Origin: Syntrophomonadaceae bacterium
Lineage (GTDB): Bacteria > Bacillota > Dethiobacteria > DTU022
Assembly: GCA_003567725.1 (NCBI GenBank)
Contig: PWYU01000064.1
Coordinates: 1 to 42,875, forward strand
Direction of reading: 5' to 3'
DNA length: 42,875 nt
The notes below the pieces were generated by a model that saw only the letters and a list, made by a program, of their open reading frames with translations, was not told where the DNA came from and made no database searches. The translations under genes and the position numbers were made by a program. The number at the start of each line of letters is the position of its first letter. Within the stretch, counting starts at the first letter, position 1. Shown piece by piece: positions 1-42,875 of the stretch.

Positions 1-121
1 AATTACCGGCGAGACGAGGCCCGAGGCGGGCTTGCCGGCAGGATACCAGCCACCTGAGCGAGGTCTTAAGGTAAGCAAAAAGACTATCACAATAAGTTAG
101 CTTTCTGAGGAGGAAAGCATT
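1..121. other. Window edge, non-coding leader of the first small gene
   Basis: No convincing gene. Bases 7-39 are GC-rich, with CCGGC near 7 and GCCGG near 35 able to pair. This may be the tail of an element that lies outside the window. The last 15 bases hold the strong ribosome binding site GAGGAGGAAAG for the small gene that follows. Confidence 0.4.
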
Positions 122-436
122 ATGAAAACTCGAAAGGTTATAGATCCGCAGCAAAAATGGTTTGAATTTAAAAGCGGTGTACTGAATAAATATAATGAAC
201 TCCACGTTTTAAAGGCTTTGACTGAATATGCTGCAGAGAATGGAAAGGAGGTCTGTAAAGCTTTATACAGCCAGCTTTATATTAATAATTTCAGCGGGTA
301 CAGCTACCAGGCTAAAATGATGTCCAGCAAATTGGAACTACTTTCGCCTCACTCTATCCCTGGAACCCGCTTGATCCAGGGGATTTGCATGCACAGTACC
401 GGTAAAAATATTTTTAAGCAGCACCACAAACGATAG
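122..436 (+). CDS. Small hypothetical protein, 104 aa
   Basis: I do not recognise this protein. It is 104 residues, basic, rich in Lys, Tyr, Ser and Asn, with no signal peptide or membrane segment and no obvious motif. The call rests on an excellent ribosome binding site (GAGGAGG, about 8 nt before the ATG) and an open frame of useful length on a strand where no other gene competes. It is the only plus-strand gene in the left 6 kb and faces the minus-strand gene cluster convergently. Its C-terminus is basic (HHKR) and could contact nucleic acid, but that is a guess. It could also be a remnant of a longer gene. Confidence 0.45.
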   Translation: MKTRKVIDPQQKWFEFKSGVLNKYNELHVLKALTEYAAENGKEVCKALYSQLYINNFSGYSYQAKMMSSKLELLSPHSIPGTRLIQGICMHSTGKNIFKQHHKR

Positions 437-497
437 TAAATTATTATTAACTTTTGATCATGCTGGCAGGGGCCGGTCAAGGGTAGTTTAGTTGTGC

Positions 498-662
498 TTA
501 TTGGTTATGAAGACGGGATATAAATGTTTTGACCGCAAAATAAATAACAGCCCACAGGACGAAATAAATGCTAGCGAAAACCCAGATGCTGATATCCGGA
601 TAAGCCCGGGATAGCGGGATTATTATCAACAAAAGGATTATAGCTAAAAGCCAATTTAAAAT
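498..662 (-). CDS. Small two-helix membrane protein, probable ATT start
   Basis: A 54-residue hydrophobic peptide with two predicted membrane helices, roughly residues 3-16 and 22-42, separated by a short loop (SRAYPDIS). The frame is open further upstream, but upstream Met codons lie inside the glycosyltransferase gene. The strong ribosome binding site GGAGGAGG (671-678) sits 8 nt before an ATT codon at 662, and no ATG or GTG lies in frame downstream. I therefore infer an ATT start 19 bases after the glycosyltransferase stop. The alternative is ATG at 713, overlapping the neighbour by 32 bases behind a weak AAGG. It is probably cotranscribed with the glycosyltransferase. Function unknown. 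Confidence 0.5.
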   Translation of the reverse strand: MLNWLLAIILLLIIIPLSRAYPDISIWVFASIYFVLWAVIYFAVKTFISRLHNQ

Positions 663-681
663 TGTCCTAACCTCCTCCGGA

Positions 682-1860
682 TCAACTTGTAAAAATACGG
701 TAGCGTGGTGCATGTGCCTTTTGTTCCAGCAGCTCCTGGTATACTTCAAGCATATTATCAGCACAATATGACGATGAAATCAAGGAAGCATTATTAAGAG
801 CTTGATAATTCATTTTTTTATATAGATCCCTGTCTTCCAGCAGTTCAAGAATGGCCGAGGTGAAAGAGGGGAGGGTGGGATCAGTTAAGAACCCGTCTTC
901 ACCGTGGGCAACCATTTCGGCCGGCCCAAAAGCCCGGATGGCAACAACCGGTAATCCTGCAGCCTTGGCTTCTCCGATAACCAGACCCTGGGTTTCTGTA
1001 ACTGATGGGAAAACAAATAAATAAGCGCTGGCATAACAATGAACAATCTTATGGCGAGGCAGAACTCCAGTAAAAATAACTTTATCTTCAATACCAAGTT
1101 CCCGGCAAAATTTACGCAGGTAATTTTCCTGGGGACCCTTTCCTATCAGCACCAGCCGGCATTCGGGATGATTTGACTGAACAGTGTGGAAGGCTTTAAT
1201 GAGAAAGGAAACATTTTTTTCCTGACCCAGGCGGCCAACAAAAAGAAGGACTTTTTCTTCCGGTTTAATCCCGTAGTGCTCTTCTAACCATTTAGGGTTA
1301 AGATCATTGAATTCTTCCAGATCAACACCGGTAGGTATGTTAACAATAGAGGTTTTAACCCCGATACGCTGGAGGTAGTTTACAACCAGCTGTGAAGGAG
1401 CAATGACCCGGTTACAACGGTTGCAAAAATTGCGGCTAAGTCTCTTCATAACATGTTTAGAGGTTTCATGTGCAAAAGGGAAATAGTGAACATACTGGTC
1501 ATATAGAGTATGAAAGGTAAAGATCAGGGGCAGTTTATAACGCCTGGCAGCTCTTGCTCCCATACTGCCTAACAAAAATGGAGAATGGCTGTGGATAATA
1601 TCCAGTCCAATATGCTTGATAGTTTTGCCAAGATGGGCTGAAATAGGGATTGGTATAGCAAAATCGGGCATAGTGGGCGCCGGCACGGAAACAAAACGAA
1701 ACACGCCTTCTTCTTTGGGTGGCTGTAAAAGTGGATAATCAGGGCTAAAAATAAACACTTCATGGCCGCGGTTAGTAAATTCGCGAGAAAAAAGTTCGAT
1801 CGATCTAACTACTCCACTGGTATAAGGCCGAAAGCTGTCAGTAAAGATACCCATTTTCAA
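682..1860 (-). CDS. Glycosyltransferase family 4 (GT-B fold), possibly diacylglycerol glycosyltransferase
   Basis: A retaining GT4 glycosyltransferase of 392 aa. The N-terminal Rossmann domain starts MGIFTDSFRP with the Gly-rich acceptor loop TSGVVRS. The donor domain begins near residue 205 (LLFVGRLGQEKN) and holds the family E-x7-E motif as E289...E297 (TETQGLVIGE), which binds the nucleotide sugar. Relatives of this length and N-terminus include 1,2-diacylglycerol 3-glucosyltransferases that make membrane glycolipids, so lipid glycosylation at the cytoplasmic face is likely but not proven. The start is TTG at 1860, 10 nt after GGGGAGG; an ATG follows two codons later. It is followed by the tiny membrane protein, and CapA and BPL-N genes lie upstream on the same strand, an envelope context. 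Confidence 0.85.
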   Translation of the reverse strand: MKMGIFTDSFRPYTSGVVRSIELFSREFTNRGHEVFIFSPDYPLLQPPKEEGVFRFVSVPAPTMPDFAIPIPISAHLGKTIKHIGLDIIHSHSPFLLGSMGARAARRYKLPLIFTFHTLYDQYVHYFPFAHETSKHVMKRLSRNFCNRCNRVIAPSQLVVNYLQRIGVKTSIVNIPTGVDLEEFNDLNPKWLEEHYGIKPEEKVLLFVGRLGQEKNVSFLIKAFHTVQSNHPECRLVLIGKGPQENYLRKFCRELGIEDKVIFTGVLPRHKIVHCYASAYLFVFPSVTETQGLVIGEAKAAGLPVVAIRAFGPAEMVAHGEDGFLTDPTLPSFTSAILELLEDRDLYKKMNYQALNNASLISSSYCADNMLEVYQELLEQKAHAPRYRIFTS

Positions 1861-1906
1861 TTTCTATAAGCCTCCCCTGTAAAATGCTGCATACTGATAA
1901 TCAAAG

Positions 1907-3289
1907 TCAATGTTTGTCGTATGCTTCTTGATATAGTTGCTCTGATATAGCCATAGCGCGGGCCTTATTCTCGCCATGACCGTAATAATGAAGCACGTCA
2001 ACAGTGAAATCATAGATATTACTTAATCGATCAAAATCAGTATCAGTTAAGTTGTAATCTTCTGGAGAAGCAGATAATACTTCTGAGACAGGAAGGACCC
2101 GGTGCCTCCATTCGCGATGAACCCAGGTTATTTCATAATTTAACCCGCTAATCCAGGTTTCCTTAGAATCCTGGTTCTTGGTTAGATCGATATCGAGCAA
2201 TAATCCAAACTCATTATAGATGCTGTTGTAACCATCACCTTCATGCTGGTTGGATATAAAGCTGCCCTGTGAATATATAGCAAGGGCTGCTCTTTCTGAA
2301 CCATCTTCTTCCTCGTAAAAAAACCACTCAAACGGTTGAATATACTTTGGATGTCCACCGATGATTAAATCAGCGCCTGCCCTGGCCAGTTCTTCAGCAA
2401 CCTGTCTCAAACGCTGCGGCTCTGGTTCATGGAACGCCTCAGCTCCCCAGTGAGGAAATACGGCAACCAGATCAGCGCCGTGGGATTGAGCTGTTTCGAT
2501 AGCTGTTATCAGCGGTGATATATCTTCAAAATCCGGAGCAAGGTTAACGCTGTATTCATGGCCGCCAGGAATTATATTGCCATTTAAGCCGTATGTATAA
2601 CCGATAAGGGCAATGTTAATACCATCAACATCAATAATCAAAGGGGTTTCACGCTCTTCCAAATTGAGATAAGCACCAAAAGTAGATGCTCCGAGGCTAC
2701 GAAGATGTTCGATGGTCATTTCTAAACCTTCAAGGCCGCGATCCAGAGCATGGTTGTTGGCAAGAGTAAAGGTATTTATCCCTGCCTCATATAGGGCTTC
2801 CGAAAATTCCGGTGGGGCATTAAATTCAGGATAACCAGTATAGCCAGTGAGGCCGTTGCCAGGAGATGCAATATCTTCGCTTGCCTGCATAACTTCAAGA
2901 TCGCCTACCGTCAGGTCAGCATTTTGAAGATATGGCGCAATAATTTCAAAACTGGGGCTAAAATCATACTGCCCGTCATCTAATTCTGCCTGGTGGATCT
3001 GAAGCAGATGGGCGATAATATTACCGGTTGTTACCATTTTGGCTGTCCTTAAATCGGGTTCAGGCTCTTCTTCAGCTTCCAGTGTAGTTTCTTTCGGTAT
3101 TTCTGATCTATCAGCACCATCATTATCATTATCTCCTGATTCCTCAGCTATTTCTATTTCTTCACTTTCTTGTAAATTGACTAATTGAAGAAGCATTTCA
3201 GGCGGATAAGTGTTTGCCGTGGTCATTCCCAGGTTAAAAGATAAAACCAGTAACACTAAAGCCAGAATAATAAAATAGACACGACGCAT
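1907..3289 (-). CDS. CapA-family metallophosphoesterase-like protein, membrane anchored
   Basis: 460 aa. Residues 4-23 form an N-terminal signal anchor, followed by an acidic linker (about 40-80, rich in Glu and Asp) and a CapA domain (about 83-400) of the calcineurin-like phosphoesterase fold. Family motifs seen are ADLTVGDLE (about 124-132), LANNHALD (176-183), FPHWGAE and GGHPKYIQP. CapA relatives act in poly-gamma-glutamate capsule assembly or other envelope polymer work, but no capB/capC neighbours are present, so the substrate is open. Oddity: the first motif, normally GD, is GN here (N90), while the second, usually GNLE, reads GDLE (D130). The domain should face outside the cell. It lies between the GT4 and BPL-N genes on the same strand. 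Confidence 0.85.
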   Translation of the reverse strand: MRRVYFIILALVLLVLSFNLGMTTANTYPPEMLLQLVNLQESEEIEIAEESGDNDNDGADRSEIPKETTLEAEEEPEPDLRTAKMVTTGNIIAHLLQIHQAELDDGQYDFSPSFEIIAPYLQNADLTVGDLEVMQASEDIASPGNGLTGYTGYPEFNAPPEFSEALYEAGINTFTLANNHALDRGLEGLEMTIEHLRSLGASTFGAYLNLEERETPLIIDVDGINIALIGYTYGLNGNIIPGGHEYSVNLAPDFEDISPLITAIETAQSHGADLVAVFPHWGAEAFHEPEPQRLRQVAEELARAGADLIIGGHPKYIQPFEWFFYEEEDGSERAALAIYSQGSFISNQHEGDGYNSIYNEFGLLLDIDLTKNQDSKETWISGLNYEITWVHREWRHRVLPVSEVLSASPEDYNLTDTDFDRLSNIYDFTVDVLHYYGHGENKARAMAISEQLYQEAYDKH

Positions 3290-3381
3290 CTTTTAATCAC
3301 CACCCAGTAGTTTTCGAAGCATAAATTCTGTAACGAGTAAGACCCGCAATTATATTTGCTTTTGCTCAGCTTTCTTAAACG

Positions 3382-4347
3382 CTAGCCATCACTGTTATTA
3401 TAAACCCAGATTATGAGCTGGTAAAGCCAGGGCCATTGAGCTCCTTGTTTAGATTCTTCGGCTTGAGCAGTTTGCTCCCAGGAGTCACCAATTTCCGGAT
3501 GAGGGCCCATAAGAAGATAGTGGCCGGCTCCACTGTCACCAATTATGACAGCGGGTTGATCGTTGACTGTATAGCGGGCCAGCACTGTTACAGCTTCCTC
3601 GTCGTAAGGTTTAAAATAAGGGCCATCGAAATAGTATATATTTCTTTCAGGTTTAAAGCCCAGGTTAGCGGGATGTTCACCTTCGAGTTTTAAAGTGCTG
3701 GTCTCACCCCAGCCTATAAGGCCGCTCATGGGCCCGATCCCTTTTCCTTTAAATAATTTTAAAGGATATTCATAATCGGTTCCCTTCCAGCGAAGGACAT
3801 CGGCAGCATAATAGGCGCCTGCACAGGTGCCTATAAACAGCCCCCCTTCGTTAATAAAATTTTTGATATTGGAATGGTCTTTGATATAGTATTTGTACTC
3901 AGCAGAAAATCCACCAGCTAACCAGATTGTATCAAACTCTTCAATAAGATTTAAGTTAACTGCATCTTCTTCATCGAAAACAGACCAGGAAAAGCCGTAA
4001 TAATCCAGGAAATTCTCTATAATTGTAATATTCTCAGGCCAGCTGCCTTTTCCGGCATAAAGTCCAACCCTGGGTTTTTTTAGGTGATCTTCATACTGAT
4101 TATTTCCAAAATTCTTTTTAATTTCATCTTTATCAATTTCATCATTTGTACAGCTATCTGGATATGCATCATCATCTGTATAACCATCAGCATCATTTTC
4201 AGTTTCACCAGTGGTATAACCATCTGTATAACCATCAATGCTGCAGGCTAAAAATAAGAGGGAGGAGGCTATTAAAAAGATCAATACTAAGATGCTTACA
4301 ATAAGCAATTTACCGGACAAAGCTTTATTTTTAATGAGAGCGAGCAC
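3382..4347 (-). CDS. BPL-N domain (class I glutamine amidotransferase-like) lipoprotein
   Basis: 321 aa from the chosen GTG start at 4347, which lies 7 nt after GGGAGG; the frame is open further upstream without support. Residues about 10-34 are a hydrophobic signal ending in FLAC, an imperfect lipobox, so this is probably a surface lipoprotein. A low-complexity Asp/Tyr/Thr-rich linker with repeated GYTDGYT units follows, then a BPL-N domain: PRVGLYAGKGSW, WLAGGF, and the nucleophile elbow GTCAGAYYAA with its Cys, ending with GAGHYLLMGPHPE. The BPL-N family (named for the N-terminal part of eukaryotic biotin protein ligase) resembles glutamine amidotransferases; its activity is largely uncharacterised. 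The repeat linker probably spans the cell wall. Confidence 0.8.
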   Translation of the reverse strand: MLALIKNKALSGKLLIVSILVLIFLIASSLLFLACSIDGYTDGYTTGETENDADGYTDDDAYPDSCTNDEIDKDEIKKNFGNNQYEDHLKKPRVGLYAGKGSWPENITIIENFLDYYGFSWSVFDEEDAVNLNLIEEFDTIWLAGGFSAEYKYYIKDHSNIKNFINEGGLFIGTCAGAYYAADVLRWKGTDYEYPLKLFKGKGIGPMSGLIGWGETSTLKLEGEHPANLGFKPERNIYYFDGPYFKPYDEEAVTVLARYTVNDQPAVIIGDSGAGHYLLMGPHPEIGDSWEQTAQAEESKQGAQWPWLYQLIIWVYNNSDG

Positions 4348-4679
4348 CAATGAACCTCCCAGGTAAATCTGACATAATCTATTTCTGTTAGTAGTATTAT
4401 TATAACAATTTTTAATAGCTTTATACAGGGTTAAGGTTTGGCAGCCAGGATCTCCATAAGCAAGCAGGCCTAAGCATCGGCTTAGCTTCAAGAGGTTTTA
4501 CAGGATCATGACAGCATAAGGATGTGCAGCTACAACTTAAGAAATTAGCCTCTGCCCTCTTGGTTTACATAAGATATATTATCGGAAGTTAATTCAGGAA
4601 AGCACACCGCCACGCTTTTTATAATTATCCCTCTTTGAAGGTCCCTTCTTTTGCTCAGCAACTCCGGTGCAAATAAAAC
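4348..4679. other. Intergenic stretch holding a dispersed repeat copy
   Basis: No gene supported. The upstream part of the BPL-N reading frame continues to 4491 but lacks a ribosome binding site. The stretch contains dispersed repeat copy A (4486-4536), whose similarity to the copy at 26176-26310 seems to continue weakly to about 4570. Confidence 0.5.
4486..4536 (+). repeat. Dispersed repeat family 1, copy A
   Basis: Core GGATCATGACAGC at 4503-4515 followed by GTGCAGCTACA. It matches copy B (26212-26262, same orientation) and copy C (5991-6040, opposite orientation) over about 45-50 bases by eye. Short inverted arms inside the core suggest a hairpin. It lies downstream of the recombinase gene, inverted relative to copy C on the other side of that gene. 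Confidence 0.7.
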
Positions 4680-5714
4680 CTATCGATACTTCCTCCAGTA
4701 TTCTAAAATAGATTTAAAAGTAGCGCCACATCTGGGACAATCTTCTTGATAATGCAGGATATAAGTGCAGTGGCTGCATTTTAAAGCCGGTATGAGAGTT
4801 CTTTCCCGGGTCCCCTCTTCATCTTCTTCAAGCATTGATATTCTGAGTTCTATATCTTCCATTTCACCAGGTTTATCATCCAAAGCTTTATCATCCAAAG
4901 TTTGATTTAAGATCTTTTCCAGGTTATCCTGTTCTGAATACTTCGTGGGGGGGAGGTTTTGATTATTTATAGCCTCCCCCTCCCTCCTCTCTTTTTCCTT
5001 ATTTTCACCGGTTAAAGTGGAGACGCTTTTATTTTTATTTGGCTCGGCTTTATCATTGAGGTTTTTATTAGCAGGATTTATCCTGGCCTGTTCCTGGGTC
5101 TGCTCTTGATCAGTGCCGGCGCTTTCAGCAGGGATACCGCTCCTTCTGAATCCTACAAGATCATAATAAGCCATGCTGTGTTCTTTAAACAGATGTTTAA
5201 CATAAGCCTGGGTGGTAGAAATATCCCTGTGCCCGAGGGCATTCTGTGCCAGGCGGATATCGTTAGTCTCCCTGATGAGCTGAACAGCAAATGTGCTGCG
5301 CAGCAAATGAGGATGCACATCCTTATTAAGGCCGGCTTTGCGGGCCAGACGCTTGACCATTTCACGTAAATACCGGTCCTTAAGGCGTTCGCCTTTTAAG
5401 GTGGTAAAAAGATATAAGCTATGATGCGGCCTGGTTAGCAACCATTTATTAATTAATCCCATTAAATCTTCATCAAGCCACAGGGTTCGTTCTTGTGCCG
5501 CTCCGCTTTTAGCTAGATGGACTTTCCCGGCCTTTAAATAAATATCATCCACTTTTAAAGCGAGAACTTCTCCGGCGCGCAACCCCGCTTTAAGCATAAG
5601 CATGATCATACATAAATTACGCAGCCCGGTTGGAGCTTTCTGGTTAGGCTGCCTGAGCAGCGCCAGTTGCTCGCCCTGGCTTAAAATCAAGGAATAATCT
5701 AGAGCATTAGTCAT
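4680..5714 (-). CDS. Tyrosine recombinase with C-terminal zinc ribbon, no N-terminal core-binding domain
   Basis: A phage-integrase-family catalytic domain. Catalytic residues are visible: Arg in KAGLRAGE (R49), Lys in HLAKSGAA, HxxR in HPHLLRST, His in LGHRD and the nucleophile Tyr in TTQAYVKH. The usual N-terminal SAM-like DNA-binding domain of XerC/D (about 100 aa) is missing; only about 20 residues precede the catalytic domain. After it come a charged, low-complexity linker (about 200-305) and a CxxC-x9-CxxC zinc ribbon (C316, C319, C329, C332). Numbering is from the in-frame GTG at 5723. The preferred start is ATG at 5714, behind GGTGA with 5 nt spacing. The gene is flanked by inverted dispersed repeats (4486-4536 and 5991-6055). 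It may be a mobile-element recombinase; a host role cannot be excluded. Confidence 0.85.
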   Translation of the reverse strand: MTNALDYSLILSQGEQLALLRQPNQKAPTGLRNLCMIMLMLKAGLRAGEVLALKVDDIYLKAGKVHLAKSGAAQERTLWLDEDLMGLINKWLLTRPHHSLYLFTTLKGERLKDRYLREMVKRLARKAGLNKDVHPHLLRSTFAVQLIRETNDIRLAQNALGHRDISTTQAYVKHLFKEHSMAYYDLVGFRRSGIPAESAGTDQEQTQEQARINPANKNLNDKAEPNKNKSVSTLTGENKEKERREGEAINNQNLPPTKYSEQDNLEKILNQTLDDKALDDKPGEMEDIELRISMLEEDEEGTRERTLIPALKCSHCTYILHYQEDCPRCGATFKSILEYWRKYR

Positions 5715-5794
5715 ATAATTCACCGCTTTAAAGTTCCTTTAATAACAGATACGGTATTATATATGTAACTGCCCGGGCATAGCCCGTTAAGCCA

Positions 5795-5840
5795 CAGGGG
5801 GTGGTACCTGCGTAACAGTGCAACCTAATAACACCCCCTG
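5795..5840. repeat. Inverted repeat upstream of the recombinase gene
   Basis: Perfect 9-bp arms CAGGGGGTG (5795-5803) and CACCCCCTG (5832-5840) are separated by 28 bases. They sit about 80 bp upstream of the recombinase start. The preceding TTAAGCCACAGGG resembles the end of the REP-like elements at 21861-21946 and 25994-26072. It may be an operator, a recombination site or a degenerate repeat. Confidence 0.55.
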
Positions 5841-5990
5841 AAGTAAATCTGGCCTATTATTCAGGTTTCACCTGCTCCATGCTGCCTTCACCGGATATTT
5901 GCTGCAGCTTAAATTACGGAATTATATCTATATTCTGAGCTATTATCCTAATTCTGTCAAGCATAACCGGTACTTTATTTTCATAAAATG

Positions 5991-6055
5991 GCTGTAACTA
6001 CACAGCGTTTCTGTCACGATACAGTAAAGCCTGCTGAAGTAAACTGAGGCGAGCA
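5991..6055 (-). repeat. Dispersed repeat family 1, copy C
   Basis: Read on the minus strand it carries TTCAGCAGGCTTTACTG, then CGTGACAG and GCTGTGTAGTTACAG, matching copy B (26212-26262) at most positions. The stretch CTGAGGCGAGC (6043-6055) extends the match into the arm of copy B. Orientation is opposite to copies A and B. Confidence 0.7.
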
Positions 6056-6161
6056 TAAAGAGCATGCATGGAAATGCCCGTGAAAAGAAGCCTGGAGCGG
6101 TTCGGACGACTGAAGCGGGCCACCGGGCGAGAATCCCGGATGGGCTCATCAAAAATTGTGC

Positions 6162-6190
6162 TTGACAAGCCCGTTATTTTTGGTTAATCT
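6162..6190 (+). promoter_or_regulatory. Promoter of the T-box leader and leuA
   Basis: A perfect -35 box TTGACA (6162-6167), a 17-bp spacer and a -10 TAATCT (6185-6190). It is placed directly upstream of the T-box leader, giving a start near 6197. Confidence 0.75.
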
Positions 6191-6204
6191 TACAATAATT
6201 GAAT

Positions 6205-6450
6205 TTGCTAAAGGCTGTGATCGGAAGTAGTAACAGGGAAAACCATTCCCAGAGAGCCGCCACTTGGTGTAAGGCGGTATGATGAAGCCTGTGAACTCAT
6301 CCGTGAGCCGTCAACCGAAATCAACTAAAAAGTTGAAATTAGGATTGGCCGGATACTTCCGTTATCTTAAAGAGTGGGTGGTAGAAGTTATGCCGCCAAG
6401 AAGAGTGGTACCGCGAAAACAGCTTTCGCCTCTTAGGCGAAGGTTTTTTT
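6205..6450 (+). ncRNA. T-box leader (leucine), controls leuA
   Basis: The leader carries the T-box core AAGAGTGGTACCGCG (6400-6414), which pairs with the tRNA acceptor end, and is followed by an intrinsic terminator. Upstream, the GCCGCC...GGCGGT arms belong to stem I. The specifier region reads GAACTCA near 6292-6298, giving the codon CTC for leucine. By family knowledge, uncharged tRNA-Leu would stabilise the antiterminator and let RNA polymerase read into leuA. The specifier assignment is by eye, but it agrees with the downstream gene. Confidence 0.93.
6423..6450 (+). terminator. T-box regulated intrinsic terminator
   Basis: A 9-bp stem CTTTCGCCT / AGGCGAAGG (one G-T pair) with a 3-base loop is followed by seven T. 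It forms when the T-box antiterminator is not stabilised. Confidence 0.85.
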
Positions 6451-6490
6451 ATTTTTAATATTATAAATTTATTAACTGGAGGAGATTATC

Positions 6491-8044
6491 ATGAGCGATC
6501 AGGTGGATGTAAAAAGTACCCAGGGTGGAGAAAAAATTTATCTTTTTGACAGCACCCTGCGTGATGGCGAACAAACTCCCGGAGCCCGCCTTAATTATGA
6601 TGAAAAAGTAGAGGTTGCCCGTCAACTGGCTCGTCTGAATGTGGATATTATTGAAGCTGGGTTTCCGGTTTCATCGCCGGGGGAAACCAGGGCAGTGCAG
6701 GAAATATCCAGGCAGATCAAAGGGCCCGTTATTTGTGGACTGGCCAGGGCTGTTAAGGAAGATATTGATGCGGCCTGGGAAGCAATCAAAGAAGCTGAAA
6801 AACCTCGTCTCCATGTTTTCTTAGGGGCATCTGCCATTCATATGCAGCATAAATTTAACAAAAAGCCCGCTCAAGTTTTGGAACAGGCTGTTGATGCGGT
6901 AAAATACGCCGCTCGCTTTACCGATAATATTGAGTATTCACCCGAAGATGCCAGTCGGGCAGATGAGGAATATCTTTACCAGATGATTGAAGCAGTGATT
7001 AATGCCGGGGCAACGGTAATCAATATACCAGATACTGTTGGCTATGCCGTTCCCGAAGATTTTGGGGGCTTGATTCGCCGGATCAAAGAGAATGTTAGTA
7101 ATATCGATAAAGCCATGATCAGTGTGCACTGCCACGACGACCTCGGCCTGGCTGTGGCCAACTCCCTGGAAGCGATTAAAAATGGAGCCCGCCAGGTAGA
7201 ATGCAACATTAATGGCATTGGCGAACGAGCGGGTAATGCCGCCCTGGAAGAAATTGCTGTTGCTTTGCGGATCCGTCAAAACCATTTTCCCTATTATACC
7301 GATCTTAATTTTTCGGAAATTTACCGGACCAGCCGCCTGGTCAGTAAATTGACCAATATTTCGATTCCAGTTAATAAAGCCGTAGTTGGCCTTAATGCTT
7401 TCTCGCATTCATCCGGCATTCACCAAGATGGTGTGTTGAAGAATAAGGAGACTTATGAAATCATAGATGCGGAATTGATTGGAGGCAGCGCAGCCAAGAT
7501 GCTGCTTACCGCCCGTTCGGGAAGGCATGCTGTTCTCGATCAGTTAAATAAATTAGGTTTTACTTTAAACAAAGAACAGCTCAATGTTATTTATGATCAT
7601 TTTGTTAGCCTGGCTGACAAAAAGAAAGAAGTTTATCCTGAAGATCTGGAAGCCCTGGTTCTTGATCATCTATCGACCACTGAACCAAGATACAAGCTGG
7701 ATTATTTGCAAACGGTCAGTGGAAGTAAAAGTATCCCCTCTGCGGTTATCCGACTCATGAAAGAAGACGGAAATACCATTGAAGAGGTTGCTACTGGTTC
7801 AGGCCCCATTGATGCGGCTTATAATGCCATTAATAAGATTACGGGTTTGAATATCGGCCTGGATAAATACAAAATCAATGCCGTTACGCAGGGCCGTGAT
7901 GCCCTGGGAGAGGTGCAGGTTAATCTTTCTTACCAGGACCGGAGCATTACCGGCCGGGGAACAAGTACAGATATTATTGAGGCCAGTGTGAAGGCGTATT
8001 TAAACGGGCTCAATAAGCTTCTTAAAATTAATGGCTCTGCATAA
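6491..8044 (+). CDS. leuA: 2-isopropylmalate synthase
   Basis: First committed step of leucine synthesis: acetyl-CoA plus 2-oxoisovalerate gives 2-isopropylmalate. At 517 aa it has the length of bacterial LeuA. The TIM-barrel starts with [12 protein letters not shown] (metal and catalytic Arg/Asp), then GFPVSSPGE, the metal-binding HCHDD motif near residue 215 and [13 protein letters not shown]. The C-terminal third (about 395-517) is the LeuA allosteric domain for leucine feedback. The ATG start follows GGAGGAG by 7 nt. The Leu T-box in front supports LeuA over citramalate or homocitrate synthase. It stands without leuB, leuC or leuD, so the rest of the pathway is elsewhere. lexA follows from its own promoter. 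Confidence 0.95.
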
Positions 8045-8070
8045 AATATAGCCTGAGGCTTTAAACGATC

Positions 8071-8084
8071 CAAACAATCGTTTG
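8071..8084. promoter_or_regulatory. LexA-type operator of lexA
   Basis: A perfect palindrome-type site, CAAAC-4-GTTTG, overlaps the -35 box of the lexA promoter. Gram-positive LexA sites are of the GAAC-4-GTTC type, and this variant has the same geometry. Autorepression is inferred from position. Confidence 0.6.
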
Positions 8085-8110
8085 TTTTATCAGACAAATG
8101 ATGCTATAAT
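8082..8110 (+). promoter_or_regulatory. lexA promoter
   Basis: -35 TTGTTT (8082-8087), 17-bp spacer, -10 TATAAT (8105-8110). The palindromic operator overlaps the -35 element. Confidence 0.7.
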
Positions 8111-8141
8111 CAAATAAACTCTTTCTGGAAAGGGTGATTTT

Positions 8142-8762
8142 TTGGAAGCGTTAACGGATAAGCAAAAGCGGGTTTTGGAGTTTATAGAACAGGAAGTCAG
8201 GCAGTGGAATTACCCTCCCTCTGTTCGAGAAATCTGTAAAGCTTTAAATATAAGCTCAACCGCAACCGTCCATAGCTACCTGGATATCCTTGAAAGTAAG
8301 GGTTACATTTCCAGAATGAAAACCAAGCCCAGGGCGATAAAAATAATTTGCAATACTGAAGGGGAAATTCTAACTGATCCGGATGAGAAATGCATTTTTG
8401 CTCCCCTGGTTGGAAGAATCACCGCCGGCCAACCGATCCTGGCTGAGGAAAACAAAGAAGGAGTTTTTCCCATTCCATCAACCATTTCCAAAGATGAAAA
8501 TTGTTTTGTCCTTCGGGTGGCAGGCGATAGCATGATAGGAGCAGGCATTTTTGACGGTGATTATGTTATTGTCCGGAAGCAAAGTAATGCTGAAAATGGC
8601 GAAGTCGTAGCTGTCCTGCTGGGGGATGAAGCAACAGTTAAGCGTTTTTATTTTGAAAGTGATAGTTATCGCCTGCAGCCTGAAAATGATGCTTTCGAAC
8701 CTATCCGGACCCGGGAGATTGAAATATTAGGTAAGGTGATCGGTTTATTTCGACGTATTTAA
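8142..8762 (+). CDS. lexA: LexA repressor, SOS response regulator
   Basis: 206 aa. The N-terminal winged helix-turn-helix (about 5-65) includes PPSVREICKALN and the recognition region SSTATVHSYLDILESKGYI. The C-terminal S24 self-cleavage domain has the Ala95-Gly96 scissile bond in GRITAGQP, catalytic Ser130 in VAGDSMIG and Lys167 in GDEATVKRF, all intact. RecA filaments formed on damaged DNA trigger self-cleavage and derepress SOS genes. The start is TTG at 8142, in frame with conserved N-terminal residues and 5 nt after AGGGTGA-type pairing (8131-8137). The promoter carries its own candidate operator. It converges on hflX. Confidence 0.96.
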   Translation: MEALTDKQKRVLEFIEQEVRQWNYPPSVREICKALNISSTATVHSYLDILESKGYISRMKTKPRAIKIICNTEGEILTDPDEKCIFAPLVGRITAGQPILAEENKEGVFPIPSTISKDENCFVLRVAGDSMIGAGIFDGDYVIVRKQSNAENGEVVAVLLGDEATVKRFYFESDSYRLQPENDAFEPIRTREIEILGKVIGLFRRI

Positions 8763-8819
8763 ATTTTATAGCTGTCATCATAATGAGAGCCGGATCCTGA
8801 TCTAATTCACTAAATTCAG

Positions 8820-10097
8820 CTATGACCTGGTGAAAGGCTCCAGCTTATCAGCCATCTCGGGATCAACAGCGGCTTCTATTTCCAGATGGTCGGATCTTGA
8901 AATTACAGAAAGGACATCCCCGTATTTTTGAAGTTCAGAATATAGTTTTCCTTCACTGTAGGGTAAAAATATTTTTAAACTGCAACGCTGGTTATTCAGA
9001 TAAGCAGCGATATTTTCTTTTAAGGCCCCTATTCCAATTTTGTTTAAGGCAGATATGAAAGAAGCTGCTGGAAACTCTCTTTCTAAATAAGCTCTCTCGG
9101 AAGGATCATCGACCAGATCAATCTTATTGAAAACCATGATTTCGTGTTCATAGTAATTATGATCAATAGCAGCAAGATGGCTGCGAACCACTTCAACCTG
9201 TTTCAAATATTCAGGATGGCTTAAATCCACTACATGAAGCAGCACATCAGCGGCATTTAGTTCTTCCAGGGTAGCCTGAAAGGCGCTAATCAGCTGCCGG
9301 GGCAACTTTTCTATAAAACCTACTGTGTCGGTAAAAAGCACTTCCTTTGCGCCGCTAAGGGTTCCGCGGCGCACGGTTGGATCAAGGGTGGCGAATAATT
9401 TATCTTCGGTATATAGTTCGGCACCGGTTAATACATTAAGCAATGTTGATTTGCCGGCATTGGTGTAACCCACCAGGCTGATAATCTGCTGGCGATTACG
9501 TTTTCTGCGCTGCCGGTGTAAAGCCCGGTGTTTGCGCAGGGCGCTGATCTCTTTTTTAAGATCAGTAATGCGTTTTCGAATAACCCGCCTGTCTACTTCA
9601 AGCTGGGTTTCACCGGGGCCCCTGGTTCCAATACCGCCGCCAAGCCGGGATAACTGGTTACCAAGACCGATCAGTCTGGGTAAAAGGTAATGCATCTGAG
9701 CCAGTTCAACCTGGAGCTTCCCTTCCCTTGATAGGGCTCTTCTGGCAAAAATATCTAAAATTAGATTTGTCCTGTCGATCACCTTGGTTTCAATAATACG
9801 ATCAAGGTTTCTGATTTGTGACGGGGACAGTTCATCGTTGAAGATGACCATATCCACAGCATAATATTCGATCAGGGCAGAGAGTTCTTCAGTTTTGCCT
9901 TTTCCAATATAATTTGCCGGATCAGGTGCTGCTCTTTTTTGTATTACTTTTGTAGCTATATCTGCACCCGCTGTTGCCGCCAACAGGGATAATTCTTTCA
10001 TAGCACGATCAATATCCTCACCGGGCTGACTTAAGTCAAGCCCGACCAGAATGGCCTTTTCATTTTGCTTCAGAGTGTAACACCTCCCTTTAAGCAT
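8820..10097 (-). CDS. hflX: GTPase HflX, ribosome-associated
   Basis: 425 aa. The N-terminal HflX domain has the conserved IGKGKTEEL and FNDELSPSQIRNLDR segments. A linker helix follows, with the Gly-rich GGGIGTRGPGETQLEVDRR. The G domain has G1 GYTNAGKST, G3 DTVGF and G4 NKID. HflX binds the 50S subunit and splits or rescues stalled ribosomes under stress. Start: ATG at 10097 lacks a ribosome binding site. A strong GGGAGGTG overlaps codons 4-6, and an in-frame CTG at 10073 lies about 9 nt after it, so the true product may begin there (417 aa). It sits downstream of hfq, separated by a long hairpin. Confidence 0.95.
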   Translation of the reverse strand: MLKGRCYTLKQNEKAILVGLDLSQPGEDIDRAMKELSLLAATAGADIATKVIQKRAAPDPANYIGKGKTEELSALIEYYAVDMVIFNDELSPSQIRNLDRIIETKVIDRTNLILDIFARRALSREGKLQVELAQMHYLLPRLIGLGNQLSRLGGGIGTRGPGETQLEVDRRVIRKRITDLKKEISALRKHRALHRQRRKRNRQQIISLVGYTNAGKSTLLNVLTGAELYTEDKLFATLDPTVRRGTLSGAKEVLFTDTVGFIEKLPRQLISAFQATLEELNAADVLLHVVDLSHPEYLKQVEVVRSHLAAIDHNYYEHEIMVFNKIDLVDDPSERAYLEREFPAASFISALNKIGIGALKENIAAYLNNQRCSLKIFLPYSEGKLYSELQKYGDVLSVISRSDHLEIEAAVDPEMADKLEPFTRS

Positions 10098-10119
10098 TGG
10101 CGAATGTTTATTTTTTTAA

Positions 10120-10151
10120 GGAAAAGACACTTTTTTAAAAGTGTCTTTTCC
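10120..10151. terminator. Long perfect hairpin between hfq and hflX
   Basis: GGAAAAGACACTTTT and its exact complement (15-bp arms) are separated by two T. With A/T-rich flanks it can act as an intrinsic terminator for the miaB-hfq operon on the minus strand, although the T tract beyond the stem is poor. Confidence 0.65.
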
Positions 10152-10173
10152 AGATCAGATATTCTATAAATTA

Positions 10174-10491
10174 TTAATCGATTGCAGTAGCCCCGTCTTC
10201 AGTGCTCTTCTCTTCTACGTCCTTTTCTTCTTGCTCCGGTACTTCTTGCTCCTTTATTTCTTCCGGTTCTTCCTGCTTAAGGTTAACATTACGCATAGGA
10301 ATAATAGTCGATACAGCATGTTTATAAACAAGCTGCTGCTTACCGTCTACTTCGAGAAGCAGGGTAAAACTGTCAAAGCTGCGCACTATGCCTTTGATCT
10401 GGTAACCGTTAATCAAAAAAACTGTGCTTAACATATTTTCTTTGCGAATCTGGTTCAGAAAAGTATCCTGCAGGTTAATTGCGTTTTTCAT
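10174..10491 (-). CDS. hfq: RNA chaperone Hfq with long acidic tail
   Basis: 105 aa. The Sm fold covers about residues 5-70: [15 protein letters not shown], then [18 protein letters not shown] and the Sm2 signature [13 protein letters not shown] (YKH contacts A-rich or U-rich RNA). Hfq forms hexamers that bring sRNAs and mRNAs together. The Sm core is followed by about 35 residues made almost wholly of Glu, Lys, Asp, Gln and Pro (net strongly acidic), whereas many Firmicutes Hfq end at 70-80 aa. The start ATG follows GGGAGCCC. It is the last gene of the miaB-mutS-mutL-miaA-hfq operon and follows miaA by 46 bp. Confidence 0.95.
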
Positions 10492-10537
10492 AATCGGGCT
10501 CCCTTCTGTGCTTTTCTATCTATTGATAAAACTTGCG

Positions 10538-11530
10538 TTAATACTTCGCCCGGCTCGGTGCCAAATCCTGCACTTTAAAGCAAATATTTTCTGTTAAATT
10601 GTCAAATGAGGTGTCGCTGGTTATTTTAAGCCATTCAATATTTTTATTACGGCGAAACCAGGTTAGCTGACGTTTGGCCAGGTTCCTGGTCTGTTTTTTT
10701 ATTTCCTCAACTGCATCATTCCAGGAATAATGACCCTGCAGGTAAGCCAGCAGTTGACGATAACCAAGCACCTGCATTCCCGGATCAGTCTCTTTATAGC
10801 CCTTTTTATAGAGAGTTTGAGCTTCTTCGAACCATCCCTGCTCGATCATAAGATCTACCCTCTGTTCAATTCTTTTGTAAAGCTCATTGCGGTCCATGTA
10901 AAGCCCGAATAGAACAGGGCTGTAAGGAGTGATCCCTGATGCCGTTTTGTTTACCTGCTCAGAAATAGGCTTACCCTCAAGATCATATACTTCTAAAGCT
11001 CTGATAATACGCCTTTTGTCATTCGGATGAATCGTTGCGGCTGTCTTTGGATCAATTCTTTTTAGTTTTTGATAAAGGATGGCCAGTCCATCTTTTGCAG
11101 CTATTTGTTCGTATTGTTTCCGAATGCTTTGGTTAGCGCCTTTTTGGCCAAAAGCATAGCCTTCTACTACAGCGCTAATATAAAGGCCGGTCCCTCCAAC
11201 CATTAAAGGCAGTTTTTGGCGTTTCCAAAGTTCTTTTATGACTTGATTAGCCATTTTTTGATAATTAGCTACACTAAACATTTGGTCTGGATCGACCAGG
11301 TTAATAAGGTGGTGCCGGGCCGTTCTTATTTCTTCTTCTGAAGGTTTTGCCGTCCCAATATCAAGAAACCGGTAAACCTGGGCTGAATCTGCGCTAATTA
11401 TATCGGTTTGCAGTTTAGCGGCGATCTTCACCGCCAGGGCAGTTTTTCCGACGGCAGTTGGGCCGATCAGGACCAGCAGGGGAGTATTCTGCCTTTCTTT
11501 TAGCCGGCTGCCGGAAAAATCATCTGCCAT
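10538..11530 (-). CDS. miaA: tRNA dimethylallyltransferase
   Basis: Transfers dimethylallyl from DMAPP to N6 of A37 in tRNAs reading U-starting codons; the MiaB product then methylthiolates it. At 330 aa it has normal length. It shows P-loop IGPTAVGKT, the DSAQVYRFLDIGTAKPS motif with the catalytic Asp, HHLINLVDP, GGTGLYISA and the C-terminal RNLAKRQLTWFRR. The ATG at 11530 shares one base with the mutL stop (TGATG) and has a GGGGAGGGG site just upstream. An in-frame TTG one codon earlier is possible. It is coupled translationally to mutL. Confidence 0.96.
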   Translation of the reverse strand: MADDFSGSRLKERQNTPLLVLIGPTAVGKTALAVKIAAKLQTDIISADSAQVYRFLDIGTAKPSEEEIRTARHHLINLVDPDQMFSVANYQKMANQVIKELWKRQKLPLMVGGTGLYISAVVEGYAFGQKGANQSIRKQYEQIAAKDGLAILYQKLKRIDPKTAATIHPNDKRRIIRALEVYDLEGKPISEQVNKTASGITPYSPVLFGLYMDRNELYKRIEQRVDLMIEQGWFEEAQTLYKKGYKETDPGMQVLGYRQLLAYLQGHYSWNDAVEEIKKQTRNLAKRQLTWFRRNKNIEWLKITSDTSFDNLTENICFKVQDLAPSRAKY

Positions 11531-13374
11531 CAATTCCCCTCCCCTCCTTCACTGCTGCGGTGAAAGCTTTTATCAAGTGAGCTGCGATCAGTATTAATCA
11601 CTGCAGGCCGCCCGTGCGGGCAATAACCGGACTGGGGGGTTTTTGCCCACTCTTTAAGCAATTGCTCCATCTCTTCTCTGGATAAAGCTTGCCCGGCTTT
11701 TATTGATCTGTGACAGGCGATAGTAATCAAGATAGCATCACGGGGGTCTTGATCCGGTTCATTTTCTGTCTTGATTAGATCTTCAAGCAGATCATACAGA
11801 GCGGTTCTGCTAATATTCTCCCGTAAAGCAAAGGGTACCGCTCTGACCTGATAACTGTTTTCGCCAGTTGGTTCCAGTTTAAAACCTGACTGTTCAAGCA
11901 AAGGCAGCAATAAAGGCAGGCGTTCACACCAGGCCGGAGGCAGATCCAGTTCAAGAGGTATGGTCAGCTGGGCCTGATTTGTCCTTGAAGAGTATGCATC
12001 TTGATTTTTTAGCTGATGGTAATTAATACGTTCGTGGGCGGCATGCTGATCGATTATAAGAAGCTGGTCACCTTTCTGCGCCACCAGGTAGCTTTGCATA
12101 AACTGCCCGATCAAACGAAGCTGATCATCGTTAACAGCGCTTTCTGCTAATGTATCTTCAATGCCCGTTATTGCAGGCTGATCGGTTTTAGAAGCAGGTA
12201 TGGCAAAACTGCCTTCTGGTTTATGGTTACTTTTTTTATTATTTTCGGTCTTATCTGCTGCGGGTTGATCAAATAATCGTCCGGGCTGCCATTTTTCAAA
12301 GTTTTTCATTTGAGGATATTCAGGATATGCATCTGGACCAATGGATTTATAGGCTCCTGTTTCAGGCCAGGCGGAACGCTTCTGGGTTCCCTGAAGAGCC
12401 ATTTTAACCGCTTTAAAGGTCAATCCCTTTATAAGTTCTGGTTTTTGAAAGCGAATTTCAATCTTCGCAGGATGGACATTAACATCAATTGCTTCAGGAG
12501 GAACTGCCAGGTTTATAACGGCCAGGGGGTGGCGCTGCCGGGGCAGCAGATCTTCATAGCCTCTTTCCAGTGCGTTAATCACCATTGCATCTTTTATCAA
12601 GCGGCCGTTGACTACTAAAGTAATCCACCGCCGGGTTGATCTGGTCACATGGGGCGGGGATATGAATCCGTTTATTTTGCAACCGGTACTAATATCTTTT
12701 CTGTTTAGTTCGATCATCTCTTCAGCGGTGTCATTGCCATAGAGGGAACCGATAACATGCAGCACCACCCCATCCCCTGAAGAGCTAAACAGCGTCCTCC
12801 CTCCACTTTTAAGGGTAAATGCTGCCTGCGGTTTAGCCAGGGCCATTTCTGAAATTAAGGTGCTGATTCGGGTTGTTTCAACATGATCCGCTCGCAGAAA
12901 CTTAAGGCGTCCGGGAGTATTGTAAAATAGATCTCTTACTTCAACTCTAGTTCCCATAGGGGCTCCTATTTCTTCCTGATCGATAATATCGCCGCCATTT
13001 AAGCTGATCCGGCTTCCTGATAAGGTTTGATCTACCCTGGTTGTTAATTGAACACGAGCTACGGCGGCTATGCTGGGCAGGGCTTCGCCCCGGAAGCCAA
13101 GGCTGGATAAATTATGCAGATCATCAAAATTTGTTATTTTGCTGGTGGCAAAGCGCTGAAAAGCCAGAGACAGGTCCTGTTCCTCAATACCTTTCCCGTT
13201 ATCAGTAACACTAATCAGGCTTTTACCGCCCTTTTCTATCTCCACTTCCACCCTTTTAGCACCGGCATCAAGGGCGTTCTCCATCAATTCTTTTACCACG
13301 GAAGCCGGGTTTTCAATTACTTCCCCGGCGGCTATTTGTTCAGCCGTTTTTTTAGCCAGGATTTGAATAGCCAT
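11530..13374 (-). CDS. mutL: DNA mismatch repair protein MutL
   Basis: 614 aa. The N-terminal GHKL ATPase has motifs ENALDAGA, DNGKGIE, FATSKI and GFRGEALPSI. A Pro/Lys-rich linker (about 340-410) precedes the C-terminal dimerisation/endonuclease domain. The metal motif DQHA-x2-E-x4-E is present as DQHAAHERINYH (442-453), but the last Glu is His453. The other endonuclease motifs, ACHRSIKAG and CPHGRP, are kept. MutL nicks the new strand after MutS recognition in bacteria lacking MutH, so this one is probably still a nuclease. The start ATG overlaps the mutS stop (TAATG). Confidence 0.95.
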   Translation of the reverse strand: MAIQILAKKTAEQIAAGEVIENPASVVKELMENALDAGAKRVEVEIEKGGKSLISVTDNGKGIEEQDLSLAFQRFATSKITNFDDLHNLSSLGFRGEALPSIAAVARVQLTTRVDQTLSGSRISLNGGDIIDQEEIGAPMGTRVEVRDLFYNTPGRLKFLRADHVETTRISTLISEMALAKPQAAFTLKSGGRTLFSSSGDGVVLHVIGSLYGNDTAEEMIELNRKDISTGCKINGFISPPHVTRSTRRWITLVVNGRLIKDAMVINALERGYEDLLPRQRHPLAVINLAVPPEAIDVNVHPAKIEIRFQKPELIKGLTFKAVKMALQGTQKRSAWPETGAYKSIGPDAYPEYPQMKNFEKWQPGRLFDQPAADKTENNKKSNHKPEGSFAIPASKTDQPAITGIEDTLAESAVNDDQLRLIGQFMQSYLVAQKGDQLLIIDQHAAHERINYHQLKNQDAYSSRTNQAQLTIPLELDLPPAWCERLPLLLPLLEQSGFKLEPTGENSYQVRAVPFALRENISRTALYDLLEDLIKTENEPDQDPRDAILITIACHRSIKAGQALSREEMEQLLKEWAKTPQSGYCPHGRPAVINTDRSSLDKSFHRSSEGGEGN

Positions 13375-16007
13375 TATTGATCAAGCTCCTTTTGAGAATG
13401 GTCATTTTCAAACTCCAGTAGCTCTTTTTGGATTTCATATAGCTTTTGCAGCGCTTCCAGCGGAGTAAGCCGGTTTAAATCAAGTTCTTTAAGTTCGTCC
13501 AATAGCTCTGCTTCCCGGCTATAGTCTGAAACCGGTTCTGTAACCATGGGCAGCAGGCTTAATTGGCGATCATTCGCTTCAAAAGCAGCATTTTCCAGTT
13601 CATAGAGGATTTTTTCCGCCCTGATTAAAACCTCCAGAGGTACACCGGCCAGACGCGCCACATTGATGCCGTAACTTTTATCAGCTTTCCCGGGAATCAG
13701 CTGTCTTAGGAATATTACCTGTTTGCCTTTCTCTTTAACGGCAATAGTGTAATTTTTTACCCCGGGCAGTTCACCTTCCAGGTTGGTAAGCTCATGGTAA
13801 TGGGTGGAAAATAAAGTTTTAGCCTTAATCTGGCGGCTGATGAACTCTAAGACACTGCGCGCAATGCTCATACCATCATAAGTGCTGGTTCCCCGACCGA
13901 TTTCATCCAGTATAATAAGGCTGTCCGGGGTAGCTTCTTTTAGAATGCCCGCTGTTTCCTGCATTTCCACCATAAAAGTGCTTTGCCCGCGGCTGAGGTC
14001 ATCGCTGGCCCCAACCCTGGCAAAAATCCGGTCCAGAATCGGTAATTCGGCTTCAACAGCAGGTACAAAGCTGCCCATTTGAGCCATAACCGCCAGCAAA
14101 GCTGCGCTGCGGATGTAAGTGCTTTTACCGGCCATATTAGGCCCTGTAATCACCAAAAGATAATTTTTACGATCCATCTGGATATCGTTTGGAACAAAAC
14201 GTTCAAAGGAAGTTTGTTCTACTACCGGATGCCTGGCCTGTTTAACCGTCATTTTTTTGTTATTCGAAAAAACCGGCCGGCAATAGCCGTTTTTTTCAGC
14301 TATATCAGCCAGGCTTTGCAACGAGTCCAGCCGGGCTAATTGATGAGAAGCAGTTAAAAGCTGCTCAGTATAAGCATTAACTTTATTGCGCAGGTCTTCA
14401 AAAAGGGTATACTCAAGAGAAGACAGTTTATCTCGGGCTCCGGTTAACTGTTCTTCAATACGTTGTAAATCAGGGGTTGTAAAGCGTTCTGCATTAACCA
14501 GGGTCTGTTTTCGGTGGTAATCCAAAGGGACTAGCTCAAGGTTGGTTTTGGTTACTTCCATGTAATAGCCAAAATTACGATTAAAACCGATACGCAGGGA
14601 TTTTATACCGGTACGCTCCCGTTCTTTTTTTTCAAAATCAAGGAGCAGGGTATTGCTTTCTTCAGCAAACATTTTTAACTCATCCATTTCTTCATTATAG
14701 CCTTTCTTAAAAAGGCCACCGTCTTTAATAGAAAGCGGCGGATCGTCGACCAGGGCTCTATCGATAAAATCCACAAGATCTTTGAAATCAGGTATAATAC
14801 TGCTCGTTTCTTTTAACAACGCTGCCTGCAGGGCAGTGCATTTTTTCCTTACAGCTTCAATTTGAGTCAGGGTTTTCTTCAGGGCAACTAAGTCTCTGGC
14901 ATTGACACGCTGGTAAGAAAGACGACTGCAGAATCTTTCCAGATCAAAAATATCCTGTAATAAATTGCGCAGATCTTTTCTCTGCAGCGGTTTTCTCATC
15001 AATTCTTCAACAGCATCAAGCCTTTTTTCTATGGTTCTTCTTTTAATCATTGGCAGTTCAACCCAGCGTCTTAAAAGACGCCTGCCCATAGCAGTCATAC
15101 AGCGGTCAAGTAAGCCCAGCAGGCTGCCTTTTTTTACACCTTCCCGCAAAGATTGAGTTAGCTCCAGGTTTCTGCTGGTAACATTATCAATGATCATGCT
15201 GCGGTTGGTAAAATATAAATTAAGGCGGCGAAAATGCTTTTCGCCAACCGGCAGCTGCTGTAATAGTTGCAAATATACCAGGGCTGCCGCTCCGGCTGAT
15301 GCAGCCAGGGGAAAACGACCTAACTCAAGCTTTTCCCAGGTTTGATGATCCCACTGGTTTTGGATCAGCTGTTTTGTTTCTTCCGGTTCGGGAACATGGG
15401 GAAGCTGTTCTATCAGACCACTGTTTTTATAATTAAACTGCTTGCGACAAAGCTGTTCGCTTTCTTTTGAAGAACAGAGTAATTCAGAAGGTTGGAGCCG
15501 GTAAAGTTCATCTGAAATATTTTCCCAGGCGCCCTCTCCTTTTTGCTCGGTTACCTGGAAGTCGCCGGTTGAAATATCCACAGCTGCCAGACCGTAATGA
15601 TTACTGCCGTTATCAACAAGAGCGGCCAGGTAATTATTACGGCTTTCTTCAAGCATTTCTGGATCGGTGATTGTGCCGGGGGTAAGAATGCGAGTAATTT
15701 CTCTTTTTACCAGCCCCCTGGCCTGGCTCGCATCTTCTACCTGTTCACAAAGCACCACCTTATAGCCTTTGCCAAGCAGGCGGTTCAGGTAAGCTTCAGC
15801 GGAATGGATCGGCACTCCGGCTAAAGGGATGGGCTCTTCGCTGCCGGCATCCCTGGAAGTCAGGGCAATTTCCATTTCCCTGGCTGCCACCTGAGCGTCT
15901 TCAAAGAACAGCTCATAAAAATCACCCACCTGGAACATCAGCAGCTTATCAGGATGCTGCTCCTTAACGGCTTTATATTGTTCCATCATCGGACTGCTGC
16001 GGTTCAA
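13374..16007 (-). CDS. mutS: DNA mismatch repair protein MutS
   Basis: 877 aa, full length for MutS1. Domain I carries the mismatch-wedge FxE motif in VGDFYELFFED (near residue 29). Connector, lever and clamp domains follow. ATPase domain V (about 600-800) has Walker A GPNMAGKST, Walker B LIILDEIGRGTSTYDG and the FSTHYHELT H-loop. The C-terminal tail (about 810-877) corresponds to the beta-clamp/tetramerisation region. It recognises mispairs and recruits MutL. The ATG at 16007 overlaps the miaB stop by 4 bases (ATGA), so it is coupled to miaB. miaB-mutS-mutL-miaA-hfq order is common in Clostridia. Confidence 0.97.
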   Translation of the reverse strand: MNRSSPMMEQYKAVKEQHPDKLLMFQVGDFYELFFEDAQVAAREMEIALTSRDAGSEEPIPLAGVPIHSAEAYLNRLLGKGYKVVLCEQVEDASQARGLVKREITRILTPGTITDPEMLEESRNNYLAALVDNGSNHYGLAAVDISTGDFQVTEQKGEGAWENISDELYRLQPSELLCSSKESEQLCRKQFNYKNSGLIEQLPHVPEPEETKQLIQNQWDHQTWEKLELGRFPLAASAGAAALVYLQLLQQLPVGEKHFRRLNLYFTNRSMIIDNVTSRNLELTQSLREGVKKGSLLGLLDRCMTAMGRRLLRRWVELPMIKRRTIEKRLDAVEELMRKPLQRKDLRNLLQDIFDLERFCSRLSYQRVNARDLVALKKTLTQIEAVRKKCTALQAALLKETSSIIPDFKDLVDFIDRALVDDPPLSIKDGGLFKKGYNEEMDELKMFAEESNTLLLDFEKKERERTGIKSLRIGFNRNFGYYMEVTKTNLELVPLDYHRKQTLVNAERFTTPDLQRIEEQLTGARDKLSSLEYTLFEDLRNKVNAYTEQLLTASHQLARLDSLQSLADIAEKNGYCRPVFSNNKKMTVKQARHPVVEQTSFERFVPNDIQMDRKNYLLVITGPNMAGKSTYIRSAALLAVMAQMGSFVPAVEAELPILDRIFARVGASDDLSRGQSTFMVEMQETAGILKEATPDSLIILDEIGRGTSTYDGMSIARSVLEFISRQIKAKTLFSTHYHELTNLEGELPGVKNYTIAVKEKGKQVIFLRQLIPGKADKSYGINVARLAGVPLEVLIRAEKILYELENAAFEANDRQLSLLPMVTEPVSDYSREAELLDELKELDLNRLTPLEALQKLYEIQKELLEFENDHSQKELDQ

Positions 16008-17380
16008 TAAGGCTCTCCTTCCGATGCCCCGAAGAGGTTCCAGGTTCTTGCTTCAGTGATACGGACCCCTATTAGCTTACCGGTTAATCTATCAGATCCG
16101 GCAAAATGCACCAGTTTATTATTTCGGAGTCGGCCGGTTTGCAGTTCGGGATTACTTTTACTTGTGCCTTCAACCAGCACTTCCAGGGTTTTATTAACCA
16201 GTTTTTCATTCTCTTCCAGGCTAATTTGCTGCTGGATTTTATTTAAGGCCTGCAGCCTCTTTTCTTTTTCTTCATAAGTAGTATAATCTGGTAATTTTTC
16301 GGCTTTAGTTCCCCGGCGGGGAGAATAAATAAAAGCAAAGGCACTGTCGAAACGGGCCTGTTTAACCAGATCAAGGGTAGCGGCAAAATCATCCTCTCTT
16401 TCTCCTGGGAAGCCCACAATAATATCAGAAGTAATTGAAACTTCCGGAATGTTTTCTTTGATAGCCTGCACCAGTTCTAAGTACTGCTCGCGGCTGTAAC
16501 GGCGGTTCATTTTTTCCAGGATCCTGTTGCTGCCTGACTGGGCTGGCAGGTGGAAGTGCTCGCATATTTTTTCACCCCGGGCTACGGTTTGAATTAGCTC
16601 CAAAGATAAATCTTTAGGGTGGGAGGTCATAAAACGAATTCTTGACAAACCATCAATCTGATCCAGTTTACCAAGTAGGGAGGCAAAACCAGGTTTTTCA
16701 GGCAAATCTTGTCCGTATGAATTTACATTCTGGCCCAGGAGGGTTATTTCCCGGTAACCCTGATGAACCAGCGCTGATGCCTCAACAACTATAGCGTCAT
16801 ATTCGCGGCTGCGTTCGCGCCCGCGCACAAAGGGAACTACGCAGTATGCGCAATAATTGTTACAGCCATAGATAATCGGTAACCAGGCATGATAGGAAGT
16901 TGCCCGGTTTACAGGCAGCCCCTCCCTTTCACAATAATCCTCTTTAATATCAAGTATAATTTCTTTTTGCCTGCGAGCCCGGTCCAGCAATTCTGGTAAC
17001 CGTGGTAAAGCGTGGGTTCCAAAGACCAGATCAACCTGGTTGAACCGTTTTTTAATATATACTGCCAGATCTTCCTGCTGGGTCATGCAGCCCCCAACAG
17101 CAATGATAAGCTCATCTTTTTCTTTTTTTAATGCATCTAATTTACCCAGCATAGAAGCGACTTTATCCTCAGGTTTTTTACGCACGGCACAGGTATTAAT
17201 GATCACCAGATTTGCCTCTTCAAGAGTGCTTGCGGGCTGGAAACCCAGGCTTTCAATCAAGGCGGCCATTACTTCAGAGTCATGTTCATTCATCTGGCAC
17301 CCAAAAGTGTTTATCCAGTAATACTTGCCTTCTCCAAAGCGAAGGGTCAGGTTTATGGCATCTGTTTCTTCTTTCTGCAC
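16004..17380 (-). CDS. miaB: tRNA-2-methylthio-N6-dimethylallyladenosine synthase
   Basis: 458 aa radical SAM methylthiotransferase. The N-terminal UPF0004 domain has three cluster Cys: TFGCQMNEHDSE, NTCAVR and GGCMTQ. The radical SAM motif is CNNYCAYCVVP (CxxxCxxC), followed by RGRERSR. The C-terminal TRAM domain covers about 385-450. It adds methylthio to i6A37 made by MiaA, encoded in the same operon. The start is GTG at 17380, 7 nt after GGGAGGAG. First gene of the operon; an intrinsic terminator and a TATAAT lie just upstream. Confidence 0.96.
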   Translation of the reverse strand: MQKEETDAINLTLRFGEGKYYWINTFGCQMNEHDSEVMAALIESLGFQPASTLEEANLVIINTCAVRKKPEDKVASMLGKLDALKKEKDELIIAVGGCMTQQEDLAVYIKKRFNQVDLVFGTHALPRLPELLDRARRQKEIILDIKEDYCEREGLPVNRATSYHAWLPIIYGCNNYCAYCVVPFVRGRERSREYDAIVVEASALVHQGYREITLLGQNVNSYGQDLPEKPGFASLLGKLDQIDGLSRIRFMTSHPKDLSLELIQTVARGEKICEHFHLPAQSGSNRILEKMNRRYSREQYLELVQAIKENIPEVSITSDIIVGFPGEREDDFAATLDLVKQARFDSAFAFIYSPRRGTKAEKLPDYTTYEEKEKRLQALNKIQQQISLEENEKLVNKTLEVLVEGTSKSNPELQTGRLRNNKLVHFAGSDRLTGKLIGVRITEARTWNLFGASEGEPY

Positions 17381-17412
17381 TTATTCACTCCTCCCTTGCA
17401 CCACATTATATC

Positions 17413-17438
17413 AAAAAAACACCTGCTTAAAGAGGTGT
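17413..17438 (-). terminator. Intrinsic terminator upstream of miaB
   Basis: Minus strand: ACACCT, 8-nt loop, AGGTGT, then a run of T. It ends transcription from the hydrolase side or attenuates entry to the miaB operon. A TATAAT directly follows it. Confidence 0.65.
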
Positions 17439-17578
17439 AGATTAGATAAACCGGTTATAATAAAATTTAAGCCATGGCGCCGCTTATCATTCAACAAGGG
17501 CAATAGGCTGTGTAGTTATTATTTTTACATTAAATAGCTTTAGGCAGGAAAGGGAATTATAAATCCAGCTAATCGTAT
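17439..17578. other. Intergenic region before the miaB operon
   Basis: No gene seen. AT-rich; on the minus strand it holds promoter-like TATTATAAC and the string ATAACTACACAGCC, which resembles part of dispersed repeat family 1 (13-14 bases only). It probably carries an operon promoter. Confidence 0.35.
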
Positions 17579-18343
17579 TTAAAAGGTTTTCAGCCACTTA
17601 AAGAAAGCTTTCCAAACCTCTTCTAAGTGTTCTGAAAAACGGTGGTCGGCACCTTCAATTGCGGCGAGCAATTTTGGTTCCCTGGCATGGTTGTAAAGAA
17701 GCCGGGCATCTTCGAGCGGTACAGCCAGATCAGCTGAACCATGAATTAACAGCAAGGGACAGGAAGATAACCTGGTAGCAGCTTTAAGCGGATTGTGTTT
17801 TTGTAGATCGTAAAAGAAGGCCCGTTTTACAGAAACTGTTCCTTCCTCACCGTGAAGAGCTATTAAGTCTTGAGAGCTTCCTTCAAAAACGCTTTTATTG
17901 CTGACTCTTTTTACAAATAAATCTTTTAACCTGGCCACTGCCGCCCAGGTACAAATGCCGGTTATCTCAGCATCGCTGGCAGCATAGCATAAAGCGGTTG
18001 TGCCTCCAAAACTCCTGCCGTTTAAAATGATATCTCCAAAACCTTCCCGGCGGCACCAATCTACAACGGCGCCAAGATCGGCAATCTGGCCTGACAGGGA
18101 AATGTCTTCCCATCGCCCTTCACTCTCTCCGCAGCCGGAAAAGTCAAACAGCAGGGTGTTAAGCCCGGAACAAGCCAGCTGTTCTGCCATATCTACAGCC
18201 CGGCCGCTTCCTTCTTTTGAACCGGTAAAGCCGTGACAGGCGATTATAAGCCGGTTGTCTTTAGCCGTTAAGCAAAGCAGGGTTGAAAGGGTTTGGTTAT
18301 TGTGGTTTTCAATTGAAATTTTATGCCAGGTTTTATTATTCAA
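17579..18343 (-). CDS. Alpha/beta hydrolase (serine esterase type)
   Basis: 254 aa, a single alpha/beta hydrolase domain. The oxyanion-region motif HGFTGSKEG is near residue 37, the nucleophile elbow GRSFGG near 114, the acid in HGSADLAVP near 203 and the catalytic His in GADHRFS near 232. This triad and the SGCGESEG stretch resemble cytosolic esterases of the acyl-peptidase/cinnamoyl esterase-like group, but the substrate is unknown. No signal peptide, so it acts in the cytoplasm. It follows the ferredoxin gene by about 44 bp and may share its transcript. Confidence 0.85.
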   Translation of the reverse strand: MNNKTWHKISIENHNNQTLSTLLCLTAKDNRLIIACHGFTGSKEGSGRAVDMAEQLACSGLNTLLFDFSGCGESEGRWEDISLSGQIADLGAVVDWCRREGFGDIILNGRSFGGTTALCYAASDAEITGICTWAAVARLKDLFVKRVSNKSVFEGSSQDLIALHGEEGTVSVKRAFFYDLQKHNPLKAATRLSSCPLLLIHGSADLAVPLEDARLLYNHAREPKLLAAIEGADHRFSEHLEEVWKAFFKWLKTF

Positions 18344-18387
18344 AGCTCGCTTACCCCTAAGATCATCACTTTTTATAGCATTTTTGC

Positions 18388-18615
18388 TTACGCTTCTTTC
18401 TTTTCATCTTGATCTTCCTTTTTATCAACCTGGATGGCAAAATCCGGACAAAGGTATTCGCAAAGTTTACAACCCGTACAGGCTTCAGGATCGATCATTT
18501 CCGGGCTGCCTTTTTCGTTGGGCTTTAAGTTATTGATTGGGCAGAATTCAAAACAAATGCCGCAATCTTTGCATCTATCGCTGAATACTTTAAGGTTGAA
18601 TTTTGCTTTGCTCAT
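18388..18615 (-). CDS. Small 2[4Fe-4S] ferredoxin
   Basis: 75 aa with two cluster motifs: CKDCGICFEFCP (about 15-26) and CTGCKLCEYLCP (about 46-57). Acidic Lys/Glu-rich tail. The motif layout resembles delta subunits of 2-oxoacid:ferredoxin oxidoreductases (KorD/VorD type), but no alpha, beta or gamma subunit genes lie nearby, so it is either a free electron carrier or an orphan subunit. Neighbours are a DedA protein upstream and a hydrolase downstream on the same strand. Confidence 0.88.
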   Translation of the reverse strand: MSKAKFNLKVFSDRCKDCGICFEFCPINNLKPNEKGSPEMIDPEACTGCKLCEYLCPDFAIQVDKKEDQDEKKEA

Positions 18616-18671
18616 CTACGATACCCCTTTTAAAGACTTTAATCTTGCAGCAGGCAAGTATTTTATTGCAT

Positions 18672-19412
18672 TTACTGGTTCTTATAAGTAATTCCCTTTA
18701 AGACATTCTTAAACCTGCCCCAAAATGAACTAAAAATGTGATAATTGATTTTCCAGCCCCGGCGCCGGTAATAATAAATGAAAACTGCTGCTAAAACCGC
18801 CGGAATGAGCAACAACCAGGGAGAAAAATCGAACAGTATTTTAAGAGTTCTTAGCATGAAGCTCATAGTTCCGGTTAGAATTATACTGGCGCTGATGGTT
18901 AGTAAACTAAACAGGGCTCCCCCCAGAAAAGTATAGATCAGAAAAAGATAAAAATTCATGTGCATGGCCCCGGCAGGAAAGGAGATAAAAGTCCGGCTGA
19001 AACCCCATAGCTGGCCCATGAAAATTGAAAAATTACCGTATTTATACAACAGTTTTAAAAGCTTAGAGGGGCCTCTGGAAGACTGCGGTTCACAACTAAG
19101 GTTATTATCTGAGTTATCATGGTGATTAAAACGCAGCTTCACAGCATTTCCGACCATACTGCCCAGCAGGCCTAAACTGTAGCTAAGCATACTGCCCAGG
19201 GTAATACCAATAGTAGAACTAATAAAAATTGACCAGAAAGTACAGGTTCCCCTCAAGATTAAAGTTCCGGCAGTTAAAAACACTACTGCTGAAGCAAAAG
19301 GGACCCCGGCGCTTTCGGCAAACATTGCTACGCCAATACCCAGTGCACCATATCTTCTAATTAAAAGTTCAAAAGTTTCATATAGTGGTTCCAAAAACTC
19401 CATGATTTCCAA
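18672..19412 (-). CDS. DedA family membrane protein
   Basis: 246 aa with four to six hydrophobic segments. DedA (SNARE-associated/VTT) features: FAESAGVPFAS in the first re-entrant region, GSMLSYSLGLLG, and the conserved GFSRTFISFPAGAMHM near residues 142-157. DedA proteins are proposed lipid flippases, including for undecaprenyl phosphate or phosphatidylethanolamine, and affect membrane potential. The start may be TTG at 19412, one base after the ROK kinase stop, or ATG at 19403. Translation is probably coupled to the kinase. Confidence 0.88.
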   Translation of the reverse strand: MEIMEFLEPLYETFELLIRRYGALGIGVAMFAESAGVPFASAVVFLTAGTLILRGTCTFWSIFISSTIGITLGSMLSYSLGLLGSMVGNAVKLRFNHHDNSDNNLSCEPQSSRGPSKLLKLLYKYGNFSIFMGQLWGFSRTFISFPAGAMHMNFYLFLIYTFLGGALFSLLTISASIILTGTMSFMLRTLKILFDFSPWLLLIPAVLAAVFIYYYRRRGWKINYHIFSSFWGRFKNVLKGITYKNQ

Positions 19413-19413
19413 A

Positions 19414-20364
19414 TTATTTCGCCTGCCCTGTTAGTAAGCTGTACATGCCCCAAATCCCTGCTTCCGGTTCAAGCGCAGCGGGAATAATAGTCAGTGAAGT
19501 TATCTCTACAGCCGGCTTGATGGATTTATTTCTGATGGTTTCAGTAATTTGTTTTAAAAAATCTGTCCTATTAGCAGCAACTCCGCCGCCTATAACCAGG
19601 CAGGTTGGATTAAATAAAGTGACCAGGTTTGAAAGTCCCAGTCCGATTGTGGCAGCGGCATGATCGATGATCGCTTGAGCCAGGGTGTTTCCTTTATCCG
19701 CCTGTTCAAAAACCCAGGCTGTTGTAATATGATCACCCTTTTGTTCTTTTTCGTCCCAGATCTCACCGGCGCTTCGCGCCAGGGCGCTTCCTGATGCCCA
19801 GGTTTCAAGGCAGTCTGTATTGCCGCATTTGCAGGGCCTTCCCCGTCCAAAGGCCTTGGTGTGGCCTATTTCTCCTGCGAATCCATCTGCACCCCGGTAC
19901 AGGCAACCGTTCAAGAACAGCCCTCCGCCTATCCCGGTACTTAATGTAACATAAATAACATCTTTATGGCCACAGGCGGCACCATAAAGCACCTCGCCCA
20001 CCACCGCTGCATTAGTATCATTTTCAATCACTACCGGGCAATTAACTCTCTGTTTAAAATAATTTCCCAGCGGAACAGGTTCATGCCATTCAAGATTAGG
20101 GGATTGATGGACAAGGCCTTCCTGGTGATCTACAAAACCGGCAGTGCAGATACCAAGCCCGGCAAGCTCCGCCTTAAATCCTAATTTTTTCTGCTCTGTT
20201 TCTGCCTGAATCGTTTCGACAATAGTATCTACCACTGCTTGTGGTTTAGAAGGTTTGGGGGTTTTTATCTTCTGCCTGAACAATACCTTGCCGTTGCTGT
20301 CAATTAAAAGTAGTAGTACTTTTGTTCCGCCGATATCAATCGTCCAGAATAGTTTTTGCTTCAT
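19414..20364 (-). CDS. ROK family sugar kinase, probably glucokinase
   Basis: 316 aa from the ATG at 20364, chosen because AGGTGGAG lies upstream with normal spacing; the frame extends to 20427 without support. Motifs: phosphate-binding DIGGTKV near the N-terminus, ENDTNAAVVGE, STGIGGG, GEIGHTKAFG and the ROK zinc motif CKCGNTDCLE. ROK kinases without an N-terminal helix-turn-helix, like this one, are usually glucokinases or N-acyl-hexosamine kinases. Substrate choice cannot be fixed by eye. Cotranscribed with the DedA gene. Confidence 0.9.
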   Translation of the reverse strand: MKQKLFWTIDIGGTKVLLLLIDSNGKVLFRQKIKTPKPSKPQAVVDTIVETIQAETEQKKLGFKAELAGLGICTAGFVDHQEGLVHQSPNLEWHEPVPLGNYFKQRVNCPVVIENDTNAAVVGEVLYGAACGHKDVIYVTLSTGIGGGLFLNGCLYRGADGFAGEIGHTKAFGRGRPCKCGNTDCLETWASGSALARSAGEIWDEKEQKGDHITTAWVFEQADKGNTLAQAIIDHAAATIGLGLSNLVTLFNPTCLVIGGGVAANRTDFLKQITETIRNKSIKPAVEITSLTIIPAALEPEAGIWGMYSLLTGQAK

Positions 20365-20536
20365 CTCTTTCTCCACCTGTATTATTTTGTAGGGCTGTTG
20401 GAATAGAAAATGTATTAGTGCAAGCATGCACAGTAAGTTTGACCGGATCAGGGATCTGAGTTTTTACAGCCTGAACCCATTATAATACACCTTGCTGTTT
20501 TTTTCAGCTCAGTGCCGCTAAAGCAGGCACGTTTAA

Positions 20537-21790
20537 TTATTCTCTGATCTGGCCTGAGCCAAAGATAATATATTTAAGGGTAGTTAAGGCTTCAAGGCCC
20601 ATTGGTCCCCTGGCATGTAATTTTTGGGTGCTAATACCTATTTCTGCGCCCAGGCCAAAGGCGGATCCATCGGTAAAACGAGTCGAAGCGTTAACATACA
20701 CGGCAGCAGCATCAACACTTGCTAAAAAATGCCTGGCCTGATTATAGCTGTCAGTAATAATTGCTTCGGAGTGACCTGTACCGTATGAATTGATGTGTTC
20801 TACAGCCTGATCTATATTTTCAACCACCCTGATTGCTAAAATCAGATCGAGATATTCTGTACTCCAATCCTCTTCACCGGCTGGTTTTATATTAGATGAA
20901 TATGAGACTGTACGGGGGCAACCTCTGATTTCAACGCCCAGTTTTTCTAAAGCAGGTACTATTTTCGGTAGAAAATCGTCTGCCATATCTTTATGAACAA
21001 GCAAAGTCTCCATGGCATTACAAACACCAGGCCGCTGAACTTTGGCGTTAACCGCTATTGCCACTGCTTTATCCAGATCAGCACTATAATCAACATAAGT
21101 ATGGCAATTACCGGCTCCAGTCTGGATTACCGGCACAGAGGAGTTGTTAATAACCGTATTGATGAGCGACGGGCCGCCCCTGGGGATGAGTAAGTCAAGG
21201 TATTGATTGGCGTTCAGTAAATCCATTACAGCGGCCCGGTCAGCATCTTCAATCAAAGCCACCGATCCGTCAGGCAACCCCGCTTCTCCCAAACCTTGTT
21301 GAATAATCTTTACCAGGGCACGATTTGAATTCAAGGCCTCAGAGCTGCCGCGCAGGATTACAGTGTTACCGGTTTTTAAAGTTAATCCTGCTGCGTCAAT
21401 GGTAACGTTAGGCCGGGCTTCATAAATAATTGCAATAACGCCGATGGGAACCCTGGTTTGCCCGATTTCCAAACCATTGGGGCGCTTCCACATTCCAGTA
21501 ACTTCACCCACAGGATCGTTTAATGCAGCGATTTCTCGAAGTCCCTGGGCCATTTCAAAGATTCGCGCTTCACTCAAGAGTAAACGATCATAAAAAGCTT
21601 CAGTGTAATGGTCTCCACTTTCAAGCCGGTTCCGATCCAGCTGATTGGCTTCTATAATATCTTTTTTATTTTTTTCAAGGGAAGTAGCAATTTGTTCCAG
21701 GGCTTTATTTTTCAGCGATGTTGAACAAGCTGCTAATTTTAATGCCGCTTGCCTGGCCTGTTTACATTTGGCAAGCACCTCAGCATGCAT
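20537..21790 (-). CDS. proA: Gamma-glutamyl phosphate reductase (glutamate-5-semialdehyde dehydrogenase)
   Basis: 417 aa aldehyde dehydrogenase fold. Reduces glutamyl-5-phosphate with NADPH to glutamate-5-semialdehyde, which cyclises to P5C. Motifs: YEARPNVTIDAAGL, GNTVILRGSSEA, LIPRGGP, the catalytic Cys in GVCNAMET and the C-terminal ARGPMGLEALTTLKY. Start ATG at 21790 after AGGAG. It follows proB by 166 bp, the gap being filled by a REP-like repeat, so proB and proA are not tightly coupled. Confidence 0.97.
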   Translation of the reverse strand: MHAEVLAKCKQARQAALKLAACSTSLKNKALEQIATSLEKNKKDIIEANQLDRNRLESGDHYTEAFYDRLLLSEARIFEMAQGLREIAALNDPVGEVTGMWKRPNGLEIGQTRVPIGVIAIIYEARPNVTIDAAGLTLKTGNTVILRGSSEALNSNRALVKIIQQGLGEAGLPDGSVALIEDADRAAVMDLLNANQYLDLLIPRGGPSLINTVINNSSVPVIQTGAGNCHTYVDYSADLDKAVAIAVNAKVQRPGVCNAMETLLVHKDMADDFLPKIVPALEKLGVEIRGCPRTVSYSSNIKPAGEEDWSTEYLDLILAIRVVENIDQAVEHINSYGTGHSEAIITDSYNQARHFLASVDAAAVYVNASTRFTDGSAFGLGAEIGISTQKLHARGPMGLEALTTLKYIIFGSGQIRE

Positions 21791-21860
21791 AGTTTAATCA
21801 GCTCCTAATAACAAATTTTCTGTAACTATTCAGCCTTATTATCTTTGTTAGATGATCAGC

Positions 21861-21946
21861 GATTCCATGGGGACGGTTCAAGCGTCCCTAAAAGCTTAAC
21901 CCTAAAGCCGAAGGGAAGACGGTGGAACCCTTCCCTGTGGCTTAAA
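21861..21946 (-). repeat. REP-like palindromic repeat (family 2), copy D
   Basis: Read on the minus strand it begins TTTAAGCCACAGGGA, continues through ACCGTCTTCCCTTCGG and ends GAACCGTCCCCATGG. It aligns over about 80 bases with the element at 25994-26072. The GGGGACGGTTC arms are typical of REP-type repeats linked to IS200-like transposases in Clostridia. Located between proB and proA. Confidence 0.75.
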
Positions 21947-21956
21947 TTTTGCTTTG

Positions 21957-23087
21957 CTAAAATATAACCAGGTTATCTCTGTGGATAACCTCTTCGGCCA
22001 CCGGTCTTTCGATAATATTGGCTATATCAATGCTGCTTCTTTTTTGGATCCAGGCCAGTTCTTCAGAAGAAAAATTAGTCAGTCCCCTGGCCATTTCATT
22101 ACCTTCAGGATCTTTAACTGAAAGTAAATCACCTTCGGTAAAAGAACCCTCCACACCAATCACCCCTACCGGCAGCAAACTTTTACCCTCAGAGCAGATG
22201 GCATAGCAGGCTCCTTTGTCGATTGTTATAGACCCTTGCGGTACCAGACCATGAGCGATCCAGCGCTTGCGCCTGTTTAAAAAATGCTGTTGAGGTTTGA
22301 AATACGTCCCGCTATGCTCCCCTTTTACAAGCCTGGATACAACATCAGGGTCGTAACCGTTAGCAATATACATGGCAACTCCAGAACTTGTCGCCACTTC
22401 TGCGGCCTGAAGTTTGGTAATCATTCCTCCCGTAGCCAGGTTATCGTGTGCATTTTCTGCGCCGGCTTTAATTGTCTCATCTATTTTCCCTACATAAGGG
22501 ATGAGTTCTGCGTCATCATACCGCCTGGGATTCTTATTATATAATCCATCGATGTCCGTTAAAATGACCAGCAAATGTGCATCACTTAAACCGGCTACCA
22601 GGGCAGACAGGCGATCATTGTCGCCGAATTTTAACTCTTCTATCGAAACAGAATCATTTTCATTGATTATAGGAATAACCCCCAGTTTTAAAAGGGTTAA
22701 TACCGTATTGCAGGCATTTATGTAGCGTCGCCTGCTGACCAGGTCAGTCCGGGTCAGCAGAATTTGCCCGACAACCAAGCCATATTCGGCAAACAATTTC
22801 TCATAAATTTGAACCAGCAGCCCTTGCCCTACCGCTGCTATCGCCTGTTTTTCTGGAATTGAAATAGGAGCCCTGTTAAGATTAAGTCTGCCTCGTCCGG
22901 CCCCAACCGAGCCTGATGAAACCAGGATTACATCATGCCCCTGGTTACTTAGGTCGGCCAGCACTCTGGATAATTTTTCCATATACCCCAGGTTCAGTTT
23001 TCCGGTATCATGAGTTAAAAGCCGGGTTCCTACCTTCACGACAATTCGACAGGGGTTAGGGATAGTTCTTGCTTCCTTATTTGCCAC
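21957..23087 (-). CDS. proB: Glutamate 5-kinase with PUA domain
   Basis: 376 aa. Phosphorylates glutamate on the gamma-carboxyl, the feedback-regulated first step of proline synthesis. The amino acid kinase domain (about 12-260) has VVKVGTRLL, VSSGSVGAG, NENDSVS and FGDNDRLSA, then the TGGMITKLQAA loop. A PUA domain follows (about 280-370). The GTG start at 23087 lies within the end of proC (11-bp overlap), so the two are translationally coupled. Confidence 0.97.
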   Translation of the reverse strand: MANKEARTIPNPCRIVVKVGTRLLTHDTGKLNLGYMEKLSRVLADLSNQGHDVILVSSGSVGAGRGRLNLNRAPISIPEKQAIAAVGQGLLVQIYEKLFAEYGLVVGQILLTRTDLVSRRRYINACNTVLTLLKLGVIPIINENDSVSIEELKFGDNDRLSALVAGLSDAHLLVILTDIDGLYNKNPRRYDDAELIPYVGKIDETIKAGAENAHDNLATGGMITKLQAAEVATSSGVAMYIANGYDPDVVSRLVKGEHSGTYFKPQQHFLNRRKRWIAHGLVPQGSITIDKGACYAICSEGKSLLPVGVIGVEGSFTEGDLLSVKDPEGNEMARGLTNFSSEELAWIQKRSSIDIANIIERPVAEEVIHRDNLVIF

Positions 23088-23895
23088 GACGCAACTTCTC
23101 CGCCTGGTTAGTAGCTGCTATTACGGATTTAAGCAGGCAGCTCCTGAAACCGGATTCTTCTAAAACGTTCATGGCCGCCGTAGTCGTTCCTGCCGGCGAG
23201 GTAACGGAATTTCTGAGCTCGGCTGGATGGATCTTACTCTTATCTTGAAGCATGCGGGCTGATCCAATTACATTTTGAATCACCATTTCAGAAGCAACAT
23301 CCCGGCGGAAGCCTACTGCAACTCCGGCATCGATCATTGTTTCTATAAATAGAAACACATATGCGGGGCCCGTGCCGCTTAAGCCCGTGGCCGCATCCAT
23401 CAGGTACTCGGGAATCCGGATAGTAGTACCCATTGACTTGAGCAGCTCTTCAATATCATTGCGCTCTTCTGAAGTAACATTATCTCCAGCGCTTATGGCA
23501 ATTGTGCCTTCCCCTAAAAGGCATGGCGTGTTGGGCATCAAACGGATCACTTTACTATATGAAGGTAAACAGCTTTCTATGAAATTGATGGTGATACCGG
23601 CAGCGATAGAAGCAAATATTTGCCCTTCTTTGACCAGATCTTTTATCGAATAAAGTAAACTCTCAATATCCTGGGGTTTGACGGCAATAAATATTTGCTG
23701 GCAATGAGGGATCATTTCTTCAAGGCTTTTTGCACCTACAGCATTTAATTCTAAGGACAGCTCTTCCACCCGTTCCCAGTTTAAATCATAAAGATAAACC
23801 TGGGCTGGATCCATACCTACTCGTTTAATAATTCCTTTAGCTAAAGCAGATCCCATTGCCCCACAGCCGATTAAACCAGTTTTTTTATTATTCAT
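23077..23895 (-). CDS. proC: Pyrroline-5-carboxylate reductase
   Basis: 272 aa. Reduces P5C to proline with NAD(P)H. N-terminal Rossmann motif TGLIGCGAMGSA, then VKPQD, AAGITI, MPNTP and the C-terminal SGTGPAYVF and SPAGTTTAAMNVLE signature. The ATG at 23895 follows GAGGG by 9 nt; an ATG two codons earlier and an unsupported extension to 23940 are alternatives. It can act on P5C from ProA, from RocD (24441-25631) and from HypD (26348-28738). It has its own promoter just downstream of the structured RNA terminator. Confidence 0.96.
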   Translation of the reverse strand: MNNKKTGLIGCGAMGSALAKGIIKRVGMDPAQVYLYDLNWERVEELSLELNAVGAKSLEEMIPHCQQIFIAVKPQDIESLLYSIKDLVKEGQIFASIAAGITINFIESCLPSYSKVIRLMPNTPCLLGEGTIAISAGDNVTSEERNDIEELLKSMGTTIRIPEYLMDAATGLSGTGPAYVFLFIETMIDAGVAVGFRRDVASEMVIQNVIGSARMLQDKSKIHPAELRNSVTSPAGTTTAAMNVLEESGFRSCLLKSVIAATNQAEKLRRGK

Positions 23896-23929
23896 TATCA
23901 TCTTCCCTCTCTTTAAAAACTTATTCCCT

Positions 23930-23958
23930 ATTCTATCCAACTGGCAATGTTAATGCAA
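23930..23958 (-). promoter_or_regulatory. proC-proB promoter
   Basis: -35 TTGCAT (23953-23958), 17-bp spacer, -10 TAGAAT (23930-23935) on the minus strand. It lies between the terminator of the structured RNA and the proC start. Confidence 0.6.
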
Positions 23959-24032
23959 TAGTAAAAATCAATAAACCTGCTTAAAACTGTGCTTTGATTA
24001 TATTGATCATGGAAGAAGGAAATTATGGGAAT

Positions 24033-24061
24033 AAAAAATCCCTCAGCTTAAAGAGGGATTT
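24033..24061 (-). terminator. Terminator of the structured RNA
   Basis: A 9-bp stem AAATCCCTC / GAGGGATTT with an 8-nt loop; the last three T of the stem continue into a run of six on the minus strand. Confidence 0.85.
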
Positions 24062-24373
24062 ATAATCTCTAACTGGCAAATTAAAACCAGGTTCCAACAG
24101 GCCTTCCTGCTTGCCGCCGGATTTCTTCACTTTCCATCCCCAGCCGGGCTTCCGCCACCTCCTCTGGATGGCTTTCCCCCAACCTCCGGTCAGCTACTTT
24201 TCTCCGTGCTGTGTTTTTCGGTAAATTCCCGGTCATAAACCTTTCCTTTACCGACTCTTGCAGCGATCTGGTTTCGGGGATTATCCTTTCACGGATTCCG
24301 GTAAGTCCTTCTTCCACTTTTGGCATCCCCAGGAACCAAATCCAGCTTGCGTCCCAGTCTCTCGGAACCTGGT
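24033..24373 (-). ncRNA. Candidate structured non-coding RNA, class not recognised
   Basis: A self-contained unit: promoter at 24379-24407, predicted start at A24373, terminator at 24033-24061. The first ten bases ACCAGGTTCC (24373-24364) pair perfectly with GGAACCTGGT (24095-24086), closing a domain of 288 nt. Inside are CGGTAAA/TTTACCG (24253-24247 with 24225-24219), which encloses a 5x5 purine internal loop and a small GGT/ACC hairpin. Others are GCCATC/GGTGGC (24172-24167 with 24159-24154), TTTGG/CCAAA and CAGG/CCTG. Loops are rich in G and A. It lacks the signatures of RNase P, tmRNA, SRP, 6S and T-box RNAs as far as I can see. It lies between rocD and proC, so a link to proline metabolism is conceivable. 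A reading frame also crosses it (to 24081), but its TTG start falls in the promoter. Confidence 0.6.
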
Positions 24374-24378
24374 AACTT

Positions 24379-24407
24379 ATTATTGATCGAAACTGTATAC
24401 TTGTCAA
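24379..24407 (-). promoter_or_regulatory. Promoter of the structured RNA
   Basis: Perfect -35 TTGACA (24402-24407), 17-bp spacer, -10 AATAAT (24379-24384). Start expected at 24373, exactly where the closing helix of the RNA begins. Confidence 0.7.
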
Positions 24408-24440
24408 TACTTTTTTTAAAGTTTATACTAATTTGTTTTA

Positions 24441-25631
24441 TCAAACAAATAAAGTTCTAATTTTATCAAGGGCCCATGTCAAGTCGTCCCGGCTTGCCAC
24501 CAGAGGAGGTGTAAATCTGATTACATTTTCATGGGTTTCCTTGCAGAGAAGGCCTAGTTCCATTAATTTTTCGCAGTAACTACGGGCTTTGACATCTAAT
24601 TCTATACCAACTAAAAGGCCTTTACCTCTGACTTCAATAATGTGCGGGTCATCAATTTTTTGAAGTTCTTCAACAAAATATTTTCCCTGCTCCAGTGATT
24701 TTTCCACCAGTGCTTCCTCTTCGATAACCTCCATAGCTGCTATAGCTACTGCACAGGCCAGGGGGTTGCCACCAAAAGTAGAACCGTGCGAACCGGGATC
24801 AAATACTTCCATTATGTCATCATCAGCCGTAATTGCCGAGATAGGCAGGACCCCTCCGCCAAGAGCTTTGCCCAGGATATAGATGTCAGGTTTAACTTCT
24901 TCCCAATTAGAAGCAAAAAGTTTACCGGTACGGCCAAATCCAGTTTGAATTTCATCAGCCATAAATAAAATTTTATTATCCCGGCAAACCTGATAGGCTT
25001 CCTTGAGAAAACCTTCGGGAGGAATAATGATACCACCCTCACCCTGGATTGGTTCTATCAGCAATCCCGCCGTGTTGGGGGTTATAGCATTTTTGAGCGC
25101 ATCAATATTTCCGTATTCAATAAGCTTAAAACCTGGTGTAAAAGGCCCATAACCCTTGTTATAAGATTGATCTGAGCTGAAAGAGACAACTGTAATGGTG
25201 CGGCCATGAAAATTACCACTGCAAGCTATTATTTCCGCCTGGTTGGAAGGAATATTTCTGTTTTGATATGCCCACCTGCGCGCTGCCTTAAGGGCGGTTT
25301 CCACTGCTTCTGCCCCGGTATTCATAGGCAAAACTTTCTCTTTTCCAGTTAATCTGGCCAGTTTTTCGGTAAAAGGCCCCAGCTGGTCGTTATGAAAAGC
25401 TCTGGATGTAAGTGTGATCTGGTCAGCCTGATCTTTTAAGGCCTGAATAATTTTAGGATGGCGATGTCCGAAATTCATTGCCGAATAAGCGCTGAGCATA
25501 TCCATGTAACGGTTGCCTTCCGGGTCTTCAACCCATACCCCTTCGCCTTTCGACAAGACCACTGGTAAGGGCAGGTAATTACGGGCTCCGTACTTATCTG
25601 TAACTCCAAGGATTGCATCTGTACTGTTAAT
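24441..25631 (-). CDS. rocD: Ornithine aminotransferase (ornithine--oxo-acid transaminase)
   Basis: Class III PLP aminotransferase, about 396 aa. Converts ornithine plus 2-oxoglutarate to glutamate-5-semialdehyde/P5C plus glutamate. RocD-type features: [53 protein letters not shown], the PLP Asp in [12 protein letters not shown] and the Schiff-base Lys in LGKALGGG. The frame is open to 25667, where a TTG has no ribosome binding site. The site GGGGTGA (25637-25643) lies 5 nt before an in-frame ATT at 25631, and that start matches the usual RocD N-terminal length, so ATT initiation is inferred. Product P5C feeds proC downstream. Confidence 0.93.
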
Positions 25632-25684
25632 TAAAATCACCCCATTTGCTATTTTAAAACCTGACAAAGGCCATATAGGCCTGC

Positions 25685-25710
25685 ATAAAAATACCGGCTT
25701 TGATTCCGGT
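25685..25710 (-). terminator. Intrinsic terminator between tRNA-Trp and rocD
   Basis: Minus strand: ACCGG, 8-nt loop, CCGGT, then ATTTTTA. A second, stronger hairpin lies upstream at 25764-25790. Confidence 0.55.
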
Positions 25711-25763
25711 CCGGATGTTTATGCCTGCAACAGGTTTAAATTATTAAAAGCAATTATTCAAAC

Positions 25764-25790
25764 GAGATGCCGCTTGGAAAGCGGCATCTC
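25764..25790 (-). terminator. Terminator hairpin of tRNA-Trp
   Basis: Perfect 12-bp stem GAGATGCCGCTT / AAGCGGCATCTC with a 3-base loop, 12 bases beyond the tRNA 3' end, followed on the minus strand by GTTTG. The T tract is short but the stem is very stable. Confidence 0.7.
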
Positions 25791-25801
25791 GGTAATGGTC
25801 C

Positions 25802-25877
25802 TGGCAGGGGAGACAGGACTTGAACCCGCAGCCTGCGGTTTTGGAGACCGCTGCTCTGCCAGTTGAGCTACTCCCCT
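25802..25877 (-). tRNA. tRNA-Trp (CCA anticodon)
   Basis: 76 nt with encoded CCA. Acceptor AGGGGAG pairs with CTCCCCT, discriminator G. The anticodon loop TCTCCAAAA-type context gives CCA, reading UGG. The D arm AGCTCAACTGGCAGAGC and the T arm GCGGGTTCAAGTCCTGT are normal. Confidence 0.97.
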
Positions 25878-25993
25878 GTGCGATTAATATTTTAATCGAT
25901 CTAAGTGGCCTTGTCAATTAAAAGAAGCTACAAAATAACCTTTATTTATCAGTATCAATCACTACAACGAAACTTATGTCGTGAACCAGAACC

Positions 25994-26072
25994 CGCTAAG
26001 CCACGGGGACGGTTCCATCGTCTTCCCTTCGACCTACGCTGCGCTTCGGGACGCTCGAACCGTCCCCGTGGC
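25994..26072 (+). repeat. REP-like palindromic repeat (family 2), copy E
   Basis: Perfect 15-bp arms CCACGGGGACGGTTC (26001-26015) and GAACCGTCCCCGTGG (26057-26071) surround a 41-base centre with CATCGTCTTCCCTTCG. It aligns with copy D (21861-21946, opposite strand). Located upstream of tRNA-Trp. Confidence 0.8.
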
Positions 26073-26126
26073 ACCGCCCATGGCATCGCTCATCGTACCG
26101 CCCGTGGCACCACCCGTGGCATCGCT
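26069..26126 (+). repeat. Five imperfect 12-bp tandem repeats
   Basis: Units TGGCACCGCCCA, TGGCATCGCTCA, TCGTACCGCCCG, TGGCACCACCCG and TGGCATCGCT follow each other directly. They start at the end of REP-like copy E, so slippage from its GTGGCACCG edge is a likely origin. Open frames crossing them are a by-product. Confidence 0.7.
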
Positions 26127-26175
26127 TAACTCTAATCTTTCGCTGTAGTACTATCCAGCCCTATTTAGTTACAGG

Positions 26176-26262
26176 TGCCTGCTGAAGGAAACTGCGCTCG
26201 CTTCAGCCTTTTTCAGCAGGCTCTACTGGATCATGACAGCTTAGGCTGTGCAGTTACAGTTA
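26176..26262 (+). repeat. Dispersed repeat family 1, copy B
   Basis: Perfect arms CCTGCTGAA (26178-26186) and TTCAGCAGG (26212-26220) form a hairpin, followed by TACTGGATCATGACAGC and GCTGTGCAGTTACAG. It matches copies A (4486-4536) and C (5991-6055). The small inner palindrome ACAGC-CTAA-GCTGT type adds a second hairpin. Confidence 0.75.
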
Positions 26263-26347
26263 TCATAAGCAAACCGCAGCAGAAAAATAATAGCCTTTCC
26301 GCTTTGGCTTTATTTTAAAATCTGCTAACTGCCCTCGCTGCCAATGT

Positions 26348-28738
26348 TTAGAAATTGCTGTGTTCAGTCCTGGTTATAATTTCATTTTGCAGCTGTTCAC
26401 TTAAATTATTGAAATAATCACTATAGCCGGCTACCCTGACAATCAGGCCCCGGTGGTCTTCGGGATTTCGTTGAGCTTTGCGTAAAGTTTCAGCATCAAT
26501 AACATTAAATTGGATGTGGTGGCCATCAAGAACGAAATACGACCTGATTAAACTGGCCAGGCTCTCCAGGCCTTTATTCCCGGCCAGGACTGGCGGGGTA
26601 AACTTCATATTTAACAGGGTGCCTCCCGTGAGAAGGTGATCCATTTTCGAAGCCGATTTTATAACCGCTGTAGGACCGTTTAAATCGACCCCCTGGGAAG
26701 GCGATATCCCTTCAGAAAGCGGCATTCCAGCCAGGCGCCCATCAGGGGTTGCTCCTATAACTGAACCAAAATAAACATGACAGGTAGTGGGCAGCATATT
26801 GATGCGGTAAGTACCCCCGCGGACCGTCCGGCGGCCGTTAACGCTGCGGTGAAAGCATTTAAATACATCTTGCATGATAGAATCAGCATAATCATCATCG
26901 TTGCCGTAATGGGGGGTCCTGTTGATTAAAAATTGGCGCCGTTCTTCTTTTCCGTGAAAATTGTGATGTAATAAATCAAGCAGTTCAGGCCAGGAAATAT
27001 TTTTCTCTTCAAAGATATGCTTCTTTAAAGCAGATAAGCTGTCAGTTATGGTGCCTATACCTACACCCTGGATATAGTTGGTGTTGTAACGAGCTCCCCC
27101 AGCGTTATAGTCCTTAGCGTTTTCAATGCAATCGTCTATGATAAGAGATAAAAAAGGAGCCGGCATTTCCTCAGCATAGAGTTTTTCAATAACCTGGTTG
27201 CCGGCTATTTTGATATCGGTAAAGTAGCGAAGCTGCTTTTCAAAAGCCTCAAGGAGCTGGTCGAAAGATTTAAATTGTTCCGGATTGCCGGTATTAAGGC
27301 CCAGCATTTTCCCATTTTTAGGATCTTCGCCACCATTAAGGGTGATCTCCAGTATTTTGACCAGGTTGAAGTAGCCGGTTAGAATATAGCTTTCTTTACC
27401 GAAAGCGCCGGTCTCCACGCATCCGCTGGTTCCACCACAGCGGGCATCTACCAGTGATTTACCCTGCGCCAGCAATTCTGAAATTACTGCTTCTACATTA
27501 AAGACCGAGGGTTGGCCCCAGCCTTTTCTGATCACTTCACCGGCTTTTTTCAGGAAAAGATCGGGGCTTTTTTTACTGACCTGCACATTGGTGCTCGGCT
27601 GCAGCAGCCGCATTTCATCGATCACTTCCAGGAGCAGATAGCTAAGATCATTAACTCCATCACTGCCGTCTGGCCTGACCCCGCCCAGGTTGATATTGGC
27701 AAAGTCGGTATAGGTCCCGCTTTCCTGAAGAGTAATTCCTACCTTGGGCGGGGCAGGCTGGTTGTTAAATTTAACCCAGAAGCACTCCAGCAGCTCTTTT
27801 GCCCGATCCCTCTTTAAAGTGCCATCTTTTAAGCCGCTGTAATAGAAAGGCGCCAGGTGTTGATCGAGCCTGCCGGGGCAAAAAGCATCCCAGGTATTAA
27901 GCTCGGTAACCACGCCCAGGTGAACAAACCAGTAGTACTGCAGGGCTTCCCAGAAACTGCGCGGTGGTGAAGCCGGAACGTGATCACAGACAGCCGCGAT
28001 CTGCTCTAGCTCTGTTTTTCTCCGGGGATCAGTTTCAGCTTCAGCCAGTTCCCTGGCTTTCTCGGCATGCCTCCCGGCGAAAGTGATCAAAGCATCGGCG
28101 CAGATACCCATAGCTTGAAGCTCTTCACTTTTGGTTATTGCTTCCGGATCGTTTGTATAATCAAGGGTAGTGAGGTGAGCTTCGATCTCTGCTTTCAAAT
28201 CGCTCATCCCTTTTTGATAAATCTTATCACCGGCAACGGTATGCCCGGGAGCGCGCTGTTCCATAAATTCAGTAAATAGCCCTGCTTCGTAGCAGTCCAG
28301 CCATTCCTGGCTCATCCGTTTAAAAATCTTGTCTCGCATGGAACGCCCCTGCCAGTACGGGATGATTCTTTCTTCCTGGGTTTTTTTAACTTTTTCATTC
28401 ACCCTGAAGGAGATAGTTTTCCGGTTATTAATGACATCCAGATCCTCTAAGGTATGGCAGCAAAGTTCAGGATAAGTCGGTGTGGCCTGCGGGCCTGTTC
28501 CCCGCTCCCCAACGATCAACTCATCTTCATTGATGCAAATGGTTTTACTTTCCATTAAATGCTTAAAAGACAGGGCTCTGAGCATAGGGGTAGAAACTTT
28601 GCCTTCATAGCTACGGTAAGCTTCGGTAAGCAGCACCGCTCTTTCAGCAGTAATGGACGGTTCTGTGTTTTCACTTTGGCTTCTAAGTTTTTTAACCCTT
28701 TCATTCATGCCTCTAATCTCTTCGTGCATATTAATCAT
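26348..28738 (-). CDS. hypD: trans-4-hydroxy-L-proline dehydratase (glycyl radical enzyme)
   Basis: 796 aa glycyl radical enzyme. It removes water from trans-4-hydroxy-L-proline to give P5C, which ProC reduces to proline. The radical Gly771 sits in VRVAGYSDYF near the C-terminus, and the thiyl Cys440 and Glu442 in SGCVETGAF. As I recall them, the active-site residues of C. difficile HypD (H160, D278, S334, D339, F340, C434, E436, Y450, G765) all appear here shifted by exactly +6: H166, D284, S340, D345, F346, C440, E442, Y456, G771. That separates it from pyruvate formate-lyase, glycerol and choline-lyase types. The ATG at 28738 abuts its GAGG; the ATG at 28729 (9-nt spacing) is an alternative. 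It follows its activase. Oxygen-sensitive, cytoplasmic. Confidence 0.94.
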   Translation of the reverse strand: MINMHEEIRGMNERVKKLRSQSENTEPSITAERAVLLTEAYRSYEGKVSTPMLRALSFKHLMESKTICINEDELIVGERGTGPQATPTYPELCCHTLEDLDVINNRKTISFRVNEKVKKTQEERIIPYWQGRSMRDKIFKRMSQEWLDCYEAGLFTEFMEQRAPGHTVAGDKIYQKGMSDLKAEIEAHLTTLDYTNDPEAITKSEELQAMGICADALITFAGRHAEKARELAEAETDPRRKTELEQIAAVCDHVPASPPRSFWEALQYYWFVHLGVVTELNTWDAFCPGRLDQHLAPFYYSGLKDGTLKRDRAKELLECFWVKFNNQPAPPKVGITLQESGTYTDFANINLGGVRPDGSDGVNDLSYLLLEVIDEMRLLQPSTNVQVSKKSPDLFLKKAGEVIRKGWGQPSVFNVEAVISELLAQGKSLVDARCGGTSGCVETGAFGKESYILTGYFNLVKILEITLNGGEDPKNGKMLGLNTGNPEQFKSFDQLLEAFEKQLRYFTDIKIAGNQVIEKLYAEEMPAPFLSLIIDDCIENAKDYNAGGARYNTNYIQGVGIGTITDSLSALKKHIFEEKNISWPELLDLLHHNFHGKEERRQFLINRTPHYGNDDDYADSIMQDVFKCFHRSVNGRRTVRGGTYRINMLPTTCHVYFGSVIGATPDGRLAGMPLSEGISPSQGVDLNGPTAVIKSASKMDHLLTGGTLLNMKFTPPVLAGNKGLESLASLIRSYFVLDGHHIQFNVIDAETLRKAQRNPEDHRGLIVRVAGYSDYFNNLSEQLQNEIITRTEHSNF

Positions 28739-29636
28739 CCTCGTTAATGATTTTGATACCCTGCTTTTCGAACCGGCCTTTGATCTTGCTTAGCTCTTCG
28801 GAAGCGGGCATTTCAAGTGTCCCGGGACGATATTCAAGATCAAGTTTGCTATATTTAGCGGTTCCATAATTATGATAAGGTATTAACTCCAGTTTGCCAA
28901 GTCCACACTCTTTCAAAACCTTTACCATGGCATCAATATTGACATAGTGATCGGTGATCGAAGGGATAACCGGCATCCTGACCTTAACAGGAAGGCCTCT
29001 TTCGGTCAATTTTTTTAAATTATCAACGGCTAAACGGCTTGAGATACCGGTATATTTACGGCTTTCCAGATCGTCAATAAGTTTTAAATCGTAAAGAAAC
29101 AAATCAGTGTGCGCAGCAAGCTGTTCCAGAACCGTCCAGGGAGCACAGCCTGAGGTATCAATAACGGTATGTACGTCTTCTTTTTTTAACGTCATGAGAA
29201 CTTCTTGCAAAAATTCAGGCTGCATCAGCGGCTCACCACCGGAAAAACTTACCCCTCCCCCGGAGTTGTCGAAAATAAAACGATCCTTCAAAGCTTCTTT
29301 TACCAGTTCTTGCGTGGTATATTCCCTGCCCACTGCTTCAAGAGCATCAGCAGGGCAAACCAGGGTGCATTTCAGGCAGAGGGAACACAAGCTGCGTTCT
29401 ATTACCGGCCCGGCTTCTCCTATCCGGACAGCTCCTTCCGGACAGGCATCCAGGCAGGATGAACATCCCAGGCAGCGTTCAGGTTGCCTCATCACTTCGG
29501 CATGCGGGTTAATGCTCTCCGGGTTTTGGCACCACCAGCAGCTCAAGGGGCAGCCTTTAAAGAATATCGTTGTCCTGATCCCGGGGCCGTCGTGCAGCGA
29601 ATAGCGTTGAATATTAAAAATAATCCCTTTTCTCAT
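28731..29636 (-). CDS. HypD glycyl-radical-activating enzyme (radical SAM)
   Basis: 301 aa. Installs the glycyl radical on HypD using S-adenosylmethionine. The radical SAM cluster is C29-x3-C33-x2-C36 (CPLSCWWC), preceded by the activase signature YSLHDGPGIRTTIFFKGC. An inserted ferredoxin domain holds two more [4Fe-4S] motifs (C55/C58/C61/C65 and C84/C87/C90/C94), as in activases of non-PFL glycyl radical enzymes. SFSGGEPLMQ binds SAM. Its stop overlaps the first possible HypD start by 8 bases, so the pair is coupled. The serine dehydratase gene lies 11 bp upstream. Confidence 0.95.
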   Translation of the reverse strand: MRKGIIFNIQRYSLHDGPGIRTTIFFKGCPLSCWWCQNPESINPHAEVMRQPERCLGCSSCLDACPEGAVRIGEAGPVIERSLCSLCLKCTLVCPADALEAVGREYTTQELVKEALKDRFIFDNSGGGVSFSGGEPLMQPEFLQEVLMTLKKEDVHTVIDTSGCAPWTVLEQLAAHTDLFLYDLKLIDDLESRKYTGISSRLAVDNLKKLTERGLPVKVRMPVIPSITDHYVNIDAMVKVLKECGLGKLELIPYHNYGTAKYSKLDLEYRPGTLEMPASEELSKIKGRFEKQGIKIINEDD

Positions 29637-29647
29637 AAAAATATCCC

Positions 29648-31219
29648 TTATTGATTTAGCCGCTTATAGATTTCCTGAGCTGTCTTAGTTACTGATAAGC
29701 CCCCTCGGCCGGTACAGCGTAATTCTGCAGGCAGCATCCTGCCGCAGCTGTACATGGCTTCTATGGTTTCACCAAGGGGAATAACCCTGTCGAAACCGGC
29801 CAGGGCCATATTGGCGCAGCCCAGCGCATTTAAACCGGCCATAATGTTTTTACCCAGGCAGGGCACCTCTACCCTTTCTGCTACCGGATCGCAGACCATT
29901 CCCATAACATTTTGCAGGGCCATGGCTGCAGCATCGAACCCTTCCAAAACCGTTCCTTCCATCATCTGAACCAGCCCGGCCGCTGTCATTCCGGAGGCAG
30001 AGCCGCATTCGGCCTGGCATCCGCACTCTTCGGCAGCAAAAGTGCTGCTCTTAGCGATGAAGACACCGATTAAACCGGCTGCCAGCAGCCCTTTGACTAC
30101 TTTTTCCTGACCTGGCTGCATATCTTCAGCCACAGCAGCGAAAGTTCCGGGCAAGGTTCCACAGGAACCAGCGGTTGGAGAGGCTACAATTACTTTAAAG
30201 GCGCTTTTCGCTTCCATGACCGCACTGATTTTAGCAATCAGATCGGCAGTAAGCTGCCCGCCTATTAACCGGTTCTGGCTGGCAAGCATTTTCTGAGATT
30301 GTGGGCCTAAAATGCGATCCCGGTAACTGGTTCCAGCCAATCCTTCTGCTATAGAATGGTTCATAATATCAATTAGATCTTCTGCCATTTTATAAACCTG
30401 ATCAGTGCTGATGCCGCCGCGGGCGCTTTCATACATTAAAGCCAGCTCCCATAAGGTCAGCCCCTCTTTTTTGGCCAGGCTTAAAGCTTCAGCGGGGTTT
30501 TCAAAAGGAACCTGGCAATTTTTTCTGGACAATACGGGCAAAACCGGATCCAGCTGGATAACCGCACAAGAGCCGGTGTTTTTTTTAACGGCCTGAACAA
30601 GTTCTTCTGTTATCCTAAATCCTGTTTTCAGGTTGATTAAAGCCATATCAGCTTTTGTTACACAATTAATAAAATCATAACCGGGGATCAATTCTTTAAT
30701 TTTTAATGTGTATTCATGCAGGTTGATGTCGTTTATAGCAGGGAAGAAAAAAAGGGTTTCATAAAAGTCGCCGCCAATTGAAACTTCAAACCCATCAATA
30801 CTTGTTACAGCAATCATCCCTCCCCCGGTGGAGAGGCAGATTAATGTTCTTTCCTCTCCGTTATCGGCAGAGGCCTTGATCTGGTAAGTGTTAGGGTGAT
30901 CAGCTGAAAAAGGTTTAATTTCAAAAAAGAGATCAAGATTGTTTTGACGGGCAATATGTAGCGAATCTACCAGGTCAGGATCATTTAAATCCATCCCCAG
31001 CAGCCCCCCAGCCAGCCCGATATCTGCTCCCTGTTCATGGTAAGTAGAAGCTAAAGAGCCATCTGGATCGAATTTAACCAGACAGGAAACGCAGGGTCCA
31101 GGCAGGCACTGCCGGATGATCCGTCCGATGCGGACCGATGCTGCGGTGTGAGAACTCGATGATCCTCTCATTACCGGACCAATAACATCATTAAAAATGC
31201 TTGGGGGTTGCTTATTCAT
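29648..31219 (-). CDS. L-serine dehydratase, iron-sulfur type, fused beta-alpha chains
   Basis: 523 aa. Deaminates L-serine to pyruvate and ammonia with a [4Fe-4S] cluster. The beta domain (about 5-170) starts DVIGPVMRGSSSSHTA. The alpha domain (about 240-520) has VASPTAGSCGTLPG, the Cys-rich EECGCQAECGSASGMTAAG, CDPVAERVEVPC and LRCTGRGGL. It is longer than E. coli SdaA (about 454 aa) but has the same one-chain order. Certain motif positions differ from classic SdaA, so a related amino acid dehydratase is possible. The likely site GGAGGG is 15 nt before the ATG, somewhat far. Together with HypD it points to amino acid fermentation. Confidence 0.85.
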   Translation of the reverse strand: MNKQPPSIFNDVIGPVMRGSSSSHTAASVRIGRIIRQCLPGPCVSCLVKFDPDGSLASTYHEQGADIGLAGGLLGMDLNDPDLVDSLHIARQNNLDLFFEIKPFSADHPNTYQIKASADNGEERTLICLSTGGGMIAVTSIDGFEVSIGGDFYETLFFFPAINDINLHEYTLKIKELIPGYDFINCVTKADMALINLKTGFRITEELVQAVKKNTGSCAVIQLDPVLPVLSRKNCQVPFENPAEALSLAKKEGLTLWELALMYESARGGISTDQVYKMAEDLIDIMNHSIAEGLAGTSYRDRILGPQSQKMLASQNRLIGGQLTADLIAKISAVMEAKSAFKVIVASPTAGSCGTLPGTFAAVAEDMQPGQEKVVKGLLAAGLIGVFIAKSSTFAAEECGCQAECGSASGMTAAGLVQMMEGTVLEGFDAAAMALQNVMGMVCDPVAERVEVPCLGKNIMAGLNALGCANMALAGFDRVIPLGETIEAMYSCGRMLPAELRCTGRGGLSVTKTAQEIYKRLNQ

Positions 31220-31256
31220 AATTATCTATCAAATCCCTCCACCAGTCTGCCGGATT

Positions 31257-32051
31257 TTATAGTAAAGAACCTTTTTCAAACCGGTAATAGACCAAACTAA
31301 AAAAAACTAAAAACATTAAAAGCAAAAGCCACATTCCCGTAAATAGCGTACTCCAATCCCAGCCGCTGATGACCAGGCTACGGACCGGGGCTACGGCATA
31401 GGAAATTGGGTTGAAACGGGCAATAACCTGGATCCAATCGGGCATGGCGGCAGTGGGGAAAAGGGCGCTGCTGCTGAACACCAGGGGCAGGGTTAAAAAA
31501 TTAATAACTGAAAACAGGGTTTCCGGGGTCCTGATCGAGGCCGAAAGGAATAGAGAAATACAGCTCATAATGGCCGCAAAGAGGCCGCAAATTACAAGGG
31601 TAAGCATAATTCCCGGTAACCCGGTAACAAAAGTAATGCCCATCATAAAAGCTAAAAGGACTATCACTGAAGCCTGAAATATGGTCTGCAGAACCAGGGC
31701 TGCTATTTTACCCAGGGCGATACTGTAACGGGGAATAGGAGCGCTGAGCAGTTTAATTAAAAAGCCCATTCTTCGATCCCAGATAATAGAGATCCCGCCA
31801 AAAACTCCTGTATAAAGCGAAGACATCATCATAACGCCCGGAACCATGAAGGCCAGGTAGTTATCAATTCCAATCATTTCAGCAGTAACGGGGTTATCGG
31901 TCAACCTGGCCATCATTGAACCCATTAATACCAGCCAGATTACAGGCTGGACCAGGGACATCAAAATCCTCATTTTTTGTCCCATAAAGCGTTTGATTTC
32001 CCGCCAAAAAATATAGTAAGCTCCCTTTAACCCCATTACCAACGTTGTCAT
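31257..32051 (-). CDS. ABC-2 type transporter permease
   Basis: 264 aa with six predicted membrane helices. ABC-2 family features include the N-terminal amphipathic segment YYIFWREIKRFM, a cytoplasmic loop after IWDRRMGFLIKLLSAPI and the C-terminal ISYAVAPVRSLVISGW. It partners the ATPase encoded just upstream (72-bp gap) in a DrrAB-like efflux or export system for a drug, lipid or other hydrophobic substrate. Substrate unknown. Confidence 0.9.
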   Translation of the reverse strand: MTTLVMGLKGAYYIFWREIKRFMGQKMRILMSLVQPVIWLVLMGSMMARLTDNPVTAEMIGIDNYLAFMVPGVMMMSSLYTGVFGGISIIWDRRMGFLIKLLSAPIPRYSIALGKIAALVLQTIFQASVIVLLAFMMGITFVTGLPGIMLTLVICGLFAAIMSCISLFLSASIRTPETLFSVINFLTLPLVFSSSALFPTAAMPDWIQVIARFNPISYAVAPVRSLVISGWDWSTLFTGMWLLLLMFLVFFSLVYYRFEKGSLL

Positions 32052-32123
32052 TTATTTTACCTTCTTTTTCCGGCCTGCTTTATGAAGCTGAACAGGTACT
32101 TATTAACAATAATTTTCCGTCTG

Positions 32124-33155
32124 TTAACGGGTTTTCCTGAGACGGCGCATGCTGGAACGAACCCGGTCTATCTGCTCCCGGGAGACGCTTTCATCTCGAA
32201 GTTGCCTTCCGGTATAATAAAGAAAAACATCATCCAGTGAAGGCATTTTCAAAGTAACTTTTTTTAAATTGAGCTTTAAACCGTCCAGCGCATCAAAAAA
32301 AAGAGGCAGTTTTTCCTCGCTGTTGTCGGTTAACAGCCTGTATTCTCCATTTTTAAGGGTTATTTCTTTAACAAATTCTTTTTCATTTAAGCTGCCCAGG
32401 GCCTGGTTAATAGTTGAAGAAGCAGCTGCCTGGTCGAATTGAAAAATAATCAGTCCTCCTCCCAGCTGTTTTTTTAAATTATCCGGAGTATCGATTGCTT
32501 TTAGGCTGCCCTGATCGATTATGGCAATTCTGCGGCATAGTGAATCGGCCTCATCCATATAATGGGTGGTAAGCAGGATAGTCATTTTCACTTCTTCGCG
32601 CAGCCTGTTTATGTAATGCCATATTTCATGCCTGGTCTGGATATCTAAGCCAAGGGTTGGCTCATCTAGAAACAGGATGCCCGGGCGATGGATCAGGCCG
32701 CAGGCTATATCAAGGCGTTTGCGCATTCCACCCGAATATGTATCAACGCGATCATGGGCCCTTTCTGAAAGACCTACCAGGTCCAATACTTCCTCAATTC
32801 TTGGTTTGCGAATTGCTTTTTCCATATGGTAAAGCCCGGCCTGCAGTTTAAGGTTATCCATACCCGACAGTTCATCATCAATGGCCAGTTCCTGGGATAC
32901 ATAGCCCAGGTTCAATCTAACCCTGTTTTTATCTTTTACAACATCCAGGCCGTTTACCTGGGCTTTCCCTCCAGTCGGCGCAAGCAGGGTGGTTAGAACC
33001 ATTATCAAAGTAGTTTTACCGGCCCCATTGGGCCCGAGCAAGCCGAATATTTCCTGCTCCGGGACCTTAAAACTCACGCCGTCCAGAGCTTTGATCCCTC
33101 CCGGGTATACCACTGATATATTGTTTACGTTTATCATTTCACCATTGTTATGCAA
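32124..33155 (-). CDS. ABC transporter ATP-binding protein (DrrA type)
   Basis: 343 aa. The nucleotide-binding domain covers about 7-225: Walker A GPNGAGKTT, Q-loop YVSQE, signature YSGGMRKRLDIA, Walker B GILFLDEPTLGLD and H-loop LLTTHYMDEAD. A C-terminal DUF4162-like extension (about 230-315) and a basic tail (RSSMRRLRKTR) follow, as in daunorubicin-resistance type exporters. TTG start at 33155, 7 nt after AGAGGT; ATG at codon 7 is an alternative. It forms a pair with the permease downstream. Confidence 0.92.
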   Translation of the reverse strand: MHNNGEMINVNNISVVYPGGIKALDGVSFKVPEQEIFGLLGPNGAGKTTLIMVLTTLLAPTGGKAQVNGLDVVKDKNRVRLNLGYVSQELAIDDELSGMDNLKLQAGLYHMEKAIRKPRIEEVLDLVGLSERAHDRVDTYSGGMRKRLDIACGLIHRPGILFLDEPTLGLDIQTRHEIWHYINRLREEVKMTILLTTHYMDEADSLCRRIAIIDQGSLKAIDTPDNLKKQLGGGLIIFQFDQAAASSTINQALGSLNEKEFVKEITLKNGEYRLLTDNSEEKLPLFFDALDGLKLNLKKVTLKMPSLDDVFLYYTGRQLRDESVSREQIDRVRSSMRRLRKTR

Positions 33156-33236
33156 ATTTATAACCTCTTGATGTTTAAACTGTATTTTGGATTGATCTTA
33201 TCATAAAAATAATGATTATAATATTCATAAATAGGT

Positions 33237-34667
33237 TTAATCGCTACCTTCACCCTTAATAACAGCAAGCGGTTGCAAGCGGGCTACTTTGCTAATCATT
33301 TCAATTTCAGCAAAAGTGTCGATAACCATTTCAATATCCTTATATGCCTGTGGTGCTTCATCAAGATAAGCTTTTAAATTCCGTCCGGAGACCATGACTT
33401 CAGAAAGCCTGTTTTTTAAATCATCTACCGAGATTTCTTTTTTTGCCGACCGTCTGGAGAGAACTCTACCGGCGCCGTGGTTCACTGAGTGATATATTTT
33501 ACTAACACCCGGCTCAGCTCTGACCACATAAGATGCTGTGCCCATGCTGCCGGGGATGATAATCGGGTGGCCGGTAGATCGGTACTGCTGCGGATTTTCT
33601 GAATGAGCCGGCGGCAGGGCCCTGGTAGCCCCTTTGCGATGAATCAGCATGGCGCGCCCTCCAATTTCTTCAAAACGAGCCGTATTGTGGGCGATGTCAT
33701 ATACCAGTTTTAAATCAAAGCGTTGATCATCAACTCCGAATACAGCGCTGAAAGCTTTGCGAACATCATCAGTAATCCACTGGCGGTTGCAAAAAGCAAA
33801 ATTTATGGCGCAGGCCATAGCAGCCAGGTACTTTTTGCCTGTCCCTGATTTGATTGGTACTGAAGCCAACCCGGCTGAAGGTAGCTCAATATTGTGGGTT
33901 GGAGCCTTTTTTTTCATCATAGCAGTAAAATCAGTACAAATCTGATGCCCAAACCCCCTGCTTCCGGTATGAATTAAAACTGTCAGCATGCCTTTTCTAA
34001 GTCCGTAAATAGCAGCAGTATTTTGATCAAAAATTGTTTCTACATAACCCAGTTCAATAAAGTGGTTGCCACCACCAATGGTAGAAAGCTGCAAACCGCG
34101 ATTGCAGGCTTCTTTACTGACCGCTTTAAGATCTGCACCTGAAATAACACCTCTGTCTTCTATGGCTTCCAGGTCAGCCAACCTGCCGTAGCCCTGTTCG
34201 ATTAAATAAGGGGCGCCTTCCTCAACAAGAGTTTTAAAATTTGCGTTGATAAAAGCATGATGTTTGCTTTTGCGGCCTACTCCACTGGGTACTCGTTTTT
34301 CAATAGCCTTAATCAGCTCTCTCAGGATGGTTTTATCAAGGTCACCCGGATCAAGATTGCTTTGCAAAAGGCGCACTCCACAGTTAATATCCATACCGAC
34401 AGCTCCAGCCGAAATGAGGCCTTTATCGGCATCCATAGCCATAACTCCACCGATAGGCAGGCCAAAACCGCTGTGAATATCGGGCATCCCCACCACCGGA
34501 TTAATAACCCCTTCTAATGAAGCGGCATCCATCAATTGTTGCACTGATTGATCTTCTAAAAAAGAGTGGAATAATTGCTGGTTAAGGTAAATCAAGACAT
34601 CGGCGTTCATTTTGCCGTGTCGCTGAATACGATAACAATTTTTCCCTGCCGGTTCCAGTACAGGCAT
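33237..34667 (-). CDS. rtcB: RNA-splicing ligase RtcB family protein
   Basis: 476 aa. RtcB joins 2',3'-cyclic phosphate and 5'-OH RNA ends using GTP and Mn2+, repairing cleaved tRNA and rRNA. Metal and GTP site motifs: GMPDIHSGFGLPIGGV, VGMDINCGVRLL (Asp and Cys Mn ligands), GGNHFIEL, HTGSRGFGHQ and the guanylylated His in YHSVNHGAGRVLSRRSA. Full length for the family. ATG at 34667 follows AAGGAG closely. No archease or RtcR gene accompanies it; it lies between the ABC exporter and surE on the same strand. Confidence 0.95.
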   Translation of the reverse strand: MPVLEPAGKNCYRIQRHGKMNADVLIYLNQQLFHSFLEDQSVQQLMDAASLEGVINPVVGMPDIHSGFGLPIGGVMAMDADKGLISAGAVGMDINCGVRLLQSNLDPGDLDKTILRELIKAIEKRVPSGVGRKSKHHAFINANFKTLVEEGAPYLIEQGYGRLADLEAIEDRGVISGADLKAVSKEACNRGLQLSTIGGGNHFIELGYVETIFDQNTAAIYGLRKGMLTVLIHTGSRGFGHQICTDFTAMMKKKAPTHNIELPSAGLASVPIKSGTGKKYLAAMACAINFAFCNRQWITDDVRKAFSAVFGVDDQRFDLKLVYDIAHNTARFEEIGGRAMLIHRKGATRALPPAHSENPQQYRSTGHPIIIPGSMGTASYVVRAEPGVSKIYHSVNHGAGRVLSRRSAKKEISVDDLKNRLSEVMVSGRNLKAYLDEAPQAYKDIEMVIDTFAEIEMISKVARLQPLAVIKGEGSD

Positions 34668-34730
34668 CTTACCGCTCCTTCCGCAAAAGCATTTGCTTTA
34701 AACCCCTATGTAAAAAGCTAGTAAGTGTAA

Positions 34731-35528
34731 TCAGGCTTTAAGCGTCATCTTTTCGAGGACAGTTTTTAATGCGGGCAAAATATCGACATGAGTAAGAGGA
34801 AAGTGAATTGGAGTGACAGATATATAGCCTTCCCTTACCGCTCTGGTATCAGCATCTTCATCTTCATTGTCATCAACAATTAGTTCTCCGGCCAGCCAGT
34901 AATAAATCCTGCCTCTGGGATCAATCCTTTTTTCAAAGGCATTGCGGTAGCGCCTGTTTCCCAGTTTAGTTGCCCGGACTCCTTTTATCGTCTCTACAGC
35001 AGTAGGGATATTAACATTAATTAAAGTTGAAGGCGGCAGTTCTGCTTCCAGAAGCAGGGGAAATAAACGGCAAACAAACCGGGCGGCATAATCAAAGCTA
35101 TCACTGTTACCACTACCGGTTAAAGAAATAGCAATTGATGGTATATCCATAATCAATCCCTCAACAGCAGCAGAAACAGTCCCCGAATAAAGCACGTCCG
35201 TACCCAGGTTACTGCCCCGGTTGATACCTGATATAACCAGGTCAGGCTTATCATCCAGGATTGCTTCAATGGCCAATTTAACACAGTCAGAAGGAGTGCC
35301 GTTTACACACCAGCCTTTTAATTCCGGGTTGTGCAAATAGCTGATTTCGTCGACTAAGAGCGGACGATGCATGGTTATAGCATGGCCAACAGCGCTGCGT
35401 TCACGATCGGGCGCTACTATAGACAGCCTGTAGTGATCATTTTCTTCATAAAGGCATTGGCTGAGGCGTTGAATGCCTTCAGCGTAAATACCGTCATCGT
35501 TTGTGATTAATATATGAGTTTTTTGCAT
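34731..35528 (-). CDS. surE: 5'/3'-nucleotidase SurE
   Basis: 265 aa. Dephosphorylates nucleoside monophosphates and is linked to stationary-phase survival. The N-terminus has the metal-binding ITNDDGIYAEG (two Asp), then APDRERSAVGHAIT, VNGTPSDCVKLA and VISGINRGSNLGTDVLYSGTVSAAVEG. Complete length. The AGGAG site (about 35550) is 22 nt before the ATG at 35528, with a small GTAG...CTAC hairpin in the gap that could bring it closer. Lies between mtnA and rtcB. Confidence 0.95.
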   Translation of the reverse strand: MQKTHILITNDDGIYAEGIQRLSQCLYEENDHYRLSIVAPDRERSAVGHAITMHRPLLVDEISYLHNPELKGWCVNGTPSDCVKLAIEAILDDKPDLVISGINRGSNLGTDVLYSGTVSAAVEGLIMDIPSIAISLTGSGNSDSFDYAARFVCRLFPLLLEAELPPSTLINVNIPTAVETIKGVRATKLGNRRYRNAFEKRIDPRGRIYYWLAGELIVDDNEDEDADTRAVREGYISVTPIHFPLTHVDILPALKTVLEKMTLKA

Positions 35529-35643
35529 AATTTATTTTGTAGAAATTACTACTCCTTTCTTTCTTCCGGTTTTTAGGATCATCCACAAAAGTTGATTCCA
35601 GTTCTTTTAAACCCATGACATAATTAATTACTCTGAATCTATT

Positions 35644-36705
35644 TTAAACCTTTGCGAAGAGTTTATAAAGCTTTTCCTGATCCGGATTGTATACTACCCC
35701 TTTTTCAGTGATCAGCGCTTTAATCAAACCCGCCGGGGTAACATCAAAAGCCGGATTATAAACACTAATATTCTCTGGAGCCACAACCCGGTTTTCAAAG
35801 CATTTGATTTCTTCGGGGCTGCGTTCCTCAATAATTATTTCATCCCCTGAAGACAGGGCCAGATCTATTGTTGAAAGAGGAGCAGCTATATAAAAGGGGA
35901 TATTATGATAGGCCGCCAAAACAGCAAGGGCATAAGTGCCAATTTTATTTGCGCTATCACCGTTTCCGGCAATGCGGTCTGCGCCAACTACGATTAAATC
36001 TACCAGGCCCTGTTTCATGAGGTACCCGGCACAGTTATCGGTAATTAAAGTTGCCGGTATCTTTTCATAAAGCATCTCAAAGGCGCTCAAACGGGCGCCT
36101 TGAAGAAGAGGCCTGGTTTCATCAATATAGACGTGGATGTTTTTACCTTCCTGCACTGCCGCTCTTGCCACTCCCAGGGCAGTACCGTAACCACCTGTGG
36201 CAAGAGATCCGGCATTACAGTGCGTTAAGAGCGATGCGCCCTCAGGAACCAGGGCCGAACCATTTTTACCGATCATCCGGTTATTTTCCACATCTTCTCT
36301 AAATATCTTTTCAGCTTCCTGAAGAATTCCTGCAGCAATATCCTGGGAGGGGAGGTTTTCATTTTGGGAGAGCCATTTATCAATCCTCTCCAGGGCCCAG
36401 GCTAAATTTACAGCGGTCGGGCGGGAAGCAAGCAACTCTTGAGAAGCTTCTGCCAGCCTGGCTCTGAGCCGGGTTTGGTTGGAGCATTCTGATATATTTT
36501 CATAACTGCACAAAGCCATACCAAAAGCAGCAGCGATGCCGATGGCTGGAGCGCCGCGCACAGCCATCTTACAAATTGCAGATATTACATCACGGTGATT
36601 CCTGCAGGGCAGGTATTCAACCTGGTGCGGTAAAAGTCTTTGATCAAGGATATGAAAGGTTTCATCTTTCCAGTAGAAAGTTTGCAAGGGCTTAAGTTTA
36701 TTCAT
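35644..36705 (-). CDS. mtnA: 5-methylthioribose-1-phosphate isomerase
   Basis: 353 aa eIF2B-alpha-like fold. Converts 5-methylthioribose-1-phosphate to methylthioribulose-1-phosphate in methionine salvage. Motifs: MAVRGAPAIGIAAAFGMAL, LLTHCNAGSLATGGYGTALG with the catalytic Cys, YIDETRPLLQGARL and VVGADRIAGNGDSANKIGTY with the catalytic Asp. ATG at 36705, six bases after the phosphorylase stop, so the two are coupled. No later salvage genes (mtnB, mtnD) are in the window, so the product may go to another route such as a dihydroxyacetone phosphate shunt. Confidence 0.95.
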   Translation of the reverse strand: MNKLKPLQTFYWKDETFHILDQRLLPHQVEYLPCRNHRDVISAICKMAVRGAPAIGIAAAFGMALCSYENISECSNQTRLRARLAEASQELLASRPTAVNLAWALERIDKWLSQNENLPSQDIAAGILQEAEKIFREDVENNRMIGKNGSALVPEGASLLTHCNAGSLATGGYGTALGVARAAVQEGKNIHVYIDETRPLLQGARLSAFEMLYEKIPATLITDNCAGYLMKQGLVDLIVVGADRIAGNGDSANKIGTYALAVLAAYHNIPFYIAAPLSTIDLALSSGDEIIIEERSPEEIKCFENRVVAPENISVYNPAFDVTPAGLIKALITEKGVVYNPDQEKLYKLFAKV

Positions 36706-36710
36706 TATTA

Positions 36711-37505
36711 CTACTCCCCGGGATAATTTTTACCGGCTTCCCTGCAGTAGCAGGCCGGGCTTGATTTAATTTCGGTAATCGAAGCTTTTAACAGTTCTTC
36801 TACTTCCGGTATCTCTTTTTCCATTGCAGCCAGGACTTCGTCTTGCGTCAGGGGATCGGTGCTTATCCCGGCGGCATAATTGGTCGGCAGGGCTATGGTA
36901 GCATAACAAAGACCTGCTTCTCTGGCCAGGATGGTTTCGGGAACGCTGGTCATACCCACCACATTTGCTCCCCAGTTCATGAACATTCTAATTTCGGCCG
37001 GGGTTTCAAAACGGGGGCCTTCGGTGCAAATATAGCATCCACCGTCAATAACATTTTGGCCCAGGCTCTTTCCCGCTTTTAAAATAGCTGCTCTTACTTC
37101 ATTACAATATGGTTCTGAAAAATCGGTGTGTACCACAAATCCTTCTTCACCTTCATAAAAAGTAAGGGGACGTTGTTTGGTAAAATCAATGAATTGATCA
37201 ATAATAACCCTGGTGCCCGGACTTATTTCCCGGCGCAAGGAGCCCACTGCTGCCGTTGCAATAATGGCATCAACTTCCAGGGCTTTTAATGCAGCGATGT
37301 TAGCCCTGTAATTCACCAGATGGGGCGGTACTGTATGGCCGCCACCATGCCGGGCCATAAAAAAAACCGTTCTGTCCTGGTAAATACCTTCTTTTAAAGC
37401 TGCTTTTCCAAACCTGGTATCAAGCGTTATCTCTTTACTATTTTCAATAAATGATTGCCTGTAAATACCTGATCCCCCGATGATAGCCACCCTGAGTTCT
37501 GTCAT
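36711..37505 (-). CDS. Methylthio-nucleoside phosphorylase (MtnP family), possibly methylthioinosine-specific
   Basis: 264 aa purine nucleoside phosphorylase of the MTAP/PNP trimer family. It splits a methylthio-nucleoside with phosphate to 5-methylthioribose-1-phosphate and a base. Motifs: IGGSGIY, ARHGGGHTVPPH, NYRANIAAL, CTEGPRFETPAEI and GMTSVPE. In MTA phosphorylases two Asp of a T-D-Y-D motif read the 6-amino group of adenine. Here the stretch is TNYAAG (Asn209, Ala211), as in enzymes that take 6-oxopurines. With an MTA/SAH deaminase encoded at 38482, methylthioinosine is the likely substrate. Strong AAGGAGG before the ATG. mtnA follows. Confidence 0.9.
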   Translation of the reverse strand: MTELRVAIIGGSGIYRQSFIENSKEITLDTRFGKAALKEGIYQDRTVFFMARHGGGHTVPPHLVNYRANIAALKALEVDAIIATAAVGSLRREISPGTRVIIDQFIDFTKQRPLTFYEGEEGFVVHTDFSEPYCNEVRAAILKAGKSLGQNVIDGGCYICTEGPRFETPAEIRMFMNWGANVVGMTSVPETILAREAGLCYATIALPTNYAAGISTDPLTQDEVLAAMEKEIPEVEELLKASITEIKSSPACYCREAGKNYPGE

Positions 37506-37627
37506 TATGGCGCCTCCTTATCATGTGCTACCGGCTATTACATCTAAAATATAAAACAGCTTAAGCATTAACAAAAGATTTGCTTAAAAACTTCGAGTGA
37601 GATTTTAAAAATCCTGCTGCAGATCTG

Positions 37628-37656
37628 TTGACGTGATTTATAAAATGAGCTATACT
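37628..37656 (+). promoter_or_regulatory. Promoter of the tRNA array
   Basis: -35 TTGACG (37628-37633), 17-bp spacer, -10 TATACT (37651-37656), 31 bases before the first tRNA. Confidence 0.75.
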
Positions 37657-37687
37657 ATATACTGCTTGAAAGAAGAATAATCGCTTA

Positions 37688-37762
37688 GCCGACGTAGCTC
37701 AATGGAAGAGCAGCTGATTTGTAATCAGCAGGTTGGGGGTTCGAGTCCCTTCGTCGGCTCCA
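37688..37762 (+). tRNA. tRNA-Thr (TGT anticodon)
   Basis: 75 nt, CCA encoded. Acceptor GCCGACG/CGTCGGC. Anticodon stem GCTGA/TCAGC with loop TTTGTAA, anticodon TGT. Confidence 0.97.
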
Positions 37763-37773
37763 AGAATACTTGT

Positions 37774-37860
37774 GGAGAGGTACCCAAGTTGGCCAAAGGG
37801 GGCAGACTGTAAATCTGCTGGCATTCGCCTTCACTGGTTCGAATCCAGTCCTCTCCACCA
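37774..37860 (+). tRNA. tRNA-Tyr (GTA anticodon)
   Basis: 87 nt, CCA encoded, with the long variable arm of class II tRNAs. Acceptor GGAGAGG/CCTCTCC, anticodon loop CTGTAAA. Confidence 0.97.
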
Positions 37861-37864
37861 CAAT

Positions 37865-37940
37865 GGGCCATTAGCTCAGCTGGTAGAGCACCTGACTTTT
37901 AATCAGGGTGTCCCAGGTTCGACCCCTGGATGGCTCACCA
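37865..37940 (+). tRNA. tRNA-Lys (TTT anticodon)
   Basis: 76 nt, CCA encoded. Acceptor GGGCCAT pairs with ATGGCTC (one G-T). Anticodon loop CTTTTAA, anticodon TTT. Its 3' side is followed by a terminator and transposase remnants. Confidence 0.97.
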
Positions 37941-37947
37941 AAAAAAT

Positions 37948-37982
37948 AACCACGGTTCTCTTTGAATCCGTGGTTTTTTTTT
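37948..37982 (+). terminator. Terminator of the tRNA array
   Basis: AACCACGG / CCGTGGTT stem with inner TTC/GAA pairs, continuing into a T run of about 10. Confidence 0.88.
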
Positions 37983-38028
37983 GAATGGCTACAAATATTC
38001 AAGCCACAAAGATTTATGATCAGCGCCA

Positions 38029-38163
38029 CTACAAGCAAACCGGGGCCAAAAAACATTGTTTTTCATCCCAGGGCGCAACCCTGTTTACAGTTTCCCTTAC
38101 TTTCAGTTGTCGACATATATTGCTCATTACGGGGGCTGGTCCTAAGTCTTTAGTATCATACAT
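38029..38163 (-). pseudogene. N-terminal fragment of an IS1634-like (DUF4277) transposase
   Basis: 44 codons from ATG at 38163: MYDTKDLGPAPVMSNICRQL, then a VRETVNRVAPWDEKQC stretch. Its start and WDEKQC motif match, from memory, the N-terminal DUF4277 region of IS1634-family transposases. The frame stops at 38029, where some 500 residues should follow. No ribosome binding site of note. It lies directly after the tRNA array. Confidence 0.6.
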
Positions 38164-38175
38164 GGCTCGCACCTG

Positions 38176-38352
38176 CTAAAAAGATTTGATTCCATCATAT
38201 AACAGGCCCGGGCATTGAGTTTTTTCTTGCCGCGATGATGCTTGTTGATAGTGCTGTCGCATAGATATTAAATATTCACTACGGACCTTACCCGGCATTG
38301 GCATTTCACGGCCCCCCGGTAAAACTTCGTCGTAAATGAGCCGAACTCCCTT
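38176..38352 (-). pseudogene. N-terminal fragment of a second transposase (integrase-type)
   Basis: The frame LLKGVRLIYDEVLPGGREMP, followed by a MPGKVRSEYLISMRQHYQ stretch and QASSRQEKTQ, resembles the start of DDE transposases of the IS481/ISNCY kind, where a variant of this helix precedes a GYHRK motif. After about 45 residues it becomes unrelated and stops at 38176. An ATG is at 38304. It is broken and probably inert. Confidence 0.45.
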
Positions 38353-38384
38353 TAGTAAGATTTTAAATGAGTGATCGCGGAACT

Positions 38385-38414
38385 TTGACGTTTAAAGGCG
38401 AATTATGCTATCAT
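38385..38414 (+). promoter_or_regulatory. mtaD promoter
   Basis: -35 TTGACG (38385-38390), 18-bp spacer, -10 TATCAT (38409-38414). Confidence 0.6.
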
Positions 38415-38481
38415 GTTTTAATCAATTCTTTATATATTGCGAACCATTAAGATAAATGCCAGCTGAAGAAGGAGGATCAGC

Positions 38482-39795
38482 TTGAATAACCGGCTATTAA
38501 TTAAAGATGCAACTTTAGTCACTATGGATGAAGATCGGGATGAAAATCGCGGGGTAATTAACTCGGGTAATTTATATATCGAGAATGATTCTATTAAGCA
38601 AATTACCAGCGGTACAGAAGCTCTCCCCGATGATGTGCAAATAATTTCTGGAAAGAATAAAGTCGTCATACCTGGATTAGTCAACCTGCACAATCATGCT
38701 GCCATGACCCTGTTCAGAAGTTATGCCGATGATTATCCTTTGATGGAATGGTTGACCAAGAAAATTTTCCCCGCCGAGGCAAAACTAACCGAAGAAGATG
38801 TATACTGGGGCACCTCCCTGGCATTGCTGGAAATGATCCAGGGTGGGACAACAGCCTTTGTGGATATGTATTATTTTATGGAGCAAACGGCCCGGGCCTG
38901 CCAGGAAGCCGGCATTCGGGCTATGCTTTCTCAGGTTTTCATTGGCATTGAAACCAATAATAAAAGATTAAATAACCTTGAAGATGCCATAAACTTTATT
39001 GAAAACTGGCAGGATGAGAGTAACGGACGCATTCAAACTATTTTGGGGCCGCATGCGCTTTATACCTGTCCGCCTGACTTTCTAAAAAGAATGTTAAAAG
39101 AAACGGAGCATTTAAATACAATCATCCATATTCACCTGTCTGAATCCAAGGGTGAAGTTGAAGAAGCGCTAAACACTTACCAGAAAACTCCTGTTGCTCT
39201 TCTTGACGAGCTTGGCCTGTTTGAACGGCAGGTCATTGCCGGCCACTGTGTTCATTTAAATGATGAAGACATTGAAATTTTAAGTTCTCGTGGTGTAGGT
39301 ATCTCCCATAATCCCTGCAGTAACCTCAAGCTGGCTAACGGTATTGCCCCCTTGAAGAAACTACTGGACCATGGCGCCTGTGTTGGCCTGGGAACTGATG
39401 GAGCAGCAAGCAATAATAATCTTGATATGTTTGAAGAAATAAAACTCTGCAGCCTACTTCAAAAGGGCATGCTTGAAGATCCTACAGCAATACCGGCTAC
39501 ACAAGCTTTTGAACTGGCTACCAGGGGTGGCGCAAAGGCTCTTAAAAAAGAAAATACCCTTGGGGTCCTTAAAGAAGGCGCTAAGGCTGATCTGGCCATT
39601 GTTGATTTTAACAAGCCGCACTTGCAACCTCATAACGATCCGGTAGCCAACCTGGTTTATTCAGCTTCTGCCGGCGATGTTGAAACAGTGATCGTAGACG
39701 GCAGGATTCTATATCATAAAGATGAATTCTTGACCTTGGACCAGGAAAGAATTTATTATGAAGCAGCCAAATGCTCTAAAAGGCTGCGCCAATAA
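38482..39795 (+). CDS. mtaD: 5-methylthioadenosine/S-adenosylhomocysteine deaminase
   Basis: 437 aa amidohydrolase of the ATZ/TRZ group. Deaminates methylthioadenosine, S-adenosylhomocysteine or adenosine to the inosyl forms. Metal site: NLHNHAAM (HxH), GHCVHL and the Asp in GTDGAASNNNLDM. The substrate-binding HALYTC and HIHLSES are typical of MtaD. Start TTG at 38482, 7 nt after AAGGAGG. It stands alone on the plus strand between the tRNA array and ahcY, which it meets tail to tail. With the MtnP-family enzyme at 36711 it would route methylthioadenosine through methylthioinosine. Confidence 0.92.
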   Translation: MNNRLLIKDATLVTMDEDRDENRGVINSGNLYIENDSIKQITSGTEALPDDVQIISGKNKVVIPGLVNLHNHAAMTLFRSYADDYPLMEWLTKKIFPAEAKLTEEDVYWGTSLALLEMIQGGTTAFVDMYYFMEQTARACQEAGIRAMLSQVFIGIETNNKRLNNLEDAINFIENWQDESNGRIQTILGPHALYTCPPDFLKRMLKETEHLNTIIHIHLSESKGEVEEALNTYQKTPVALLDELGLFERQVIAGHCVHLNDEDIEILSSRGVGISHNPCSNLKLANGIAPLKKLLDHGACVGLGTDGAASNNNLDMFEEIKLCSLLQKGMLEDPTAIPATQAFELATRGGAKALKKENTLGVLKEGAKADLAIVDFNKPHLQPHNDPVANLVYSASAGDVETVIVDGRILYHKDEFLTLDQERIYYEAAKCSKRLRQ

Positions 39796-39905
39796 AAAAG
39801 AGTAAGAACAGTTCAATAACCTATTTTCACCTGGATTAGCGCTGTGAGAAATAACAGCACTCAGATATTTTTATAAAAAATCATTTAAAACCATAAAACT
39901 AAAGT

Positions 39906-39936
39906 AAAGCCGGGGTTAAGCGCCCCGGCTTTTTTC
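39906..39936. terminator. Bidirectional terminator between mtaD and ahcY
   Basis: Stem AAAGCCGGGG / CCCCGGCTTT with a 7-base loop, followed by T on the plus strand and flanked by A, serving both convergent genes. Confidence 0.85.
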
Positions 39937-39970
39937 ACCTTCCAAGCTTGCTGCCTATTTTTATGCTAAT

Positions 39971-41419
39971 TTAGTAGCGGTAATGATCGGGCTTGAAGGG
40001 CCCTTCAGGTTTTTTACCGATATAGCCAGCCTGTTCATCGCTCATTTTGGTCAGCCTGGCGCCAATTTTTTCAAGGTGCAGGCGAGCCACCTCTTCATCA
40101 AGCTCTTTAGGCAGGCGGAAGACCGAACATTCACGACTGTTTTGGGCCAAATCAATTTGAGCCATAACCTGGTTAGTGAAACTGTTGGACATTACAAAAC
40201 TGGGGTGACCTGTAGCGCAGCCCAGGTTAACGAGGCGCCCCTCAGCCAGCAGGATGATGCTGTGTCCATCAGGAAAAATGAACTGATCTACCTGGGGTTT
40301 AATATTTATTTTTTTAATACCCGGATAGTTTTCAAGTTCTTCAACCTGAATTTCGTTATCAAAATGGCCGATATTGCATACAATTGCCATATCTTTCATT
40401 TTTGCCATGTGCTCTGCCTTAATCACGTCCCGATTGCCAGTTGCCGTTACGTAAATATCGGCATACGGAAGAGCATCTTCAATGGTAACCACTGAATAGC
40501 CGGCCATAGCAGCCTGCAGGGCACAAATCGGATCCACTTCTGAAACCATAATTCTGGCCTTTAGAGCAGCCAGGGCTTCAGCAGAACCTTTTCCGACATC
40601 GCCAAATCCTGCTACAAAAGCTGTTTTGCCGGCAATCATCACATCAGTAGCTCTTTTAATGCCATCAACCAGGCTTTCACGGCATCCGTAGATATTGTCG
40701 AATTTAGCCTTGGTTACCGAATCATTAACGTTGATAGCCGGGCATAAAAGAGTTTCTTCTCTTTCCATCTGGTAAAGACGGTTAACCCCGGTAGTAGTCT
40801 CTTCACTAACCCCTCTGATTTCGGGGACCATTGAATGAAAGTACTTAGGGTTGTTGGCCTGAATATCTTTAAGAATTTTATTCATAATCTGCAGCTCTTT
40901 GTTTGAAGTCGGTTCGTCCAATATCTCCGGGTTATTCTCAGCATCATAGCCGCGGTGTATAAAAAGGGTAGCATCTCCACCATCGTCAACAATCTGGTGG
41001 GGGCCTTTATCTCCGGGCCAGTTGAGAGCCTTATGCGTGCACCACCAGTATTCTTCCAGATTTTCGCCTTTCCAGGCAAAAACCGGGACGCCTTTGGGAT
41101 CTTCTATGGTCCCTCCTTTTTCAGGTGGACCGACCACAATTGCCGCCGCTGCCTGATCCTGCGTGGAAAATATATTACAGCTTGCCCAGCGGACCTCAGC
41201 GCCAAGCTCTAACAGTGTTTCAATTAAAACCGCAGTTTGAATAGTCATATGCAGGCTTCCGGTAATACGCAGGCCTTTTAACGGTTTATGCTGGGCGTAC
41301 TTTTCCCGGGTGGCGATTAACCCGGGCATTTCTTTTTCCGCAATTTCGATTTCTTTTCTTCCCCAGGGAGCTAGATTTAAATCAGCTACCTTGTATTCCA
41401 TCTTGGTTTTTTCGCTCAT
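39971..41419 (-). CDS. ahcY: S-adenosylhomocysteine hydrolase (adenosylhomocysteinase), long form
   Basis: 482 aa. Reversibly splits S-adenosylhomocysteine to homocysteine and adenosine with bound NAD. Motifs: [24 protein letters not shown], the NAD site [28 protein letters not shown] and [10 protein letters not shown]. The C-terminal KPDHYRY carries the Lys/Tyr that cap NAD of the neighbouring subunit. It carries the roughly 40-residue insert (near 150-190) of the long form, whereas shorter forms of about 420 aa are known in other bacteria and archaea. AGGAGGTAA lies 14 nt before the ATG. The adenosine kinase gene lies 36 bp upstream in the same operon and pulls the reaction forward. Confidence 0.97.
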
Positions 41420-41455
41420 CTTTTATTAAATTACCTCCTGTTATGATAGTAAAAG

Positions 41456-42463
41456 CTAACGCCATTCTTCTTCAGCAATGGCTTTGAGAATATTACGGCT
41501 CATATCATCGTCAAATTGAGCCCCGGTTTGCCTGACAACCTGGGCGGCAATAAAAGATGCCAGCTTGCCGGCATCAGCATAAGCATAACCTTTAAGTAAG
41601 CCGTATAAAAAACCGGCAGCATAGTTGTCACCGGCTCCGGTGCTGTCGACAGCATCAACTTTATAAGCATCAACTGTATAACATTCCCCGTCAGCGCATC
41701 CGATGCATGAACCGTCTGCGCAATTTTTGACAGCAGCAATGACATTGCATTTAGCAAGCTCACGTGAAGCCTTTTCGGGATCGTCATAACCAAGCATCAA
41801 TTTTGCCTCTTCCCGGTTAGCCAGCAAAACATCTACATTGTCTTTTATCAGGCGGGTAAAATCATCATAATGTCTTTCCACTACAAAAGGATCAGCCAGG
41901 TCAAATACAACTTTAGTATCTGCCTTACGGGCTGTTTCGATCGCTTCTACAAGCGCTTTCTTTTGATTATCGGTATCCCACATATAACCGGTGAAATATA
42001 GATAGCGGGCATTTTCTATCATGCCATGATTTACATTGTTGGGCCCGAATTCACGGCACGCACCTAGTCTGGTGCTCATGGTCCTTTCATAGTCGGGAGT
42101 GACCAGCACTATACAGCTACCAGTTTCAACCGGGCTAAATGATAGATCGGAAATAACATTTTTCTCTTCTAAACGATCTTTATAAATACCGCCCAGATCA
42201 TCTTCACCAACCATACCTGCCAAAGCGGTTTTAATTTCTAAAGCAGCCAGCGTAATCATTGTGTTTGGTGCTGATCCGCCGCAGGCATATTTTTTCTCAT
42301 GTTCTGCGATTTGTTTAAGTATTTCATTTCCTCTTTCAGTGTCAATAAGGGTCATGGTCCCTTTATCCAACTCTAAAGCCTTAATGTCTTCGTCAGTAAC
42401 ATGAGCCAGGACATCAATTAGGGGGTTTCCAATGCCGTATACTTCAACATTTTTATAAGTCAT
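41456..42463 (-). CDS. Adenosine kinase (PfkB family), cysteine-rich
   Basis: 335 aa ribokinase-fold kinase. N-terminal GIGNPLIDVL, substrate-lid CGGSAPNT typical of adenosine kinases, and the catalytic/anion-hole DSTGAGDNYAAGF with Asp279. It phosphorylates adenosine from AhcY to AMP. Oddity: residues 248-261 read CADGSCIGCADGEC, giving C-x4-C-x2-C-x4-C just before the active-site segment where relatives have a plain Gly-rich strand. The ATG at 42463 is 16 nt from AAAGGAG; an in-frame ATT at 42472 has 7-nt spacing. First gene of the ahcY operon. Confidence 0.9.
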   Translation of the reverse strand: MTYKNVEVYGIGNPLIDVLAHVTDEDIKALELDKGTMTLIDTERGNEILKQIAEHEKKYACGGSAPNTMITLAALEIKTALAGMVGEDDLGGIYKDRLEEKNVISDLSFSPVETGSCIVLVTPDYERTMSTRLGACREFGPNNVNHGMIENARYLYFTGYMWDTDNQKKALVEAIETARKADTKVVFDLADPFVVERHYDDFTRLIKDNVDVLLANREEAKLMLGYDDPEKASRELAKCNVIAAVKNCADGSCIGCADGECYTVDAYKVDAVDSTGAGDNYAAGFLYGLLKGYAYADAGKLASFIAAQVVRQTGAQFDDDMSRNILKAIAEEEWR

Positions 42464-42521
42464 GGTAGCAATTACTTCACTCCTTTGCTAATATTAATAA
42501 AATTTATATACCGGGCGTTGA

Positions 42522-42574
42522 TTAAATTACCGTAAAATTATAATCATTTAGGGCCGATTAAACGGGTAATTTAA
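42522..42574. promoter_or_regulatory. Inverted repeat around a -10 box upstream of adenosine kinase
   Basis: Perfect 10-bp arms TTAAATTACC (42522-42531) and GGTAATTTAA (42565-42574) enclose 33 bases containing a minus-strand TATAAT (42537-42542). It may be a repressor site for the adenosine kinase-ahcY operon or a leader hairpin. Confidence 0.5.
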
Positions 42575-42639
42575 CCTACAAAGGTGTTTTTTGGTGTGGT
42601 AGTTTAAGATGTTTCGGGTAATAAGTTTGCAATTGTAAT

Positions 42640-42665
42640 AAAAAAAGCTCGTCACCTGGAGCCTT
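42640..42665 (-). terminator. Intrinsic terminator of an upstream transcript
   Basis: Minus strand: AAGGCTC, 8-nt loop, GAGCTTT (7 bp with one G-T), then T run. It separates the adenosine kinase operon from whatever lies to the right. Confidence 0.6.
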
Positions 42666-42875
42666 TGCGTTATTATAGCTATAGTCATCAATTGAGTTAT
42701 GCCAGAAAATTATAATTAAATCCTCTTTCCCATCTGTATTGCTATTTGAAATTTAAAAGCCCTATTATATGGAAAATCATCACTACATGAGTATAACATC
42801 TTACCAGTTGATAGTCAAATTATAGAATACTGATCGCGTCAAGCAATTGCAGGTATCTTAGACCCTTTATTCAGC
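42666..42875. other. Gene-free right edge
   Basis: AT-rich, no gene on either strand. Probably the downstream flank of a minus-strand gene outside the window. Confidence 0.4.

Follow-up and report, generated by a model that had tools for sequence, protein, structure and literature searches.

We consider it well supported that the minus-strand segment behind rocD in the window, the 42,875-nt stretch of DNA that we analysed (contig PWYU01000064.1 of a Syntrophomonadaceae bacterium), is a real gene of a structured RNA belonging to a large family that is absent from Rfam and occurs in many Bacillota. In addition, we give about even chances that this new family carries a terminal helix, P1, as a handle bound by the protein encoded by a gene that we call f1, a partnership to which linkage, co-occurrence and the fixed handle point. 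The novelty lies in the RNA family and in its association with f1, as opposed to an activity, and no description of this RNA family was found in the open-access literature. With its constant handle, its interchangeable heads and the single protein gene that accompanies it, the family leads to a direct and testable prediction, namely a new bacterial ribonucleoprotein (RNP).

The promoter proposed in the first-pass annotation was recovered in full on the minus strand, with a −35 box TTGACA (24402..24407), a 17-nt spacer, a −10 box AATAAT (24379..24384, inside GATCAATAAT) and a predicted transcription start at 24373. It scored 11/12 in a promoter scan, as the sole minus-strand promoter within 800 bp, and the scan did not find the separate proC promoter that had also been proposed. 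TTGACA recurs 5′ of almost all homologues and AATAAT is common to almost all copies of the window's type (type A), while TTGACA-like and TATAAT-like boxes are present in nearly all copies of the family, with P1 beginning ~6 nt past the second box. The annotated 10-bp terminal helix, formed on the minus strand by ACCAGGUUCC (24373-24364) and GGAACCUGGU (24095-24086), is indeed perfectly paired but was understated, as the helix runs on past a G.G mismatch, giving a P1 with the 5′ strand ACCAGGUUCCGAGAGACU (24356..24373, mismatch G at 24361) and the 3′ strand GGCCUGUUGGAACCUGGU (24086..24103, partner G at 24098). Between these strands lie, all on the minus strand, a first arm (P3 and inner hairpins, 24266..24341) with two-sided changes in 6 of 7 P3 base pairs and, as drawn from fold and alignment, a second arm P4 (24208..24264; GCUG/CAGC, a CCGG-rich inner helix and a hairpin) and a third arm P5-P8 (24118..24206). 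The third arm includes the 7-bp helix with a 5x5 purine loop that had been noted from the sequence, which appears in the fold and is conserved across type A. The 341-nt RNA of the window folds at −123.6 kcal/mol compared with −100.6 ± 4.8 for shuffles (z = −4.8), with 0 of 100 shuffles as good.

The hairpin terminator claimed for this copy (24036..24061, minus strand) is real and would yield a 341-nt transcript, but no such hairpin was seen after P1 in the relatives read, and homologues align across RNA positions 1 to 290-299 and diverge beyond. As the U-rich tract found directly 3′ of P1 in most copies, and not the hairpin, is the shared feature, the mature RNA is probably ~295 nt (24078..24373, spanning both P1 strands and the first part of the U-rich tract), with 341 nt as an alternative end; P1 and the U-rich tract may act as a terminator by themselves. 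The window copy carries all the features that define the family, a P1 with G.G, a promoter directly 5′ and a U-rich tract directly 3′. Elsewhere in the window, a T-box leader (RF00230, 134 bits) lies at 6208-6436 on the plus strand, and a gene that by eye is glycyl-radical-enzyme-like lies upstream of rocD at 26348-28738 on the minus strand.

A blastn search returned matches in 28 of 60 relatives, the best at 68-87% identity over positions 1 to 290-299, with partial matches marking paralogues; the contigs with matches came mostly from metagenome-assembled genomes named Syntrophomonadaceae bacterium. Within the window's class (98 genomes), more than half of the genomes have a homologue; a pattern search found the P1 5′ strand in 44 of them (a few by chance), and a covariance model built from type B picked up members in 49. 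In a tree of 61 complete copies, type A (278-294 nt) is distinct from type B (307-318 nt, including a subgroup C), from types D and E, and from others. Up to three or four RNA types are found per genome; the window's own genome has three copies, with type A in the window (C119) and types B and C at C70 and C56, respectively. A contig scan for the exact 3′ motif gave 53 stretches, including some in other phyla and on two viral contigs; the former were rejected as members and taken as chance because they have neither a 5′ partner nor a match to the R1 model, and the viral contigs were treated likewise. Very short members (about 140-190 nt; L332 3022-3161 and L342 about 4862-5042) retain P1. In a complete genome, two tandem RNA remnants with the 5′ half replaced lie at L251 4091-4401 and 5603-5919, and this genome keeps an intact copy at its f1-hpt locus (L270).

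Types A and B were each aligned with MAFFT on sequence only, and each alignment was then folded by itself; P1 enclosing three arms was the outcome for both. In type A (20 sequences), 93.4% of cells were paired versus 87.1 ± 0.4 in shuffled alignments, and both sides had changed in 32 of 69 pairs versus 15.4 ± 2.3; the values for type B (24 sequences) were 95.9% versus 91.1 ± 0.3 and 39 of 83 pairs versus 17.7 ± 2.5, and none of 500 shuffles attained any of these measures in either type, with the caveat that related sequences can score above shuffles anyway. Paired cells dropped to 24-52% in slid-structure controls, which are flattering because the structures were derived from the same alignments. 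P1 is nearly invariant inside type A and varies in concert across types, the pairs flanking the G.G changing together (U-A/C-G, G-C/A-U, A-U/G-C) around a mismatch present in 84 of 85 distinct RNAs. P1 is a constant helix of 12-18 bp, and the head between its strands varies from ~140 to 400 nt. A protein-coding gene was rejected, as all frames are interrupted in most copies, the lengths of nearly all gap runs are not divisible by 3, and no frame stays open across the aligned copies. The first-pass annotation had set a frame conserved without covariation, or a lack of homologues, against its proposal; the homologues found covary and their frames are broken, and the free-standing, highly structured RNA that it described is borne out by its own promoter, the fold score and this covariation.

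Gene names besides hpt and f1 were assigned by reading the sequences. Most type A copies, all in one family, follow rocD at a distance of about 60-110 bp, a position that would suit control of rocD and proC by an RNA that senses proline, ornithine or P5C, as had been suggested from the window. This regulation is extremely improbable in our estimation, as only type A lies behind rocD, the next gene is proC/proB or, in about half of the loci, an NADH-dehydrogenase/hydrogenase-type gene, and other members, including two in the window's genome, are found elsewhere, the f1-hpt operon being the common neighbour. Type B lies between a divergent sodium-type ATPase operon and a convergent hpt, types D and E sit alongside the f1-hpt pair, and f1-hpt adjoins type B, D, E and other copies as well as P1-variant RNAs of other families. 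The orientation of most copies relative to their neighbours is convergent or divergent, which does not fit a 5′ UTR position, and on this ground a cis-regulatory leader or riboswitch was rejected; type A is co-directional with the next gene, and for the window copy a leader role is, despite this, unlikely given its own terminator. A mobile element with P1 as terminal inverted repeats is not favoured either, given the conservation of the promoter outside P1 and the synteny of the loci.

In many loci, only 6-200 nt separate the end of the RNA from the stop codon of hpt, which is consistent with an antisense or shared-terminator element that affects the convergent hpt locally. We consider such a role very unlikely, as type A is not linked to hpt, several of the RNAs in other families are transcribed divergently from f1 and lie away from the hpt end, and neither role needs covarying internal arms. 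Tandem RNA pairs adjoin hpt in L201, L263-L265, L269 and L327; those of L201/L267 and L327 are a few nucleotides apart with no promoter between, as if forming one transcript.

To return to the pairing with f1, a first count over the class of 98 genomes gave 51 with both RNA and f1, 5 with f1 only, 7 with RNA only and 35 with neither (Fisher p 3e-14, ignoring relatedness). Reading of the five f1-only loci revealed the RNA in four of them, giving 55/1/7/35, a count that leans somewhat to agreement because genomes without f1 were covered by model and pattern searches only; by genus, a hand count gave 26 with both, 1 with f1 only, 2 with RNA only and 20 with neither. These counts are not phylogenetically independent, and at linked loci one deletion removes both RNA and f1. 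Of the seven RNA-only genomes, five have a completeness of 58-79%, and f1 was not found in G015 and G018 (96-97% complete), both of which have the RNA. The unlinked type A was not found in near-complete f1-less genomes of the same family (e.g. G020-G022). In a phylum-wide sample, the C-terminal domain of f1 occurs in only 38 of 398 Bacillota genomes, and all five genomes positive by the RNA model are among these 38.

The RNA might instead be another free-standing regulatory RNA, either a trans-acting sRNA or a housekeeping RNA, whose link to f1-hpt reflects inherited gene order; its own strong promoter and varied heads suit many sRNA classes, and a convergent position implies no direct partnership. 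We hold this to be a real possibility, well short of even odds, as f1-hpt stays in place while genes further out differ between families, the linkage persists though the arrangement differs (convergent, divergent), and the unlinked type A likewise tracks f1. The functional neighbour could also be hpt instead of f1.

At the f1 loci of several other Bacillota families, we found a second RNA class, AAGCUCCAAGGAAUUCC...AAAGGUUCGUUGGAGCUU. It can fold into an equivalent P1 that keeps the G.G mismatch while the pairs around it differ, and it can be tied to types A and B by P1, position and f1, not by interior homology. A strict P1 scan of 34 f1 loci (244 kb) gave 16 matches versus 0 in reversed controls; a recognisable RNA was absent at the GC-rich f1 loci L306, L307, L312 and L325. 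The RNAs at f38 and f83 loci appear P1-like and are likely related, the f38 RNA being about 165 nt long with A.A in place of G.G (pairing by eye). A near-perfect, operator-like palindrome, AAGTATACCGGTATACTT, lies directly upstream of f38-type RNA promoters (RNA and palindrome sites at L309 2780-3214 and 3700-4000; L310 4292-4592 and 5074-5500; L317 2900-3310).

The f1 gene (L276 862-1827, plus strand) encodes a Cytidylate_kin2 domain (PF13189) fused to a C-terminal, PD-(D/E)XK-like domain. This second domain, about 100 residues long and strongly conserved, is covered by no Pfam or NCBIfam model. An AlphaFold2 model of this domain alone (pLDDT 82) has the order helix, three strands, strand, helix, strand, helix, and its structural matches are mostly PD-(D/E)XK nucleases (Bax1, Z 7.6; VRR_NUC, 6.7; I-Bth0305I, 6.5; VSR, 5.6), along with mitoribosomal proteins of Toxoplasma and Tetrahymena (Z 7.1 and 6.2), all with Z under 8, which by the tool's warning may mean only a common arrangement. 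The D and E of the motif are invariant, and catalysis is doubtful because f1 has E-x-T where PD-(D/E)XK has E-x-K. The RAP domain has a VSR-like fold. RAP domains are found in organellar RNA-binding proteins (PMC8917122, PMC11879112) and may serve as a precedent for a fold of this kind binding RNA. A pairing with the RNA would suggest a function for an unannotated nuclease-fold domain present in many Bacillota genera.

A locus holding both an RNA and a nuclease-fold protein also recalls type III toxin-antitoxin systems and abiF (RF03085), in which a structured RNA is likewise accompanied by a linked protein gene; abiF of C. difficile is a documented RNA-protein pair of the antitoxin sort (PMC12373285). 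An RNA antitoxin restraining the f1 protein is, however, unlikely: the aligned RNAs contain, by eye, no array of short tandem repeats, no RF03085 match was obtained, the protein families are others, and the RNA is usually convergent or divergent instead of leading the toxin gene. In addition, PADLOC matches to f1 are weak and domain-level only, and the f1-hpt setting is kept across families, apparently unlike that of mobile defence genes.

Under the RNP reading, a strong promoter would set the start of transcription to the first base of P1, and the transcript would probably end in the U-rich tract after P1, with P1 and its fixed G.G as the constant handle and the head as the exchangeable part. 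The f1 protein, CMP-kinase-like and PD-(D/E)XK-like, would probably bind the handle to form an RNP in which the head would set specificity or control the enzyme, and the type A RNA of the window, one of three paralogues, would act in trans from its unlinked site behind rocD. From the kinase-like domain and from hpt, one may guess at a role in nucleotide metabolism. More ambitiously, and in our view doubtfully, exchangeable heads on a G.G handle might program or gate the CMP-kinase/PD-(D/E)XK-like fusion, constituting an undescribed RNA-directed enzyme and a widespread Bacillota RNP.

An Rfam 15 search agreed with the first-pass annotation in placing the RNA region in no known family, either at the gathering cut-off or at loose E-values (best sub-threshold score 19.8 bits versus a cut-off of 43), and for the loci of other subtypes it gave no match over the RNA. 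Like the window family, 6S RNA is a free-standing Bacillota RNA with paired ends; it was rejected, as the window RNA has no RF00013 match and a separate genuine 6S gene is present in 33 of 36 genomes searched. A CsrA-sequestering sRNA, which would be expected to carry an excess of loop GGA (ANGGA) sites, seems less likely, with GGA slightly above shuffles and AGGA below them. The Ro60-bound Y RNAs resemble the family in that their ends form a conserved, mismatch-bearing handle around a variable remainder, whereas the window family has another P1 sequence and a larger size; a TROVE/Ro60 protein was found in none of 60 genomes, and the candidate was set aside. The raiA motif, OLE, ROOL and GOLLD are structured bacterial RNAs, several of which occur in Bacillota, and like the window family they are large, free-standing, multi-armed and covarying. 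The window family differs from them in its lack of an Rfam match, its other neighbours, its several types per genome, and its constant handle with an exchangeable head.
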